DNA of 64,000 nucleotides, taken from contig NZ_CP109078.1 of assembly GCF_035917455.1 (NCBI RefSeq), positions 8,044,001-8,108,000 of the forward strand, read 5' to 3'. The notes beneath the pieces are model-generated. The model was not told the origin of the DNA. It searched no databases and saw only the letters and a program-made list of their open reading frames with translations. The stretch is from Micromonospora sp. NBC_01796 (GTDB lineage Bacteria; Actinomycetota; Actinomycetes; Mycobacteriales; Micromonosporaceae). Shown piece after piece: positions 1-64,000 of the stretch; the first letter of the stretch is position 1, and the number at the start of each line of letters is the position of its first letter. The position numbers and the translations under genes were made by a program.

Positions 1-83
1 GGGTCGGCCTGGACGAGCTGCCCGAGGTCCACGCCCGCAACGACGCCGGAACGCTGACCGGCCGGACCGTCATCATCCCCTGA
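1..83 (+). CDS. C-terminal end of an MDR-family oxidoreductase (partial)
   Basis: Only the last 26 codons are inside the window; they read in frame 3 and stop with TGA at 81-83. The tail ends TLTGRTVIIP, the kind of closing strand seen in medium-chain dehydrogenase/quinone oxidoreductase proteins. Cofactor-binding and catalytic parts lie outside, so the substrate cannot be stated. A strong hairpin follows 40 bases later. Confidence 0.5.
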   Translation, partial: VGLDELPEVHARNDAGTLTGRTVIIP

Positions 84-124
84 GCTCCCGCCCCACCCGT
101 CCGCACGGACCCTCGGCCAGCGGG

Positions 125-159
125 GCTCCCGTCGACTCCACAGCGGAGTCGACGGGAGC
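125..159 (+). terminator. Perfect 15-bp stem terminator
   Basis: Arms 125-139 and 145-159 pair without mismatch around a 5-base loop (ACAGC). It sits just after the partial oxidoreductase gene and before the next promoter, so it most likely ends that transcript. No T-run follows, as is usual in actinobacteria. Confidence 0.7.
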
Positions 160-219
160 GCCGAGCCGTAGTGGCGTACGGCACTCGGTAACGGGCCCAC
201 CGGTAGGTGCGTGAGATTT

Positions 220-234
220 TGCACTGACAGTGCA
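220..234. promoter_or_regulatory. TetR-type operator, TGCACTG-A-CAGTGCA
   Basis: A perfect 15-bp palindrome with a single central A lies directly against the -35 box of the DUF2855 promoter. Size and symmetry fit a TetR-family operator. No TetR gene adjoins it in the window, so the regulator is probably upstream or elsewhere (inference). Confidence 0.55.
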
Positions 235-235
235 C

Positions 236-264
236 TTGCTTTGGTTTTCGGTCCTGTCTAGCGT
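236..264 (+). promoter_or_regulatory. Leaderless promoter of the DUF2855 gene
   Basis: TTGCTT (236-241), a 17-base spacer and TAGCGT (259-264), followed by 6 bases and the ATG at 271. The spacing places the transcription start at or next to the start codon. Confidence 0.65.
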
Positions 265-270
265 CGGACC

Positions 271-1338
271 ATGGCTGCCTCCTGGACATTCGCCGTGGCC
301 CGTGACGACCTGGCCCGGACCACCCTGGTCGAGGGGGTGACGCCCGCCCCGTCCGAGGGCGAGGCACTGTTGCGGGTGGACCGGGTCGGGCTCACCGCCA
401 ACAACGTCACCTACGCGGTGCTCGGCGAGACGATGCGGTACTGGCAGTTCTTCCCGCCCGGCCCCCGGGGTCTCGGACCGCAGTGGGGACTTCCGCCGCT
501 CTGGGGTTTCGCGGAGGTGATCGAGTCGACGGTCGCCGGGGTCGCACCGGGGCAGCGGGTCTACGGCTACCTTCCGCCCGCGGGTCACCTGGTGGTACGA
601 CCACAGCGGGTGGACGCGTCCGGGTTCCGGGACGCGAGCGAACACCGGGCCGACCTGCCCTCGCCGTACAACGTGTACCGGTCCGTCACCGGCGACCCGG
701 CCTACCGGCCCGACCAGGAGGATCTGCTGATCCTGCTCAGGCCGCTGTTCTTCACCTCCTTCATGCTGGCCGACCAGGTCGTGGACAACGGCTTCCACGG
801 CGCGACGACGGTGGTGCTGTCGTCGGCGTCCAGCAAGACCGCGTACGCCGCCGCGTTCGAGCTGCACGGTCGCGGCCCACGCCTGGTGGGGCTCACCTCA
901 CCCGGCAACCTCGCGTTCACCCTCTCCCTCGGCTGCTACGACGCCGTGCTTCCGTACGACGAGGTGGACAGCCTGGACGTGGTGCCGACCGTCTATCTCG
1001 ACCTGTCCGGTGCGCCCTCGACCCGAACCGCCCTGCGGCAGCACCTCGGTGACCGGCTCGTCCGGGACATCGCGGTCGGTCTCACCAACCAGACCCCGAA
1101 CGCCGACGCCGCCGGAGAGGTCTTCTTCGCACCGACGCAGATGCGCAAGCGCAGCCTGGACTGGGGCCGCGACGGACTCGACCGACGGTTCACCGAGGCC
1201 TGGCAGCGGTTCGCCGGGCTGGTCGGCGGGTGGCTCGATGTCCGGGTCGGTTCCGGCCCGGACGACCTGCGGCGGGCGTGGCTCGACGTCCTCGCCGGTC
1301 GTACGCCACCACGGGTGGGCGAGGTTGTCCAGTTGTGA
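271..1338 (+). CDS. DUF2855 family protein
   Basis: This 355-residue protein matches the DUF2855 pattern: an N-terminal VARDDLARTTLVEG segment, then RVDRVGLTANNVTYAVLGETM, a WGFAEV core and GQRVYGYLPPAGHLVV. The layout resembles the N-terminal half of MDR dehydrogenases, but no enzymatic role is established for the family. The ATG at 271 is chosen because it follows a TANNNT box by 6 bases and no ribosome site is visible. A TetR-type palindrome abuts the -35 box, so expression is likely inducible. A MOSC gene follows 71 bases later with its own -10 box, so the two need not form an operon. Confidence 0.8.
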   Translation: MAASWTFAVARDDLARTTLVEGVTPAPSEGEALLRVDRVGLTANNVTYAVLGETMRYWQFFPPGPRGLGPQWGLPPLWGFAEVIESTVAGVAPGQRVYGYLPPAGHLVVRPQRVDASGFRDASEHRADLPSPYNVYRSVTGDPAYRPDQEDLLILLRPLFFTSFMLADQVVDNGFHGATTVVLSSASSKTAYAAAFELHGRGPRLVGLTSPGNLAFTLSLGCYDAVLPYDEVDSLDVVPTVYLDLSGAPSTRTALRQHLGDRLVRDIAVGLTNQTPNADAAGEVFFAPTQMRKRSLDWGRDGLDRRFTEAWQRFAGLVGGWLDVRVGSGPDDLRRAWLDVLAGRTPPRVGEVVQL

Positions 1339-1397
1339 GCGGTGCGCCCCCGGACCCCGGCTTCACTGAAGTCCGGCGCCCCGGATGTCCGTCTTCG

Positions 1398-1409
1398 TAG
1401 AATCGCCGC
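1398..1409 (+). promoter_or_regulatory. Leaderless -10 box of the MOSC gene
   Basis: TAGAAT at 1398-1403 is followed by 6 bases and ATG at 1410. No convincing -35 box was found at the normal distance. Confidence 0.45.
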
Positions 1410-1883
1410 ATGCCCAAGATCGTCCAGTTGCTGGCCTCGCCCGTGCATCGCTATACGGGACGTCCGGCCGACGGTCCGGCACCGGCGCCACCGTGCGAAC
1501 TGGTCGAGGAGATCCGGATTCGGGAGGGTCTCGGGATCGTCGGCGACCGGTACTTCGGCAAGCCCGCGCACCGCGACGCGAGCATCACCGTGATGGCGCA
1601 GGAGTCGTTGCCGCCCGGCGCCGACCTCGTACAACTCAGGCGCAACATCCTCGTCTGCGAGGTGCCCGTCGATGACCTGGTCGGATCCGTACTGGTGTTG
1701 GACTCGGGCGACGGTCCGGTGCGGCTGCGGGTGAACCGGCGGGCCCACCCGTGCGCCTGGATGGACGCGACCGTCGCCCCCGGCACGTGGCGGGCGCTGC
1801 GGGGAAAGGGCGGCGTCCGCTGCACCCCACTCGACGACGGCATTCTGCGGATCGGCCCGGTCCGGGTCACGATCGAGAGCTAG
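1410..1883 (+). CDS. MOSC domain-containing protein
   Basis: 157 residues, consistent with a stand-alone MOSC (molybdenum cofactor sulfurase C-terminal) domain. Visible family features are the opening MPKIVQLLASPVHRYTGRP, the GLGIVGDRYFGKPAHRDASITVM core, NILVCEVPVDDL, and a late HPCAWMDA segment holding the conserved cysteine. Such proteins are thought to handle sulfur or metal-sulfur carriers in cofactor assembly; the precise substrate is unknown. It is convergent with the xylanase gene and separated from it by a strong shared hairpin. Confidence 0.8.
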   Translation: MPKIVQLLASPVHRYTGRPADGPAPAPPCELVEEIRIREGLGIVGDRYFGKPAHRDASITVMAQESLPPGADLVQLRRNILVCEVPVDDLVGSVLVLDSGDGPVRLRVNRRAHPCAWMDATVAPGTWRALRGKGGVRCTPLDDGILRIGPVRVTIES

Positions 1884-1890
1884 CCGGCAG

Positions 1891-1924
1891 GGTGGCGCGG
1901 CGACCGTTCGGCCGCCGCGCCACC
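1891..1924. terminator. Bidirectional terminator between MOSC and xylanase
   Basis: Perfect 12-bp arms (1891-1902 and 1913-1924) with a 10-base loop. A GGTTTTCCC stretch follows on the + side. It sits in the 65-base gap between two convergent genes and can serve both. Confidence 0.75.
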
Positions 1925-1948
1925 GTGCGGTTTTCCCGGGGTACGGAC

Positions 1949-2953
<1,005 letters not shown>

Positions 2954-3149
2954 TCATGAGGGCTGGCGGGGAGACCAGGCAGCGCGGTACGACCGGCGGG
3001 ACTCTGTCGGTGGCCGGGGACACGGCCACCGCGTCGGCGTCGTACAACGCGGGTGGGGTGGGCCGGTCGTCGTGCACTGGACGACCGATGGAGCGGGTCG
3101 CGGTGCGGGTGGTACGGATCGACGCTTGTCGACGTCAATCGATGGCGCC

Positions 3150-3179
3150 AGTATTGGTACGACCCTGTCGGATTGTCAA
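3150..3179 (-). promoter_or_regulatory. Xylanase promoter
   Basis: On the minus strand a perfect TTGACA (3174-3179) is followed by 18 bases and AATACT (3150-3155). This gives an untranslated leader of about 205 bases before ATG 2938. Confidence 0.6.
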
Positions 3180-3183
3180 CAAC

Positions 3184-3204
3184 TTCCGGAAACATTACGG
3201 AAAT
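3184..3204. promoter_or_regulatory. Putative operator of the xylanase promoter
   Basis: TTCCGGAA (palindrome, 3184-3191) and a second ACGGAAAT word directly upstream of the -35 box. Related GAAAGT/ACTTTC arms recur at 3325-3343. Position suggests control by a sugar-responsive repressor or activator; none is encoded nearby. Confidence 0.35.
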
Positions 3205-3363
3205 CTGATCTTGGCTGGGTGCGAAGACAGGGAAAGCCCCACCTGCTCGTCGTTGGGATCAGAGTCAGGGGGTGAGCGAGAGACTCCCCCACTCGAAGGA
3301 TCTGGATTCGCGTGTGTGGGCACCGAAAGTTCCGGAGACTTTCCGGGCCACACAAAGCCGAAC

Positions 3364-3406
3364 GGCCCGCTCGATCCCTGTCCTGTGTGGACGGGGTGAG
3401 CGGGCC
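3364..3406 (-). terminator. Terminator after the permease-prefix gene
   Basis: GGCCCGCTC (3364-3372) pairs perfectly with GAGCGGGCC (3398-3406), and the 25-base loop contains a further GTCC/GGAC pairing. It lies 27 bases past the minus-strand stop codon at 3433. Confidence 0.6.
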
Positions 3407-3432
3407 GGGTCGGGGTGCGGGTGCCGGTGGGG

Positions 3433-4803
3433 TCAGTCGAAGTTGAACACCAGCGGGAAGACGAGGATGACCGCCCAGGCCCAGACCGCGTACACCAGCA
3501 CGTACCGGGTCTGCCAGCGTTCGAGGCGGGCGAAGGGCATGCGGCCACGTACGAAACCGAGGAACAACCAGGCCGACCACGCCAGGTTGGTGAGCAGGAT
3601 GAGGTTCTCGCCCAGGGCCGCGGTCTTGTTGGGACTGAAGCCCCACTCGGTGATCCGGCCGGTGATCGCCACCAGCACCAGGACGTCGATGACCAGGGCA
3701 CTGACCACGAGCGCGAGCTGCAGGCGGTCGAAGAGACCGGGCCGGGCCGTGAGGTCACGGGCCGAGATGGCGTACAGGAGCAGGCCGAGCACGACGACGA
3801 GCAGCAGGTCGAAGAGGATCAGCGCGTCGCGCTCGACGTCGATCCCGTTGGTGGTCCAGACGATGGCGACCAGGAAGGCCAGCAGGGTGGCCGCGAACAG
3901 GGGCGTGAAGACGCGGGTCAGCACCGGCGCCATGTTCTCGATGACGCTCTGCTTGGCCTCCACCAGCCAGGCCGCCACGATGATCGCGGCCATCGCGCCG
4001 CACGGCAGCAGCCACCCCTCGATGAAGCCCTCGGCGTTGAGACCGATGGCCCGGAAGGTCCCCGCCGTGAAGGCGGTGAGCACACCACCACCGAGTCCGA
4101 TGAGGGCAAGGTAGATCAGCCACTCCCCGGTGAACCGGATGAAGTCCATCCGTCGCCGGTCCGAGCGCCAGTCGCCGCCCACGTAGGCGACGCCGACGAC
4201 CAGCCACAGCGCGAGCGGCAGATGGATCGCCGTGAGCACGAGACTCTGCGAGTCGTCGGCCATCGGGTACGCGTTCACGGCGACGCCGCCGAGCACGAAC
4301 AGCAACGCGAGCACCCCGACGGTCCGGGGTGCGACCCGGCGTTGCCAGACGAAGTACGCGGCCAGCGCCGGCAGCGCGAAGAGGCTGAAGTTGCGTACGA
4401 AGAAGGGGCCGTCGTCGTCCGAGATGTCCAGCCCGAACAGGGCCGGCACCTTGATCGCGAGCGCCGCGACCGCCGCACAGAGCACCATGACCGGCAGTTC
4501 GCGACGGGTACGGGCGGCGGCGGGCGCATCCGGCTCACCGGGCAGTACGAGCTGCTTCCACAACCGCTCGGAATGCTCCCGGGCGAACTCCCGCGACAGC
4601 TCGTCGAGGCTGCCCATGCGTTTGACCGCGATGAGGAACGCCTCGTCCGTGTGCAGGCCCGCCTCGGTCAGCTCGGTGACCCGGCTGCGCAGATGGTCCT
4701 CCAGCTCCTCGGCATCGGTGCGGTGCAGCTCCCGACGGCGCTGCATGTACGCCCGCCACTGCGCGATCTGGCCTTCCAGGTCGTTGTCGCTCTCGGCGAT
4801 CAC
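3433..4803 (-). CDS. Permease prefix domain 1 membrane protein
   Basis: 456 residues from a GTG start whose GTGA overlaps the TGA of the upstream PadR gene by 4 bases. The soluble N-terminus (DLEGQIAQWRAYMQRRRELHRTDAEELEDHLR, then GLHTDEAFLIAVKRMG) is the 'permease prefix domain 1' seen next to PadR regulators and on MacB-like permeases. About ten hydrophobic helices follow from near residue 105, with no ABC-permease or enzymatic motif. Its job is unknown. Tight coupling to PadR suggests a membrane-stress or export-linked function, as in similar PadR pairs. Confidence 0.75.
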   Translation of the reverse strand: MIAESDNDLEGQIAQWRAYMQRRRELHRTDAEELEDHLRSRVTELTEAGLHTDEAFLIAVKRMGSLDELSREFAREHSERLWKQLVLPGEPDAPAAARTRRELPVMVLCAAVAALAIKVPALFGLDISDDDGPFFVRNFSLFALPALAAYFVWQRRVAPRTVGVLALLFVLGGVAVNAYPMADDSQSLVLTAIHLPLALWLVVGVAYVGGDWRSDRRRMDFIRFTGEWLIYLALIGLGGGVLTAFTAGTFRAIGLNAEGFIEGWLLPCGAMAAIIVAAWLVEAKQSVIENMAPVLTRVFTPLFAATLLAFLVAIVWTTNGIDVERDALILFDLLLVVVLGLLLYAISARDLTARPGLFDRLQLALVVSALVIDVLVLVAITGRITEWGFSPNKTAALGENLILLTNLAWSAWLFLGFVRGRMPFARLERWQTRYVLVYAVWAWAVILVFPLVFNFD

Positions 4804-5174
4804 AGTCCCGCCTCCCACGCCGGGGCCGGGATCGGCCGGATGGACTGCGTCGCGCTCCAGACCCCCCGCAGGGCGTCGACAACCGCGGCCCACTGGAGGC
4901 GCTGCTCGGCGAGTTCGGACCGGCCCTGGTCGGTGATGCGGTAGTACTTGCGGCGGCGACCCCCGGGTGGGGTCTCCCAGGCCGAGTCGACGTGCCCCAG
5001 CCGCTCCAGCCGGTGCAGCAGCGGGTAGAGCAGACCGTCGGTCCACTCCAACTGCCCGCCCGACAGCTCGTTGACCTGCTTGAGGATCGCGTAGCCGTAG
5101 CTCTCGCCCTCCGCGAGGATCCCCAGCACGAGCGGCGTCGCCGAGGCCGCGACGAGGTCCTTGGTGATGTGCAT
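4800..5174 (-). CDS. PadR family transcriptional regulator
   Basis: 124 residues. The winged-helix core shows LVLGILAEGESYGYAILKQVNELSGGQLEWTDGLLYPLLHRLERLGHV, the standard PadR pattern, followed by GGRRRKYYRITDQGRSEL (wing) and a short C-terminal dimerisation helix. ATG 5174 is preferred over earlier in-frame codons because it follows AGGGGG by 4 bases and gives the usual PadR length. It probably represses itself and the overlapping membrane-protein gene through the long inverted repeat at 5183-5222. The signal that releases it is unknown. Confidence 0.88.
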   Translation of the reverse strand: MHITKDLVAASATPLVLGILAEGESYGYAILKQVNELSGGQLEWTDGLLYPLLHRLERLGHVDSAWETPPGGRRRKYYRITDQGRSELAEQRLQWAAVVDALRGVWSATQSIRPIPAPAWEAGL

Positions 5175-5182
5175 GTGACCCC

Positions 5183-5222
5183 CTATACCTAGAACTGCAA
5201 TGCATAGTAGTTCTAGGTATAG
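5183..5222. promoter_or_regulatory. PadR operator, 14-bp arms
   Basis: Arms 5183-5196 and 5209-5222 (core ATACCTAGAACT / AGTTCTAGGTAT) pair perfectly across a 12-base spacer. The site ends 8 bases from the padR start codon, so it must overlap its promoter. Long arms rich in A/T are typical of PadR sites. Confidence 0.75.
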
Positions 5223-5256
5223 CAGCCGCGCAATCCCCGCCCACCTCACCCTCGGA

Positions 5257-5575
5257 CTACGACTCGGCTGACAGCCCGACCAACTGGCGGCCGGCTTCGC
5301 GCTGCTCGGCGGTAGAGAGATCTGGAGCTGACGACGTCCTTCAGCGGCCGTACGGCCTGCGTGACCATCTGCGGACGATCGACGGGAGCGGCGGCGGCCT
5401 CCACCATGCCGGCTCGACCGGGCGGCATCCCAGGCGGCCGTCGGACCAGGACCGGAGTGCCCGGTCGAGCCGCTTGGGCCGCGCGCCGGGGCAGACCTCG
5501 AGGTTGACCGCGAGCGGGGTGCCGAACCAGCGGAGGTTCTCGCTGATCCGCCGCTTTGCCCGGGTGGCGATCCCC
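5257..5575 (-). pseudogene. Small frameshifted gene relic, function unknown
   Basis: Reading the minus strand from ATG 5575 gives a well-coded start (MGIATRAKRRISENLRWFGT...) with GC-ending codons for about 45 residues. Coding character then moves to a second frame (PVDRPQMVTQAVRPLKDVV) and finally to a third that ends SAPDLSTAEQREAGRQLVGL and a TAG at 5257-5259. Two frameshifts in about 105 codons are the simplest explanation. A TACTGT -10-like box precedes it and a strong terminator lies upstream at 5625-5667. I do not recognise the family; sequencing errors could also produce this. Confidence 0.4.
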
Positions 5576-5624
5576 ATCCTGGGCACGGCCGGACAGTAGC
5601 CCGCAGCCGCCACCCCTGACACGG

Positions 5625-5667
5625 GTGGGGGCTGGTCCCGCGCCTCAGCGAGCGGACCAGCCCCCAC
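5625..5667 (-). terminator. Terminator after the YciI-like gene
   Basis: Perfect 14-bp arms (5625-5638, 5654-5667) with a 15-base loop, 28 bases beyond the minus-strand stop at 5695. Confidence 0.75.
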
Positions 5668-5694
5668 CGACCGACGCCCGATCCGGGCGCCGGG

Positions 5695-6063
5695 TCAGGC
5701 CGGAGTCGGCAGGTCCTCGAACTCGACGACCTGGCGCACCTCGACCTCGACCTCCTCGAACAGGTCGGCGTACCGCTGGGCGAACTCGACGGCCTCCGCC
5801 CGGTTCGCGAAGTTGAGCAGCGCGAACCCGCCGATGACCTCCTTGGCGTCGATGAAGGGACCGTCGGTCGCGGTCATCGCCCCACCCCGGGCCTTGCGGA
5901 CCAGGGCGCCCCGCTCCGACGGGTGGACGCCCTCGGCCATTATCAAGATGCCCTTCTCGACCGAATCCTGGATGAACGCGCCCATCTTCTCCATGAACTC
6001 CTGGCTGGGGTTCCATGCCTCCGGCGCACGCTCGTCGAGCCGGTGCATCATCAGAAACCGCAT
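5695..6063 (-). CDS. YciI/DGPF domain protein
   Basis: 122 residues of the YCII-related family. It opens MRFLMMHRLDERAPEAW and carries the signature DGPFIDAKEVIGGFALLNF, then a ferredoxin-like helix EAVEFAQRYADLF. In actinobacteria many of these sit beside ECF sigma factors; here none is adjacent and no catalytic role is proven. ATG 6063 is chosen over GTG 6069 because GGGAG lies 5 bases before it. Monocistronic, with a terminator downstream. Confidence 0.82.
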   Translation of the reverse strand: MRFLMMHRLDERAPEAWNPSQEFMEKMGAFIQDSVEKGILIMAEGVHPSERGALVRKARGGAMTATDGPFIDAKEVIGGFALLNFANRAEAVEFAQRYADLFEEVEVEVRQVVEFEDLPTPA

Positions 6064-6229
6064 TGCCACTCCCTTGCCATCTCCGGCTGAGGTCCGGTCA
6101 GTTCCCGGACGCGATGACCAGCCGTCTCATACCCGTCGAACGACGATCCGCCGATTCGACACCCCACCGAAAAAATTTTTCCCCGCGCCGGTACGCCGGG
6201 TCCTGGAGGTCACAGACCCGCGGTCCCGG

Positions 6230-6811
6230 TCAGGATGTGCCGGTCGAGCCGAAGATCATGTCGAGGTGGGCGTCCAGGACGTTCAGGGCCCGCTCGGCGG
6301 TGTACTGGCCGCCGAGCAGGTAGACGCCCAGCCCCTCCATCAGCGCAAGCAGGCCGGCCGCGGTGTCCTCGGTGTTCGTACCGGGCAGGATGCCGGCGAG
6401 GAAGCCGACCATCTGCGCGGTGTCCTCGCGCAGGCCGGTGGCGGCGGCCGGGCGTACGGCGGTGTAGGCGAGGAACGCCAGTGCCACCCGCCCGTCGTCG
6501 CGGGTGTGCTCGTCGAGTGGCAAGACAGCCGCGATGATCGTACGCAGCAGCGCCCTCGGGGACGGTTCCTCGCCCAGCCGGGCCACCGCTTCGGTGACCC
6601 GTACCTGGTTGCGCTCGCGTACGACCGACAGCGCGAACGTCATCATCTCGTCCTTGGTGCGGAAGTAGTGCTGCACCAAACCCGAGGAGACGCCGGCCTG
6701 GGCTGCCACGTGCCGCAGACTGACCGCTTCCAGCCCCTGCTCCGCGGCGACCCGCATCAGCGCGTCCGCGATGAGCGTCCGCCGCTCCTGGTGGTCGACC
6801 TTCTTGGGCAT
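6230..6811 (-). CDS. TetR family regulator of the PEP-synthase-like operon
   Basis: 193 residues. The N-terminal helix-turn-helix is clear (RRTLIADALMRVAAEQGLEAVSLRHVAAQAGVSSGLVQHYFRTKDEMM), and the rest resembles the BetI/AcrR-type ligand domain. It starts 13 bases after the membrane-protein gene and is the last gene of a minus-strand operon. The two similar dyads in front of the first gene of this operon (10026-10081) are its likely operators (inference from position). The inducer is unknown. Confidence 0.88.
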   Translation of the reverse strand: MPKKVDHQERRTLIADALMRVAAEQGLEAVSLRHVAAQAGVSSGLVQHYFRTKDEMMTFALSVVRERNQVRVTEAVARLGEEPSPRALLRTIIAAVLPLDEHTRDDGRVALAFLAYTAVRPAAATGLREDTAQMVGFLAGILPGTNTEDTAAGLLALMEGLGVYLLGGQYTAERALNVLDAHLDMIFGSTGTS

Positions 6812-6824
6812 GGAATCGATGCTT

Positions 6825-7505
6825 TCACAGTGCCGTTTTGTCGGCGCTGACCGTACGCGCCTTCCGGACGAAGGCGTCGGGATCGTCGGCGTAGAGGCGC
6901 AGTTCGTCGACCGGTTCGGTCTCGCCGCCCGGCAGTACGAAGGTCAGCGGACGACGCAGCCGGACGTCGACGCTGGTCTGGCTGCCGACCACGATGTGCA
7001 GGACCCGGCGGTCGCCCACCTCCTCGACCTGGACCGACCTGCCCGAGGGCATCGAGCGGTAACTCCTGCTCACCGTCTCGATCTCCTGCCGCGGGACCGT
7101 GATGTCGATCCCCGCACCCACCCGCACCCGGATGCCCGTGTCACCGATAACGTGCGGGTGGATCTTGATGCTGGCAAAGAAGCCGATCATCCAGAGCAGG
7201 CCCCAGACGCTCAGCCCGAGCATGATCCACCGGGCCGGCTCCCAGGGCACGACGTTGCGGACGATCAGGTCGAGGATCGGTATCTCGACAACCGACAGGC
7301 CGATGAAAACCCCGAGGATCGGCTTGATCACCCCGAGGTAACCGAACGGTTCGTCGCCCGGAGCCAGCGGCAGCGGCCGACGCAGCGCCCACATGTACAT
7401 GCTGCGCCACATCGCGGCCTCGGTCACCGCTGCCCGGCGCAGCAGCGCGCCGGCCTTTCCCCTGGTCGGGGTCCTGGTGTCGGTCGGGGTCCTGGTGACG
7501 GTCAT
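6825..7505 (-). CDS. Two-helix membrane protein, hypothetical
   Basis: 226 residues from ATG 7505 (GAGG 9 bases upstream; GTG 7520 is a weaker alternative). Two adjacent transmembrane helices (about residues 65-85 and 95-115, GVFIGLSVVEIPILDLIV and WIMLGLSVWGLLWMIGFFAS) precede a mostly beta domain with IRVRVGAGIDITVPRQEIETVS, a layout like bacterial PH-type membrane proteins. It lies between the PEP-synthase-like gene and TetR and is probably co-transcribed. No enzyme motif is visible. Confidence 0.65.
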   Translation of the reverse strand: MTVTRTPTDTRTPTRGKAGALLRRAAVTEAAMWRSMYMWALRRPLPLAPGDEPFGYLGVIKPILGVFIGLSVVEIPILDLIVRNVVPWEPARWIMLGLSVWGLLWMIGFFASIKIHPHVIGDTGIRVRVGAGIDITVPRQEIETVSRSYRSMPSGRSVQVEEVGDRRVLHIVVGSQTSVDVRLRRPLTFVLPGGETEPVDELRLYADDPDAFVRKARTVSADKTAL

Positions 7506-7601
7506 GGTCGTCGTCCTCACTGCGGTGGCGGGTCTCGGGGTTCTGTCCGGTGCGGCGGGGTCGGTGCCCGGTCGGGTTCGGGTGGCGGGAGACGTCGTCG
7601 G

Positions 7602-10007
7602 TCACTCGACGGTGACCGTGCCGGCCACGCCGTCCACGGTGACGGTCTGACCGGTGGCGATCTTCCGGGTGGCGTCGGGGACGCAGATGACCGCGGGGAT
7701 GCCGTATTCGCGGGCAACGGTCGGGCCGTGGGCCATCACCGCCCCGGTCTCGGTGACCAGCCCGCCCGCGGTGAGGAACAGCGGTGTCCAGCCGGGGTCG
7801 GTGGTCGCGGTGACCAGGATCTCGCCGGGTTCGACGTACGCGGTCGCCGGGTCGTGGACCACCCTGGCCGGCCCGGACACCCGACCCGGAGCAGCACCGA
7901 CACCGGTGAGTACGCCGTCCGCCGCCGGTGCCACCGGCAGTACGGTCTCGACATCCGTGCCGTCGGACAGCAACGCCACCGGTACGGTCCTGCGGCGCGA
8001 CTCCCGCCGGTGCACCGCCCTGCGGGAGATCACCGTGTCCCGGTGGTCGACGTTGCGGTGTACGGCGGCGTGCACCTCGTCGACGGTGAGGAACATGATG
8101 TCGTCCGGTGACTCCAGCAGTCCCGCGCCGGTCAGGTCGGCACCGATGAGCAGCAGTTGCCGGCGTACCTCCCGCAGCCGGTACAGGCCTGCGAACTTGC
8201 CCGCCTCCCGCAGACCGGCCAGGGAACGCGCGCGGCGCAGCAGGAATCCGGCCAGCCGGCCCCGTACCGGGCGACGGCGGCGGACCCGCGCGACGAGTTC
8301 GCGGAGGGTGGCCTCGGCCGTCGCGGCGGCACGTTCGAATCGCCTGTCGGGTGCCTGCTCGGCATCGGTGACCCGCAGGTAGTTGGCGATCACGGCGAAG
8401 ACCGGGGTCGGATCCTCCTCCCACCGGGGAACACCGAGGTCGACCTCGGCGGCGCCACGGTGACCGTACTGTTCCAGGAACGCCGCCAGGCCGATGTCCG
8501 GGAGCGTTCCGCGTACGTACCGGGCGGTCAGTTCCTCCGGGGGCGTACGCAGGAGCAGCTCACGATGTTCACCGGCGCGTTGGGCGAGCCGCCACAGTGC
8601 CAGGTCCATCTCGATGGTGACGTTGTACGGCATCCCGCCGAGGACCGTGTGGATCTCGTCGGGGCGGGCGACACCCTTCAGGAGCTGGGCCGGCAGCGCG
8701 GCGGTGAGCATGCCGGTCACGACCGGCCAGATGATCTCGTCGGAGACGTCCGTCTGGTCGTGTGCCTGCACGAAGCTCAGCCGCTCGGCGGCGGTCCGCA
8801 CCCCGTCCGGCGCGGCCGACCGGAGCCTGAGCCGCTCGATGGCGTCGAACATCCTCAGCCGTGCCGCGTCGGGCCGGGCCAGCGTCCGTACGATTCCGAC
8901 CACCGCCCGCACGGCCGTACGCAGGGGTGGAGCACCGGCCCCGCGCGGACCCTGCGTGCCGTTGCCCTGCCCCGCGGCGAACCGGGGATCGGCCAGGATG
9001 TGTTCCATCGCCGCCTGCGCCCGGGGACCGAAGTCGACCGCCATGAGCTTGACCAGGCGTTTACGGGTGGACCTGCCGCGCGCCAGGTCGGTCAGGTCGC
9101 CGTAGAGGCGCCCGCCGATGTCGACGATCTCGACCCGCATCCCGAGCGCGGCGACCATCGCCGCGACCGTCGACTTCAGGGTCGACATTCCCATCGGGGT
9201 GACCGGTTGCAGCATGCCCTGGACGTGGCCGAACTCCAGGTAGACCCGGGGCTGGGGCCGGTCGGTCGGCGGGGGCGGCGGGAACAGCGTGGTGATCGGC
9301 CGCGACTGCAGCAGCCACAGGGTCCCCTCCCGGTCGAACGCCCACTCCACGTCCTGCGGGCGGCCGAAGTGACGCTGGAGCCGCTCCCCCGCCGCCCACA
9401 GGTCCGCCAACTGCGCTGGGGTCACGCAGCCCGTGGCGTCCTGCTCCGACCCGTCGAGAACGTAGTGGTCGACGTCGGTGACGCCGTCGACCACGGCCGT
9501 GCCGAGGCCGGGGGCCGCGTCGACCATCATCTCCGTACGTCTGCCGGTCAGCGGGTTCGCGGTGAACAGGACACCCGCCACCTCGGGGGCGATCATCCGC
9601 TGCACGACAACCGCCATCCGTACCGGCTCGTGGTCGACGTCGTGGGCGTCGCGGTACGCGACCGCGCGGGCGCCGTGCAGCGAGTCCCAGCATTTCGTGA
9701 TCGCGGCCAGCAGTTCGGGAACGCCGGTGACGTTCAGGACGGTGTCCTGCTGCCCGGCGAAGCTCGCGTCCGGGAGGTCCTCGGCGGTCGCACTGGACCG
9801 CACCGCCACAAGACCCCCACCGAGCCGCTCGTACGCCTCGACGATCGCCGCCCGCGGGAGTACGCCCAGCCGGTGGGCCTCGGTGGTGACGCAGAACCCC
9901 GGCGGCACCCGTTCACCCCGCCGGATCATCTCCCCCAGACCGGCCGCCTTGCCCCCGACCAGATCGACCAGGTCGGCGGTGGCCTCAGCCAAGGCAAGCA
10001 CGTGCAT
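7602..10007 (-). CDS. PEP synthase / rifampin phosphotransferase-like enzyme
   Basis: 801 residues. The ATP-grasp half has GGKAAGLGEMIRRGERVPPGFCVT near the start, then VAVRSSATAEDLPDASFAGQQ and a VLFTANPLTGRRTEMMV segment. The C-terminal swivelling domain has GAVMAHGPTVAREYGIPAV, with the phosphate-carrying histidine at about residue 760. Length and order (ATP domain, long middle, His domain last) match rifampin phosphotransferase-type proteins better than classic PpsA, which ends in a PEP-binding barrel. The substrate cannot be read from sequence. ATG 10007 has GGGGAGG 7 bases upstream. First gene of a TetR-controlled operon. Confidence 0.82.
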   Translation of the reverse strand: MHVLALAEATADLVDLVGGKAAGLGEMIRRGERVPPGFCVTTEAHRLGVLPRAAIVEAYERLGGGLVAVRSSATAEDLPDASFAGQQDTVLNVTGVPELLAAITKCWDSLHGARAVAYRDAHDVDHEPVRMAVVVQRMIAPEVAGVLFTANPLTGRRTEMMVDAAPGLGTAVVDGVTDVDHYVLDGSEQDATGCVTPAQLADLWAAGERLQRHFGRPQDVEWAFDREGTLWLLQSRPITTLFPPPPPTDRPQPRVYLEFGHVQGMLQPVTPMGMSTLKSTVAAMVAALGMRVEIVDIGGRLYGDLTDLARGRSTRKRLVKLMAVDFGPRAQAAMEHILADPRFAAGQGNGTQGPRGAGAPPLRTAVRAVVGIVRTLARPDAARLRMFDAIERLRLRSAAPDGVRTAAERLSFVQAHDQTDVSDEIIWPVVTGMLTAALPAQLLKGVARPDEIHTVLGGMPYNVTIEMDLALWRLAQRAGEHRELLLRTPPEELTARYVRGTLPDIGLAAFLEQYGHRGAAEVDLGVPRWEEDPTPVFAVIANYLRVTDAEQAPDRRFERAAATAEATLRELVARVRRRRPVRGRLAGFLLRRARSLAGLREAGKFAGLYRLREVRRQLLLIGADLTGAGLLESPDDIMFLTVDEVHAAVHRNVDHRDTVISRRAVHRRESRRRTVPVALLSDGTDVETVLPVAPAADGVLTGVGAAPGRVSGPARVVHDPATAYVEPGEILVTATTDPGWTPLFLTAGGLVTETGAVMAHGPTVAREYGIPAVICVPDATRKIATGQTVTVDGVAGTVTVE

Positions 10008-10025
10008 CTGCGGCCTCCCCTCTTC

Positions 10026-10081
10026 GCAATGCGACTGCATTGCATCCCACGATAACCGACATGGCAATGCGACTGCAACGC
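10026..10081. promoter_or_regulatory. Promoter with two matching TetR-type dyads
   Basis: Minus-strand promoter: TTGCAG (10073-10078), 18-base spacer, TATCGT (10049-10054). GCAATGC-GACT-GCATTGC (10026-10043) is a perfect dyad just past the -10 box, and an imperfect copy (10064-10081) covers the -35 box; centres are 38 bp apart. Two sites flanking one promoter suit repression by the TetR encoded at the end of this operon. Confidence 0.65.
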
Positions 10082-10139
10082 AAAAGAGGAGCGGAAACAC
10101 CGCCGCCCACGGTGACGTGGACCGCAGGGTCGAGCCGTA

Positions 10140-10175
10140 CCGTCTCGCGACCGCACACCGACGGTCGCGAGACGG
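10140..10175 (-). terminator. Terminator after the NmrA pair
   Basis: Perfect 14-bp arms (10140-10153 and 10162-10175) with an 8-base loop, 15 bases past the stop of the minus-strand gene ending at 10191. Confidence 0.75.
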
Positions 10176-10190
10176 GCTATCGGCTACCGG

Positions 10191-11033
10191 CTATCGGAAG
10201 GATGCGGCGTGGTCCACGGCCCACTGGGCGAAGGTGCGGGCCGGGCGGCCGGTCAACCGGGGCACCACGGCGGCCCACTCCTCGTTGACCGGGGCGGGCT
10301 CGCGGGCGGACCTGGCCCAGACCTCGAACATCCAGTCGACGAAAACGGCCGGATAACCGTCCCGGATCCACTGCTCACGGGCCTGCACCGGGTCGTCCTC
10401 CTCGAACCTGACCTCCTCACCGAGAGCCGCCCCGATCAGGCCCACCTGCTCGACCGTGGTGAGCGCCTCCGGCCCGGCGAACGTGTACGTCACCCCGGCG
10501 TGGCCCTCCCGGATCAGCGTCGCCGCGATCACCGCCGCGACGTCCGACTCGTGGACCGGCTGGGTCACCGCGTTGCCGTACGGGCGGCGTACCAGCCGCT
10601 CCGCGCGTACGGACGGGGCCCAGCCGAGCCAGTTTCCGGCGAACTCCCCCGGACGGACGTGCGTCCACTCCAGACCGGACCGCTCGGCGGCCCGTTCGAC
10701 GGCCAGGTAACCGCGGGCGCCCCAGGCGTCATCGTCGGCAGCCGCACCGGAGAGCACCACCATCCGGCGTACGCCGGCCGCCCTCGCCAACGCGACCACC
10801 TCCTCCGAGGTCTCCGGAGCCGCCGGGACCAGGTACATCCTGTCCACCGACCGGAGCGCGTCCCGGATCGTCTCGGGCTGCCCCAGGTCGCCCGCGAACA
10901 GTTCCACCCCGTCGGGCAGCCCGGCCGTTGCCGGCGTACGGGTCAGCGCGCGGACGGGCTCGCCGGCCAGGAGCAGTTCGTCGACGATCCTCCGCCCCAT
11001 GAAACCGGTGGCACCGGTCAGCAGGATCGTCAT
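10191..11033 (-). CDS. NmrA-like NAD(P)-binding protein, second of a pair
   Basis: 280 residues with an atypical short-chain dehydrogenase fold. The Rossmann motif is TGATGFMGRRIVDELL, followed by VVALARAAGVRRMVVLSG and the NmrA-type LEWTHVRPGEF. The usual Tyr-x3-Lys catalytic pair is not evident, so it may sense NAD(P) rather than catalyse. ATG 11033 overlaps the TGA of the upstream paralogue (ATGA), so translation is coupled. The C-termini of both proteins match closely (PARTFAQWAVDHAASFR here), showing an old tandem duplication. Confidence 0.83.
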   Translation of the reverse strand: MTILLTGATGFMGRRIVDELLLAGEPVRALTRTPATAGLPDGVELFAGDLGQPETIRDALRSVDRMYLVPAAPETSEEVVALARAAGVRRMVVLSGAAADDDAWGARGYLAVERAAERSGLEWTHVRPGEFAGNWLGWAPSVRAERLVRRPYGNAVTQPVHESDVAAVIAATLIREGHAGVTYTFAGPEALTTVEQVGLIGAALGEEVRFEEDDPVQAREQWIRDGYPAVFVDWMFEVWARSAREPAPVNEEWAAVVPRLTGRPARTFAQWAVDHAASFR

Positions 11034-11953
11034 CCGGCTTCTCCCGTCCGTGCCAGCGGGCGGAAGTCGGTGGCGTGGTCGAGGGCCCACTGGGCGAAGG
11101 TGCGCGGTGGGCGTCCGGTGATCCGCTGGTAGGTGTCGGTGGGTGGCAGCAGGTCCGGCCCGTCGACGGCGGCGGCCAGCAGCTCGATCAGCCACTCGGC
11201 CGTCTGCCGGTCGTAGCCGTCGTCCAGCCACTGCGTACGGGCCTGTTCCGGGGTCAGCTCCTCGAAACCGACCGGGGTGCCGATCGCCGCCCCGATCGCG
11301 GCCACCTGCTCCGCCCGACTGACCTTCGCCGGCCCGGTGAGCGTGTACGCCGCGCCGACGTGCGCATCATCGAGCAGGGCCGCCACGGCCACGTCGGCGA
11401 TGTCGGCCTCGTGCACCCACGGGAAAGCCGCTGCGGCGTACGGCGCACGCACCACCCGCTCATCCCGGATCCGCCCGGCCCAGTCCAGGGCGCCCACCGC
11501 GAGCAAACCCGGCCGTACGTGGGTCCACTGCGCGCCACTGGCCTCCACCAGCCGTTCGACCGCCCGATGGGCGAGCCGTTCCTCGGCGAGGTGTCGCCGC
11601 AGCGCGCTGATGTCGGGATCGTCCGGGGCGTCGTCGGAGTCGAAGTCGGCCGCAGCGGCCGAGTGCACCACGAACCTGCGTACGCCGGCCCGAACCGCCA
11701 GGTCCACGAACCCGGCGCCGGGCTCGCTGTCGACCTCGACGAAGGGAAACAGGTAGACCCGCTCGACTCCGGCCAGGACAGCCGGCCAGGTCTCGGGTCG
11801 CGTGAAATCACCCTCGACCGTCTCGACCCCGGTTCGCGGCGGGGCGGCCGACGGTCGGCGGGTCATCGCCCGCACCGGCCTGCCTGCGGCCACCAACCGG
11901 TCCACCACCTGACGACCTGTGTTCCCGGACGCGCCGGTCACTAGGATTGTCAT
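11030..11953 (-). CDS. NmrA-like NAD(P)-binding protein, first of a pair
   Basis: 307 residues. It opens MTILVTGASGNTGRQVVDRLV (nucleotide-binding loop), then AVRAGVRRFVVHSAAA and AQWTHVRPGLL, and ends with the domain shared with its neighbour (PPRTFAQWALDHATDFR). An AAAGGAG site 6 bases before ATG 11953 fixes the start. It is the promoter-proximal gene of a two-gene unit. A 16-bp palindrome at 12064-12079 is the likely control site. The function may be reduction of small ketones or redox sensing; not determinable here. Confidence 0.83.
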   Translation of the reverse strand: MTILVTGASGNTGRQVVDRLVAAGRPVRAMTRRPSAAPPRTGVETVEGDFTRPETWPAVLAGVERVYLFPFVEVDSEPGAGFVDLAVRAGVRRFVVHSAAAADFDSDDAPDDPDISALRRHLAEERLAHRAVERLVEASGAQWTHVRPGLLAVGALDWAGRIRDERVVRAPYAAAAFPWVHEADIADVAVAALLDDAHVGAAYTLTGPAKVSRAEQVAAIGAAIGTPVGFEELTPEQARTQWLDDGYDRQTAEWLIELLAAAVDGPDLLPPTDTYQRITGRPPRTFAQWALDHATDFRPLARTGEAG

Positions 11954-12063
11954 GTTGCTCCTTTCCGGATCCCCTGAATGGCGCAATGGACCGCCGCCGT
12001 ACCCGGCCAAGGTTCACGGCGGCGGTCATCCGGACGATAGGCGGATTTCCGCGACCTCGCACA

Positions 12064-12079
12064 TAGCACATGTGTGCTA
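12064..12079. promoter_or_regulatory. Palindromic operator TAGCACA-TG-TGTGCTA
   Basis: Perfect 7-bp arms with a 2-base spacer, about 110 bases upstream of the first NmrA-like gene. The shape fits a TetR or MarR dimer. No such regulator is adjacent. Confidence 0.5.
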
Positions 12080-12166
12080 ATGAGCGCCCGAGGTCGGTCT
12101 CGACAACCCCGGCGCGTGTTCGCGAGCCGCATCGGTGGAGACGGGTCGACGGGCCCCTGCTCCTGC

Positions 12167-12172
12167 TAGCGT
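12167..12172 (+). promoter_or_regulatory. -10 box of the nhaA leader transcript
   Basis: TAGCGT followed by 6 bases and GTG 12179. The -35 region is weak (GGTCGA). It would start an RNA that reaches the hairpin at 12403. Confidence 0.45.
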
Positions 12173-12178
12173 CGTCAC

Positions 12179-12388
12179 GTGAGTTCCGTGGTCAGGCAAT
12201 CGGTGTCGGTGACGTTCACGCGTCGTCGGCGCCTATCGTGGCCGTCGGGGGTGCGAGCGGTCGGCTGGGTGCCGACGCGGCCCGCCGGGGTGATGCGGCA
12301 TCCGGGTACGAACGGGTGGCTGTCGTCGTGGGGTACGAACGCGCACGGTGAGATCGCGGGTTGTCCGCCGGGAGACGACGTCCGCTGA
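12179..12388 (+). CDS. Possible leaderless small ORF or leader RNA upstream of nhaA
   Basis: A 69-codon frame starts with GTG 6 bases after a TANNNT box and ends 14 bases before a terminator hairpin. Third-position GC is only moderate and the peptide (MSSVVRQSVSVTFTRRRR...) matches nothing I know. Two copies of GGGTACGAACG (12304-12314, 12331-12341) lie inside. The unit may instead be a structured leader RNA or small RNA controlling nhaA-crcB. Confidence 0.3.
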   Translation: MSSVVRQSVSVTFTRRRRLSWPSGVRAVGWVPTRPAGVMRHPGTNGWLSSWGTNAHGEIAGCPPGDDVR

Positions 12389-12402
12389 TCGCGGATGTCG
12401 CT

Positions 12403-12423
12403 GCGACCACCACCGGTGGTCGC
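12403..12423 (+). terminator. Terminator or attenuator before nhaA
   Basis: GCGACCACC (12403-12411) pairs perfectly with GGTGGTCGC (12415-12423) around a 3-base loop, followed by CTTTCCCC. It stands 167 bases upstream of nhaA, so it either ends a separate short transcript or attenuates the operon. Confidence 0.65.
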
Positions 12424-12590
12424 CTTTCCCCTGTTCCGCCTCCCCCGTCATCGGATCGACACCGCCCGGCCGTGGCTGTCGCCGCCGTGCGGGGCGGTTA
12501 CCCCATCACTCGCGAAGGTGCCTGGTTGATGCGCTCGCCACTTCCCCCCGTTCCCGGTCCACCGGCCACATCCGTGCCCACCGTCCCGGC

Positions 12591-13874
12591 ATGCCGGTGA
12601 CCGCCGTGGTGGTGACCCGGCTGAGCCGGGTGCTGCGCGGCGACGCCGTCGGTGGCGGGCTCCTGATCGTCGCGGCGGTGTTCGCCCTGGTGTGGGCGAA
12701 CTCGCCGTGGGTCGGCGCGTACGAGTCGCTGCGGTCGGTCACGTTCGGCCCGTCCGGGCTGCACCTCGACCTGTCGCTGCACGCGTGGGCGGCCGACGGG
12801 CTGCTCGCGGTGTTCTTCTTCGTCGTCGGGAACGAACTCAAGCAGGAGTTCGTCGGCGGGGAACTGCGTGACCCTCGTCGGGCGGTCCTGCCGATCGTCG
12901 CGGCCCTGTCCGGGGTCGTCGTGCCGGCGGGGATCTTCGCACTCGTCACCCTGGGCAGGGGCGAGGCGGCGGCCGGTTGGGGCATTCCGATGGCCACCGA
13001 CATCGCGTTCGCCGTGGCGGTCCTGGCCGTTGTCGGCCGCGGCCTGCCCGCACCGCTGCGTACCTTCCTGCTGACGCTCGCGATCGTCGATGACCTGGTC
13101 GCGATCATCGTCATCGCCGTGTTCTACTCCGCCGGTCTGGCGTGGCTGCCGCTGATCGCGGCGATCGCCCTGCTGGCCGTGTTCGGTCTGCTCCAGGCCG
13201 GACGCGGCCCGGCCGGCAGGCTGTGGACCGGTCCGGTGCCGGGTTGGGTGATCTTCGTGCCCCTGGCCGTGGTGATCTGGGCGTTGATGCACGCCAGTGG
13301 CGTACACGCCACCATCGCCGGGGCGGCGATGGGCCTGCTCATGCGTACGCGGGCCCGGCCAGGCGAGCGCATCGATCCGAGTCACCGTGTCGAGGAGGTG
13401 CTGCGACCGTGGACGAACGGCCTGGTCCTGCCGGTCTTCGCACTGCTGTCGGCCGGGGTCGCGTTCGGCTCACTCGGCGACCTGGTCGGTGAGCCCGTCG
13501 CGGTCGGGGTGTTCCTCGGCCTGGTCGTCGGGAAGGTGGTCGGGATCGCCGGGGGCGCGTGGCTGGCGACGAAGGTGTCACCGGCGCAGCTCAACCCGAG
13601 CCTGGGTTGGCTCGACATCATCGGCATGGCCCAACTCGCCGGGATCGGCTTCACCGTCTCGCTGCTCATCAGCGAGCTGTCCTATCCCGGCAACAGCCGG
13701 CTGGTCGACGACGCGAAGAGCGCGGTCCTGCTCGCCTCCGCCGTCGCGACCATCCTCGCCACCGTCATCCTGACCTGGCGTGGCTCCCACCATCGGGGTC
13801 GCCCGGCGCACGGCGGGCGGGTCGAGACGGCGGCCCGGTACGGCCCGGCCGACGGCAACGGGGCGCGGAGGTAG
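12591..13874 (+). CDS. nhaA: Na+/H+ antiporter NhaA
   Basis: 427 residues, about 12 transmembrane helices. Family landmarks are present: FFFVVGNELKQEFVGGEL, the unwound-helix motif ATDIAFAVAVLA (T136-D137), and LAIVDDLVAIIVIAVFY with the paired transport aspartates D167-D168. It should exchange Na+ or Li+ for protons across the cell membrane. The start at ATG 12591 is the best fit to homologues, but no ribosome site is visible. Two crcB genes follow 24 bases later, which suggests an operon that handles fluoride together with its ion and proton load (inference). Confidence 0.92.
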   Translation: MPVTAVVVTRLSRVLRGDAVGGGLLIVAAVFALVWANSPWVGAYESLRSVTFGPSGLHLDLSLHAWAADGLLAVFFFVVGNELKQEFVGGELRDPRRAVLPIVAALSGVVVPAGIFALVTLGRGEAAAGWGIPMATDIAFAVAVLAVVGRGLPAPLRTFLLTLAIVDDLVAIIVIAVFYSAGLAWLPLIAAIALLAVFGLLQAGRGPAGRLWTGPVPGWVIFVPLAVVIWALMHASGVHATIAGAAMGLLMRTRARPGERIDPSHRVEEVLRPWTNGLVLPVFALLSAGVAFGSLGDLVGEPVAVGVFLGLVVGKVVGIAGGAWLATKVSPAQLNPSLGWLDIIGMAQLAGIGFTVSLLISELSYPGNSRLVDDAKSAVLLASAVATILATVILTWRGSHHRGRPAHGGRVETAARYGPADGNGARR

Positions 13875-13898
13875 GTTTTCTGCTGGTAGGAGGAGACT

Positions 13899-14378
13899 GT
13901 GCCCGAACCCGACGCCACACCCGTCGACCCGGACGTCGACCCGCGCCTGCCCGACGAACACCGAGCAGCGCGCCCCGGCCCGTGGCCGGTCCTCGCGGTG
14001 ATCGCAGTCGGCGGGATCATCGGGGCGGAGAGCCGGTTCGGTCTGCAACACGCCTTTCCGCACCCGCCGGGCGGGTTCGCCTGGGCCACCTTCTGGATCA
14101 ACATCTCCGGATGCCTGCTGCTCGGCGTCCTGATGGTCCTGGTGACCCGGGTCTGGCCCGGCCGGGCACTGCTGCGCCCGTTCCTCGGCGTCGGAGTGCT
14201 GGGCGGATTCACCACGTTCTCCAGCTACACCCTGGAGGTGCAGCAGGCCGTCGCGGCCGACCACCTCCAGACCGCCGTGGCGTACGCGATCGGCACCCTG
14301 GTCGCCGGGCTGCTGGCGGTCTGGATCGGCTCGACCGTCACGACCGCGGCGGTACGACGGCTCGGGGAGGGACGATGA
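13899..14378 (+). CDS. crcB: Fluoride channel subunit CrcB/Fluc (first)
   Basis: 159 residues, four transmembrane helices after a proline-rich N-terminus of about 28 residues. Signature segments are GGIIGAESRFGLQH, WINISGCLLLGVL and GGFTTFSSYTLE. Two paralogous CrcB proteins normally form the dual-topology Fluc fluoride exporter. GTG 13899 follows TAGGAGGAG by 4 bases. Its stop overlaps the next crcB by 4 bases. Confidence 0.93.
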   Translation: MPEPDATPVDPDVDPRLPDEHRAARPGPWPVLAVIAVGGIIGAESRFGLQHAFPHPPGGFAWATFWINISGCLLLGVLMVLVTRVWPGRALLRPFLGVGVLGGFTTFSSYTLEVQQAVAADHLQTAVAYAIGTLVAGLLAVWIGSTVTTAAVRRLGEGR

Positions 14379-14737
14379 CCGCTCTGCTCGTCGCCCTGGG
14401 TGCAGCCGCCGGAGCGCCGTTGCGCTACCTCACCGACCGCTGGATGCAGAACCGATTCGGTACCCGGTTCCCCTGGGGGACCCTGGTGGTCAACCTCGCC
14501 GGCTCACTGGTGCTCGGTTTCGTTGCCGCCCTGCCGGCCGCCTCGGCTCTCATGGCCTTCGCGGGAGTCGGGTTCTGTGGCGCGCTGACCACCTACTCGA
14601 CCTTCAGCTACGAGACGTTACGGCTGTACCAGGAGGGCAGTCGCGTCGCGGCGCTCACCTACACCGGAGTCAGTGTCATCGGCGGCCTCGGCGCCGCATT
14701 CGGCGGTGTCGCCCTCGGCCAGACCTTGTCCGGGTAG
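14375..14737 (+). CDS. crcB: Fluoride channel subunit CrcB/Fluc (second)
   Basis: 120 residues, four helices, with GAPLRYLTDRWMQ, LVVNLAGSLVLGF and GFCGALTTYSTFSYET. It starts at ATG 14375, which overlaps the stop of the first crcB (ATGA), after GGGGAGGG. Coupled translation gives equal amounts of the two subunits, as expected for a heterodimeric channel. Confidence 0.93.
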   Translation: MTALLVALGAAAGAPLRYLTDRWMQNRFGTRFPWGTLVVNLAGSLVLGFVAALPAASALMAFAGVGFCGALTTYSTFSYETLRLYQEGSRVAALTYTGVSVIGGLGAAFGGVALGQTLSG

Positions 14738-14795
14738 CCGGAACCGACCACTCGACGACCGCGCCCGCTGACGAACATCGACGCCAAGGGTCGGG

Positions 14796-15230
14796 TCAGT
14801 CGCGTACCGCCAACGCCTGCTCCCGTAGGGCCTCCGCGTGCTCGTCGGCGGACGGCTGGTGCAGGTCGGCGACGAAGACGGCCACCGCCACCCCGTCCGG
14901 TCCGAGCACGTCGTGCAGCCGTCGCCACGCGAAAAGGTTGGGATGCTCGTACGCGGTGCACGCCTCGGCGGGGGCGAGCAGGTCGATCGCCCGCCGGAGC
15001 CCCTCCCGGTCGAGCCGGTAGGAGGCGGACCCGGCGCTGTGGCCACAGACCGTGGCGAGGACCGAAGCCGGCAGCGGATGGGCACCGACGTTGATCCGGA
15101 CGAACTCGACCCGGTCACCGACCAGATGCCCGATGCCGTACGCCTTCGGGGTGACCCAGCCGGGGATCCCCGCCTCGAACCGCCGCCGCGCCGAGGCGAT
15201 CTCCTCGACCGTTTCCCATCGTTCGGTCAT
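14796..15230 (-). CDS. Hypothetical protein coupled to an F420 oxidoreductase
   Basis: 144 residues with no family I recognise. The sequence MTERWETVEEIASARRRFEAGIPGWVTPKAYGIGHLVGDRV... has a mixed alpha/beta look, one Cys-Gly-His cluster (TVCGHSAGSASYRL), no signal peptide and no membrane segment. ATG 15230 overlaps the stop of the LLM-class gene (ATGA), so the two are translated together. A role in the same pathway is likely, but nothing more can be said. Confidence 0.7.
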   Translation of the reverse strand: MTERWETVEEIASARRRFEAGIPGWVTPKAYGIGHLVGDRVEFVRINVGAHPLPASVLATVCGHSAGSASYRLDREGLRRAIDLLAPAEACTAYEHPNLFAWRRLHDVLGPDGVAVAVFVADLHQPSADEHAEALREQALAVRD

Positions 15231-16096
15231 GCCGGCCGGCCCTCCGAAAGGTCGAATCGTTGCGCGAACGCGGACATCTGGTCCCGTTGCTCCTGCGGAT
15301 CGGCCGAGGCGGGACTGATCACGATACGGGTCACGCCCTGCGCGGCGAGCGCGGCGACGCCTTCGAGTGACATGTCGATGGAACCCCAGCGGGTGTATTC
15401 GAGGGTCTGCGGGTCGCGGCCGGACCGGGCGGCGGTCGACCGGACGAGGTCCCACTGGATCGCCCGCTCCTGCGCGGTGAGGGCACCGCCGGGAAAGTAG
15501 CCGTCGCCCCGGACCCCGGCCCGGCGAGCGGCCGGGCGGCTCGATCCCCCGACGTGGATCGGCAGGTGGGTGACGCCGAGCGGCTTCGGGTAGCTGCTCA
15601 GGTCGTCGAAGTCGAAAAACTCGCCGTGGAAGCCGACTCCCCTGTCGTCGCCTTCCCAGAGCAGTCGCAGCACGTCGATCGCCTCGTCGGCCCGCCGGCC
15701 CCGGCTGGCGAAGTCCACACCGAGCGCCCGCGCCTGACCGGGGAGGGTGCCGAGGCCCACGGTCAGCAGTCGCATCCGGCCCCCGGAGAGCACGTCGATG
15801 GTGGCGAGACGTTTCGCGAGCAGTACCGGGTGGTGGTACGGCAACAGCAGGACACCCGTACCGAGCAGGATTCGTCGGGTGTGCGCGGCGACGAAGTTCA
15901 GGCAGTCGAGCGGGTCGGCGTACGGCAGCGACGGCGGCACCGGCATCGCCCCGAACGTCGCCCCGGGGTAGAGGACAACGTGCTCCGGCAGGTACAGGGC
16001 CTCGAACCCGCACGCCTCGGCGTGCTGCGCGAAACCCACTATCCGGTCGGGGTCCACGCCGTAGAACGGAGTGCTGTAGCTGATCGCGAACTTCAT
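15227..16096 (-). CDS. LLM-class F420-dependent oxidoreductase
   Basis: 289 residues of the luciferase-like TIM-barrel family. Evidence is MKFAISYSTPFYGVDPDRIVGFAQHAEACGFEALYLPEHVV, then RILLGTGVLLLPYHHPVLLAKRLATIDVLSGGRMRLLTVGLG, and PIHVGGSSRPAARRAGVRGDGY late in the protein. Such enzymes use reduced F420 (sometimes FMN). The second ATG (16096) is preferred because GGAGGG stands 6 bases before it and touches the first ATG (16102). It precedes an unknown partner gene with a 4-base overlap. Confidence 0.88.
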   Translation of the reverse strand: MKFAISYSTPFYGVDPDRIVGFAQHAEACGFEALYLPEHVVLYPGATFGAMPVPPSLPYADPLDCLNFVAAHTRRILLGTGVLLLPYHHPVLLAKRLATIDVLSGGRMRLLTVGLGTLPGQARALGVDFASRGRRADEAIDVLRLLWEGDDRGVGFHGEFFDFDDLSSYPKPLGVTHLPIHVGGSSRPAARRAGVRGDGYFPGGALTAQERAIQWDLVRSTAARSGRDPQTLEYTRWGSIDMSLEGVAALAAQGVTRIVISPASADPQEQRDQMSAFAQRFDLSEGRPA

Positions 16097-16267
16097 GGTC
16101 ATCCCTCCACCGGTCGCAGCGACGCTAAACCCTGCCGCCGGTGTCAAGGCAACCCACTGCTGCCGCCCGGACGGATGCGTACGGGCGGACAGATCCGGGT
16201 ACCTGGCTGACAGCCGGCACGGGTGTGCGTACGCCTGCGACGATTCAGACAGATCCAGGGGGTGCAC

Positions 16268-16525
16268 ATGTTTCTGATCTTCGGCTTGCGCACGAGGGCC
16301 CAGCGGTTGGGGACGGTGCTGATGGCCTGCCGGGCGTGCGGACAGCCCGGGAACCTGCTGGTGATCCGCGAGGTCACCAAGCTGAGCCTGTTCTTCGTCC
16401 CCCTGATCCCGGTCAGGACGAAGTACGTGGTCCAGTGCGCGAATCCGTACTGCGGTGACCGGACGAAGGTGAGCGGTGGGGAGGCGCGCAGGCTGCTCGC
16501 CACCGGTGTCGGTTCGGCGCACTGA
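16268..16525 (+). CDS. Small zinc-ribbon protein
   Basis: 85 residues. One zinc ribbon is visible: CRACG near residue 19, then CANPYCG near residue 59 (two CxxC/CxxxxC knuckles), with a hydrophobic strand LSLFFVPLIPVRTKYVVQC between. This is the arrangement of small zinc-ribbon-15-type proteins of unknown role. ATG 16268 follows an AGGGGG site. It is monocistronic. Confidence 0.75.
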   Translation: MFLIFGLRTRAQRLGTVLMACRACGQPGNLLVIREVTKLSLFFVPLIPVRTKYVVQCANPYCGDRTKVSGGEARRLLATGVGSAH

Positions 16526-16549
16526 GCCTGCTCCGCCGACCGGTGCCGG

Positions 16550-16888
16550 TCAGTCCTCCGGGATCGAGTCGATCACCGAGACCAGTACGCCGCGCGCCTG
16601 CTCCAGATCGCGGATCATCCCGTCGACCCGCGCCTTCTCGACCAGCAGACTGGACCGGAGCGCGGGCGACGGCCGGCCCTCGAAGCAGGGCAGCAGTTCG
16701 GCGATCTTCTCGCTGCACAGAGCCGCCGAGTACAGCCGCTGGATCAACTCGACCCGGCCCACCGCGTCGTCGTGATAGCGGCGCTGCCCACCGGAGGTCC
16801 GTTCGCTGGCGAGCAAACCCTGCTGCTCGTAGTAGCGCAGCGAACGAACGCTGACACCGCTCGCGGTGGCGAGTTCACCGATCCGCAT
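16550..16888 (-). CDS. MerR family regulator
   Basis: 112 residues. The N-terminal winged helix reads MRIGELATASGVSVRSLRYYEQQGLLASERTSGGQRRYHDDAV, then a coiled-coil helix. Only two cysteines occur and they are not arranged like a metal site, so a small-molecule ligand is more likely. It is divergent from the VOC-PhzF gene. A perfect dyad inside that gene's 20-base promoter spacer is the expected activation site. Confidence 0.88.
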   Translation of the reverse strand: MRIGELATASGVSVRSLRYYEQQGLLASERTSGGQRRYHDDAVGRVELIQRLYSAALCSEKIAELLPCFEGRPSPALRSSLLVEKARVDGMIRDLEQARGVLVSVIDSIPED

Positions 16889-16907
16889 CGTCGCTCCGAT
16901 CCCACAC

Positions 16908-16939
16908 TTGCACCTGACACCGATGTCAGGTTCTAACAT
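16908..16939 (+). promoter_or_regulatory. MerR-type promoter of the VOC-PhzF gene
   Basis: TTGCAC (16908-16913), a 20-base spacer, TAACAT (16934-16939), then 7 bases and ATG 16947. The dyad ACCTGACA-CCGA-TGTCAGGT (16912-16931) fills the spacer. An over-long spacer with an internal dyad is the classic MerR-activated promoter, here also leaderless. Confidence 0.75.
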
Positions 16940-16946
16940 ACGCGGC

Positions 16947-18284
16947 ATGCCCGAGAACACAGGATCGAACGAGGTACGTCAACTCCGCGTGGTCGTCGAA
17001 GCGGCGGACTACGAGGCCGCCGTGACGCTGTACCGGGATGTGCTGGGGCTCCGGCCGGAAGCCGCCTTCGCGGGCGAGGGCGACGCTCGCGTGGTCATCC
17101 TCGACGCGGGCCGGGCCACCCTGGAACTCGCCAACCCGGCGCAGCGAGCGATGATCGACAGTGTCGAGGTCGGACGTCCGGTCAGCCCGCACATCCGCCT
17201 CGCCTTCGAGGTGGACGACACGACCACCGCGACGGACGCCCTGGTGGGAGCCGGCGCCGAGCTTGTCGCCCCGCCGACCCGGACACCGTGGAACTCGCTG
17301 AACTCACGGCTCGAAACCCCCGGCGACCTCCAGATCACCCTGTTCCAGGAACTCGGCGGGCCGCGTACCCGGAACGCGTCGCGGGGCGACGTGCCGTTCG
17401 CGCTGGTGGACGTGTTCGGCGACGCCCCGCTCACCGGAAACCCGCTCGCGATCGTGGACCTCACCGACTGGGATCAACCGGTGGACGAGTCCTGGTACCC
17501 GACCGTGGCCCGGGAGCTCAACCAGTCCGAAACCACGTTCATCCTGCCCGGCCGGGACGGCGCCGTACGGGAACTGCGTTCGTTCACCGCCGGCGGGGTG
17601 GAGGTCTTCGGCGCCGGTCACAACGCACTGGGCGCCTGGTGGTGGCTGCTGGACTCGGGGCGCCTGACCCACACCGAGCCCGGTACGGAGATCATCCAGC
17701 GGATCGGGGGCCGGAACCTACCGGTGGTGGTCAGGGACGACGGCCAGCTCGACATGCGTCAGACGGCACCCCGCTTCGGCGCGTACGCCGATCCCGATCT
17801 CGTCGCCCGCGCCGTCGGCCTCGGCCGGGACGACATCTCCGAGGTGCTGGCACCGCAGGTGGTGGACACCGGGGCGAACCATCTCATGGTGATCCTGCGG
17901 GATGGCGGGGCGCTGGCCGCTGCCACACCGGACAAGCCGGCGCTGATCGCGGTCGCGGAAAGCGTCGCGGCGCAAGGGGTCTACCTTGCCTGGCTGGACG
18001 GCACCGAGCCCCGGCCGACCGCGCACGCGCGGTTCTTCAACCCGGGGGTGGGACTCGACGAGGACCCGGCCACCGGCAGCGCGGCAGGGCCGCTGGCCGC
18101 GCTGCTGCACCGTCACGAACTGCTCGACGCCGACGAGGAACTCGTCATCGTCCAGGGCGAGACGATGGGACGCCGGAGCACCATCCGCGCGACCGTCGGC
18201 CGCGACAACGTGGTCACCGTCGCCGGTCGCGGTTTCGTGACCGTACGCGGAAGCATCCACCCGCCGGGTCCGGTCCGTCCGTAG
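16947..18284 (+). CDS. VOC (glyoxalase-like) domain fused to PhzF-type isomerase
   Basis: 445 residues. Residues about 10-130 form a VOC domain (RQLRVVVEAADYEAAVTLYRDVLGL ... TPWNSLNSRLETPGDLQITLFQEL). From about residue 145 a complete PhzF-type protein follows: ALVDVFGDAPLTGNPLAIV, the catalytic glutamate in LNQSETTFI, the GHNALGAWW strand, and GLDEDPATGSAAGPLAAL. PhzF proteins isomerise by proton shuttling; VOC domains bind antibiotics or metal-held substrates. The fusion suggests a single small-molecule modification or tolerance protein. It is controlled by the divergent MerR gene. Earlier in-frame codons exist, but ATG 16947 matches the leaderless promoter. Confidence 0.85.
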   Translation: MPENTGSNEVRQLRVVVEAADYEAAVTLYRDVLGLRPEAAFAGEGDARVVILDAGRATLELANPAQRAMIDSVEVGRPVSPHIRLAFEVDDTTTATDALVGAGAELVAPPTRTPWNSLNSRLETPGDLQITLFQELGGPRTRNASRGDVPFALVDVFGDAPLTGNPLAIVDLTDWDQPVDESWYPTVARELNQSETTFILPGRDGAVRELRSFTAGGVEVFGAGHNALGAWWWLLDSGRLTHTEPGTEIIQRIGGRNLPVVVRDDGQLDMRQTAPRFGAYADPDLVARAVGLGRDDISEVLAPQVVDTGANHLMVILRDGGALAAATPDKPALIAVAESVAAQGVYLAWLDGTEPRPTAHARFFNPGVGLDEDPATGSAAGPLAALLHRHELLDADEELVIVQGETMGRRSTIRATVGRDNVVTVAGRGFVTVRGSIHPPGPVRP

Positions 18285-18356
18285 CCGCCGGTGTCCTCGA
18301 CCGGGGTTGCACGGAGGCAATACGATCGCATCGGGGCGCGATCGACGGGGGTCACA

Positions 18357-19580
18357 GTGCCTGACGGAGTCACGGATTCGGGGTCGGCGGACAGGATCGA
18401 GCGGTTACGGCGACCCTGGCGGCGGTGGCGGACCCACCGCTACGAGCGCGGCGCCCTGGGCTACAGCTCGTCCGGATTCCATCCGTACGCCATCCACCTG
18501 GCGAACCGGTCCGTGGACAGGTGGCGCCCGTTCGCCAGCAGGTACCCGGCCCGGTTGGCGCGTGCACTGGCGGTACAGGCGGCGTGCCTGCACGCACGCG
18601 GGCGGACCGGGGAGGCGTCGAGCGCCCTCGACGAATGCCTCGTCCTCTGCGCCCGTGCGCACGGACCGGCAGCCTCACCGGACCTGCGGCGCGCCGCCTA
18701 TCTGCTGGCCAGGACCGGCCGCCCCGATGACGCGCTCACCCTGATCGAGCGGGTGGTCGGCGAGGCCCGGTCGGGTCCGCCCGGCGAACTGACCCACGCC
18801 CTGGTCGAGTACGGCCGTCAACTGGTGCTCCACCAACGGTTCGGCGACGCGGTCACCGTTTTGCTGGAGACGGTCACCCGGGACGTCCCGGGCAACGGTG
18901 CCGAGACCCAGGGGCGCTACCTCCTGCTCGTCGCGCTCGGCGAGTCCGGCAGGTACGACGAGTTGGAACGGTACGCCGCACGGGATCTGCCGCAGTTCGC
19001 CAAGCTCGCCCGGCTGAGCGTGATCGAGCGCAAGCGCTACGTCAGCCTGCTCGCCGCGCTGGCCCGCTACCGGTCGGCGGCCGGCGGCGAGAGCCAGGGC
19101 CGGGACACCGAAACGGTTCTCCGGACCCAACGGGACATCCTGCACCGGCAACTGGCCCGCCGGACGTCGATGTGGCGGGGAATCGGCACGCTCCTGCGAC
19201 AGAAGCCGGACCGAAACACGCGGCTGGCGAACCAGGCGGAGCGGCTGGAGGCGGCGGTTGCCGCCGAGGTCGCCGAGGTGCGGCGGCTACGGGAGGCCGG
19301 CGACAGTCCCGCGCTCGCCGACGCACTGGCCGCGCTCGCCGAGGCCCGATGGCGTACGGGCGGGCAGCGCAGCGAGGCGCTCACCGTACAGCGGGAGGTG
19401 GTGGACCTGACCCGTCGCCTCGCCCGGCAGGAACCCGCCGGGTCGGCAGTGCCGCTGGTCGACCGACTGCGCCGATTCGCCGAGTGGGCCGAGGTGGTGG
19501 GGCTGCACGGCGACGCCCGAGCGGCACGGGACGAAGCCGACTCGTGGTCCGCCGGGGACCACCGGGCAGGAGACTCCTGA
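18357..19580 (+). CDS. TPR-like helical repeat protein
   Basis: 407 residues, nearly all helical, with degenerate tetratricopeptide repeats (ALAVQAACLHARGRTGEASSALDECL, AAYLLARTGRPDDALTLIERV, ALVEYGRQLVLHQRFGDAVTVL). There is no signal peptide and no catalytic motif. Such scaffolds often follow NB-ARC or defence ATPases, but none is adjacent. GTG 18357 is chosen for its GGGGGT site; GTG 18291 would add 22 residues. It lies 72 bases after the PhzF fusion on the same strand, so co-transcription is possible. Confidence 0.7.
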   Translation: MPDGVTDSGSADRIERLRRPWRRWRTHRYERGALGYSSSGFHPYAIHLANRSVDRWRPFASRYPARLARALAVQAACLHARGRTGEASSALDECLVLCARAHGPAASPDLRRAAYLLARTGRPDDALTLIERVVGEARSGPPGELTHALVEYGRQLVLHQRFGDAVTVLLETVTRDVPGNGAETQGRYLLLVALGESGRYDELERYAARDLPQFAKLARLSVIERKRYVSLLAALARYRSAAGGESQGRDTETVLRTQRDILHRQLARRTSMWRGIGTLLRQKPDRNTRLANQAERLEAAVAAEVAEVRRLREAGDSPALADALAALAEARWRTGGQRSEALTVQREVVDLTRRLARQEPAGSAVPLVDRLRRFAEWAEVVGLHGDARAARDEADSWSAGDHRAGDS

Positions 19581-19583
19581 ACG

Positions 19584-19619
19584 ACCGGAGGAGCGCCCAC
19601 GATCGGACGCTCCCCCGGT
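19584..19619. terminator. Terminator between convergent TPR and M36 genes
   Basis: 12-bp arms (19584-19595, 19608-19619) with one mismatch and a 12-base loop, immediately after the TPR stop codon and in the gap between convergent genes. Confidence 0.6.
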
Positions 19620-19670
19620 TGCCTGGTCATCCACTGCCGACCGGTGCCCCGACACCGATCCGCAGCGCCA

Positions 19671-22547
19671 CTAACGGAACTGGACGTACGTTCTGAACTG
19701 CTTGCCGTCGTCGAGCGAGAGGACAAACTCGCGGCAGGTTCCGGCCCAGCTCCGATCCGTCTTCCACGGATAGGTGTAGCGGCCGTGTCCGCCCGCCGAG
19801 AGCTTCGAGTGGCCGGGCGTCTCCGCCTTGACCGGCAGCGGCCCCGGCGTCACCGTCCCATCCGGATTCACGGTTTCCAGGGTCGCGCAGTCGACCAGCC
19901 GGGAGTACGGCGAGTTGCTGGCGAGAAGGTCCCGATCGCGGTCATGGTCACCGCCGCGATCACGATCGTGGTTTCGGCCGAGGTCGAACTGCATCGGTGC
20001 GGTCGAGCCGGCCTTCACGCTGTTGAGGGTCGGCTTCGCGGACCGGTTGGTGAAGGGGCGCTCACATGCCGGGTGGGTGTCGTACGCACCGGAGTTGTCG
20101 TCTCGGCCGGTGGTGCCCTGGACCGCGCTGTAGCCGAGGCCACGGCGGGCGAACGAGGCCCACAGGGTGCAGTTGTTCTCGCCCCCGGTCAGCGCCGCGT
20201 CGGCGGCGATGATCGCGTCCCGGCCGACCACGAATCCGGGTGCACAGCCCTGGATCTTCAACCCGTCGATCACGAGTTGCATGGCGAGGTTGTTGCCGCC
20301 GGTGTCCCAGCGTCCGTACGCGTTGCGGTTGAGACCGTGCCGGTCGATCAGGTCCCAGGTCATGTCCCACAGCACGGCGGCCCAGCCGTGGCCGATCCCG
20401 TGCGGCGCGGCCAGCGAGGTGCCGTCGAGCCAGGCGCCGGTCTTGATGCTGTCGTAGGTGAACGGCTGGATCTCCATGTTCCGCGAGTACGGCCGCGGCC
20501 GGAAGCCGTCACCGGAACGGCTGTCGGCGAACTGGGCGTACTGGCCGTAGCCGCGCGGGCCTTCGGGGTCGTCGAGATCCGGGTTGATCAGCGACACGAT
20601 CGCGAGGAAGTCGCTCCACCCCTCGCCCATCTGTTCCTGCCCGCTGAGGCAGTTGACGTTCGGGCCGCCGGTCAGCCGGTTCGAGACGCCGTGACCGTAC
20701 TCGTGGAAGATCGTCTCCGACCGGAAGGCGGCGTCGCGCATCGCCGGGCGGTCGACGTTGCGGTGCACCCGCCCGGACGCCGGGAGCGCCGCCCGCAGGG
20801 TGCCGCCGTCGGCCTGGCTCACCATCACGGCGGGGATGCCGACCGATGGGCTCATCGAACCGTTCATCACCACCGGGGCGCCCGTCGCGTTGTTCACGAC
20901 CACCACCGCGACCGCACCGGCGGTTTCGGCGTTGACCACCTGCGTGTAGTAGTTGCAGACGCTGGTGCGGTCGACCAGGGCGATCGACCCGGCCGGCAGG
21001 CTGTACGCGGTGCACCCGTCGCCCACCGCGTCGACGCCGTCGTCCACCGCGACAACCTGGCCGTTGAAACCGGCGTTGGTGGGCGCGGGGGTGAAGCGGG
21101 CGTACTCGGCCTCGTAGGTGGTGGCCCCGGCGCCCGAGCCGATCGTCACCGCGTTCGGGAGCCCGAACTGGTTGCCCGGCCACAGGAACATCTGCATCCG
21201 GGGTGCACCCCCGTCCTGGGCGGGGGTGGAGAAGTTGGCGTTGTTCTGGCCGGAGCCGTCCTGCGCCTCGCACCGGACGTCGTCACCGCCGACGCCGCCG
21301 CGTTCGTAGTTGTTGACCTGGAAGTTGCCGCCGACCTCGTTGAAGCCGTACCGGTAGGTCAGGTCGTGCACGATGTTGCACCAGTAGAAGAGGTTCGCCA
21401 CCGCGGCGTCGGTGTAGGTCTGCGGCTGCTGGTTCAGGTCGGCCGGGAAGTTGAAGTCGAGCTCGGGGCCGCCGTCGGGCACGCTGTTCGGGTCGGGCTG
21501 GTTGTTGGCGTCGCGATCGGCGTACGCGCGGACGTTGTTGCCCTGCGTCGTACTGGCCTCCGCGCCCGCCACCCCGTCGGTGTCGTGCCAGCCGTACGGG
21601 GAGGCCGTCGCGTCGGCCGGGTTGGTCACCAGGCTGCGCGGCCCCTCGTTCGGGTCGTTCTTGGGGAACGTGAAGACGCGGTAGCTCGAACCGTCGTTGA
21701 CCCGCTTGGGCGGGAACTGCGGCCGGACGTCGACCGGGCGGGTGGGTCCGTTCCCGGTCGGGCCGGTACGGCGCCCCAGGGTGCTGGCCAACTCCTCCGG
21801 CGCGTCGTGGGTGGTCCAGTCGTCCACGTTGAGCAGTGCGCCGGTCGTACCGTCGACGGTGGCGTTCCAGAGGTGGGCCTCGTCGGAGTCGTCGATCACC
21901 AGTTGCCAGGCGAGGCGAAGGCCGTCGTCGGTCCGCTGCCAGCCGAGCCGGGCCGGGATCGGCTGCCCGGAGATGCCGCTGCCGGAGACCACCGTGCGTC
22001 GGGCGGGTCCGGCGCCGCGGTCGAGCACCTGCGGGGCGGCCGTCGCGGGCAGGTCGAGGGCCTCGGCGGCGGCCTGCACCGCGGCGGGTGCGTCCAGGAC
22101 CGCGCTGCCGGTGGGACGGTCCGCCAGGCTGGGGGTCAGGGTGTGGCCGACGAAGACAACGCTGCCGTCGCGGGCGAGGCTGACCGTGGCCGTCGCGCCG
22201 AAGACCTCCAGTTCCTGGAACCGCTGGGACAGGTTGACGTGGGTCACCCCGTTGTGCTCGCTGGTGTAACTGGAGGAGACGACCAGGTCACCGAGGTCGG
22301 CTGCGGTCACCCCGTACCGGGTGGGGTGCGTACGGAGGTAGTCGATCGCGATGCTCTCGGGCTTGCCCTGGTTCGGGCCGGTGAGGAACAGGGCGTTGCG
22401 GCCCTCCGTACCCGTTTCGCCCGTGGTGTTGTCCGGTGCGGCCGAGGCAGGCTGTGCCGCCATCGGTGTCAGTACCGCGACCAGCGCGGTGACCAGCAGA
22501 GATGCGGTGTGGCGACGGACCGGAGTGGGGTGTGGACTGAGTGGCAC
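19671..22547 (-). CDS. Secreted M36 (fungalysin-type) metalloprotease with PA and PxKF domains
   Basis: 958 residues. A signal peptide (HTASLLVTALVAVLTPMAAQPASA) and an FTP-type propeptide precede the M36 catalytic domain with zinc motif HEYGH (about residue 615) and a second ligand glutamate in GEGWSDF. A protease-associated domain is inserted before the active site (GSIALVDRTSVCNYYTQVVNAETAGAVAVVVVNN). The C-terminus is a PxKF-type module (LNSVKAGSTAPMQFDLG ... WAGTCREFVLSLDDG) carrying an unusual His/Asp/Arg repeat insert. GTG 22547 follows GGAG by 6 bases. It should degrade extracellular protein. Monocistronic. Confidence 0.9.
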   Translation of the reverse strand: MPLSPHPTPVRRHTASLLVTALVAVLTPMAAQPASAAPDNTTGETGTEGRNALFLTGPNQGKPESIAIDYLRTHPTRYGVTAADLGDLVVSSSYTSEHNGVTHVNLSQRFQELEVFGATATVSLARDGSVVFVGHTLTPSLADRPTGSAVLDAPAAVQAAAEALDLPATAAPQVLDRGAGPARRTVVSGSGISGQPIPARLGWQRTDDGLRLAWQLVIDDSDEAHLWNATVDGTTGALLNVDDWTTHDAPEELASTLGRRTGPTGNGPTRPVDVRPQFPPKRVNDGSSYRVFTFPKNDPNEGPRSLVTNPADATASPYGWHDTDGVAGAEASTTQGNNVRAYADRDANNQPDPNSVPDGGPELDFNFPADLNQQPQTYTDAAVANLFYWCNIVHDLTYRYGFNEVGGNFQVNNYERGGVGGDDVRCEAQDGSGQNNANFSTPAQDGGAPRMQMFLWPGNQFGLPNAVTIGSGAGATTYEAEYARFTPAPTNAGFNGQVVAVDDGVDAVGDGCTAYSLPAGSIALVDRTSVCNYYTQVVNAETAGAVAVVVVNNATGAPVVMNGSMSPSVGIPAVMVSQADGGTLRAALPASGRVHRNVDRPAMRDAAFRSETIFHEYGHGVSNRLTGGPNVNCLSGQEQMGEGWSDFLAIVSLINPDLDDPEGPRGYGQYAQFADSRSGDGFRPRPYSRNMEIQPFTYDSIKTGAWLDGTSLAAPHGIGHGWAAVLWDMTWDLIDRHGLNRNAYGRWDTGGNNLAMQLVIDGLKIQGCAPGFVVGRDAIIAADAALTGGENNCTLWASFARRGLGYSAVQGTTGRDDNSGAYDTHPACERPFTNRSAKPTLNSVKAGSTAPMQFDLGRNHDRDRGGDHDRDRDLLASNSPYSRLVDCATLETVNPDGTVTPGPLPVKAETPGHSKLSAGGHGRYTYPWKTDRSWAGTCREFVLSLDDGKQFRTYVQFR

Positions 22548-22725
22548 CGGTGCTCCATTCGTTGCGCGGGTACGAGGGCGCTGGAGATCACAGAGTGGGT
22601 TTTGACTGACAGTACGGATCACTTCACGGTCGGTCGTCCGACGGATGTTCAAAATCATCAATGTCCTCTGCTACGGCTGTCGGACCCGCCGCCCTCCGGA
22701 CCCGACACTTCGCTCCGCGTCGGCC

Positions 22726-22756
22726 TTGACCCCAAGTCCTGTTGAGGTTTTAGCGT
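22726..22756 (+). promoter_or_regulatory. SoxR/MerR-type promoter of the imine-reductase-like gene
   Basis: TTGACC (22726-22731), a 19-base spacer, TAGCGT (22751-22756). The dyad ACCCCAA-N6-TTGAGGT (22729-22748, one mismatch) lies in the spacer and resembles the SoxR half-sites CCTCAA/TTGAGG. A closely similar dyad precedes the MDR gene near 44800. Confidence 0.55.
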
Positions 22757-22828
22757 GGTTACCGATCGGCAGAGCCAGAGCCAGGGCCGGGCCGAACCGG
22801 GCCACGGTGGATCGAGAGGACGACACTG

Positions 22829-23722
22829 ATGACCGGCAATTCCGCGACCACCGAGGCGCCACCGGCCGTGACGGTGCTCGGCCTGGGTGAGATCGGCTCC
22901 GCACTGGCGAGCGCCTTCCTCGCCGGCGGGCACCCGACGACGGTGTGGAACCGTACGCCGGGAAAGGGTGACGACCTGGTCGCCCGGGGAGCGCGGCGGG
23001 CCGCGACCGTCCACGACGCCGTCGCCGCCAACCCCCTCGTGGTGGTCAGCGTCAAGGGCAACACCGCCGCGCGCGAGATCCTGGAATCGGCCGGTGACGC
23101 GCTTGCCGGCCGCGCCCTGCTCAACCTGACCGACGGTACGTCGACCGAGGCGAAAGCCGTCGCGGGGTGGGCTGCGGAGCAGGGTGCGGAGTACCTCCAC
23201 GGGCAGATCATGACGATCGCCCCCGGCATCGGGCACCCGGACAGCGTCGTGTTCTACGGCGGAGCCGACACGCTCCATGACCGCTACCGGTCGACGCTCC
23301 GGCTGATCGGTGGCCGCGGCACCCTGGTCGGCGCCGACGCCGGTCTACCCACCCTGTACGGAATGGCCGTGCACGGAACCATGTGGGGAACGCTCAACGG
23401 ATTCCTGCACGCCGCCGCACTGCTGTCGAGCGAGGGCGTCGAGGTGAAACGGTTCCTGGAACAGGCCGGCGCCTCGGTCTCCGCGCTCCTGTCCCACCTG
23501 CCGTCGATCGCCGACGAGATCGACCGCGGCGAGTACGCGACCCCGTACGGCGGGCTCCGGCATCACCTGCCGTCGGTCGACGACCTGGTCCGGGAGAGCC
23601 GGGCGCGGGGTGTCGACGACGGGTTGCCCGACTACACCCGGACCCTGGTGGCCTCGGCGATCGACGCGGGCCACGCCGACGACAGCTACTCCCGCCTGGT
23701 CGAGCACTTCAGGAAGCGGTGA
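22829..23722 (+). CDS. NAD(P)-dependent oxidoreductase, imine reductase-like
   Basis: 297 residues. The N-terminal Rossmann domain has GLGEIGSALASAFLAGGHPTTVWNRTPGK (NADPH-type loop), followed by beta-hydroxyacid-dehydrogenase-like segments. The C-terminal helical half (LPTLYGMAVHGTMWGTLNGFLHAAALLSSEGVEV) matches the RedAm/imine-reductase-like dimerisation domain. A substrate cannot be named. The spacer-dyad promoter suggests induction by a SoxR-like redox sensor. Confidence 0.83.
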   Translation: MTGNSATTEAPPAVTVLGLGEIGSALASAFLAGGHPTTVWNRTPGKGDDLVARGARRAATVHDAVAANPLVVVSVKGNTAAREILESAGDALAGRALLNLTDGTSTEAKAVAGWAAEQGAEYLHGQIMTIAPGIGHPDSVVFYGGADTLHDRYRSTLRLIGGRGTLVGADAGLPTLYGMAVHGTMWGTLNGFLHAAALLSSEGVEVKRFLEQAGASVSALLSHLPSIADEIDRGEYATPYGGLRHHLPSVDDLVRESRARGVDDGLPDYTRTLVASAIDAGHADDSYSRLVEHFRKR

Positions 23723-23804
23723 ACAACGCCCGTTGTCGGCCGACGCGGACACGCGTGCTCGGCGACGGGCCGCTGCCCGCCGCCGAGCACGCGCCGGTTG
23801 ACTG

Positions 23805-24758
<954 letters not shown>

Positions 24759-24786
24759 TCACCTCGAGCGAGGGAAGAGGAAGACG

Positions 24787-25383
24787 GTGACCGGAGAGAG
24801 CCAGCGGCCGGACGACGACGCCGTACGGGCGAAGGTGCTGGAGACCGCGGACCGGCTGTACTACACGTACGGCGTTCAGGCGGTCGGGATGGACACCCTG
24901 CGCGCCGAGTCCGGCGTACCGCTCAAGCGGCTCTACCGCCTGTTCCCCTCGAAGGAGTCGATCGTCGAACAGGTCCTGCTCGGCCGGCACGAGGTGTGGA
25001 ACGCGCTGGTCGAGAGCGCGATCGAGACCGGCGATCCCCGTCAGCGCCTGCTGGCGATCTACGACATGCTGTCCCGCTGGTTCGACCAGGACGACTTCCG
25101 CGGGTGCATGTTCATCAACTCGTTCGGCGAACTCGGGTCGACCGCTCCCCGGATCGCCGAGATCGTCCGGACACACAAGGAGGGTTTCCAGGTACGCCTG
25201 GCCGAGATCGTCGCCGAGGCCGGGGCACCGCCCTCACTCGCCCCCCAACTGGCGATCCTCGCCGAGGGAGCCCAGACGACCGCCGCGATCGCCGGCACCA
25301 GCGAGGCCGCGACACACGCCCGCCAGGCCGCCGAGACACTCATCGACGCGGCCCTGCAGACCGGCAGGACCACCACCGGGTAG
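24787..25383 (+). CDS. TetR family regulator
   Basis: 198 residues with a typical N-terminal helix-turn-helix (VLETADRLYYTYGVQAVGMDTLRAESGVPLKRLYRLFPSKESIVEQVL) and a ligand domain with DDFRGCMFINSFGELG. This class often sits beside alpha/beta hydrolases or NADPH enzymes. GTG 24787 follows GAGGAAG. It probably represses both itself and the divergent hydrolase through the two matching palindromes. Confidence 0.87.
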   Translation: MTGESQRPDDDAVRAKVLETADRLYYTYGVQAVGMDTLRAESGVPLKRLYRLFPSKESIVEQVLLGRHEVWNALVESAIETGDPRQRLLAIYDMLSRWFDQDDFRGCMFINSFGELGSTAPRIAEIVRTHKEGFQVRLAEIVAEAGAPPSLAPQLAILAEGAQTTAAIAGTSEAATHARQAAETLIDAALQTGRTTTG

Positions 25384-25470
25384 TCCGCCCGGACGACAGC
25401 CGGACGTCGGCGGCCCTGAGTTTCGGCGGCCATGACGGTGGACGGCCCCGGCGTGCGGCCCTCCCGGCTG

Positions 25471-26877
25471 TCAGATGGCGGGGTGCTGGTCGCGGACCGG
25501 GCTCAGCGACTCCAGCAGCGAGGCGATGTACAGGATCGTCGATTCCGCGTGCCAGTTGGCCGCCACCTGCACCCCGATCGGCATACCCTCGCTGCTCGTG
25601 CCGAACCGTATCGACAGGGCGGGAAGTCCGGTCAGGTTGAACGGAACGGTAGGCGTCATCAGCCGGAAGGCGTCCACGGTCTGGCCGTCGACGGTGAACT
25701 GCGTGAGTGCGTGCGCGTGTGCGGGGATCGATGTCACCGGGAGCAGCAGCGCGTCATACCGCTGGAAGTACTCCGCGAAACCGTCCCGCAGCCGCTCGAC
25801 ACCCTGCTCGGCCCGGACGTAGTCCTGCACCGGCGTGTCGGGTGTCGAGATCATGGTCTTCGAGTACGTGAACCTCTGGTCCTCGTGCCCCGCGGTGGCC
25901 TCCTGCATCGCCGGTTTCATCTCCATGACGTGCTGCCGGGCGAAGAGGTCGAAAGGGTTGTCCCGTTCGAGTGCCGGGATGGTCACGGCGTCGACTCGCA
26001 TCCCCGCTCCCCGTAGGGCGTCGGCGGCCGCCTGCACCGTCGCGGCGGTCTCCGGGTCGATCGGGCCGAGTCCCGAGTCGACCAGCCAGCCGACGCGGAC
26101 GGGCCGGTCCGGCGAGGCACCCAGGCCGGTGTCGAAGTCGTACGGAACGATGGAGAAACCGTCGGCACCGTCAGGACCGGCCAGCAACGAGTACGCCAGT
26201 GCGAGGTCGCGGACGGTCCGGGCCATGGGCCCGGCGTGCCAGTCACGACGCGGCTCCCGTGGCCAGGTCCCCGTCATCGGGATGCGCCCGTGCGTTGGCT
26301 TGAGGGCCACGACACCGGTGTCGGACGCCGGCCCGCGCAGCGAGATGGACAGGTCGCTGGCGAGGCCGAGTGGCGACATCCCGGCCGCGATCGCCGCGGA
26401 CTCCCCGCCGCTCGAACCGCCGGAGGAGCGGTCGAGGTCCCAGGGGTTGTTCGTCCGGCCCGTCAGGAGGTTGTCGGACTCGATCCAGTACGCGAACTCC
26501 GGGAGATTGGTCTTCGCCAGGAGGATCCCACCGGCGCGCTTCAGCCGCGCCACGGCGGTGGCGTCGGTGTCCGGGACACGCCCCGCGAAGATCGGCGAAC
26601 CGCGCTGGGTGAGCACCCCGGCGGTGTCGAACGAGTCCTTGACCGTGAAGGGCACGCCGTGGAGCGGCCCCACCTCCGCCCCCGACGCGAGTTCCTCGTC
26701 CGCCGCCCTCGCGGCGTCCAACGCACCGTCGGCGAGCGTGACCACGGCGTTGATCTTCGGATTCGTGGCCTTGATGCGGTCGAGGTGCGCCTGAACCACC
26801 TCGACCGAGGAAGCTCTCCCGGTGCGGATGAGCTCGGCGAGCTCGGTCGCGTCACAGCGGTTCAGGTCCGTGGTCAT
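25471..26877 (-). CDS. Amidase-signature family hydrolase
   Basis: 468 residues. The Ser-cisSer-Lys triad can be placed: K80 in HGVPFTVKDSF, cis-serine in RSSGGSSGGESAA (about S155), and nucleophile S179 in ASDLSISLRGPAS. The glycine-rich nucleophile loop is altered (SIS rather than GGS), as in some actinobacterial members. It hydrolyses an unknown carboxamide in the cytoplasm. The gene stands alone; a LysE gene lies 136 bases away on the same strand. Confidence 0.9.
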   Translation of the reverse strand: MTTDLNRCDATELAELIRTGRASSVEVVQAHLDRIKATNPKINAVVTLADGALDAARAADEELASGAEVGPLHGVPFTVKDSFDTAGVLTQRGSPIFAGRVPDTDATAVARLKRAGGILLAKTNLPEFAYWIESDNLLTGRTNNPWDLDRSSGGSSGGESAAIAAGMSPLGLASDLSISLRGPASDTGVVALKPTHGRIPMTGTWPREPRRDWHAGPMARTVRDLALAYSLLAGPDGADGFSIVPYDFDTGLGASPDRPVRVGWLVDSGLGPIDPETAATVQAAADALRGAGMRVDAVTIPALERDNPFDLFARQHVMEMKPAMQEATAGHEDQRFTYSKTMISTPDTPVQDYVRAEQGVERLRDGFAEYFQRYDALLLPVTSIPAHAHALTQFTVDGQTVDAFRLMTPTVPFNLTGLPALSIRFGTSSEGMPIGVQVAANWHAESTILYIASLLESLSPVRDQHPAI

Positions 26878-27013
26878 GATGGATTTTGGGGCGGAACCGA
26901 ACCCGAGCAGGCACGTCGAGGCAGAATTTCGCCTCTCCGGGTGAATGCCGTCGCCTTTGGCGATGTCAGTCCTGGCTTTGTGCCATCACCGGGAGGTGGG
27001 GCCGGAACAAGGG

Positions 27014-27610
27014 TCAGCCACGCAGCAGGGCGATTGCGAGGGCGGCCATGAGTGCGGCGACCAGGCCGTCGACCACCCGCCAGGCGCCGGGACGCGACAG
27101 GGCGGGGGCGAGTCGGTGCGCACCGTAGCCGAGGGCGGTGAACCAGACCACGCTGGCCAGGACCGCGCCCGATCCGAACAGCCACCGGTTGTCGTACTGG
27201 TTGGCGACCGAACCCAGCAACAGCACCGTGTCCAGGTACACGTGCGGGTTCAGGTACGTGAAGGCAAGGCACATGGCGATCGTCGTACGCAGCGGAACCG
27301 GGCGGTGGTCGGTCGGCGTCAGCCTGTCGGGGCGCAACGCCCGCCTGGCCGCGAACAGCGCGTAACAGATCAGGAACGCGGCACCCACCCAACGAACAGT
27401 GCCGGCGACCGCCGGGCGGTCCGCGATCGCCGCGCCGAGGCCGGCGATCCCGACGGAGATCAGCAGCGCGTCCGACGCCGCACAGGTCAGCACCACCGGG
27501 AGCACGTGCTGGCGGCGCAGCCCCTGACGGAGGACAAAGGCGTTCTGGGCGCCGATGGCGGCGATGAGGGCGATGGAGGCGGTGAAGCCGGCGAGGGTCG
27601 AGGTCAGCAC
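27014..27610 (-). CDS. lysE: LysE/ArgO family amino-acid exporter
   Basis: 198 residues, six transmembrane helices. The family opening GFTASIALIAAIGAQNAFVLRQGLRR and the central LAFTYLNPHVYLDTVLLLGSV are diagnostic for the lysine/arginine exporter family. GTG 27610 is chosen because a TAGCGT box lies 7 bases before it (leaderless). It is divergent from a LysR-type gene of the ArgP/LysG class, the usual regulator of this exporter. Confidence 0.9.
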   Translation of the reverse strand: MLTSTLAGFTASIALIAAIGAQNAFVLRQGLRRQHVLPVVLTCAASDALLISVGIAGLGAAIADRPAVAGTVRWVGAAFLICYALFAARRALRPDRLTPTDHRPVPLRTTIAMCLAFTYLNPHVYLDTVLLLGSVANQYDNRWLFGSGAVLASVVWFTALGYGAHRLAPALSRPGAWRVVDGLVAALMAALAIALLRG

Positions 27611-27617
27611 CGACCCG

Positions 27618-27674
27618 ACGCTACGGTTCGGCCGGATCACACTCCAGCTAAAGATTTTCGTGCCCGATTAGCAT
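27618..27674. promoter_or_regulatory. Divergent leaderless promoters of lysE and lysG
   Basis: Minus-strand TAGCGT at 27618-27623 (7 bases before GTG 27610) and plus-strand TAGCAT at 27669-27674 (8 bases before ATG 27683). The LysR-type regulator should bind in the 45 bases between; no strong dyad was resolved. Confidence 0.45.
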
Positions 27675-27682
27675 CTCTTAAC

Positions 27683-28576
27683 ATGGCGCTCGACTCCGGC
27701 CAGTTGGCCGCACTCCAGGCGGTGGTGGACGAGGGCAGCTTCGAGGCCGCCGCCCGCGCACTGCACATCACCCCGTCGGCGGTCAGTCAACGGATCAAGG
27801 CACTCGAACAGGCCGCCGGACAGGTCCTGGTCCGGCGTACCCGACCCTGCCAGCCGACCGAGGCGGGTCGGCCCCTGGTCAGACTGGCCAGCCAGCTCGC
27901 ACTGCTGGAGCTTGAGGCACTGGACGCCGCGCGTGGCCCGCTGACCGGGCAGCAGACCCGTACCCGGATCGCGGTGGTGGTCAACGCCGACTCGCTCGCC
28001 ACCTGGTTCCTGGGCGCGCTGGCTCGACTGCCGAGCGACCTCGCGTACTGCTTCGACCTGCAACAGGACGACCAGGACCACACCGCGGACCTGCTCCGCG
28101 ACGGGTCGGTGATGGCGGCGGTGACCGCGCAGCGGGTCGCCGTGCAGGGCTGTCGCGTGCACCGGCTCGGCGCCATGCGCTACCTGGCCATGGCCTCGCC
28201 CGAGTTGCACCGCGCCCACTTCGCCGCGACCGACATCACCTCGGCGCTGGCCACCGCGCCCATGCTCCGGCTCGACCGCAAGGACGAGTTGCAGCACCGC
28301 TTCGTCAACAAGGTCACCAGACGGCGGCTCGACCCGCCGGTTCACTACGTTCCGGCGGTGTCGGCGTTCATCGAGGCGGTACGGCTCGGACTGGGCTGGG
28401 GCCTGGTGCCCGAGCGGACCGCCCGCGAGGACCTGGCGGCCGGTCGGCTGATCGAGATCGCCCCCGGGCGGCACCTCGACACACCCCTCTACTGGCAGTC
28501 CTGGCGCCTGGAGTCGACCGTCCTGGCCACCCTGACCAGCGCCGTGCAGGCAGCGGCGGCGACGGCACTGCGCTGA
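27683..28576 (+). CDS. lysG: LysR-type regulator, ArgP/LysG class
   Basis: 297 residues. The N-terminal winged helix is LAALQAVVDEGSFEAAARALHITPSAVSQRIKALEQAAGQVLVRR, then a LysR substrate domain with the ArgP/LysG-type segment VVVNADSLATWFLGAL. The adjacent divergent lysE strongly supports the LysG role: basic amino acids bind it and it activates the exporter. ATG 27683 is set by the leaderless box and standard N-terminus. Confidence 0.9.
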   Translation: MALDSGQLAALQAVVDEGSFEAAARALHITPSAVSQRIKALEQAAGQVLVRRTRPCQPTEAGRPLVRLASQLALLELEALDAARGPLTGQQTRTRIAVVVNADSLATWFLGALARLPSDLAYCFDLQQDDQDHTADLLRDGSVMAAVTAQRVAVQGCRVHRLGAMRYLAMASPELHRAHFAATDITSALATAPMLRLDRKDELQHRFVNKVTRRRLDPPVHYVPAVSAFIEAVRLGLGWGLVPERTAREDLAAGRLIEIAPGRHLDTPLYWQSWRLESTVLATLTSAVQAAAATALR

Positions 28577-28602
28577 GCCACCGCCCTGCCGTCGACGACG
28601 CG

Positions 28603-28617
28603 GCCCGGCGGCCGGGC
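28603..28617. terminator. Short hairpin between convergent lysG and GNAT
   Basis: GCCCGG and CCGGGC pair around a 3-base loop in the 55-base gap of two convergent genes. The stem is short, so the call is tentative. Confidence 0.4.
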
Positions 28618-28631
28618 GCTACCCGTTCCGG

Positions 28632-29231
28632 TCAGGGGTGCAGGCCGAGGTAGGTGATCGGACCGGCGTCGGTGACGTCGATGGGGTGGAAGCCGAGCCG
28701 GTCGTAGAACACCCGCGCGTTGGCGTTCGCGGTGACCATCCCGAGATGCAGGCCCGGTACGCCGGCCCGGCGCAGCGCCGCGGTGAACGTGTCGATCAGG
28801 GCCCGCCCGTGACCGGTGCGCTGGTACGCCGGCAGCACGTCGATGTGCAGGTGCGCGGGGTACCCGGCCAGTTCGGGCAGGACCATGCGCTCCGGGGTGT
28901 GCAGGAGGTGCGCCATGACCTCGTCCGGCGTGGTCGGCTCCCCCGCCGGTGGTGGATAGTCGTCGCCGACCCGGGGCAACCACTCGGTCCGGAACCGGCG
29001 GACGAACACCCCTGTGTCGGCGGTGCCGAGGACGTAGCCCACGGCCCGCCCGTCGTGGTCGAGCACGAACGCCAGGTCCGGCTCCAGATACGCGTACGGG
29101 TGGGCGAAGATGTTCGGCAGGACGCTCGGATCGGCGTACGAGCCGGTGGCGTCCTGTCCCGCGTCTGCCGTACGGATGCAGATGTCGTGCACCGCGTCGA
29201 AGTCACCGGGCCGGTACGGGCGGATCAGCAT
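28632..29231 (-). CDS. GNAT family N-acetyltransferase
   Basis: 199 residues. It starts MLIRPYRPGDFDAVHDICIRTADAG. The acetyl-CoA site is in LHIDVLPAYQRTGHGRALIDTF (Q/RxxGxG/A), followed by GVPGLHLGMVTANANARVFYDRLGF. The layout is like the acetyltransferase half of O-GlcNAcase-type proteins. The acceptor is unknown. ATG 29231 gives the standard start. Confidence 0.85.
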   Translation of the reverse strand: MLIRPYRPGDFDAVHDICIRTADAGQDATGSYADPSVLPNIFAHPYAYLEPDLAFVLDHDGRAVGYVLGTADTGVFVRRFRTEWLPRVGDDYPPPAGEPTTPDEVMAHLLHTPERMVLPELAGYPAHLHIDVLPAYQRTGHGRALIDTFTAALRRAGVPGLHLGMVTANANARVFYDRLGFHPIDVTDAGPITYLGLHP

Positions 29232-29361
29232 CGTCGCAACCTGCCGTTTCGCACAGACGGTCGAACCACCGGACGCCGGACGCCGGGTCGAGGTTTGTCG
29301 AACGGCCATCGTACGGTCCCCGGGTACGAGGCGCGGGACTCGTTCGCCCGGCCGCTGTCGA

Positions 29362-30117
29362 TCAGGAGAAGCGCTCGATCGTCACCGGGATCAGCCCCTG
29401 TTGCCGCATGACCGCCGTCAGCCCCCGCAGCACGGGTCCGATCCGGTCCGCGCGCCTGCTTCCCAGATCTGCGGTCAGGTCCAGGCACCAGGCGACACCG
29501 GGACCGACCCGGCGAAGATCCCACCTGAAGTGGTCGTCGGCCACCCGAAGTTCGGCGCTGCCCGCCACCCGCGCCCGTGGATCGTCGGCGTCCGGAGACA
29601 CTCTCATCTGCCACCGGGCCCGCAGCCTCGCCAGGCCGTCATCGGGCAGGTCGTTGACGAAGAGGATCCGGTAGAACCGAGTGCTGTGAAAGCCCTCGGG
29701 GACCTCGCCGGCCCCCAGCCGCAGCGGCGGTGCGGTCGCCAGCGATTCGGCCGCGCCGAAATGGGAGCGCAGCCTCTGTTCGTCAGGCAGGTCACCGCCA
29801 CCGAGCCGGCGGTAGACCTGCACGACCTCGTCCCGGTCCGCCGTGGCGATCCGGCTACGAAGACCCGCATCCGTCCGTACGCGCCGACTGAAGGGTGCCG
29901 CACCCACCCAGCCGTCCAGGACTGTCCACCTCGCACTACCCAGGGCGAGCGCCGTGTGGTCACTGGCGAGTTCGAACTCCTCCACGAGGACTCCGACCGG
30001 CGCGGCGGGGGTTTCACCGTGGTGTTTCTCGGGCTGGATCAGGTAGTAGTCCAGGAACAGGTGCGACGAGGATGCGGGGACGTCGGTCCTCCGCGGTCGG
30101 CGTACGTCGGTCTCCAT
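29362..30117 (-). CDS. Hypothetical protein
   Basis: 251 residues with no family I recognise. A repeated beta pattern (SSHLFLDYYLIQPEKHHG, LVEEFELASDHTALALGSARWTVLDGWVGAAPFSRRV, RFYRILFVNDLPDDGLARLRARWQMRV, WDLRRVGPGVAWCLDLT) suggests a two-half all-beta/alpha fold. There is no signal peptide or membrane helix. The start at ATG 30117 is supported by a minus-strand TACGTT box 6 bases upstream (leaderless). Confidence 0.7.
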   Translation of the reverse strand: METDVRRPRRTDVPASSSHLFLDYYLIQPEKHHGETPAAPVGVLVEEFELASDHTALALGSARWTVLDGWVGAAPFSRRVRTDAGLRSRIATADRDEVVQVYRRLGGGDLPDEQRLRSHFGAAESLATAPPLRLGAGEVPEGFHSTRFYRILFVNDLPDDGLARLRARWQMRVSPDADDPRARVAGSAELRVADDHFRWDLRRVGPGVAWCLDLTADLGSRRADRIGPVLRGLTAVMRQQGLIPVTIERFS

Positions 30118-30301
30118 CGCCGCAACGTACTCCCGCCCGGACCGGTCACCACGACATGGCGACAGACCGACACAGACGCCGCTATCACCGCGGACCATGG
30201 TGATAGCGGCACCGGTCGTTCGTCGGACATCGGGATGCCTACGCCGCCAGAGCGAGCCCCTGCCAGCGAAGACTCCACATCCAATGAGTACGGCTCAATT
30301 G

Positions 30302-30664
30302 CTAGCAATGATCGATGAAGCTCTGCACATGCCCCGAGTCGAGGTAGTAGTCGCTCACATATCGCGGAGAGCCGATAGGGCTGTAGAGCAGGACCCAGAT
30401 GTTGTAGCCGAAAACGGACGTGCCCGTAGTCCAGCAATCCATCTGCACAATGGTGCCATTGGGGAGAGTGTCGACGATACTAGCGCCGGTGCTTGGCGCC
30501 GAGCGGACGTTCAGGTTACCCGAAACGCCTATGATCTTGGCGCATCTGGCGCCGGAATCCCACCAGCAAGGTTCTGTCGCGGCGGAGGCCGGTGACCCGA
30601 ACAGCAGGGTGGAACAGAGTGCCGCCACGACTGCGGACACAAAGAGGACAGAGCGTCTGGACAT
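30302..30664 (-). CDS. Small secreted SH3-like protein
   Basis: 120 residues. A Sec signal peptide (MSRRSVLFVSAVVAALCSTLLFGSPASA) is followed by a bacterial SH3 fold: NLNVRSAPSTGASIVDTLPNGTIVQMDCWTTG, then YNIWVLLYSPIGSPRYVSDYYLDSG. Four cysteines probably form disulfides. Such domains bind peptidoglycan or act as secreted peptidase helpers. ATG 30664 has AGGGAGA 6 bases upstream. A 51-codon frame ends 3 bases before it and may be its operon partner. Confidence 0.85.
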   Translation of the reverse strand: MSRRSVLFVSAVVAALCSTLLFGSPASAATEPCWWDSGARCAKIIGVSGNLNVRSAPSTGASIVDTLPNGTIVQMDCWTTGTSVFGYNIWVLLYSPIGSPRYVSDYYLDSGHVQSFIDHC

Positions 30665-30667
30665 GAT

Positions 30668-30823
30668 TCATCTCCCTGGGTGTGGCTGGAATGGCGTCAT
30701 TCGTTGATCAGTGCGAGGTGCACCATGGACCCGACAACCAGGCCGCGCGTGGATCACGATCACCTCTGTCATCACGGACACAAGAAGTGCCGCGACCGAC
30801 ACCCGCAGACGCCTGAAACTCAT
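30668..30823 (-). CDS. Possible 51-residue membrane peptide upstream of the SH3 gene
   Basis: ATG 30823 has a near-ideal ribosome site (GGAGG, 5-base gap) and the frame stops 3 bases before the SH3 gene starts. The peptide is MSFRRLRVSVAALLVSVMTE followed by VIVI and a polar tail with one Cys: a basic start, one hydrophobic helix of about 15 residues, and a proline-rich end. No family is known to me. The ribosome site and tight junction favour a real gene; the short length and moderate codon bias argue caution. Confidence 0.4.
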   Translation of the reverse strand: MSFRRLRVSVAALLVSVMTEVIVIHARPGCRVHGAPRTDQRMTPFQPHPGR

Positions 30824-31109
30824 CCATACCTCCAATACGCTCGACCACGAAGAAGCTTGGTACGAATGTGTTACGGACAGGACCACCGACACCGCAATGT
30901 CCACGGCCATGACCAACACGCGACGGCTCGGGCACGGCGGGCAGCATCACCCCGTCGCTCCTACGAGCGGATGCTGACCTCCGAACTCCCACCCCTTTCG
31001 CGTCTTGAAGAATCTTCGAGTTGTCGGCTACATTTCCGCTACAACGCGGACAGTGATCCCGCGTCGGCAGGGTGCGAGTACCGGGCACCACGGCGTTCCG
31101 GGGGCGCGG
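30824..31109. other. 286-bp region between the small peptide and the SARP gene
   Basis: No further gene is seen. It is less GC-rich than average. It carries the SARP promoter (31005-31034) and an imperfect CTTGAAGA/TCTTCGAG dyad around the -35 box. Confidence 0.5.
31005..31034 (+). promoter_or_regulatory. SARP gene promoter
   Basis: TTGAAG (31005-31010), 18-base spacer, TACATT (31029-31034), leaving a leader of about 70 bases before GTG 31110. An imperfect dyad (CTTGAAGA...TCTTCGAG, 31004-31020) overlaps the -35 box. Confidence 0.5.
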
Positions 31110-33869
31110 GTGGAGTTTCAGGTGCTCGGTCCACTGTCGGTGAACCGTGCCGATGGGCCGGTCGACCTCCATCACGGCCACAAGCCGATGCTGCTGCTGG
31201 CGATCCTGCTGGCCCGCGCACCCCAGGTGGTATCGGTCGACGAGTTGCTGATCGGCGTCTGGGGTGACCGACCGCCCCGATCCGCACGGCCCAACATCCA
31301 CCAGTACGTCCATCGGCTACGCCTCGCGCTCGGCCCCGAGCGCATCTGCCGGCACCCGTCCGGGTACGCACTGCAGATCGCGGACCACGAATTCGACGCT
31401 GCCCGGTTCCGAGCGCTCGCGGCACGAGCCAAGGTCGATCTCGGCGACGCTCGTACCGAGGAAGCCAACCTGAGCCTGCGGTCGGCACTCGACCTCTGGC
31501 GGGGACCCGCGTTCGACGGTTTCCTCGACTGCGAGCTGGTGGCGGCAGAGGCCACCCGACTCGAGCAGCAGCGGTGGTCGGTCCGCGAGCGATGGACGGA
31601 GACCGAGCTGGCGCTCGGTAGGCACCGGGAGATGGTGGACGTCCTCAGCGAACTCGTGGACGCCCAGCCCTACCGGGAACTGCCTCGGGCCCAACTGATG
31701 CTCGCCCTGCACCGCAGCGGCCGGCGGTTGGACGCGCTGGACCTGTATCGCCGCACCCGGAACCTGTTCGTCACCGATCTGGGAGTGGAGCCCGGCGAAG
31801 CGTTGCGACTACTACACCAGCGGATCCTCGTCGGAACACCGACCGCCGGTGGCGGCGCCATCGGGAAATCGCAGAATCTCGGCACCCTGAACCAGTTGCC
31901 GCCACTGTCGGTCTCCTTCGTCGGTCGGGTCGCCGAACGGGCACAGCTCGTCGAGGCACTCATGGCCGGATCCGCCACGTCCCCGGCGGTGATCGGAATC
32001 TCCGGCCTCGGTGGACTCGGTAAGACGAGCATCGCGGTCTGGGCGGCACATTCCGTACTGGATGCCTACCCGGACGGATGCGTCTTCGCCGACCTGCGTG
32101 GCACCGACACAAGACCGCCGTCCCATCATGCCGTGCTCGGCGCGTTGCTGCGCGCCCTCGGAATCCAGGGCACGGAGTTGCCGCAGGGACGTACGGCGCG
32201 ACTCGGCCTGTTCCGGGCGATGACGGCCAACCGTCGCCTGCTTATCGTGCTCGACAACGCCGACAACGAGGCACAGGTCCGTCCGCTGATTCCCGGCGGC
32301 CCCGGATGCGGGGTGATCGTCACGTCACGGCGCTTCCTGGCCGGGTTGGAGCGGACCCACACCCTCGAACTGGATCCGCTCACCGACAGCGAGAGTGCCG
32401 AGCTGCTACGGACGCATGCCTCCCCACATGCCATCGCAGACAGCACCGGTGTGGCGGACCTGATCCGGTGGTGTGGCGGGCTGCCCCTGGCGATCCGCAT
32501 CGTCGCGGGTCGGCTGCGGTCACGGAACGCACTCAGCCCGAGTCACCTCGTCCGTCTCCTGCAGGGGGCCGGCAACCCGGTGGACGAGTTGCACCTCGGG
32601 GATCTCAACATCCGCAGCACGTTCATGCTCAGCTACCGGCGACTGGGGCCGGCCGCCGCCACACTGCTGGCCCATCTCGGCCGGCTGGGGTACGCGCGTT
32701 TCACCCTGGACACCTGCCTGCCGCTGGTGGACGAGACGCACGGGCGGGTCCTCGACGCGCTGGCCGAACTGGACCACGCTGGCCTGATCACGGGTGAGCA
32801 TCCCGCTCGAGCCATCGGGGCCGCCCGTTACCGGATGCACGATCTCGTCCGGTCCTTCGCCGCCGCCCAGGCTCCGACCGGGTCGGGCGACGCCTACCGT
32901 GGCGCTCTGAAGCGACTGACGAGTCACTACATCGCGAGATTGTGCTCCAGCCGGGACTTCGTGCATGGCGGATCGCTGCACCACCTTCCGATTGTGGTTC
33001 CGCCCTCGCGACCCTTTCCCGACGAGGCCGCGGCGCTGGACTGGCTCGACGCCGAGGTGGACAACATCCTCGCGGCGATGCCGGCCATCGGCGAAGCGGG
33101 ACTCCACGAGGAGGTCTGGCAGGTCGCCTACCTGTTGCGCCCGTACCTTCGCCTCAGGCACCGCTCGGATGACCGGCACACGGTCGGCAGGGCGGGCGTG
33201 GAAAGCGCTCGTCTCATCGGGAACCAGCTTGCCGAGGCTCTACTGCTCGAATGCCTGGCGACGGCACACCATGACGACGATCTCAAGAATCCGTCGGCCA
33301 AGCTGCACTACGAGCAGGCGCGACAACTGTTCCGTGCGGTCGGAAGCAACATCGGTGTGGCGACGTGCGAGGACCAACTCGGCACCTACTATCAGAACAT
33401 CGGCGAACTGGAGCTGTCCGAGCAGCACCACCGCAGGGCGCTCGCGGTTCCGGAGTACACGAGCGACCCGGGCAACGGTTGCCGATCTCACATCAGCCTC
33501 GGCACCCTGTACGGCCGGCAGGAGCGATACCCCGACGCCGAGCGCGAGTTCACCACGGCGCTCACGCTCGCGATGGATGCCCACGACCAGTACATCGCGT
33601 GTTTCGCCCATCACAACCTCGCCTACCTCTACCGTCTCCAGGGACGGCGGGACGAGGCTCTGCTTCACGCGCACGCAGAAATCGAACTGGCGGTCTTCAT
33701 CAGGAACAAGCTGCGCGAGGCACGCGCACGGGAATTGCTGGGTGACATCCACGGCGAGCACGACCCGAACTCGGCCACGACGGCGTGGCAGCGGGCGGTG
33801 GAGCTGTACGAGCAGCTCGGTAGCGATCGGGCCGACGAAGTGCGGTCCCGGATGCAAAGCACCGGGTAG
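31110..33869 (+). CDS. SARP family regulator with NB-ARC and TPR domains
   Basis: 919 residues in the AfsR-like architecture. Residues 1-95 are an OmpR-type winged helix ([11 protein letters not shown] ... [13 protein letters not shown]). About 100-245 is the bacterial transcriptional activation domain ([19 protein letters not shown]-type end). An NB-ARC ATPase follows with Walker A GLGGLGKT (299-306) and LLIVLDNAD, and C-terminal TPRs start around residue 690. Such regulators activate secondary-metabolite genes after ATP/ADP switching. No biosynthetic cluster is adjacent, so the target is unknown. GTG 31110 gives the standard start. An ECF sigma gene follows 41 bases later. Confidence 0.9.
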
Positions 33870-33910
33870 GTCAGTCGTCGGCAGTATCGTTCACCGATCT
33901 GCTGGCCGCG

Positions 33911-34912
33911 GTGACGATCGGGGACGTGGTGGAGACAAAGCTGCTGGCGGCGGCGCGGTCGGGTGATCCGGATGCGTTCGGCCAACTGGTCGATCCGTTC
34001 CGAAACGAGTTGCAGACGCACTGCTACCGGATGCTCGGGTCGATGCACGACGCCGAGGACGCGCTACAGGAGTCGCTGGTACGCGCCTGGCAGGCCCTGG
34101 GACGGTTCGACGACCGTGGCTCGATCCGGCCGTGGCTGTACCGGATCGCGACCAACAGGTGCCTGACCCTGATCGAGCGTCGCCGTCGCCGGGAGCTGCC
34201 GACCGATCTCAGCCCCGGCGCCGTACCACCGGCGGAGGTCGCGTGGCTGGAGCCGTACCCGGATGCCAGGCTGGGTTGGGCGGACCAGGGGCCGGAGGCG
34301 CGCTACGTCGCCCGCGAGGGAGTGGAGCTGGCATTTGTCGCGGCGCTCCAGCACCTGTCGGCCGGGCAGCGAGCGGTGCTGATCCTGCGCGAGGTGCTCG
34401 GGTTCTCCGCCCGCGAGGTCGCCGACCTGCTGGACACCACGGTCGCGGCCGTCAACAGCGCGCTGCAACGGGCGCGCCGGGTTCTCGACGGTCGGCTCCC
34501 CCGGGTCACCCAGCAGGCGACCCTCGGGGCCCTCGACGACCGGACCGTACGGCGGCTGGCGGACCGGTACGCGACCGCGTGGGAGAACGGCGACGTCGAC
34601 GCGATCGTGGCGATGCTCACCGACGACGCCAGGTACGCCATGCCACCGCTGCCACAGTGGTACGAGGGACACGACTCGATCAGGGCGTTCCTGCTCGAAA
34701 GGCCACTGACCGTGCGGTGGCGTTTCCTGCCGGCGTACGCGAACGGCCAGGTCGCGTACGGAACCTACCTGTGGGACGACGAGCGGGGAGTCTTCGTGGC
34801 GGCGGGGCTCGACCTGGTCGAGTTCCGGGGAACGAAGATCGCCGAGGTGATGTCGTTCCTGATGCCGGAGATCTTCGACCGGTTCGGTCTGCCCGACGAG
34901 GTTCCCGAGTAG
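33911..34912 (+). CDS. ECF sigma factor with C-terminal SnoaL-like domain
   Basis: 333 residues. Region 2 is [48 protein letters not shown]; region 4 is [44 protein letters not shown] (leading bases read SA). From about residue 205 a SnoaL/NTF2-like domain follows ([38 protein letters not shown]). This matches the long SigJ/TIGR02960-type ECF factors, in which the C-terminal domain replaces a separate anti-sigma factor. It lies close behind the SARP gene and may share its transcript. Confidence 0.88.
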
Positions 34913-34948
34913 TCCGCCGACGATGTTCCGGGAATTCTGCGCCACGCA

Positions 34949-35797
34949 CTACGGGTTGCCCGCGGACAGGGCGGCGATCATGGTGCCGGGTTCGATGACG
35001 GCGGGCCGGTCACTGACCTGCCCGTCGCCGAGCTCGATCACCCGCCACACGCCGTCCGCCCGCAGCGCCAGGTCGACGGTCACGAACGGCAGACCCAGAC
35101 CGGAAACCAGCGGTACGACCGCAGCCAGGTCAACCTCCCGGGCAGGTGCCTCGTCCGGGGTGTCCGGGTGCGGCCCCACCAGTACGCACACCCCGTCGAC
35201 CCACCAGGTGCGTACCTCGGCGGTGGTGAACCGTTCGAATCGGCGCAGGACAAAACCGCCGACGAAGTCGTCCTCACGCAACCGGAGGAACCGGCTCGCC
35301 ACCCGCCACGCGGCCACACCATCGGAGATGTCGGGAATGTAGGCCGCCTCGTGCCAGTGGTGCTTCATCGACTTCGTGTAGTCCCGGAGCACCGCCGGCC
35401 CCGCCCCCAACTCGGCGCGTACCCGGTCGAAGTCCGCCCGGTCCGTGCCCGTGGTCCAGGCCGATCGCGGCGTGACCTCGGCCAGCGCCGGATACCAACC
35501 GGGTAGCTCGTGTGCCCGCCGGTACTGCTCGCCGGTGGTCCGCAGGGTCACCCCCCTCCCGGCCAGCGCGTCGGCGAACGCGGCGTACCGCTCGCCGCGC
35601 AGCATCCAGCCCCGGTAGACCGCCGTACCGCCGCCCTTCACCGAGGCGACGGCCCGCTCGACCTCCTCGCCTCGGGCGAGTGCGTCGTGGTCGACCAGGC
35701 CGACATCGAGCCCGGCGGCTCGGGCGGCTTCCGCCTCCGGGGCGAAGTGTTCGTCCGGACGGCGGGGACGGAGAGGGTTCGCGGGCACCAGCAGCAT
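34949..35797 (-). CDS. ATP-grasp protein, R2K type
   Basis: 282 residues. Features are MLLVPANPLRPRRPDEHFAPEAEAARAAGL, the substrate-lid segment AVLRDYTKSMKHHWHEAAYI, and the metal-binding end VTVDLALRADGVWRVIELGDGQVS. These mark the R2K clade of ATP-grasp ligases, which are proposed to modify peptides or proteins and often occur near toxins or phage genes. No such partner adjoins here. ATG 35797 is chosen; GTG 35806 would add three residues. Confidence 0.8.
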   Translation of the reverse strand: MLLVPANPLRPRRPDEHFAPEAEAARAAGLDVGLVDHDALARGEEVERAVASVKGGGTAVYRGWMLRGERYAAFADALAGRGVTLRTTGEQYRRAHELPGWYPALAEVTPRSAWTTGTDRADFDRVRAELGAGPAVLRDYTKSMKHHWHEAAYIPDISDGVAAWRVASRFLRLREDDFVGGFVLRRFERFTTAEVRTWWVDGVCVLVGPHPDTPDEAPAREVDLAAVVPLVSGLGLPFVTVDLALRADGVWRVIELGDGQVSDRPAVIEPGTMIAALSAGNP

Positions 35798-35856
35798 CAC
35801 GGGCACATTCTTCCGGTGACGGGCACCGGGTCTCCAACCGATATCGGCGGGGTCGG

Positions 35857-36378
35857 TCAGGCGATCGGGATGCCGCGTCCTCCGGTTGTTCCGGCACCGA
35901 CAACACCGCCGGCTTCGACGGGTGCGTCAGTGGCGGTCGAGGCGTCGAAGCTGGCGTGGGCCCGACGGATGTCGGTGTCGTGGTCCACGGCCCACTCGCC
36001 GAGCGCGATGACGAGCGGGAGCAGTGACCTGCCGAGGTCGGTCAGGCCGTACTCGCTCCCCTGCCACTGCTGCACGGCGGCGGTCCGCCGGACGAGTCCG
36101 TCCCGTTCGAGCAGGCGGAGCGTACGGGTCAGCATCCGGCGACTCAGTCCGTGGATGGTGCGGTCGAGCTCGTTGAAGCCGTAAGCACGCTGGGCGAGCA
36201 GGGCGAGTACGAGCACGCTCCACTTCTCGCCGACCCGGCGCAACACGTCCGTCGCCGCGCACGCCGCCCGGTCATCCGCCGTGACCGGCAACGGAATGAT
36301 CGCCGCCGTCCCGTCGGCCCCGCCCCGTCCGGGGAACATCGATGTGCCTTCTTCTCCGCCGCTGCCCACTCCAGCCAT
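35857..36378 (-). CDS. HxlR family regulator
   Basis: 173 residues. The HxlR winged helix is clear: CAATDVLRRVGEKWSVLVLALLAQRAYGFNELDRTIHGLSRRMLTRTLRLLERDGLVRR. It is followed by a low-complexity Ala/Gly/Thr tail not typical of the family. ATG 36378 has a TACCCT box 7 bases upstream (36386-36391), so it is probably leaderless. It is divergent from an SDR gene 37 bases away, its likely target. HxlR proteins usually sense electrophiles or small metabolites. Confidence 0.88.
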   Translation of the reverse strand: MAGVGSGGEEGTSMFPGRGGADGTAAIIPLPVTADDRAACAATDVLRRVGEKWSVLVLALLAQRAYGFNELDRTIHGLSRRMLTRTLRLLERDGLVRRTAAVQQWQGSEYGLTDLGRSLLPLVIALGEWAVDHDTDIRRAHASFDASTATDAPVEAGGVVGAGTTGGRGIPIA

Positions 36379-36415
36379 GGTGGTCAGGGTACGGCGGGAT
36401 CACGGAGGGACAGCG

Positions 36416-37246
36416 ATGAAGACAGTCCTTGTCAGCGGCGGCACGAGAGGCATCGGCAGGGGGCTTGTGCTGAGTCTGCTGGGTAGCGGTGACCGGGTGA
36501 TGGCGGTCGGCAGTGGTGCCGCCAACGGTGCGGCGCTGGTGGACGAGGCCACACGTCTGGGGATGGCGGACCGGCTCTCGTTCATCCGGGCCGACCTCAG
36601 CTCGGTTGCCCGTACGGTGACGCTGATCGACGAACTGGTCGCAACGGAACCGGAGTTGGACGCCCTGGTACTCGGCGCGTTCCGCTACAACCCGCGTCGG
36701 ATCATCACCGCCGAGGGCTTCGAGCACACGTTCGCGCTCTATGTGCTCAACCGGTTCCTGCTCGCCCGTGGTCTGCTACCGGCCCTGGAGCGGGCCGCCG
36801 ATCCGGTGATCGTCAGCCTCTGCGGGACCGGTGGCATCCCCGTCGGGCGGATCCACTGGGACGATCTCCAGCTCAGCCGGCGCTACAGCGGATTACGCGC
36901 GACGATGCAGGCTGCCAGGGCCAACGACCTGCTCGGTGTCGGATTCACCGGCCGGCACCCGGACACCCGGGTCCGGTACGTGCTGTACAACCCGCTGTTC
37001 GTCGACACCGCCCTCGCGGATCCGTTCACCCAGCCCACCCGGGCACTGGTCAAGGGGCTCTCCCGCCTGTTCGCGGCACCGGTTGCGCAGGCCCTGCCGC
37101 CGATCCTCGGACTGCTGGCGACGCCGCCGGACGAGCCGCTGTCCGCGTACCGCCGGGGGCGCCGGGTCCGGCTGTCCGGATCGGCCTTCGCCCCGGACAC
37201 CGCCGCCCGCCTGCACCGGGTGCTGGACGGGCTCAGTCCCGGGTAG
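36416..37246 (+). CDS. Atypical short-chain dehydrogenase (SDR)
   Basis: 276 residues. The nucleotide loop GGTRGIGRGL and the DLSSV segment are normal. The catalytic region is not: VSLCGTGG holds the serine position, but the tyrosine stretch YSGLRATMQAARANDLLG lacks the lysine of Tyr-x3-Lys. It may use altered chemistry or only bind NAD(P). GGAGGG 6 bases before ATG 36416. Divergent HxlR is the probable regulator. Confidence 0.8.
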   Translation: MKTVLVSGGTRGIGRGLVLSLLGSGDRVMAVGSGAANGAALVDEATRLGMADRLSFIRADLSSVARTVTLIDELVATEPELDALVLGAFRYNPRRIITAEGFEHTFALYVLNRFLLARGLLPALERAADPVIVSLCGTGGIPVGRIHWDDLQLSRRYSGLRATMQAARANDLLGVGFTGRHPDTRVRYVLYNPLFVDTALADPFTQPTRALVKGLSRLFAAPVAQALPPILGLLATPPDEPLSAYRRGRRVRLSGSAFAPDTAARLHRVLDGLSPG

Positions 37247-37258
37247 CGGCGCGTACGG

Positions 37259-37278
37259 GGAAGCGTTACCGGGCTTCC
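37259..37278 (+). terminator. Weak hairpin after the SDR gene
   Basis: GGAAGC and GCTTCC pair across 8 bases, 12 bases past the SDR stop. The stem is only 6 bp, so the call is tentative. Confidence 0.3.
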
Positions 37279-37363
37279 AGTTGAGCGCTGGCGTACGTCG
37301 GTGGGCCAGCCCGAGGCGTCGGCCGGACCGGGCACCGGGCGAGGATCCGCCGCCCCGACGTGG

Positions 37364-38389
37364 TCACCCGCCGACCGGCTGCGGCTCTCGTTCGGCCGTG
37401 AGTTGCCGGGCACGCCGGACCTGCCGGATGCCCACGAGGATCAGGGTGATCGCCGCGACCGTGAAGGCGATGTCGCTGATCAGCTCCTCCGTCGCGGAGA
37501 CGGGTCGCCACGGGGCCAGGTAGAAGCCGTCCCAGGCGTGGGTGAGCAGGGCACCCCCGGCCAGCGCGAGCCGGTGTCCCTGGTCCCAGCGTGGACTGCG
37601 GGACCAGCGCAGGACCAGCCAGGCCATCCCGGTGAGCACGGCGAGGCTGATGGCGACCCCGAGCCAGTTCTCCGGCATCCAGAGCAGGCGGGACGCGACG
37701 AGGGCGAGCAGCAGGACCAGTACCCGTCGCTCGGGCGCTCCGGCGCCGGGGCGGGTCGGGCGGTCCGGTACGCGGAACGCGGTCACGATGAAGGCGAGCG
37801 CGAGAACGGCGGCCACGGTGAGCTGGACCGCGCTGGCGCTGAAGCCCTCGGTCTCCTGGAGGTCGGCGTAGATGATGGCGCCGCCGAGCAGGTACAGACC
37901 AGCGGTCGCCACCAGACCGGGCGTACGCAACCACGGGGTCGTGCTGCGGCGGGGAAACAGGGACTCGATGACGGCGATCGGTACGCCGATGCTCCAGATG
38001 GCGTGTCCGGCGACGAACATCAGTCCGAAGTAGCCGCTCATCCGCAGGCCGGGGATGTGGGCGATGCTCTGGAAGTCCACCCCGGCGTAGTCGGGGTTGA
38101 ACAGTGACTGGTCGAACAGGCCGGCCTCGATGACGCCGTAGGCCAGCCCGAGCAGCAGCATCGTCGCCCAGCCCCGGCCGGTACGGCGGGCCAGCTCGCG
38201 GATCAGCAGCGCGCCGCCGCCGTACATCGGTACCAGGAAGATGATCAGCGGCAGGTCGCGGACGGTGTGGCTGCCCATCACGTACTCGCCCACCCAGGGC
38301 GCGAGCAGGGCGAGCCCGAGAACGGGCAGCATCCGCCGACCGAGCCGGGGCGGCGGGGCCGGATCGACCGGCGGGGACTGCTGGGTCAT
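37364..38389 (-). CDS. Hypothetical multi-pass membrane protein
   Basis: 341 residues with about nine or ten hydrophobic helices. Conserved-looking polar residues lie between helices (GYVIEAGLFDQSLFNPDYAG-like segment; GHAIWSIGVPIAVIESLF). The first 20 residues are proline-rich and cytoplasmic. No transporter or protease family is recognised. A 9-bp-arm dyad lies about 40 bases before ATG 38389 and may control it. Confidence 0.65.
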   Translation of the reverse strand: MTQQSPPVDPAPPPRLGRRMLPVLGLALLAPWVGEYVMGSHTVRDLPLIIFLVPMYGGGALLIRELARRTGRGWATMLLLGLAYGVIEAGLFDQSLFNPDYAGVDFQSIAHIPGLRMSGYFGLMFVAGHAIWSIGVPIAVIESLFPRRSTTPWLRTPGLVATAGLYLLGGAIIYADLQETEGFSASAVQLTVAAVLALAFIVTAFRVPDRPTRPGAGAPERRVLVLLLALVASRLLWMPENWLGVAISLAVLTGMAWLVLRWSRSPRWDQGHRLALAGGALLTHAWDGFYLAPWRPVSATEELISDIAFTVAAITLILVGIRQVRRARQLTAEREPQPVGG

Positions 38390-38429
38390 ACCGACGAGTC
38401 TGGATTCCTCGCGGTGACGCGCACTACGA

Positions 38430-38459
38430 ACCGAAGTCTCGTACCGCCGCGACTTCGGT
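38430..38459. promoter_or_regulatory. Dyad upstream of the membrane-protein gene
   Basis: ACCGAAGTC (38430-38438) and GACTTCGGT (38451-38459) pair perfectly over a 12-base spacer. The spacer length equals that of the PadR box at 5183-5222, but the arms differ in sequence. The cognate regulator is unknown. Confidence 0.45.
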
Positions 38460-38533
38460 CTACCGCCCGGTCTGTGCGGCGTGGGATCGACGGCGGCAAG
38501 CCGGGACATCGTGACGGCGACGGATGGGGAACA

Positions 38534-38884
38534 ATGTCGGGCGTGGAAGCCCTACGCCTGGTGTTGCTCTATGTCCACCTGATCGGTTTCGCCCTGTTGC
38601 TGGGCGGTTCGATCGCCCAGTACGTGAGCGGCGTGCTGCGGATCAATCCGGCGATGCTCTGGGGTGCGGGCATCCAACTCCTCTCCGGCCTGGGGCTCGC
38701 GGCACCGCTGCGCGACGGTGACGAGCCGTCGCCGGCCAAACTCCTCACCAAGCTGCTGATCGCCATCGCGATCTTCGTGATGGTGTTCTTCTCCCGCAAG
38801 CGGGACGCCGTCAACCGCGGCCACTTCCTCGGCATCATCGTGTTCACCCTGGCCAACGCGGCCGTGGCGGTGTTCTGGCGATGA
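38534..38884 (+). CDS. Small integral membrane protein, hypothetical
   Basis: 116 residues, four predicted helices (LVLLYVHLIGFALLLGGSIAQY, MLWGAGIQLLSGLGLAAPL, LLTKLLIAIAIFVMVFF, LGIIVFTLANAAVAVFW). This is a common actinobacterial small membrane protein with no known role. ATG 38534 lies 3 bases after a GGGGA stretch, so it may be weakly translated or leaderless. It is divergent from the larger membrane-protein gene. Confidence 0.7.
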   Translation: MSGVEALRLVLLYVHLIGFALLLGGSIAQYVSGVLRINPAMLWGAGIQLLSGLGLAAPLRDGDEPSPAKLLTKLLIAIAIFVMVFFSRKRDAVNRGHFLGIIVFTLANAAVAVFWR

Positions 38885-39027
38885 CAACCGGGCGCCAGCG
38901 CACGGCGACCCGATGACCGTGCTGCGGGTTCGCGGCCGGCTCGTCCGGCGCTGGTAGCCGCCCCGGCGTCGCCCCACTTCCGCCTGTCGCCGGTGCGGGT
39001 GACCGGCCACCTGGCAAACTGCCGGTC

Positions 39028-39414
39028 ATGGATCGGGAGCGGGTGACCGAGTGGGTTGCGGCGTACGAGCGGGCGTGGCGTACGCCGGGGACCGACCCGC
39101 TGGCCACGATCTTCACCGCCGACGCGAGTTACCTGCAGGGGCCGTACCGGCAACCGGTGCTGGGGCTGCCCGCCATCGCGCGGATGTGGGAGGCCGAGCG
39201 CGAGGGGCCGGACGAGGCGTTCCGGATGACCAGTGAGGTGGTCGCGGTCGACGGTGACACCGCGGTCGTACGCGCCGAGGTGCACTACGGCGAGCCGACC
39301 AACCAGGAATTCCGCGATCTGTGGATCCTGCGTTTCGCCGACGACGGCCGCTGCCGTGCGTTCGAGGAGTGGCCGTTCTGGCCGCCGAATGCCGGGAACA
39401 CGTCGCAGGAATAG
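39028..39414 (+). CDS. SnoaL-like / NTF2-fold protein
   Basis: 128 residues with the usual NTF2-like course: VTEWVAAYERAWRTPGTDPLATIFTADASYLQGPYRQPVLGLPAIARMWEAER, then beta strands ending FEEWPFWP. The family covers ketosteroid-isomerase-like enzymes and simple ligand binders; the catalytic Asp/Tyr pattern is not decisive here. Monocistronic. Confidence 0.8.
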   Translation: MDRERVTEWVAAYERAWRTPGTDPLATIFTADASYLQGPYRQPVLGLPAIARMWEAEREGPDEAFRMTSEVVAVDGDTAVVRAEVHYGEPTNQEFRDLWILRFADDGRCRAFEEWPFWPPNAGNTSQE

Positions 39415-39763
39415 CTCACCGAATACCGTCGAATCCGTGCCCGCGAATTCGATCGTATTCGTCGACCATTGCACGGTGGGTACCGGGACAAGATAATGGT
39501 GCCCGACCGGCCCGGCGACCCCCTCTGCGACCGGCGGTGATTCCGGTCAGTCGGCCGACACGGTGCCGATACCTCGCACAACCACCACTCCAGCGCCGAT
39601 CGTTCCACTGGACAGCGCCGTACGTTCATCGGGGCTTTGATTTGGCACGGTGGTCAACCGATTGCGGCCGGGCATGATGTTCGGGGCCAGTCATGAGCGT
39701 ACAACTGCCGAAAAGGCGCAGTCCGTGCTGGCCGAACGCCGAACCGGCGTAGAAGGAGGAAGT
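39415..39763. other. 349-bp leader region of the ABC importer operon
   Basis: No gene is seen. It contains a strong promoter at 39469-39497 and about 260 bases of leader RNA before GTG 39764, with no obvious riboswitch consensus. The first 70 bases are unusually A/T-rich. Confidence 0.5.
39469..39497 (+). promoter_or_regulatory. Promoter of the ABC importer operon
   Basis: TTGCAC (39469-39474), 17-base spacer, GATAAT (39492-39497): the best sigma-A-like promoter in the window by eye. Confidence 0.65.
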
Positions 39764-40894
39764 GTGCGAATCTCGGTTGCCCGAACAGTTGCGCTACTGG
39801 CGGCGTCCAGCGCGGCGCTTGCCATTACCGCCTGTGCGCCCCCGGAGAAGGAAAGCGCCGCGTCGAACAGCGACGCGGCCAAGGCCGTGAGCGTGAGCGA
39901 CCTCGGTGGGCTCGACAAGCTCGTCGAGGCCGCCAAGAAGGAGGGGCAGCTCAACGTGATCGCGCTGCCGCCGGACTGGGCCAACTACGGCGAGATCATC
40001 AAGGCGTTCAACACGAAGTACGGCATCAAGGTCAACTCCGCTCAGCCGGACGCGTCGAGCCAGGACGAGATCAACGCGGCGAACCAGCTCAAGGGCCAGG
40101 ACGGCGCCCCGGACGTGTTCGACCTCAGCGGCGCGGTGGCGTCGGCCAACACCTCGATGTTCGCCCCGTACAAGGTGGCGACCTGGGACGACGTGCCGGC
40201 GGCGCTCAAGGACGCCAACGGCACCTGGGTCAACGACTACGGCGGCTACATGTCGATCGGCTACGACGCGAGCAAGGTCCCGGCGCCGCAGAGCGTCGCG
40301 GACCTGCTCAAGCCGGAGTTCAAGGGCAAGGTGGCGCTCAACGGCGACCCGACCCAGGCCGGTGCGGCGTTCAGCGGCGTTGTCATGGCGGCGCTGGGCA
40401 ACGGTGGCTCGGCCGACGACGTCAGCAAGGGCATCGACTTCTTCGGCCAGCTCAAGAAGGCCGGCAACTTCCTGCCGGTCGACCCGACCTCGACCACTGT
40501 CGAGTCGGGCCAGACGCCGGTCGTCATCGACTGGGACTACCTGAACGTCGCCCAGGGCGCCAAGCTCCAGGGCAAGCTCGACTGGAAGACCGTCGTACCG
40601 TCGAACGCGGTTGTCGGCTCCTACTACGTGCAGGCGATCAGCAAGGACGCCCCGCACCCGGCCGCAGCGCGGCTGTGGCAGGAGTTCCTCTACTCCGACG
40701 AGGGCCAGAACCTGTGGCTCGGCGGTGGCGCGCGTCCGGTACGGGCCGACGCCATGGTCAAGGCCGGCACCCTCGACCAGGCCGCGTACGGCAAGCTCCC
40801 CGTCACCAGCGGCGAGCCGGTGTTCCTGACCGACCCGCAGACCGCGAAGGCCAAGGAGAGCCTGGCGGCCAACTGGGCGAAGGCAGTGGGCTGA
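39764..40894 (+). CDS. ABC importer substrate-binding lipoprotein
   Basis: 376 residues. A lipobox (ITAC, cysteine 24) follows a short signal sequence, so the mature protein is membrane-anchored outside the cell. The body matches polyamine/iron-type extracellular solute-binding proteins: EGQLNVIALPPDWANYGEIIKAFNTKYGIKV, VFDLSGAVASANTSMFAPYKV, and a C-terminal LWQEFLYSDEGQNLWLGGGARPV. The ligand is not certain. GTG 39764 follows AGGAGGAA. First gene of a four-gene operon. Confidence 0.88.
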   Translation: MRISVARTVALLAASSAALAITACAPPEKESAASNSDAAKAVSVSDLGGLDKLVEAAKKEGQLNVIALPPDWANYGEIIKAFNTKYGIKVNSAQPDASSQDEINAANQLKGQDGAPDVFDLSGAVASANTSMFAPYKVATWDDVPAALKDANGTWVNDYGGYMSIGYDASKVPAPQSVADLLKPEFKGKVALNGDPTQAGAAFSGVVMAALGNGGSADDVSKGIDFFGQLKKAGNFLPVDPTSTTVESGQTPVVIDWDYLNVAQGAKLQGKLDWKTVVPSNAVVGSYYVQAISKDAPHPAAARLWQEFLYSDEGQNLWLGGGARPVRADAMVKAGTLDQAAYGKLPVTSGEPVFLTDPQTAKAKESLAANWAKAVG

Positions 40895-40900
40895 CCGACG

Positions 40901-41830
40901 ATGACCGTCGTTACGCCCCACCCGGACCCCGTGGCGCCCGCGCCCGGGGTCCGGCCCGCCCCGGCCGCCCGGCGCCGGATCAGCCTGCCGGGCCGTGACC
41001 TGCTCGGCGTCGTACCGTTCTTCGCATTCATCGTGCTGTTCCTGGCGATCCCCACCCTGGTGGTGGTGATCGGCGCGTTCACCGGCGACGGCGGCGGCTT
41101 CACCCTCGACAACCTGTCGGCGATCGGCACCTCGTACATCATGGAGGCGTTCGGGCGCAGCATCCTGCTCTCCGCCGTCACCGCCGCGATCGGCGCGGTC
41201 CTCGGCGGGCTGCTCGCGTACGCGTTGGTCACCGCCAAGCCCGACGGCGTCCTGCGCCGGGTCGTCACCTCGGCGTCCGGTGTCCTCGCCCAGTTCGGCG
41301 GGGTGACCCTCGCCTTCGCGTTCGTCGCCACCATCGGGCTGAGCGGGTTCGTGACGGTGTTCCTCCGGGACCACCTCGGCATCAACATCTACGCCCACGG
41401 GGTGTGGCTGTTCGAGCTGCCCGGCCTGCTGCTGGTCTACACCTACTTCCAGGTGCCGCTGATGGTGATCGTGTTCCTGCCCGCGCTGGACGGCATCCGT
41501 CCACAGTGGCGGGAGGCGGCGGAGAGCCTGGGCGGGTCGACCTGGCAGTACTGGCGAATGGTGGCGATGCCGCTGCTCGCCCCGCCGTTCCTCGGCTCGA
41601 CGCTGCTGCTGTTCGCCAACGCCTTCTCGGCGTACGCGACCGCCGCGGCGCTGGTCAGCCAGGGCAGCCCGATCATCCCGCTGCAGATCCGGGGCGCCCT
41701 GACCAGCGAGGTGATCCTCGGCCAGCAGAACCTGGGCAAGGCGATGGCCCTCGGCATGATCGTGGTGGTCGCGCTGGTGATGTGGCTCTACGCGGTGCTA
41801 CAGCGAAGGAGTTCGCGATGGCTGGGGTGA
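40901..41830 (+). CDS. ABC importer permease 1
   Basis: 309 residues, six helices, with the ATPase-docking EAA loop EAAESLGGSTWQYWRMVAMPLL. It starts 6 bases after the binding-protein gene. The N-terminal 35 residues are proline-rich and cytoplasmic. The 3' end overlaps the second permease by 13 bases. Confidence 0.92.
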   Translation: MTVVTPHPDPVAPAPGVRPAPAARRRISLPGRDLLGVVPFFAFIVLFLAIPTLVVVIGAFTGDGGGFTLDNLSAIGTSYIMEAFGRSILLSAVTAAIGAVLGGLLAYALVTAKPDGVLRRVVTSASGVLAQFGGVTLAFAFVATIGLSGFVTVFLRDHLGINIYAHGVWLFELPGLLLVYTYFQVPLMVIVFLPALDGIRPQWREAAESLGGSTWQYWRMVAMPLLAPPFLGSTLLLFANAFSAYATAAALVSQGSPIIPLQIRGALTSEVILGQQNLGKAMALGMIVVVALVMWLYAVLQRRSSRWLG

Positions 41831-42642
41831 CCCGACGCCGCGCCCGACGCCAGCGGGCCTTCCGCTGGACGATCGTCACCCTGCTCGGCATCTTCTTCCT
41901 GCTGCCGCTGGTGGCGATGCTGGAGTTCACCACCCGTGGCCCGAACGGCACGTACACCCTGGAGACCTGGAAGCTGCTGGTCGACTGGGGTCAGCTCGGC
42001 GAGACCTACCCGGATCTGGCGACCGGTGTCGTGAACTCGTTCGGGCTGGTGCTGCTCACCGTCGCGCTCACCCTGCTGCTGCTGGTGCCGACCGTCGTCT
42101 GGGTACGGCTGCGCCTGCCCCGGCTGCGCCGGCTGGTGGAGTTCCTCTGCCTGCTGCCGCTGACCATCCCGGCGATCGTGCTGGTGGTCGGGCTCGCCCC
42201 GGTGTACGCGTGGGTCACCTACTTCCTCGGCGGTTCGGCGCTCACGCTCACGTTCGCGTACACGATTCTGGTGCTCCCGTACGCGTACCGGTCGATCGAC
42301 GCGGGACTGTCCGCGATCGACGTACGGACCCTGGCCGAGGCGTCCCGGAGTCTCGGGGCGAGCTGGGCGACGGTGATCTGGCGGGTGGTGCTGCCGAACA
42401 TCCGCTCGGCGGTGCTGTCGGCCGCGTTCCTCACCGTCGCGCTCGTACTGGGCGAGTTCACCATCGCGTCCCTGCTCAACCGCAGCAACCTCCAGGTCGC
42501 GATCAACCTGCTCGGCAAGAGCAGCGCCACGATGTCGGTCGCGGTCTCGCTGACCGCGCTGGTGCTCGCATTCGTCCTACTGATGCTCTTGTCCCTCGTC
42601 GGCGGCGGCCGACGCCGGACTTCCCCGAAGGAGACACGGTGA
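41818..42642 (+). CDS. ABC importer permease 2
   Basis: 274 residues, six helices, EAA loop LAEASRSLGASWATVIWRVVLPNI and the family end GEFTIASLLNRSNLQVAINLL, typical of spermidine/putrescine-like permeases. ATG 41818 has GAAGGAG 6 bases upstream and lies inside the end of permease 1. Confidence 0.92.
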   Translation: MAGVTRRRARRQRAFRWTIVTLLGIFFLLPLVAMLEFTTRGPNGTYTLETWKLLVDWGQLGETYPDLATGVVNSFGLVLLTVALTLLLLVPTVVWVRLRLPRLRRLVEFLCLLPLTIPAIVLVVGLAPVYAWVTYFLGGSALTLTFAYTILVLPYAYRSIDAGLSAIDVRTLAEASRSLGASWATVIWRVVLPNIRSAVLSAAFLTVALVLGEFTIASLLNRSNLQVAINLLGKSSATMSVAVSLTALVLAFVLLMLLSLVGGGRRRTSPKETR

Positions 42643-43736
42643 CCGGTACCACCAGCGTCGCCGCCGCGCCCGGCGAGCGCGACGGCGCCCGGCAGGGCGT
42701 CACGGTACGACTCGAATCGCTGCACCGCCGGTTCGGCAACACCTCCGCCCTGGACGGGCTCGACCTCGAACTCGCCCCCGGTGAGCTGGTCGCGCTGCTC
42801 GGTCCGTCCGGCTGCGGCAAGACCACCGCGCTGCGGGTGCTCGCCGGTCTGGAGGAGGCCGACTCGGGGCGGGTCCTGGTCGACGGCGAGGACATCACCA
42901 ACCGGCCGGTGAACCGGCGCGACATGGGGATGGTCTTCCAGGCGTACAGCCTGTTCCCGCACCTGACCGCGCGGGAGAACGTGGAGTTCGGGCTGCGCCT
43001 GCGCGGCCGACCCGCCGCCGCCCGGCGGGAGCGGGCCGGCGACATGCTCGACCTGGTCGGCATCGGCGGTCACGCCGACAAGTACCCGCACCAGCTCTCC
43101 GGTGGTCAGCAACAGCGGGTGGCGCTCGCCCGCGCGCTCGCCATCCAGCCCCGGGTGCTGCTGCTCGACGAGCCGCTGTCGGCGCTCGACGCCAAGGTCC
43201 GGGTCCAGTTGCGCGACGAGATCCGCCGGATCCAGATCGAGGTCGGCACCACCACCCTGTTCGTCACCCACGACCAGGAGGAGGCCCTGGCGGTGGCCGA
43301 CCGGGTCGGGGTGATGCGCGGTGGGCGGCTGGAGCAGTTGGGGCCGCCGGCGGAGATCTACCTGCGTCCGGCGAGCGCGTTCGTGGCCGACTTCGTCGGC
43401 CTCAGCAACCGGCTGCCCGGCCGGGTCGACGCCGACACGGTGGAGGTGCTCGGCGCCACCCTGCCACTGGTGGAGCCGGCCGACGCGCCGTCGGACAAGA
43501 CCGTGCCGGTGACCGCGCTGGTCCGCCCGGAGGCGGTCGACGTGGTCGCCGATCCGGACGGCAGCGGGCGCGTACTCGCGGCCAGCTTCCTCGGCCCGAT
43601 CAGCCGGGTGACGGTGACGATGCCGGACGACACCCTGGTGGTCGCCCAGGTCTCCAGCTCCCGCCTGACCGAGTTCACCCCCGGCACCCCCGTCCGCGTC
43701 ACCCTCCACCCCTCCCCCGTCGCCCTAGCCCGCTGA
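42639..43736 (+). CDS. ABC importer ATPase
   Basis: 365 residues. Walker A GPSGCGKTT, Q-loop VFQAYSLFPHLT, signature LSGGQQQRVALARAL, Walker B VLLLDEPLSALD and the H-loop VTHDQEEAL are intact. A C-terminal TOBE-type regulatory domain follows from about residue 240. GTG 42639 overlaps the preceding stop (GTGA). With the preceding three genes it forms a complete importer, probably for a polyamine-like or related cationic or organic solute. Confidence 0.93.
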   Translation: MTGTTSVAAAPGERDGARQGVTVRLESLHRRFGNTSALDGLDLELAPGELVALLGPSGCGKTTALRVLAGLEEADSGRVLVDGEDITNRPVNRRDMGMVFQAYSLFPHLTARENVEFGLRLRGRPAAARRERAGDMLDLVGIGGHADKYPHQLSGGQQQRVALARALAIQPRVLLLDEPLSALDAKVRVQLRDEIRRIQIEVGTTTLFVTHDQEEALAVADRVGVMRGGRLEQLGPPAEIYLRPASAFVADFVGLSNRLPGRVDADTVEVLGATLPLVEPADAPSDKTVPVTALVRPEAVDVVADPDGSGRVLAASFLGPISRVTVTMPDDTLVVAQVSSSRLTEFTPGTPVRVTLHPSPVALAR

Positions 43737-43776
43737 CCCGCGCTTCCCGCGCTTCCAGCGCTTCCCGCGCATGGGG

Positions 43777-43834
43777 CTCTTGTAGAGAAAGAGTGGCTAT
43801 TCCGAGCTGGGTAGCCACTCTTTCTCTACAAGAG
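43777..43834. terminator. 23-bp perfect inverted repeat, bidirectional terminator
   Basis: Arms 43777-43799 and 43812-43834 pair without a mismatch around a 12-base loop. It is strikingly A/T-rich for this genome and lies between convergent genes. Three GCGCTTCC copies in a 9-base register precede it (43740-43765). Confidence 0.8.
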
Positions 43835-43842
43835 GGTGCACC

Positions 43843-44754
43843 TCAGGGGATGGTGATGACGATCTTGCCTCGGCCGTGGCCGGTTTCCATGGCGCGGTGG
43901 GCGTCGGCGGCGCGGGAGAGGGGGAAGGTTTCGCGGATGTGTAGGCGGAGCAGGTTGCGGTGGTGCAGGTCGACCAGTTCGGCCAGCCGGGCGGCGGAGC
44001 GCAGGGCGGGGGTGACCAGGATGCCGAGCGGTTCCGCCTGGTCGTGCTCGACCAGGGTGAGGATCCGCTTGCGGTCGGGCACCAGCTCCAGCGAGACCCG
44101 CAGCGCGTCGCCGCCGGCCCCGTCGAGCGCGGCCGAGACACCGCTGGGCGCGAGGGCCCGGACCCGGTCGGCCAGACCGTCCCCGTACGCGACGGGGGTG
44201 GCGCCGAGCCCGCGCAGGTAGTCGTGGTTCTCCTCGCGGGCGGTGCCGATGACGGTGGCGCCCCACAGTTGGGCGAGTTGCACCGCCACGGTGCCGACCG
44301 CGCCGGCCGCCCCGTGGACCAGCAGCACGTCCCCGGGACCCACGCCCAGGGTCTGGAGGGCGATGTGGGCGGTCTGCGCACCGGCGGTGAAGCCGCCCGC
44401 GACTGTCCAGGGCAGGGACTCCGGCTTGGGCGTGATCTGGTCGGCGGGGATGACCAGGTATTCGGCGTAGCAGTTGAGCTGGCCGAAGCCGAGCACCTCG
44501 GCGCCGACGGTCACCCCGGTCACCTCCGGCCCGACCTGGTCCACGATCCCGGCGAACTCGTTGCCGGGCACCCGGGGGAAACCGGGCCCGATACCGGGCG
44601 GGGTCCAACCGGCACGGACCGCGCAGTCGTACGGCTGCACCCCGGCCGCCTTTATCCGGACCCGTACCTGGCCGGTGCCCGCCTGCGGGGTCTCCAGTTC
44701 CATCAACCGGAGCACCTCCGGGCCGCCGAACTCGGTGAACGCGGCTGCTCTCAT
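43843..44754 (-). CDS. NADP-dependent MDR oxidoreductase (quinone-reductase type)
   Basis: 303 residues. It opens MRAAAFTEFGGPEVLRLMELETPQAG. The fold has PGNEFAGIVDQVG, the NADPH loop VHGAAGAVGTVAVQLAQ, and no zinc-ligand cysteines, as in zeta-crystallin-like quinone reductases. ATG 44754 gives the standard start. A SoxR-like dyad lies in the 57-base gap upstream, suggesting redox induction. The promoter overlaps the stop of the NUDIX gene. Confidence 0.87.
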   Translation of the reverse strand: MRAAAFTEFGGPEVLRLMELETPQAGTGQVRVRIKAAGVQPYDCAVRAGWTPPGIGPGFPRVPGNEFAGIVDQVGPEVTGVTVGAEVLGFGQLNCYAEYLVIPADQITPKPESLPWTVAGGFTAGAQTAHIALQTLGVGPGDVLLVHGAAGAVGTVAVQLAQLWGATVIGTAREENHDYLRGLGATPVAYGDGLADRVRALAPSGVSAALDGAGGDALRVSLELVPDRKRILTLVEHDQAEPLGILVTPALRSAARLAELVDLHHRNLLRLHIRETFPLSRAADAHRAMETGHGRGKIVITIP

Positions 44755-44791
44755 CGCCACACATCCTCTCCTCGTGGAGAGGACAGTCTCC

Positions 44792-44813
44792 GACCTCAAC
44801 ATTGGTTGAGGTC
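44792..44813. promoter_or_regulatory. SoxR-like operator before the MDR gene
   Basis: GACCTCAAC-ATTG-GTTGAGGTC: 9-bp perfect arms with a 4-base spacer, equal to CCTCAA-N6-TTGAGG. On the minus strand TTGACC and a weak GAGACT lie 19 bases apart around it. Confidence 0.6.
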
Positions 44814-45531
44814 AAGCGTCGCGGACACCGCTGTCCCGCCCGGGCCGGAGCATCGCCGGATGCAACAGGGAGGCCTCCCCGCGCCGGTACAGCACCGCCG
44901 GCCGACCCGTCGGCGGAATCCGCCGCTCCTTTGTGGCCACCACGAAGTCGTCGACCCCGGTGACCTTGCGATGGAAGTTGCGCGGGTCGAGCCGTACGCC
45001 CCAGACCGCCTCGTAGACCGCGCGCAGGTCGCTGATGGTGAACAGTTCCTGGCAGAACTCGGTGGCCAGGGGCGAGTACTCCAGTTTGGCGCGGGCCCGG
45101 TCGGTGGCGTCGCGCAGCAGCACATGGTGGTCGAAGGCGAGCCGGCCGGGGCTGAGCAGATCGTCGTCGACCGGCGCCCACCGGGCCGTCGCGGCGTCCG
45201 TACCGGCGACCGGTATCGGCAGGTCCGGTGCGATCGCCAGGTACGCGACCGACGCGATCCGCCCACGCGGGTCCCGGTCCGGGTGCCCGTAGGTACGCAC
45301 CTGCTCCAGGTAGAGCCGCCGACCGTCGATCCCGGTCTCCTCGGCGAGCTCGCGTACGGCGGTGTCGTCGAGATCCTCACCCGCCCGGACGAACCCGCCC
45401 GGCAGGGCCGGTTGGCCCTTGAACGGCTCCTTGCCCCGCTCGATCAGCAGAACGTGCAACCGGTCCTGACGGATGGTCAGGATGACCAGGTCGATGGCGA
45501 TCCGGAACGGGCTCGGTGGACGGGCAGGCAC
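44812..45531 (-). CDS. NUDIX protein with NrtR-like C-terminal winged helix
   Basis: 239 residues, the usual NrtR length. The Nudix box is intact (GGFVRAGEDLDDTAVRELAEETGI), so hydrolysis of ADP-ribose-type substrates remains possible. The C-terminus (ELFTISDLRAVYEAVWGVRLDPRNFHRKV) is the NrtR DNA-binding domain. Such proteins repress NAD-synthesis or sugar genes in response to ADP-ribose. GTG 45531 lies 6 bases after a TACCCT box (leaderless). It stands next to a nucleoside-phosphorylase operon. Confidence 0.87.
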   Translation of the reverse strand: MPARPPSPFRIAIDLVILTIRQDRLHVLLIERGKEPFKGQPALPGGFVRAGEDLDDTAVRELAEETGIDGRRLYLEQVRTYGHPDRDPRGRIASVAYLAIAPDLPIPVAGTDAATARWAPVDDDLLSPGRLAFDHHVLLRDATDRARAKLEYSPLATEFCQELFTISDLRAVYEAVWGVRLDPRNFHRKVTGVDDFVVATKERRIPPTGRPAVLYRRGEASLLHPAMLRPGRDSGVRDA

Positions 45532-45537
45532 AGTGCG

Positions 45538-45543
45538 AGGGTA
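45538..45543 (-). promoter_or_regulatory. Leaderless -10 box of the NUDIX gene
   Basis: Minus-strand TACCCT, 6 bases before GTG 45531. The same word serves HxlR at 36386-36391. Confidence 0.5.
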
Positions 45544-45659
45544 ACCATAGAGTCCGCCCGTACCCGTCAGGCGGTTCGCGGCCGGTGGGTGGGACGGACC
45601 CCGGTTCGCCCGAATCGGACCGGTCCGACCGCTCGACCGGCGCGGTCCGGCGGCGGCGG

Positions 45660-46520
45660 TCATGCCGGGCCCGTGCCGATCCCGCGCGGCCCGCCGCTGA
45701 TCGGCGCCGGCTGCCCACTGGCCCAGATCAGGTCGAACTCGCTGGCGAAATGGCGGTACCAGATCGGATCGCGGCCGGCGTTGAGGGTGATCACCGCCTC
45801 CGGGCCGGCCGGCCGGTGGGAGTAGATGTCAACGGAGATCCGGCCGTCCACCTTCGCCGGGTCGACCAGGGTCAGGCCGAACGCCGGGACGAACTGGAGG
45901 AAACGCACCTCCAGCCGGCCGGTCACGTCGAGGCCGGCGGCCAGATGCTGCAACAGGTCGATGGTCGGTTGCAACCGGTGTTCGAAGACCCGCGCGTTGT
46001 CCGGTACGGCGTTGCGGCGGGCCGCCTCGCGAGGGCCGGGGCCGTCCGGGTCGAGGATGGCGACCCGGATCGACGCCCCGGCCGCCAGTCGCCGCTCCAG
46101 GTCGTGCAGGTGGCTGCGGATGGTCCGGCTCAGGGTGACCCCGACCAGGCGGATGTCCTCCGCGTCGTCGATCCGCAACACGGTTCCCGGGCCGGCGGCG
46201 GTGATCAACCGGTCGACGGACTCGGTCAGGCCCACCCTGCCCAACGACTTCGCCAGGTCCCGGATCGCGGAGTCGAGTCGGCGCATCCGCCGGCGGCCGG
46301 CCAACAGGTCGAAGACGATCAGACCGAGGATGGACAGGGTGGCGGCCGAGACGATCGCCGGGCTCGCCACGTCGAGAAGGCTGAGCAGGCCGACGGCCAA
46401 CGCCAGGCTCGCGGTGAGGTACGCCTCCAACTCCCGACCCGCCAGTCGAAACCACCACGACCTGCGGGCGGGCGTACGCAACTCCTCCCGTCCCGGTCGC
46501 GGGCCGCCGGCCGGCCTCAC
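45660..46520 (-). CDS. Two-helix membrane protein of the nucleosidase operon, hypothetical
   Basis: 286 residues from GTG 46520, which overlaps the nucleosidase stop (GTGA). Two hydrophobic helices (about 31-49 and 53-74) are followed by a coiled or helical stretch and a soluble domain with GASIRVAILDPDGPG and LEVRFLQFVPAFGLTLVDPAKVDGRISVDIYSHRPAG. This resembles DUF5919 or phospholipase-D-like shells without HKD residues. No catalytic motif is certain. Its position as third gene of a tight operon suggests it works with the membrane protein and nucleosidase upstream. Confidence 0.65.
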   Translation of the reverse strand: MRPAGGPRPGREELRTPARRSWWFRLAGRELEAYLTASLALAVGLLSLLDVASPAIVSAATLSILGLIVFDLLAGRRRMRRLDSAIRDLAKSLGRVGLTESVDRLITAAGPGTVLRIDDAEDIRLVGVTLSRTIRSHLHDLERRLAAGASIRVAILDPDGPGPREAARRNAVPDNARVFEHRLQPTIDLLQHLAAGLDVTGRLEVRFLQFVPAFGLTLVDPAKVDGRISVDIYSHRPAGPEAVITLNAGRDPIWYRHFASEFDLIWASGQPAPISGGPRGIGTGPA

Positions 46521-47470
46521 TGTCCGGCCCCGGTCAACCAGAGGTACGGCAGCAGCCGTTCCATCACCGCCGCGGCGTGCCGGGCGGCGAGGTCGTGATG
46601 CTCGTGTCCCTTGTTCCGGTCGGCCAGATCCGAGATGCCCCGGATGGTCAGCCACCCGCGCAGCGTCTGGTCGACGTTGATCTCCTCGTAGAACGCCTGG
46701 GCCACACCGCCCGCCTCGGTCTCCACCGCGAGCGTCCGTTCGTTGAACCGCTCCAGGTAGATCCGGATGTCCGAGTCGGCATCGGTGATCACCGCGTCGC
46801 CGGACCCGACCGGACCACGGTGGATCCGGAAGTGCTCGTCCGGGTCGAGTTGGACGGTTCCCCGGTGCCGTACGAAGAACTCGTTGAGCCGGTGCAGCAG
46901 GACCGGCGCCATCGTCTGCGCCTGTCCCCGCCGCAGGATCCCGGTCGGTGTCTCCTTCCGGGCGTCGTAGTAGATCACCTCGTCGGAGATCACCACGTCG
47001 CCGATGTCCAGCCTCGACCTGATCCCACCGGCGATGCCGACCAGCAGGACGATCGGCGGCCGGTAGTGCTGGCGCAGGTCGCGGTAGGCGAGCGCGGCGG
47101 ACCGTGGGCCGTGTTGCAGGGTCTGCATGGCGACCGTACGGAGGGTGCCGTGGTCGGTACGGACCGACGCCTCGTGCACCTGTGCCCCGCCGAACATCTG
47201 GTACGACGCGTAGTCCGTCATCCGGCCCAGCACGTCGACCACCGCCGACATCTCCTCCGGCAGGACGGTGAGGATGCCGATGTCGGCCCGCTGCCCGCCA
47301 CCTCCCCGGTCTTCCCGGCCATGGCCGGCGGCCCGATGCCGGGGCGGTTCCGGCTCATGGTGGATCGTCTGGTTGCCGACGGCGGAACCACCGACGGTGA
47401 TGCTGCCCGATCCGGTGACCAGCGCCCCGATGTTGCGGGTGCCGTCGCGGTCCTCCGTCTCCCCTCCCAT
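46517..47470 (-). CDS. Nucleoside phosphorylase/nucleosidase-family protein with N-terminal amyloid-like motif
   Basis: 317 residues. From about residue 60 it is a PNP/MTAN-superfamily domain: ADIGILTVLPEEMSAVV, VLLVGIAGGIRSRLDIGDVVISDEVIYYD, VETEAGGVAQAF (about 249-260), and the catalytic aspartate in RGISDLAD (about D281). Residues 12-38 form a separate GALVTGSGSITVGGSAVGNQ motif. This nearly repeats the C-terminus of the preceding membrane protein. PNP-fold proteins cut the glycosidic bond of nucleosides or nucleotides, and some are immune effectors that destroy ATP. ATG 47470 shares one base with the upstream stop (TGATG). Confidence 0.82.
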   Translation of the reverse strand: MGGETEDRDGTRNIGALVTGSGSITVGGSAVGNQTIHHEPEPPRHRAAGHGREDRGGGGQRADIGILTVLPEEMSAVVDVLGRMTDYASYQMFGGAQVHEASVRTDHGTLRTVAMQTLQHGPRSAALAYRDLRQHYRPPIVLLVGIAGGIRSRLDIGDVVISDEVIYYDARKETPTGILRRGQAQTMAPVLLHRLNEFFVRHRGTVQLDPDEHFRIHRGPVGSGDAVITDADSDIRIYLERFNERTLAVETEAGGVAQAFYEEINVDQTLRGWLTIRGISDLADRNKGHEHHDLAARHAAAVMERLLPYLWLTGAGQ

Positions 47471-49209
47471 CAGGCACCCGCGCCGGGTACGGGTGCCGGT
47501 GCTGCACCCTCCTGCTGCTGGGTCCCGATCGCGTCGCCGTACACGTTGATGCTGCCGCTACCGGTGACCACCGCACCGGCGCTGAGCAGGGTCATCGCCC
47601 GCTGCCGGTACTCGCTGGTGTCCACGCCCCGGCTCTGGAGGAAGTCGAGGATGGCGGCCAGGACCCGGCGTTCGATGACCCGCTGGTACTTCACGATGTC
47701 CTGGCTCTGGGTGTGGTTGCGGGTGTCCGGTGCGGTGCCCATCTCCCGGACGCTGGAGTTGGCCCCGTAGTCGTAGCCCAGGGCCAACTCACCCGCGGCG
47801 GGCGCGCTCGTCCGGGCGAACGAGGCGACCAGGCTGTCGTATCCGGCGCGGATCAGGTTGAACGGGGCCAGCGCGACGGTCAGCGGACTCCCGACGATGC
47901 CGCCGAGGATCCCCTTGACGTAGGCGGTCGGTCCGGTGCCGTCCACCTGGTCGACGATCCGGTACCGCTCGTTGCAGGGTGGCAGGGCCATCGAGGTCAG
48001 TTCGGTGTAGAGCGACTTGCCCTGCACGGCGAAGTGGACGTAGACGGTCGTGACCAGCTCACCGTGCCAGGAGACCACCTGGCAGACCAGGTAGTGCCGG
48101 GCCGGCGCGGTCGGGTACCGGACGACCTGGTCGACCTGTTCCTGCGGCAGGTACGGAACCAGCCGGCTGGCCTCCGTTCCGGCGAGGAACACCCGGTCGG
48201 AGACGGTGAGCCCCGGCAGTTGCTGTTCCGGGTTGGCGGTCCCGATCAGGCCCCGCAGGTGGTCCCGTACGTACTCGATGATGTCCTGCGCCTTGAACGG
48301 CGGCTGCTCGAACTCCCGTTCGGCCTCCGGCCGGTGCCGGCCGAGCGGGTCGGCGCCGCGGACCAGCCGCTGGGCGAAGCCCCAGGACTTCAGGATGTTG
48401 CCCGAGCCGATGAACGGCCAGTATCCGGCGTAGATGACGACGTTCCCGCCGCCCTGACGGTGGATCTCGTCGAAGCGCGGCGACGGCGCGGTGGTGGCGA
48501 TCGGCTGCCCCGGCGCGAGCCGGTCGAGGTGCCACTGCCGCCACGCGCTCATGGCGACCGGCACCGCGATCAGCAGGGGCAGCAGGATAAAAACGCCCAG
48601 GGTCAGGAAGGTGTTGGCGGCGTAGGTTTCCTCGATGTCCTCGCCCGCAGCGAGGGAGGAGAGGATGAAGGGGAGGCTGAGCACCATCAGCGCGATCGTG
48701 GCGACCGTGTACTGGAGGAACAGCGTGAGGATCCGGCCGAGGACGGCCAGGCCGCTGGACGGTTTGTCGCTCTGCATCTCCACCGCGGTCTTGCGCAGGA
48801 CCCGCCAGGTCGCGACCCCCAGGTGGATGAAGAGCAGCACGTTCAGGGCGGCGAGCGCGGCGAACGGTGCGGCACAGAAGGAGATGACCAGCAGGCCGAC
48901 GATGATCGCGTCGCGGATGTTCGCCATCTTCGCCGCGCGCAGGCAGTGATCGAGGACGGTGATGACGTCGTATCCGTACGACGGTGCGACCAGTCGCCTC
49001 ACCTGGTGGTAGACCTGGTTCAGGCTCGCCCGACGGAAGCGGTCGTCGAGGTACGCACCGGCGCTGAGGTGCCGGGTGGCGCTGGAGACACGGTGCACGG
49101 GTGCCGGGCCACCGTTGGTGGATCCGTCGGGGTAGGCGCCGGGTGGCGCGGGTGCGGCCCGGAACTGGTCGGAACCGGTCGCCTGGTGCGGGAGTTCTGG
49201 ATTCGTCAT
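47470..49209 (-). CDS. Four-helix membrane protein with C-terminal amyloid-like motif
   Basis: 579 residues from ATG 49209 (ATG 49218 would add three). After a proline-rich cytoplasmic start, four helices lie around residues 100-135 and 157-225. A large soluble domain follows (about 240-540) with no family I recognise. The last 35 residues carry GAVVTGSGSINVYGDAIGTQQQ and a Pro/Ala tail. The TM-plus-soluble layout suggests a membrane sensor or anchor whose tail meets the same motif on the nucleosidase. First gene of the three-gene operon. Confidence 0.72.
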   Translation of the reverse strand: MTNPELPHQATGSDQFRAAPAPPGAYPDGSTNGGPAPVHRVSSATRHLSAGAYLDDRFRRASLNQVYHQVRRLVAPSYGYDVITVLDHCLRAAKMANIRDAIIVGLLVISFCAAPFAALAALNVLLFIHLGVATWRVLRKTAVEMQSDKPSSGLAVLGRILTLFLQYTVATIALMVLSLPFILSSLAAGEDIEETYAANTFLTLGVFILLPLLIAVPVAMSAWRQWHLDRLAPGQPIATTAPSPRFDEIHRQGGGNVVIYAGYWPFIGSGNILKSWGFAQRLVRGADPLGRHRPEAEREFEQPPFKAQDIIEYVRDHLRGLIGTANPEQQLPGLTVSDRVFLAGTEASRLVPYLPQEQVDQVVRYPTAPARHYLVCQVVSWHGELVTTVYVHFAVQGKSLYTELTSMALPPCNERYRIVDQVDGTGPTAYVKGILGGIVGSPLTVALAPFNLIRAGYDSLVASFARTSAPAAGELALGYDYGANSSVREMGTAPDTRNHTQSQDIVKYQRVIERRVLAAILDFLQSRGVDTSEYRQRAMTLLSAGAVVTGSGSINVYGDAIGTQQQEGAAPAPVPGAGA

Positions 49210-49350
49210 GACGTCCATCCATCGACTGTCGATTGTGCCGGGAGGCTTGCCGGACCTGCGTCGTGGAGCTGGCGTTGCGCGGTCGTGCCGGACGACGGAG
49301 CGGTTGACGGTCGATCACCCGACCATTTTCGTCAGACTGACACTAAGTCG

Positions 49351-49380
49351 AAGGTAGAAGCCGATCCGAGTTCATGTCAA
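49351..49380 (-). promoter_or_regulatory. Promoter of the membrane/nucleosidase operon
   Basis: Minus-strand perfect TTGACA (49375-49380), 18-base spacer, TACCTT (49351-49356), with a leader of about 135 bases. Confidence 0.65.
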
Positions 49381-49777
49381 GTAGACGATTAGGTGTCGAC
49401 CAGCGACAACAACCCCGGCCGGGTCAGCGATGCGCGATAACGTAACCACCGACAGTGATCGACTGCGTCGGGTGGGCGGTCGCCCGCCGACCCCGACAAG
49501 CCGGCGACCGGGTCCACTGTGCCGGTTCCGACCGGCTGATCGACGCACCCGGACGTGCCGGTCGGACACCGCCCCACCTCGGTCGATGGCGGAAACGATC
49601 CGTCCGCAAGGGACGCCGGCACCCACCTCCGGACCACCGTCCACCGCCCGTACCGAGTACGGCGCCGAGAATCCCCGCCATCGGTCTCCACCGGTCCGAC
49701 CAGGCCAATTTCACACTTGACCGATCGGAATTGCCCGGATCCGGTCGGATCACCGACAGAACCACGTGGATCGATCG

Positions 49778-49806
49778 TTGACGGCGAGCGCCAGGCGTGG
49801 TCTGAT
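49778..49806 (+). promoter_or_regulatory. Putative promoter of the SGNH hydrolase gene
   Basis: TTGACG (49778-49783), 17-base spacer, TCTGAT (49801-49806). A CTCGCA/TGCGAG hairpin (49824-49838) lies in the short leader. Confidence 0.4.
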
Positions 49807-49857
49807 CGCGGTCGCGAAGATATCTCGCATTCTGCGAGCCAGCAGGGAGGACAACAC

Positions 49858-51144
49858 ATGTCCATGTTCCGTCGTACCGCGCTCGTGGTCGCCCTCGTCG
49901 CGACCCTGAGCTCGGTCGATGCGCTGTCGGCCACCACCACGGCCCGATCCGGCGCGGCAGCCAGACCGGTCGCGGAGGTCGCGGCCCTACCGACCGCCGC
50001 GGTGGCGCTCGGCGACAGTTTCATCAGCGGCGAGGGTGCCGGGGCGTACACCCCGGTGGTCGACGTCAACGGCGTGGCCCAGGGCTTTCCGGGCTGGTCG
50101 GCGCCGAACAACAACGCGTTCTTCTGTCATCGGTCCGCCAACGCCTCGCTCAACCAGGCGAACCTGCCCGGCATCCAGAGCCGGTTCAACCTCGCCTGCT
50201 CCGGCGGCCAGCCGTACGACATCGCCACCGCCTCGGTCAACCGGGCGAAGGGCCGTACCGTCGCCTCGCAGCTCGACCAGCTCCGCGCGGTCGCGCAGAC
50301 CCACGACATCGACCTGGTCCTGATCGGACTCGGCTCGAACAACAGCTCCTTCACCTTCGGCGACGTCGCGTCGAAGTGCGCCAACCGGTTCGTCGCCGAC
50401 GCCTGGACCGGCTGGTGGGAGTTCTGGGCCTACCTCGGTGGCCCGGTCGAGCAGGCCCCGTGCAGCTCCGGTGACCTGGCCACCCCGGCACAGGTCAGCG
50501 CCGCCACCGCCGAGACGACCACCGCCGTACGGCAGTTGCTCAGCACCCTCGACCAGATCGACCCCGACGGCCAGCACCGGGTCGTCTTCCAGGACTACAC
50601 CAACCCGCTCCCGTTCGACCTGGAGTCCAGGTTCCACGAGGAGGACGGCCGCGACGACAGCCGGGACAAGTTCCGTGACCTCGGCGCGGAGCGGTACGCG
50701 GCCGGCTGCCCGATCCACCGCGCCAGCCTCGCCGCCGGTCACCTCTTCTCCGGCAACCTCGGCTCGCTGGTCCAGTCGGTGCACAACACGATGCGGGCCG
50801 AGTTCCCCGGCGACGACCTGGTGTACCTCAACGTCCAGCGGGCCTTCGACGGCGCCCGGCTCTGCGAGGCGGCGAACAGCCCGGCCGGTACGCTCGCCAC
50901 CCCGATCCGGCTCCAGGACGGGCCGACCGGCGTCTTCCTGCAGAGCCTCTCCGGGTACGACAAGATCGCCATCCAGCGGATCGCGAACAGCTGTGTGTCG
51001 TACTTCCAGACGTGCCAGGAGTCGTGGCACCCGAACGCCGCCGGACACGCGGTCCTCGGGCAGTGCCTGACCGGGGCAGCCGCCACGGTCAACCGCACGG
51101 TGGCCTGCGTACGGTCCAGCAACGGGGCGATCAGCGTCTCCTGA
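49858..51144 (+). CDS. Secreted SGNH/GDSL hydrolase
   Basis: 428 residues. A signal peptide (MSMFRRTALVVALVATLSSVDALSA) precedes the hydrolase. Block I is ALGDSFISGEG (nucleophile serine), block III is GLGSNNSSF (GxND is changed to GSNN), and block V is SWHPNAAGH (catalytic His). Eight or more cysteines suggest disulfides. It is probably an extracellular esterase/lipase. ATG 49858 has GGGAGG 7 bases upstream. Confidence 0.87.
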   Translation: MSMFRRTALVVALVATLSSVDALSATTTARSGAAARPVAEVAALPTAAVALGDSFISGEGAGAYTPVVDVNGVAQGFPGWSAPNNNAFFCHRSANASLNQANLPGIQSRFNLACSGGQPYDIATASVNRAKGRTVASQLDQLRAVAQTHDIDLVLIGLGSNNSSFTFGDVASKCANRFVADAWTGWWEFWAYLGGPVEQAPCSSGDLATPAQVSAATAETTTAVRQLLSTLDQIDPDGQHRVVFQDYTNPLPFDLESRFHEEDGRDDSRDKFRDLGAERYAAGCPIHRASLAAGHLFSGNLGSLVQSVHNTMRAEFPGDDLVYLNVQRAFDGARLCEAANSPAGTLATPIRLQDGPTGVFLQSLSGYDKIAIQRIANSCVSYFQTCQESWHPNAAGHAVLGQCLTGAAATVNRTVACVRSSNGAISVS

Positions 51145-51166
51145 TCGCTTCCCACCTCTGCGACGG

Positions 51167-51212
51167 CACCGGCCGCCGCCTCCCGCGACTTCACGGGGGA
51201 CGGCGGCCGGTG
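51167..51212. terminator. Strong terminator after the SGNH gene
   Basis: CACCGGCCGCCG (51167-51178) pairs perfectly with CGGCGGCCGGTG (51201-51212); the loop can extend the stem. It lies between convergent genes. Confidence 0.7.
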
Positions 51213-51296
51213 GTGTTCAGGACAGTCCGGTCAGCTCCACGGGTTGGCGGGCTGGTCGTTGATGTGGACCCAGAACCGGGTGTTGGCCGCGCGGGG

Positions 51297-52124
51297 TCAG
51301 CCGGCCGTACCGGAAGTCCGGCCGCCCAGCGCCCGCGCCCGGTGCGCCGCGTCGGCGACGAGCCGCCGCAGCAACCCCGGCTCCACCCCCGCCCCGGCCA
51401 CCACCGCCGGCAACAGTCCGTCGGGGTCCAGCTCCGGCAGACCCGGCGGTACGGGCGGCAGCGCGGCCACCGGCAGCGCGAACGCCTCCGTCGCGGCGAC
51501 CCCGACCGGCCCCGCCCCGAACCCCGGCAACGGGCTCGGTGGCTGCCGTCGCAGGTCCCCGAGCAGCTCGGCGGCGCCCCGACCGCGCAGGAGCAGCAGC
51601 ACGAACGGATCCGCGTCGATCAGCCACGCCGACTGGTAACAGAGCGCCGCCGCGTGCCGGCACGGGAACTCCCAGTCCGGGCAGGAGCAGTGCGGTTGCA
51701 GGTCGCCGATTCCGGGCAGCAGCCGTACGTCGACGTCGTGTGCCGCGTCGACCAGTTCCTGCGGGACGTCCCCGTCGAGCAGGGCGGCGAGGTGACCCGC
51801 CTTCGCCGTGATCGCCCCGAGCAGCCGCTCCCACTCCGGGCCGGTGAGCCGCTCCACCTCCACCACCGTCCGGTACGAGCCGCCCGCGTCGTCGTACACG
51901 GTGGCGGCGAGCCGCCCCGGGCTGACCGTGATCGAACCGACGTGCCCCCCGTACGCGAACCGCCGCCCCTTGCGGAGCTGGATGCTGTCCAGCGCGGTCT
52001 CCTCCATCGCGGTCAGCCAGGCCCGTCCCCACCACGACCGGGCGAAGCGCGGGATCCGACGCAACCCCTTCGGGAACGCCGGAAAGCCCAGCACCTCGCC
52101 GCCGCCACTGCCGCCGTCGGTCAT
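51297..52124 (-). CDS. SWIM zinc-finger protein
   Basis: 275 residues. The CxCxnCxH zinc motif is CSCPDWEFPCRH (about residues 146-157). The N-terminal part (RSWWGRAWLTAMEETALDSIQLRKGRRFAYGGHVGSI) is typical of the SWIM proteins that accompany SNF2 ATPases in actinobacteria. The domain binds nucleic acid or protein. ATG 52124 overlaps the SNF2 stop (ATGA). Last gene of a four-gene overlapping chain. Confidence 0.9.
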   Translation of the reverse strand: MTDGGSGGGEVLGFPAFPKGLRRIPRFARSWWGRAWLTAMEETALDSIQLRKGRRFAYGGHVGSITVSPGRLAATVYDDAGGSYRTVVEVERLTGPEWERLLGAITAKAGHLAALLDGDVPQELVDAAHDVDVRLLPGIGDLQPHCSCPDWEFPCRHAAALCYQSAWLIDADPFVLLLLRGRGAAELLGDLRRQPPSPLPGFGAGPVGVAATEAFALPVAALPPVPPGLPELDPDGLLPAVVAGAGVEPGLLRRLVADAAHRARALGGRTSGTAG

Positions 52125-54940
52125 GCCGTCTCCCGCAGGGTCACCAGTTCGGCCAGTTCGTCGTCGGTCAACTCGGTCAGCGCCGCCGCGCCACCGGCCA
52201 GGACCGCGTCGGCCAGCCCGCGCTTGTCGGCGATGGTCCGGGCGATCAGGTCCTCCACCGTGCCCTCGGCGATCAGCCGGTGCACCTGCACCGGCCGGGT
52301 CTGCCCGATCCGGTACGCCCGGTCGGTGGCCTGGTCCTCGACCGCCGGGTTCCACCAGCGGTCGTAGTGGATCACGTGGTCGGCGCGGGTCAGGTTGAGC
52401 CCTGTCCCGGCGGCCTTCAGCGAGAGCAGGAACACCGGGACCTCGCCGGCCTGGAACCGCTCCACCAACTCCTCGCGCCGGTGGACCGGGGTGCCGCCGT
52501 GCAACAGCCGGGTGGTGATCCCGCGCCCGGTGAGGTGCCGTTCGAGCAGCCGGGCCATGGCCACGTACTGGGTGAAGACCAGGGCCGCTCCCCCACCGGC
52601 GAGGATCGTGTCGAGCAGCTCGTCGAGCAGTTCCAGCTTGCCGGACCTGCCGCGCAGCCGGGGCTCCTCCTCGGCCAGGTACTGCGCCGGATGGTTGCAG
52701 ATCTGCTTCAACGCGGTCAGCAGCGCCAGCACCAGACCCCGACGGGCCATCCCGGTGCTGAGCCGGATCTGCTCCAGGGTCTCCCGGACCACCGCCTCGT
52801 AGAGCCCCGCCTGCTCCGGTGTCAGGGTCACCGGCCGGTCGGTCTCGGTCTTTGCCGGCAGCTCCGGGGCGATCCCCGGATCCGTCTTGCGCCGGCGGAG
52901 CAGGAACGGGCCGACCAGCCGGGCGAGCCGGTCGAGGTCGGCCGCGCCGTCCGGGCGCACCCATCGCTCCCGGAACGCGGGCAGCGGGCCGAGCAGCCCC
53001 GGCGTGGTCCAGTCGAGGATCGCCCACAGCTCGGTCAGGTTGTTCTCCACCGGTGTGCCGCTCAGCGCCACCCTGGCCCCGGTGTTGATGGTCCGCAACG
53101 CCTTGGCGGTGTCCGACGCCGGGTTCTTGACGTGCTGGGCCTCGTCGGCGACGACCATCCCCCAGCGCTGACCGGCCAGCCGGGCGGCGTCCAGCCGCAT
53201 GGTGCCGTACGTGGTGAGGGTGAACCCGTCGGCCGGGTCCAGATCCCGACCGGTCCCGTGGAACCGGCGTACGGGCACACCGGGGGCGAACCGGCGGATC
53301 TCCCGTTCCCAGTTGCCGAGCAGCGAGGCCGGGCAGACGACCAGGGTCGGCCCGGCGGTCTCCGGATCCCGGCTGCGGTGCAGGTGCAGGGCGATCAGCG
53401 TGATGGTCTTGCCGAGTCCCATGTCGTCGGCGAGGCAGGCGCCCAGGCCGAGCGAGGTCATCCGGGTCAGCCAGCGCAGACCGCGAAGCTGGTAGTCGCG
53501 CAGGGTCGCGGCCAGTCCGGCGGGTGCGGGCAGCGGCTCGGAGCCGCCGTCGGCGTCGACGATGCGCCGCCGCAGGTCCTCCAGCCAGCCGGTCGACCCG
53601 ACCCGCACCGACCGCCCGTCGATCTCGACCGTGCCGGTCAGCGCGGCGCCGAGGGCGGCGACCGGGCTCAGCGCCGGCAGAACCCGTTGCCGGGCCCGGC
53701 GTACGGTCTCCGGGTCGACCAGGACCCACCGACCGCGCAGCCGGGCGATCGGCCGGTGCGCCTCGGCGAGTTGGTCCATCTCCGCCGCGCTCAGCGGGGT
53801 CCCGCCGAGGGCCACCTGCCAGTTGAACTCCAGCAGCCGGCCGTCGCCGAACAGCCCGCCGCTGCCGGCCGGCAGGTCCCGGCCGCCACCGAGCAGCGCG
53901 GTGGTGCTCAACTCGGCGGCCAGTTCGCGGGGCCAGTGCACCGCCACCCCGGCCGCCGCCAGCCGAGCGGCGCCGCCGCCGAGCAGGTCGGTGACCTCGT
54001 CGTCGTCGAGTACGAGGGTGTCCGGCACCGCGTCGTCGAGCAGGCGCCCCAGCGGCGGGAACACCCGCCCGGCGCGGCGTACGGCCAGGCTGGTGTCGGT
54101 ACGGGCACTGTCCGACCGGCCCGCCCACGATCCCGCCCCGCCCGTCGGCGTCCAGAGCGCACGGGCGTCGACCAGCGAGCCGGGGTCGCCCCGGTCGGCG
54201 ACCTGGAGCACCGCCCGCAGCGGCTGGGTGCCGACGTCGTCCGGATCGGCCTCGATCCGCAGCGACAGCCGGATCCCGGTGTCCACCGCGGCGATCTCCC
54301 CGGCCCAGTCGCGCAGTTCCGCGGCGGGTTGTGGTGCGTCGGCGGCGTAGGCACCGGTGGCGTCGGGGCGCCGGGGCAGGGTGTCGGCGACCGCGTCGAG
54401 GAACCGGCGTACCAGCGTCACGGCGTCGGGGAGCCGGGGCGGGTCCTGCTCGGGCAGTGGTATCGCCCGCGCGGTGGCCGGCATCGCGGCCCCGAGTGCG
54501 GCGACCCGCTCCAGGTCGGACTCGTCGAACGGGCCGATCCGCCAGGCGTCGAACCCGTCCGGGGAGATCCCCGGCAGCAGCCGCCCCCGGCCGACCAGGT
54601 GCAGGGCCTCGTCGGCGGCGGCACCCCAGAACACCGCCGCCGGGTGCGCCGTACCGTCGTCGCGGCGGGCCCGTACGAGCAGCGGCAGGGCGTCGCGTAC
54701 GGGCAGCCGGCGGGCCTCGACCGTACGGGTGGTGACCGCCGTCGGGTCGGCCGGATCCGGGGTGAGCACGGTGAGCTTGCCCGGCTCGCCCACCGGCTCC
54801 GGTGCACCCTCGGCGGTCCAGAAGGCCACCGTCCCGGCGCGGGGCGGGTCGGCCGGTTCGAACAGGACGGCGCACCGGGTCAGCTCGACCCGGGGCCCCT
54901 CCCCGGTGGGATCGCCCGCCGCGACCAGCCCGCCGGTCAC
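52121..54940 (-). CDS. SNF2-family DEAD/H ATPase
   Basis: 939 residues. An N-terminal region of about 470 residues (SNF2-associated domain) precedes the helicase core: motif I DDMGLGKT (505-512), motif II DEAQ (599-602), ALSGTPVENNL (motif III), and motif VI-like ATDRAYRIGQTRPV near residue 875. These ATPases track on double-stranded DNA and remodel bound proteins, possibly RNA polymerase. GTG 54940 overlaps the ABC permease stop (GTGA), tying it to drug-export genes. Confidence 0.92.
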   Translation of the reverse strand: MTGGLVAAGDPTGEGPRVELTRCAVLFEPADPPRAGTVAFWTAEGAPEPVGEPGKLTVLTPDPADPTAVTTRTVEARRLPVRDALPLLVRARRDDGTAHPAAVFWGAAADEALHLVGRGRLLPGISPDGFDAWRIGPFDESDLERVAALGAAMPATARAIPLPEQDPPRLPDAVTLVRRFLDAVADTLPRRPDATGAYAADAPQPAAELRDWAGEIAAVDTGIRLSLRIEADPDDVGTQPLRAVLQVADRGDPGSLVDARALWTPTGGAGSWAGRSDSARTDTSLAVRRAGRVFPPLGRLLDDAVPDTLVLDDDEVTDLLGGGAARLAAAGVAVHWPRELAAELSTTALLGGGRDLPAGSGGLFGDGRLLEFNWQVALGGTPLSAAEMDQLAEAHRPIARLRGRWVLVDPETVRRARQRVLPALSPVAALGAALTGTVEIDGRSVRVGSTGWLEDLRRRIVDADGGSEPLPAPAGLAATLRDYQLRGLRWLTRMTSLGLGACLADDMGLGKTITLIALHLHRSRDPETAGPTLVVCPASLLGNWEREIRRFAPGVPVRRFHGTGRDLDPADGFTLTTYGTMRLDAARLAGQRWGMVVADEAQHVKNPASDTAKALRTINTGARVALSGTPVENNLTELWAILDWTTPGLLGPLPAFRERWVRPDGAADLDRLARLVGPFLLRRRKTDPGIAPELPAKTETDRPVTLTPEQAGLYEAVVRETLEQIRLSTGMARRGLVLALLTALKQICNHPAQYLAEEEPRLRGRSGKLELLDELLDTILAGGGAALVFTQYVAMARLLERHLTGRGITTRLLHGGTPVHRREELVERFQAGEVPVFLLSLKAAGTGLNLTRADHVIHYDRWWNPAVEDQATDRAYRIGQTRPVQVHRLIAEGTVEDLIARTIADKRGLADAVLAGGAAALTELTDDELAELVTLRETA

Positions 54941-55764
54941 GCGCCCAGCCTGCGGTAACGGCGTACGGCGAGGGGGAAGAAGACCACGATCAGCAGGGTA
55001 GGCCAGAGCACCGCCATCAGCAGGGCGTGCTGGGCGATCCAGGAGTCACCACCCCACCCGGGGTTGCCGAACAGCTCCCGGGTCGCGGCGACGGTCGAGG
55101 AGAGCGGGTTCCACTCGGCGATCGCACCGAGCCAGCCCGGCATGGTCTGCGGCGCGGCGAAGGTGTTGGACAGGAAGCCCAGTGGCCACACCAGGATCTG
55201 TACGGCAACCAGCGCCTCCGGGCCCTTGGCCAGCAGGCCGAGCCAGATGCCGACCCAGAGCAGCGCGAAGCGCAGCAGCAGGAGCAGTCCGATGGCGGCG
55301 GCGGCGCGTACCGGGCCCTGGTGCCAGGACCAGCCGACGGCGAGCCCGCAGCCGATCATCAGGGCCAGGCCGACGACCGAGTTGAGCAGGTCGGCGGTGC
55401 CGCGACCGACCACCACCGCCGACGGTGCCATCGGCATCGACCGGAACCGGTCGGTGACGCCCCTGGCGGCGTCGGTGGCGACCGCGGCGAACGTCGTCTC
55501 CAGCCCGAAGACCATGGTCAGGGCGAACATTCCGGGCAGCAGGAACTCCCGGTAGTCGCCGCCGCCCGGCACGGTCATGCCGCCACCGAGCAGGTAGCCG
55601 AACATGAGCACGGTCAGCACCGGGAAGAGCAACGCGATGACGATCTGCCATGGCTGCCGGGCCCAGTGGGAGAGGTCCCGGTGGGTGATCGTCCAGCCGT
55701 CGGCGACGGCCCAGCGCAGCCGGCCGAGCACCGACCGGGCCGGGGGCGGGGCGAGGGTCGTCAC
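54937..55764 (-). CDS. ABC-2 type drug-efflux permease (DrrB-like)
   Basis: 275 residues, six helices. Typical text is FGYLLGGGMTVPGGGDYREFLLPGMFALTMVFG, RFRSMPMAPSAVVVGR and GFLSNTFAAPQTMPGWL. GTG 55764 overlaps the ATPase stop (GTGA). With the ATPase it forms a DrrAB-like exporter of hydrophobic drugs such as anthracyclines. Confidence 0.92.
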   Translation of the reverse strand: MTTLAPPPARSVLGRLRWAVADGWTITHRDLSHWARQPWQIVIALLFPVLTVLMFGYLLGGGMTVPGGGDYREFLLPGMFALTMVFGLETTFAAVATDAARGVTDRFRSMPMAPSAVVVGRGTADLLNSVVGLALMIGCGLAVGWSWHQGPVRAAAAIGLLLLLRFALLWVGIWLGLLAKGPEALVAVQILVWPLGFLSNTFAAPQTMPGWLGAIAEWNPLSSTVAATRELFGNPGWGGDSWIAQHALLMAVLWPTLLIVVFFPLAVRRYRRLGA

Positions 55765-56759
55765 GCGGTCACCTTCTTTTCGTCGGAGGCGGCGGTGCCA
55801 CTGTCGGCGGTGGTGGCCGGGCGCCCGGTCAGGTGCAGGAAAACCTCGTCGAGGGTGGGGCGGCGCAGCGCGATGTCCTCGGCGTCGACCCCGGCGGCGT
55901 CGAGTCCCCGGACGACGGCGGTGAGCGCGGGGACCCGGTCGGCGACGGGTGCGCTGATCCGCCGGGTGTCCGGGTCGACCTTGGGCTCGGCGCCGGTGAT
56001 CCCGGCGATCACCGAGGCGGCCACGGGCAGTTGGGCGCCGTCGGTGACCACCACGTCGATCCGGTCCCCGCCGAGCCGCGACTTGAGCTGGTCGGTGCTG
56101 CCCTCGGCGATGCTCCGGCCGTGGTCGACCACCGAGATCCGGTCGGCGAGCTGGTCGGCCTCGTCCAGGTACTGGGTGGTGAGCAGGACCGTGGTGCCGC
56201 CCGCGACCAGGCTCCGGACGGCGTCCCAGACCTCGGCCCGGCTGCGCGGGTCGAGCCCGGTGGTCGGTTCGTCGAGGAAGAGCACCGGTGGGGCGAGGAT
56301 CAGGCTCGCGGCGAGGTCGAGCCGCCGGCGCATGCCGCCGGAGTAGCGGCCGACGGGTTTGTCGCCGGTGTCGGCGAGACCGAACCGGGCGAGCAGTTCG
56401 TCGGCCCGGCGCCGGGCGGTGGCGGCGGGCAGGTGGTAGAGCCGGCCGAACATGACCAGGTTCTGCCGGCCGCCGAGGATCTCGTCCACCGCGGCGTGCT
56501 GGCCGACCAACCCGATCTGGGTGCGTACCGCGACCGGGTCGCGTACGACGTCGTAGCCGGCGACCAGGGCCCGGCCGGCGTCGGGTCGCAGCAGTGTGGT
56601 GAGGATGCGTACGGCGGTGGTCTTGCCGGCGCCGTTCGGCCCGAGCAGGCCGTGCACCGTGCCGGGTTGTACGGAGAGGTCGAATCCGTCGAGTGCGGGG
56701 CGCCCACCGTAGCGCTTGACCAGACCCTCGACCTGTACGGCTGCCGCTGCCACTGCCAT
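55761..56759 (-). CDS. Daunorubicin-resistance-type ABC ATPase (DrrA-like)
   Basis: 332 residues. Walker A GPNGAGKT, signature YSGGMRRRLDLAASLI, Walker B VLFLDEPTTGLD and the DrrA-specific C-terminal domain (ALRRPTLDEVFLHLTGR) are intact. It is the first gene of the minus-strand chain and is divergent from a TetR gene across a double operator. Confidence 0.93.
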   Translation of the reverse strand: MAVAAAAVQVEGLVKRYGGRPALDGFDLSVQPGTVHGLLGPNGAGKTTAVRILTTLLRPDAGRALVAGYDVVRDPVAVRTQIGLVGQHAAVDEILGGRQNLVMFGRLYHLPAATARRRADELLARFGLADTGDKPVGRYSGGMRRRLDLAASLILAPPVLFLDEPTTGLDPRSRAEVWDAVRSLVAGGTTVLLTTQYLDEADQLADRISVVDHGRSIAEGSTDQLKSRLGGDRIDVVVTDGAQLPVAASVIAGITGAEPKVDPDTRRISAPVADRVPALTAVVRGLDAAGVDAEDIALRRPTLDEVFLHLTGRPATTADSGTAASDEKKVTA

Positions 56760-56775
56760 CCGGACCCCTTAAGAT

Positions 56776-56809
56776 CGTACGGTGTACGGAGCAGACCGTA
56801 CACCGTACG
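56776..56809. promoter_or_regulatory. Double TetR operator between drrA-like and tetR genes
   Basis: CGTACGGTGTACGG (56776-56789) and its exact inverse (56796-56809) are separated by 6 bases. Each arm is itself a palindrome, CGTAC-N3-GTACG. The site lies in the 95-base divergent gap. Confidence 0.75.
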
Positions 56810-56854
56810 GTTGGCGAGTGCCAACCCGAATCGCGAGCGTCCCCGGGAGCGGCC

Positions 56855-57640
56855 ATGACCACCGAGTACACCGGCAGCGGAGACCCGGCCCGGAGCATGG
56901 CCCTGCTCTGGCGCGGACCGGAGAAGCCGGCGCCCCGCTCCGGGCTGACCGTCGACCGGATCGTCGACACGGCGATCGAACTGGCCGACGCCGAGGGCCT
57001 CGCCGCCCTGTCCATGCGCAAGCTCGCCGAACGGCTCGGCGTCGGGGTGATGTCGCTCTACACGTACGTGCCGAGCAAGGCCGAACTGGTCGACGTCATG
57101 CTCGACGCGGTGCTGGGGCGGATGGACCGGCCGGACGAGGGTGACCTGGACTGGCGGACCCGGCTCGAACACATCGCCAGGGAGAACCTGACCACCTACC
57201 AGCGACATCCGTGGATGCTCGAGGTCGCCGTCCAGCGACCCCCGATGGGCCCGCACCTGATCGCCAAGTACGACTACGAGCTGCGGGCGCTGTCCGGCAT
57301 CGGGCTGACCGAGGTGGAGATGGACTCGGTGCTCACCCTGCTGCTCGGGTACGTCGCCGGGGCGGCCCGGGGCACGGTGGATGCGGTCCAGGTCGAACGC
57401 CGGACGGGGATGACCGACGAACAGTGGTGGGCCGCCCAGGCCCCGCTGCTGGAGCAGGTCCTCGACCCGGACAGCTACCCGGTCGCGAGCGCGGTCGGCA
57501 GCGCGGCGGGCGAGGCGAACCAGGGCGCGTACGACCCGAACGGGGCCTTCGAGTTCGGCCTGGAGCGGGTGCTCGACGGGATCGAGGTCTTCGTCCGACG
57601 TACGGACCACTCCGCCGACCGAGGCCAGCCGGCGGAGTGA
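56855..57640 (+). CDS. TetR family regulator with TetR_C_1-type domain
   Basis: 261 residues. The helix-turn-helix is IVDTAIELADAEGLAALSMRKLAERLGVGVMSLYTYVPSKAELVDVM, followed by a long C-terminal ligand domain of the TetR_C_1 type. This class commonly represses drug pumps. ATG 56855 has GGGAG 5 bases upstream. Its probable targets are the divergent DrrAB-SNF2-SWIM chain and itself. Confidence 0.9.
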   Translation: MTTEYTGSGDPARSMALLWRGPEKPAPRSGLTVDRIVDTAIELADAEGLAALSMRKLAERLGVGVMSLYTYVPSKAELVDVMLDAVLGRMDRPDEGDLDWRTRLEHIARENLTTYQRHPWMLEVAVQRPPMGPHLIAKYDYELRALSGIGLTEVEMDSVLTLLLGYVAGAARGTVDAVQVERRTGMTDEQWWAAQAPLLEQVLDPDSYPVASAVGSAAGEANQGAYDPNGAFEFGLERVLDGIEVFVRRTDHSADRGQPAE

Positions 57641-57659
57641 GGTCCGGGAACAGGTGGTC

Positions 57660-58361
57660 CTACCAGGGCAGGTCTCCGTGGCGATCGGAGAAGGTCCCGG
57701 TGGGTCCGTCCGGGCCGATGGTCGCCAGCCGCACGATCGCGTCGGTGCCCTCCTCGACCGTCTGGAGTCCGTGCCCGGTCATCCCGTGCAGGTCGGTGGT
57801 GCTGAAGCCGGGTTCGACGGCGTTGATCCGGATGTCCGGCAGGCCCTTGGCGTACTGCACGGTCAGCATGTTCACCGCCGCCTTGGCCGAGGCGTAGATG
57901 GGGAGCGCGTACGCGTGCTCGCCCCGTTCGGGGTCGTGCACCATGCCGAACGAGCCGAGCCCGCTGCTGACGTTGACGATCACCGGTCTGTCGGAGGCGT
58001 GCAGCAGCGGTAGGAACGCGTGCGTGACGCGTACGAGGCCGATGACGTTGACCTCGAAGACCCGCTCCGTCCGGGCTGCGGTGGCGTCGTCGGGCTTCAC
58101 CATGCCTTCGAAGACCCCGGCGTTGTTCACCAGGACGTCGAGCCGGCTCTCCCGGCGGCTCAGCTCCGCCGCCGCGACGGTGACGGAGGCGGCGTCGGTG
58201 ACGTCGAGTTGGAGGAACCGTGCGCCGAGTTCGTCCGCCGCCATCCGGCCGCGCAGCGGGTCGCGGGAGCCGATGTAGACGGTGTGTCCGAGGGCGACGA
58301 GGCGGCGGGCGGTCTCCCGACCGAGGCCCTTGTTACCGCCGGTAACGAGCGTGATGGTCAT
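57660..58361 (-). CDS. Short-chain dehydrogenase/reductase
   Basis: 233 residues of the classical SDR family: TGGNKGLGRETARRL (cofactor), NNAGVFEG, catalytic serine in VNVSSGLGSFG, and YASAK (Tyr-x3-Lys). ATG 58361 gives the usual start. It probably shares a transcript with the aldo/keto reductase 75 bases upstream. The substrate is unknown. Confidence 0.9.
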   Translation of the reverse strand: MTITLVTGGNKGLGRETARRLVALGHTVYIGSRDPLRGRMAADELGARFLQLDVTDAASVTVAAAELSRRESRLDVLVNNAGVFEGMVKPDDATAARTERVFEVNVIGLVRVTHAFLPLLHASDRPVIVNVSSGLGSFGMVHDPERGEHAYALPIYASAKAAVNMLTVQYAKGLPDIRINAVEPGFSTTDLHGMTGHGLQTVEEGTDAIVRLATIGPDGPTGTFSDRHGDLPW

Positions 58362-58436
58362 GGATCGTCTTCCTTCACGAGGTGGTGCCCGGCGCCGTCG
58401 GTGGGTCCACCGCGCCGGTGAGGGGTGCCGGTGCGG

Positions 58437-59303
58437 CTACCGGCCGATGGTGTCGAGTTCCGCGACCGCGTCGGCCGACAGCTCCAGGTCGGCCGCGGCG
58501 ATGTTCTCCCGCAGGTGGGCCAGGGACGAGGTGCCGGGAATGAGGACCATCGCGGGTGACCGCTGGAGCAGCCACGCGAGCGCGACCTGCTGCTCGGAGG
58601 CTCCCAGCCGGGCGGCGACGTCGACGAGCGTGTCGTGCTGCAACGGGGTGAAGCCGCCGAGCGGGAAGAACGAGGCGAAGGCGATGTTCTCGGCGGCGCA
58701 CCGGTCGAGCAGGTCGTCATCCTGGCGCCTGGCCACGTTGTAGAGGTTCTGCACGGTGACCACCGGCGCGATCGCCTGCGCCTCGGTGAGCTGGCCCGGG
58801 GTGACGCCGCTGAGCCCGAGGTGACGGATCAACCCTTCCTGGCGCAGCTCGGCCAGGGCGCCGAACTGCTCGGCGAGGGGTTCGTCGGCGGTGTCCTCGG
58901 CCGTGCCCACCCGCAGGTTGACCACGTCGAGGACGTCCAGGCCGAGGTGCTGGAGGTTCTCCCGTACCTGGGCCTTGAGGTCCTCGGGGTCCAGCGACGG
59001 GATCCAGGAGCCGTCCGCACCCCGGCGGGAACCGACCTTGGTGACGATCCGCAGGTCGGCCGGGTACGGGTGGAGGGCTTCCCGGATGATTTCGTTGACG
59101 ACCACCGGACCGTAGAAGTCGGCGGTGTCGATGTGGGTGACCCCGAGTTCCACCGCCTCGCGCAGTACGGCGATCGCCTGGTCGCGGTCCTTCGGGGGGC
59201 CGAAGACGTGGGGTCCGGCCAGTTGCATGGCCCCGTAACCCATCCGGCTGACGGTGAAGCCGTCGATGCCGGTGAAGACGCCTCCGGTAGCAGTGCGGGT
59301 CAT
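58437..59303 (-). CDS. Aldo/keto reductase
   Basis: 288 residues, TIM-barrel AKR fold: MGYGAMQLAGPHVFG, HIDTADFYGP (catalytic Asp and Tyr), IVTKVGSRRG (Lys), and VVTVQNLYNVARR. The position of the catalytic histidine reads VVNLRVGT, as in a subset of actinobacterial members. GAAAGAGG precedes ATG 59303. It reduces an unknown carbonyl with NADPH. Confidence 0.9.
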   Translation of the reverse strand: MTRTATGGVFTGIDGFTVSRMGYGAMQLAGPHVFGPPKDRDQAIAVLREAVELGVTHIDTADFYGPVVVNEIIREALHPYPADLRIVTKVGSRRGADGSWIPSLDPEDLKAQVRENLQHLGLDVLDVVNLRVGTAEDTADEPLAEQFGALAELRQEGLIRHLGLSGVTPGQLTEAQAIAPVVTVQNLYNVARRQDDDLLDRCAAENIAFASFFPLGGFTPLQHDTLVDVAARLGASEQQVALAWLLQRSPAMVLIPGTSSLAHLRENIAAADLELSADAVAELDTIGR

Positions 59304-59340
59304 GTCGCCTCTTTCACGTCGAAAAGTACATTCAGGCTAT

Positions 59341-59384
59341 CGACCCCAATAGCGGCCAGCTCGGTGTCCGCGCTACTGGGGTCG
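59341..59384. promoter_or_regulatory. Long hairpin upstream of the aldo/keto reductase
   Basis: Arms 59341-59354 and 59371-59384 match at 13 of 14 positions (CGACCCCA...TGGGGTCG) across 16 bases. It is placed between the M16 stop and the reductase start, so it could terminate the M16 transcript or act as an operator. Confidence 0.5.
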
Positions 59385-59472
59385 GCCCGTGTGCTCTTCG
59401 ACTGTGCGCCCTCGCGGACGCGGGTGACTGAGTCCCGGTTTTCCTGGGAGTGGCAGGGCCACCCAAACCCGT

Positions 59473-61155
59473 CTAGTCCTGCCGTCCCTGCCACTTCGCG
59501 AGGAAGATGCGACCGAGGTAGCCGGTGATGATCCAGGCGCCGATCGCCGGGAGCAGCCGGAACTCCATCGCCCCGACGATCATCGCGATCGTGACCCCCA
59601 GCGCCACCGCCCCGACCACCAGGGTGACCAGGCCGAGGGCACCGGCCTGGAGCCGGTTGGCGGTGACCCGCCCGCCGGACGCCGCCGCGCCGGTTGAGGG
59701 CGCCGCCGTTCCCGGTCGGGGGATCTGCTCCGCGTCACGGGCGGGCAGGTCGACCCGCAGCTCTGCCGGCACCCGCTCGTCGATGTTCAGCGCCTCCGCG
59801 CCCCGGTACAGGGTGGGCTCGATCCGGACCGCGATCGCGTCGGTGCCGATGAGCTGACGCCCGCCGTCCGGCCAGGCCAGCAGGATCGCGCACTCGTCGA
59901 ACCGTACGGTGTCCGGCTCGCCCTCCTTCGGTACCAGGCTGACCCCCGACTCCCCCACCACGAGCCGCGACGACACGTTGCCCAACCCCTGGTACGTCGT
60001 GCCGCGTACCGCCTCCTCGGAGCCGGTCGGCGCGGCGGTGAAGCCGGCCCAGTCGGCGGTACGCCCGTGCGGTGTCATCAGCAGCGCCGAGCCGAGCGCG
60101 ACCCCGGTCACCTCGTGCACCTGCTCGACCGTCACCGCCTTCAGCTCCCGCACCAACTCGTCGCCGGAATGCAACGGGTGGCCGGTGAGCAGGTTGAACG
60201 CGGCTCCGGGCAGACGTGCGGCGTCGGCCTCGCCGGTGGCGAGCGACTCGGTGGACTTGCCGACCACGGCGGTCACGTCCGCCTCGTCGATCCGCCCCAC
60301 CCGCAGCTTCGCCAGGACGTCCACGAACCCGCCGAGCACCGCGTCCTGCTTCTCCGGCAGCGCGTCGGCGATCGCGGTGATGACGGCGAACCCGTCGCCG
60401 CGCGGGTCGTAGTTCGCCGCCGCCGTGTAGGACAGCCCGCTGCGCTGGCGCAGGCTGCGGAACAGTTCCCGTTCGAGTACGCCGGTGAACACGGTGGCGG
60501 CGGCGGTCCTCGGCACCACCGCGTCCCACGCGGTCGCCCGCGACGAACCGTGGAAGAAGGCCGGGGTGACCGGCAACGCCGAGGACGCCACCGGTACGGT
60601 CTGCCGCTGTCCCGACGGCAGGTCGAGCGTCAGGCCCGGCGGCACGTCGTCGCCGGCGATCCAGAGCACCGCGTTCTCCCGGGTGAAGTACCGGGCCACC
60701 CAGTCCCGCAGGTCGTCGGCGGTCAGCCCGGACAGCCCCCACTCGGGATAGCTGAGCAGGCCGTAGTCGCGGGCGCCGTGCCGCCACAGCGACATCTGGT
60801 CGGTCGCCGAACCGTTCCGGCTGCTCCACTCCGTACGCAGGATGGTCTTCTCGGTCTCCAGCCGGTCGGTGGCGAGGTCCCGCAGGGACCGGCAGACCCC
60901 GACCAGGAAGGCGGTGATGTCGGCGGCCGACCCCTGCATGTGGAAGTACGTGATGACGCTGCCGGTGGCCCCGTTGTAGTGGTAGTCCGCGGTGCCGACC
61001 GGGAAGAGCACCAGGTGTTCCAGCAGGTGGGTGATGCCCCGACGGGCGAGCGTCTCGTCGGCCTGCCCGACCCGGAACATCAGCCCCGCGTGCATCGGAC
61101 CGGTGGTTCCGGCGAGCAGGGTCGGTACGCCGTCGACCTCGGTCTGGCGGATCAT
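59473..61155 (-). CDS. M16 peptidase with C-terminal membrane anchor
   Basis: 560 residues. The inverted zinc motif HLLEH (H43-H47) and the downstream glutamate cluster LETEKTILRTEW are present, so it should be active. A second M16-like half (about 190-400) follows. The end carries two transmembrane helices (GALGLVTLVVGAVALGVTIAMIVG and LLPAIGAWIITGYLGRIF). ATG 61155 overlaps the stop of the upstream gene (ATGA), so the two act together. It is probably a membrane-bound peptidase facing the cytoplasm. Confidence 0.85.
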   Translation of the reverse strand: MIRQTEVDGVPTLLAGTTGPMHAGLMFRVGQADETLARRGITHLLEHLVLFPVGTADYHYNGATGSVITYFHMQGSAADITAFLVGVCRSLRDLATDRLETEKTILRTEWSSRNGSATDQMSLWRHGARDYGLLSYPEWGLSGLTADDLRDWVARYFTRENAVLWIAGDDVPPGLTLDLPSGQRQTVPVASSALPVTPAFFHGSSRATAWDAVVPRTAAATVFTGVLERELFRSLRQRSGLSYTAAANYDPRGDGFAVITAIADALPEKQDAVLGGFVDVLAKLRVGRIDEADVTAVVGKSTESLATGEADAARLPGAAFNLLTGHPLHSGDELVRELKAVTVEQVHEVTGVALGSALLMTPHGRTADWAGFTAAPTGSEEAVRGTTYQGLGNVSSRLVVGESGVSLVPKEGEPDTVRFDECAILLAWPDGGRQLIGTDAIAVRIEPTLYRGAEALNIDERVPAELRVDLPARDAEQIPRPGTAAPSTGAAASGGRVTANRLQAGALGLVTLVVGAVALGVTIAMIVGAMEFRLLPAIGAWIITGYLGRIFLAKWQGRQD

Positions 61156-62105
61156 CGCGCGCCACCCTTCTTCATCGCCCGGTCACGGAACTGGGTGAAC
61201 AGGTCCACCGGGCTACCGAGGTAGACCCACGGTGTTTCGCTGGCCAGCGGTCCGAGCCCGGTGAAGATCCGGGCGGCCGGAACGTAGTCGTCCATCATCG
61301 TGAGCATGAAGGCGAAGGTGTTCTCCACCGCGACCCAGCCGACCGTCCTTCGGTACGCCGGATGCAGGATCGACCGGGCGGCCGCCTCCTGCACCTGCTC
61401 GCGTACCTCGGGCTTGCGGAAGTAGCGGGCCCGTTCGTCGCCCTTCAGCTCCAGCAGCGCGTGTTCGATGTGCGCCTCCAGGACGAGGACCGCGTTCGGT
61501 GCCCCTTCGGGCGCGGCGAGCATCTCCGTACGGGCGAAGCCGTGCATCTCCTCCAGCGTTCCGCTCCACTTCGGAGCGAGCTGTTGCAGGAGTTGGGACT
61601 GCGCGGGCAGGTGGTGCGGGTCGTGTTCGGCGAGCCGGTCGTACCGGCGGCGGGCTTCCGACTTGCCCAGTTCCAGTCCTCGGGCGGTGATCAGGCGCTG
61701 GGTCCAGATCGCCGCGTCGCTCGGGTCGTACGCGGCGGCGTCGATGAGTACCTGTTCGGCTTCGCGGAGGATCTCGTGGAAGCGGATGAACTGGAGCCGG
61801 CTGACGTTCTGTGCGCGTGCCCCGGTACGTACCTTCCAGGCCTGCTCGATCAGCCGGGAGCCCAGCAGTCCGGCGGCGAGGGTGTCGGACGGATCGGCGC
61901 CGAGCCGCTCCCGGGACAGTTGGTCGGCCGCCTCGGACTCTCCGGCGAAACGGATCAGCCGGGTACGTCCGGCCGTTTCCTGGTCGGCGAGGATCGCGGT
62001 CACACCGTCCCAGTCCCGGCTTTGCAGGGCGGTACGGAGGCGGGGCAGTTCGGGGTAGGCGGCGGCCGGATCCGCGGTGACGGCCAGGGGTGGGGCGGCG
62101 GGCAT
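61152..62105 (-). CDS. Helical protein coupled to the M16 peptidase, hypothetical
   Basis: 317 residues, helical and TPR-like, similar in style to DUF4034 proteins (AALQSRDWDGVTAILADQE ... EHDPHHLPAQSQLLQQLAPKWSGTLEEMHGFARTEM ... RSILHPAYRRTVGWVAVENTFAFMLTMMDDY). No catalytic motif. ATG 62105 is chosen because a TATGAT box lies 7 bases before it (leaderless); ATG 62117 would add four residues. It overlaps the M16 gene. Confidence 0.7.
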   Translation of the reverse strand: MPAAPPLAVTADPAAAYPELPRLRTALQSRDWDGVTAILADQETAGRTRLIRFAGESEAADQLSRERLGADPSDTLAAGLLGSRLIEQAWKVRTGARAQNVSRLQFIRFHEILREAEQVLIDAAAYDPSDAAIWTQRLITARGLELGKSEARRRYDRLAEHDPHHLPAQSQLLQQLAPKWSGTLEEMHGFARTEMLAAPEGAPNAVLVLEAHIEHALLELKGDERARYFRKPEVREQVQEAAARSILHPAYRRTVGWVAVENTFAFMLTMMDDYVPAARIFTGLGPLASETPWVYLGSPVDLFTQFRDRAMKKGGAR

Positions 62106-62182
62106 GGCGAAGATCATAAGCAGTACCGCCCCGATCCGGTGGCCCCGGGCATGACGCCCGGAGCGCGTCCCGGATCCGCGGT

Positions 62183-63406
62183 TCAGAGGGTCACGGGCAG
62201 GGCCGCGAGGCGCCAGGTGCCCGGATCGGGCAGCCGGCCGGACCCGGTAGGTGTGTCGGCGAGCGCGAGGTCCGGAAAGCGGTCCAGCAGCCGGGTGAGC
62301 GCGACCTCGGTCTGGGTCCGGGCCAGCGCCGCCCCGAGACAGAAGTGCGGCCCGTGGGCGTAGCCGAGGTGGGCCGACGCCTCGGTGGGACGACCGAGGT
62401 CGAGTGTTTCCGGGTCGGTGAAGGCGCGCGGGTCGCGGTTGGCGGCGGCGATCACGGCGGTGACCGGTTCACCCTTGCCGACCAGCACACCGGCGATCTC
62501 GACGTCCTCGCGGGCGTACCGGGGAATGGTTATCAACTGCGGCCCGGACCAGCGGGTCAGTTCCTCCACCGCGCGCGGCATCAGATCGGGTTCCCGGCGC
62601 AGCACCGCGAGTTGCTCGGAGTGGGTGAGCAGCGTCTGCACCGCGTTGGCGACGAGGTTGGTCGGGGTCTGGCCGGCGAGGACGAGGTGCCAGACCAGGG
62701 TGACGAGTTCGGTTTCGCCGAGCCGGTCGCCGTCGGTGTCCCGGACCTGGACGAGTTCGGAGATCAGGTCGTCGGCGGGCTCGGCCCGGCGCAGCGCGAC
62801 CGCGGCTTGGGCACCGGCCATGATGTGCGGGATCGCGTCGGCGAACGCCTGCCCCCAGCCGGTGGCGACGGCGGCACCCCACTCCCGCCACTGTGGACGT
62901 TCGGTCTCCGGGATGCCGACCAGTTCGCAGATGACGTCCATCGGCAGCGGCCGGGCGAAGTGCAGGATCAGGTCCACCGGCCTGCCCCCGGCCCGTGCCG
63001 CGTGCTCGGCCAGGTTGTCGAGGAGCCGGTCGACGATCGGCTCGATCCGGGGCCGGAACCCGGCCGCGCGCCGCGCGGTGAACGCGGGCGACACCAGCCG
63101 GCGCAGCCGCAGGTGCTCCGGGCCGTCCATCTCCTGCATGGTCCGCATATAGGCCAGGCAGTGCTCGGGTACGTCGGGACGGGTGTAACTGTCGGCGGTC
63201 AGCTCGAACCTCGGGTCGGCGAGCATCGCCCTGGCCTCCTCGTGCCGGGTCAACGCCCAGACGGGTCCGAATCCGGGTGCCTGGATCCGCGCCAGCGGTG
63301 ACCGTTCGCGCACTTCGCCGTACGCGGCGAACGGGTCGTGCAACACCTCGGCGTCGGTCAGGTCGATCTCCGGTACGCCGGGGCCCTCTTGTCCGGTACG
63401 GGTCAC
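62183..63406 (-). CDS. Cytochrome P450 with altered I-helix motif
   Basis: 407 residues. The heme-ligand loop is YAHGPHFCLGAALAR (Cys about 356) and the ExxR motif is EELTR (about 282-285). The I-helix reads LVLAGQTPTNLV, so the acidic residue of the usual acid-alcohol pair is missing. Atypical I-helices occur in secondary-metabolism P450s. GTG 63406 has GGGAG 5 bases upstream. It is divergent from a TetR gene. Confidence 0.9.
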   Translation of the reverse strand: MTRTGQEGPGVPEIDLTDAEVLHDPFAAYGEVRERSPLARIQAPGFGPVWALTRHEEARAMLADPRFELTADSYTRPDVPEHCLAYMRTMQEMDGPEHLRLRRLVSPAFTARRAAGFRPRIEPIVDRLLDNLAEHAARAGGRPVDLILHFARPLPMDVICELVGIPETERPQWREWGAAVATGWGQAFADAIPHIMAGAQAAVALRRAEPADDLISELVQVRDTDGDRLGETELVTLVWHLVLAGQTPTNLVANAVQTLLTHSEQLAVLRREPDLMPRAVEELTRWSGPQLITIPRYAREDVEIAGVLVGKGEPVTAVIAAANRDPRAFTDPETLDLGRPTEASAHLGYAHGPHFCLGAALARTQTEVALTRLLDRFPDLALADTPTGSGRLPDPGTWRLAALPVTL

Positions 63407-63419
63407 CACAACTCCCAAT

Positions 63420-63470
63420 CTCAGATGTTCGCTTCATATGTTCACACCATCTGAGTGGTGACGGTATCTT
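63420..63470. promoter_or_regulatory. P450/TetR divergent control region
   Basis: CTCAGATG (63420-63427) and CATCTGAG (63448-63455) pair perfectly over 20 bases. Plus-strand TTCACA (63441-63446), 18-base spacer and TATCTT (63465-63470) form the tetR promoter, whose -35 box lies inside the dyad. ATGTTC occurs twice in the spacer. Confidence 0.5.
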
Positions 63471-63509
63471 GAGTCGGTACGGATGGCAACGCCGCGATGT
63501 GGGGGAACG

Positions 63510-64000
63510 ATGGGCCGGCTCACCAGGGCGGAAATGCAGGAGCGCAACCGCGCGAAGGTGCTCACCGCCGCCCGGGACGAGTTCGTCGAGCGCGGCTTCC
63601 GGGACGCGAAGATCGACAACATCGCCGAGCGCGCCGAACTCACCCGGGGCGCGGTCTACTCCAACTTCCCCGGCAAGCGGGCGCTGTACTTCGCCGTCCT
63701 GGCCGCCGACGCCGAGCGGGTGTCGGAGCCGGTGTACCGGAGCCAGGGCAGCACACCGCGTACGGCACTGGGCGAGTTCGCCCGCGCCTGGCTCACCCGA
63801 CTGCCGCTCGCCACCGACTCCTCCGGCGCCGCCCGACTCGGTACGGACCTGCTCCCCGAGATCCTCGCCGACGAACGGACCCGACTGCCGTACACGCAGT
63901 TGGTGCACCTCGACGCGATCCTGCTCGGGCTCGCCCTCGAACGGCTGCACCGCGCCGGCACACCTGCCCCCCGCCGGGTACGGGTGGCCGAGACCACGCT
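63510..64000 (+). CDS. TetR family regulator (partial, runs off the window)
   Basis: 163 codons are open to the window end. The helix-turn-helix is KVLTAARDEFVERGFRDAKIDNIAERAELTRGAVYSNFPGKRALYFAVL. ATG 63510 has GGGGGA 3 bases upstream. It is divergent from the P450 and probably controls it. Confidence 0.85.
   Translation, partial: MGRLTRAEMQERNRAKVLTAARDEFVERGFRDAKIDNIAERAELTRGAVYSNFPGKRALYFAVLAADAERVSEPVYRSQGSTPRTALGEFARAWLTRLPLATDSSGAARLGTDLLPEILADERTRLPYTQLVHLDAILLGLALERLHRAGTPAPRRVRVAETT

Follow-up and report, generated by a model that had tools for sequence, protein, structure and literature searches.

An operator-like dyad is common to the loci of an exporter predicted to be TetR-regulated and of an SNF2-SWIM gene pair, whether the two are linked or unlinked, and this regulatory result, as read from sequence, is what is new in the present analysis. 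The locus on which it centres, in Micromonospora sp. NBC_01796, is probably a drug-sensing operon, in which one ligand-released repressor would govern a DrrAB exporter and an SNF2-SWIM remodeller, in cis or in trans. This interpretation is carried by the gene order, the intact motors, the conserved operator-like dyad and the retention of the dyad at SNF2-SWIM loci when the exporter lies elsewhere.

The window, a stretch of 64,000 nucleotides, covers positions 8,044,001-8,108,000 of the single-contig 8.56-Mb genome of this strain. On its reverse strand lie a drrA-like ABC ATPase (332 aa, 55761..56759), a drrB-like ABC-2 permease (275 aa, 54937..55764), an SNF2-family ATPase (939 aa, 52121..54940) and a SWIM zinc-finger partner (275 aa, 51297..52124), and on the forward strand, divergent from this putative operon, a SimR/ActR-like repressor of the TetR family (261 aa, 56855..57640). 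The coordinates confirm the initial annotation, which had described the four genes as chained by three 4-nt overlaps (GTGA between drrA and drrB, GTGA between drrB and SNF2, ATGA between SNF2 and SWIM) beside a divergent TetR. A rough gene caller placed 4-base overlaps in 4 of 26 co-directional pairs of the window, a count outside which the three overlaps of the locus stand because the caller missed drrB and SWIM; since such overlaps are not rare in the window, they are weak evidence alone, and the real evidence is the conserved gene order together with the shared operator. The sigma-70 promoter scan found none, and the terminator scan gave one terminator-like site against 0.8 by chance.

No internal stop was present in the frames of drrA, drrB, SNF2 or SWIM. 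DrrA carries the Pfam domain ABC_tran, with Walker A, the signature (YSGG) and Walker B intact, and passes TIGR01188 (356.2 bits, cut-off 312.45). DrrB carries ABC2_membrane (PF01061, 77 bits) and stays below the cut-offs of TIGR01247, the daunorubicin DrrB subfamily (53.4 against 223.05 bits), and of TIGR00025; judged by these scores it is DrrB-like in the broad sense only, a related type of ABC-2 permease. The SNF2 protein passes NF058637, the SCO1167/SCO6262 family helicase (1395.5 bits, cut-off 1200, over model positions 2-932 of 932); its SNF2-rel_dom, DUF3670 and Helicase_C domains are above the Pfam cut-offs, with ResIII slightly below, and its key motor motifs (DDMGLGKT, DEAQ, QATDRAYRIGQ) are intact. 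The SWIM protein matches PF04434 (28.6 bits, cut-off 19.6) with an intact CxCx6CxH motif, and its Cys and His residues are invariant across 27 aligned rows. It is a short form; many relatives reach about 400 aa, with about 150 extra C-terminal residues and a conserved RWYP...WWPAG pattern.

The structure model of the SWIM protein (mean pLDDT 86.6) resembles the SWIM module of ZSWIM8 over 91 aligned residues with an rmsd of 2.5 and a Z of 7.2 (next row 2.3), which lies in the range where a match may reflect a common arrangement and carries no word on function. A Foldseek search with this model gave no match at E<=0.001, and the sequence of the SWIM protein found none in the PDB at E<=1. The SNF2 model has a mean pLDDT of 77.9 and a pTM of 0.50. 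A recoded stop in SNF2 was considered, an in-frame TGA being flagged in many SNF2 genes of f17 (the presumed Pseudonocardiaceae, see below), and rejected: among 34 SNF2 loci checked, the alignment crosses the stop in five, always at query residue 937, the normal end. In a congener (G001, L117), SNF2 is split over two frames that meet around residues 280-335, either through a frameshift or because of faulty assembly. Another SNF2 gene, with 45-46% identity, occurs in the own genome (G000:C1:4909607-4911754, L143), where a SWIM gene is next downstream, and in two congeners.

The conservation of the gene order was evaluated over 145 SNF2 loci, composed of best matches and chosen stretches and hence a non-random sample, after removal of L094, L077 and L098 (duplicates of L128, L249 and L262) and of the own-genome paralogue L143. 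Family f1 was taken as Micromonosporaceae, and f17 and g112 were assigned to Pseudonocardiaceae and Amycolatopsis by inference. SNF2-SWIM pairs are widespread in actinomycetes, with SWIM downstream of SNF2 in 138 of the 145 loci, and drrB is found upstream of SNF2 in 24, which belong to at least three genera of Micromonosporaceae and to several that are Pseudonocardiaceae-like. The initial annotation would have counted a restriction to very close relatives as refutation; from this comparison it is evident that the order is not so restricted and extends across two families. The initial description of the coupling as unusual holds for SNF2-SWIM overall, given that drrA and drrB lie directly upstream in 2 of 80 named SNF2 loci (mostly Streptomyces), both from Amycolatopsis (L049, L110), but not within Micromonospora, where SNF2 was detected at E<=1e-220 in 29 of 159 genomes and drrB is upstream in 15 of these 29; in one of the 29, G773, SNF2 has hardly any sequence before it. 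For f1 the corresponding figures are 28 of 150 genomes with SNF2 at E<=1e-200 and 7 of 28 with drrB upstream, the genome of the window included; three genomes are common to the two drrB-upstream counts. Family f17 has SNF2 in 48 of 249 genomes, of which 37 were examined (flanks of up to 1.5 kb in 30 genomes and up to about 6 kb in 20, 13 being in both), with drrB upstream in three (G631, G556, and G720 with about 1 kb between) and remnants in two, and family f18 has SNF2 at E<=1e-200 in 1 of 29 genomes.

Within the 24 drrB-linked loci, the 4-nt overlap supplies an ATG or GTG in frame with SNF2 in seven (this locus, L116, L127, L236, L248, L253 and L263). TetR is beside 19 of the 24, and just beyond the stretch in two more (L126, L257); where it is in the stretch, it is divergent from drrA or on the same strand downstream of SWIM (several Micromonospora, L237), with L255 having it upstream on the same strand. 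No TetR was found within the stretch of L049. An insert of about 1 kb separates drrB from SNF2 in L255, where it encodes a SnoaL-like protein, and in L237, where it encodes an alpha/beta hydrolase. SnoaL-like proteins occur in aromatic polyketide pathways, and the one in L255 is a hint at the compound.

An SNF2 tree was built by a quick method with midpoint root from 80 of the 145 rows (12 named loci, 27 of L116-L142, 40 of L228-L267 and the window). A branch with SH-aLRT 99 separates off 56 rows, which we call the group; every exporter-linked row belongs to it, scattered among unlinked rows. Linked DrrA and DrrB copies interleave, in their own trees, with free-standing TetR-DrrAB modules, and a single clade of linked copies was rejected by the AU test at p<1e-4 (p 4.3e-5 for DrrB; p 3.3e-5 for DrrA, whose tree leaves aside L129 and L256, too short). 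The linked copies do not form one clade, and therefore joining or splitting recurred; recurrent joining and recurrent loss both fit, as the counts cannot separate gain from loss. At L129, L230, L233 and L256 drrAB is cut down or decayed and the adjoining SNF2 is full length (922-953 aa), so that in these four loci the exporter went before the remodeller. The SNF2 of L038 (Nonomuraea basaltis) nests with short branches in the g112 rows of f17, beside G602, which is either a recent transfer or a misassigned contig. Downstream of free-standing drrB, a fixed partner was looked for with the rough caller and rejected, the neighbours being varied; L146 and L148 have similar genes at this place, and the L146 protein is a member of the uracil-DNA-glycosylase superfamily, another DNA-acting protein beside the exporter.

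The TetR protein possesses the Pfam domains TetR_N and TetR_C_1, and its best solved relative is SimR (2y2z, E 8.8e-36, residues 18-249 aligned), followed by 5ojx, named only TetR family regulator, and by ActR. As in the SimR/ActR type, its gene is divergent from those of an exporter, and two operator-like dyads lie between them. The dyad, CCGTAY-N3-RTACGG over 15 bp, was read off TetR-bearing loci and is scored over 12 positions. Its two copies between tetR and drrA, 21 bp apart, are TCGTACGGTGTACGG on the forward strand at 56775..56789, which agrees at 11 of 12 informative positions, and CCGTACACCGTACGG at 56796..56810; jointly they constitute a 14-bp inverted repeat with a 6-nt spacer (56776-56809), and the CCGTACACCGTACGG 15-mer is one of five exact dyad sites in the 8.56-Mb genome.

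This dyad recurs in relatives. It precedes drrA in all 24 exporter-linked loci, with at least 11 of 12 positions in 23 and 10 in L110. Nineteen of the 24 were in view when the motif was defined; the other five, without TetR in the stretch and independent of the definition, score 11, 11, 12, 11 and 11. Where TetR stands directly beside SNF2 without exporter (L122, L139, L234, also in view at the definition), a dyad of 12 is in the gap. Five loci having TetR downstream of SWIM (L127, L250, L254, L260, L264) carry a dyad of 11-12 before tetR itself, and L237 and L256 have none before their downstream tetR. No site of at least 10 was found in the 250 bp before SNF2 in L128, L230, L231, L233 and L261, which have TetR nearby; in L230 a dyad lies about 0.4 kb upstream of SNF2. 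Concerning free-standing modules, the best-scoring 29 DrrB loci from 113 genomes with a match were inspected: 19 of the 29 have a dyad of at least 11 before drrA, and four whose TetR is 42-43% identical have no dyad.

We then considered the 22 group loci without drrAB or TetR beside SNF2, unused in the motif definition. When the interval from -250 to +20 relative to the extrapolated start of SNF2 was scanned first, sites of at least 11 turned up in 10 of 22 loci and sites of at least 10 in 14 of 22; after sites at +28 to +43 appeared in L119, L238 and L240 the scan was widened downstream, and from -150 to +60 it gave at least 11 in 13, at least 10 in 17 and 12 of 12 in 8, five loci having no site at >=10 in this interval. 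Near the SNF2 start the dyad has a density of 3.0 per kb, and in the remainder of these 22 loci one of 0.008 per kb, a 382-fold difference. Outside the group, in 89 loci that are mostly Streptomyces (24 in the SNF2 tree and 65 named Streptomyces loci placed by name only), the dyad reaches 11 in none and 10 in four. A listing of dyads blind to the motif ranks CCGTA-N5-TACGG and CGTAC-N3-GTACG first in the 22 loci, with 8 of 22 each; because other dyads inside the SNF2 coding region also reach 7-8 in shifted control windows, this listing supports the dyad less strongly than the density does. For 16 of the 22 loci the upstream neighbours of SNF2 were determined with the rough caller and by visual inspection; they fall into about ten kinds, common only to near relatives, and are co-directional in 5 of 16, so that SNF2 is what these loci share. 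Of the 89 outside-group loci, mostly L036-L115, 27 carry a 10-bp palindrome, TCAAATTTGA, in the interval from -150 to +60 relative to the start of SNF2; it is a different element and may mark a different control of the SNF2-SWIM pair in Streptomyces.

Thirteen genomes with unlinked SNF2 were tested for a repressor that could act in trans, and a SimR-like TetR is encoded elsewhere in every one (best E 2.1e-66 to 7.6e-103), with drrA within 1.5 kb of it in 10. In these genomes a site of at least 11 was found in the 1.5-kb surroundings of 11 of 15 better-ranked TetR loci (L269-L283), and around only 2 of 15 lower-ranked ones (L284-L298). In the Micromonospora genome G771 (7.2 Mb, one contig), exact sites are only two in number, one at SNF2 and the other some 0.97 Mb from it, between TetR and DrrA, and another Micromonospora, G864, likewise has only these two, the TetR-DrrA gap being on another contig. 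Five exact sites were counted in G439, SNF2 and the TetR-DrrA gap among them, and seven in G578, including SNF2 and a TetR; G703 has two, at SNF2 and at a place without match to these proteins, as does G097, and G602 has one, at SNF2. The strength of this genome-wide test differs by genome, because the reversed control pattern gives counts of 0 (G771, G864, G439), 1 (G097, G578), 2 (G703) and 4 (G602).

Among the 25 SNF2-bearing Micromonospora genomes that also have the TetR, the two genes lie no more than 5 kb apart in 17. An association of TetR with SNF2 by presence and absence was rejected, TetR being found in 25 of 29 SNF2-positive against 115 of 130 SNF2-negative genomes; TetR is equally common without SNF2, and therefore the exporter system does not need SNF2. 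Of the four other exact sites in the own genome, L314 is inside a predicted frame, L316 is between frames and has a weak drrA match only, L315 gave no frame with the frame filter, and the last is at window position 49648, near the own SWIM gene; no TetR, drrB or SNF2 match was found within about 2 kb of any of the four. A second DrrAB in the same genome (L317; drrA 66%, drrB 55%) has no site of at least 11 in its 5-kb stretch.

From these observations we infer the following course of events. The SimR-like TetR would bind the two predicted 15-bp operators between tetR and drrA until a small molecule, presumably a natural product acting on DNA or gyrase, releases it, and one transcript would then yield the DrrAB exporter and SNF2-SWIM. 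DrrAB would lower the level of the compound inside the cell, and SNF2-SWIM, predicted to be an ATP-driven motor on duplex DNA with a zinc-finger partner, would act on what the compound leaves on DNA, that is, the drug itself or trapped protein-DNA complexes, and could thereby parallel by other means the UvrA-like DrrC and Ecm16, which deal with intercalators, and HelR, which deals with RNA polymerase stalled by rifampicin. The proposal that one drug-responsive switch controls both export and clearance is thus partly supported, at the level of regulation as read from sequence, where a SimR/ActR-like repressor and a dyad kept at unlinked SNF2-SWIM speak for it; in the rest of the proposal the ligand would bind DNA, DrrAB would export it and SNF2-SWIM would clear stalled complexes. 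More tentatively, the SNF2-SWIM of the group might constitute a new class of antibiotic-protection machine: a translocase on duplex DNA, induced by the drug, would clear the chromosome of the drug or of complexes trapped by it while the co-regulated pump exports the drug, and the operator would make one regulon of the two even almost a megabase apart.

Several results weigh against the drug-sensing operon: Streptomyces-type SNF2-SWIM pairs are without exporter and operator, TetR occurs equally often in Micromonospora genomes lacking SNF2, no site of at least 10 is present in 5 of the 22 group loci, and drrAB was repeatedly lost or reduced. An account that we consider rather unlikely takes SNF2-SWIM to be a general DNA-maintenance pair captured by a common TetR-exporter promoter, the shared control being real but of benefit for dosage only, and the pair having no role in drug tolerance; it is favoured by the abundance of SNF2-SWIM without exporter or operator in Streptomyces (a dyad of at least 11 in 0 of 72 Streptomyces-type loci), by that of TetR-DrrAB without SNF2 and by linked DrrAB not being monophyletic. 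However, the dyad is kept at unlinked SNF2 despite about ten kinds of upstream neighbours and varying positions, which argues that drug-linked control was selected.

The neighbouring TetR might also not control exporter and SNF2, the dyad belonging to another TetR paralogue or regulator. These genomes contain several TetR paralogues at 31-50% identity, and the binding of the dyad is predicted, but its preference for the surroundings of better-ranked TetR loci (11 of 15 at >=11, against 2 of 15), its presence before drrA in 19 of 29 free-standing DrrB loci, those with the best scores, and its absence from the four with a TetR of 42-43% identity make such a regulator improbable. It is more improbable still, to the point that we rejected it, that the locus serves anti-phage defence, with SNF2 as a defence helicase and the exporter as a chance neighbour. 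The PADLOC models DpdE, ZorD and DrmD do match the helicase core (best 384 bits), and drrA weakly matches five ABC/AAA-type PADLOC models (best 96 bits); yet SNF2 is far under the NCBIfam cut-offs specific to Zorya, DISARM and Dpd (ZorD 285 of 1500, DrmD 83 of 610 and DpdE 48 of 500 bits) and above that of the SCO1167/SCO6262 family, its PADLOC matches reflect the shared motor domain, SWIM and drrB have no PADLOC match, and the Pfam scan of the five neighbouring genes shows nothing defence-like.

The drug-sensing operon favoured here can be compared with SimR/SimX and ActR/ActA, exporters of Streptomyces under ligand-released repressors, which include the closest solved TetR relatives and in which, like here, the repressor is divergent from the exporter. 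As described in passages of PMC5812520, SimR binds two operators between the divergent simR and simX, recalling the two operator-like dyads of our gap, and simocyclinone releases it; SimX is an MFS pump, different from the ABC-2 exporter here, and those passages mention no SNF2-SWIM (PMC5812520).

DrrC pairs with DrrAB, and in the DrrAB-DrrC and Ecm16 systems export goes with a UvrA-like ATPase able to recognise DNA that carries the drug. According to PMC10192343, DrrC and Ecm16 are UvrA-like ATPases tied to resistance against DNA-bound drugs, so that, like here, an ABC exporter and a DNA-acting ATPase come together, and in producers both serve one DNA-binding compound (PMC10192343). The ATPase at our locus is instead an SNF2 protein with a SWIM partner, without a UvrA-like tandem ABC arrangement, and no biosynthetic gene was found by Pfam among the five neighbours. 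HelR, as recounted in passages of PMC10719064, came to light by way of a palindrome initially noticed at a gene for rifampicin modification, and the logic of this rifamycin-associated element is the same as ours, a palindrome shared with a drug-modifying gene pointing to the role of a motor-like protein in resistance (PMC10719064). HelR is of HelD type and acts on RNA polymerase, whereas the protein here is of SNF2 type, and its element resembles a TetR operator. Our result suggests a possible place for bacterial SNF2 motors in the antibiotic response, alongside UvrA-like and HelD-like proteins, and the near-unique operator common to the SimR-like repressor, the exporter and SNF2-SWIM offers a concrete and cheap functional test.

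The family whose cut-off SNF2 passes, NF058637, is named by locus tags only. In the literature searched, with subscription journals mostly outside its scope, we found no drug-repressor regulon or assigned role for SCO1167/SCO6262 or SNF2-SWIM. Transcription of SCO1167 is reported to be raised in two regulator mutants (PMC3282765).
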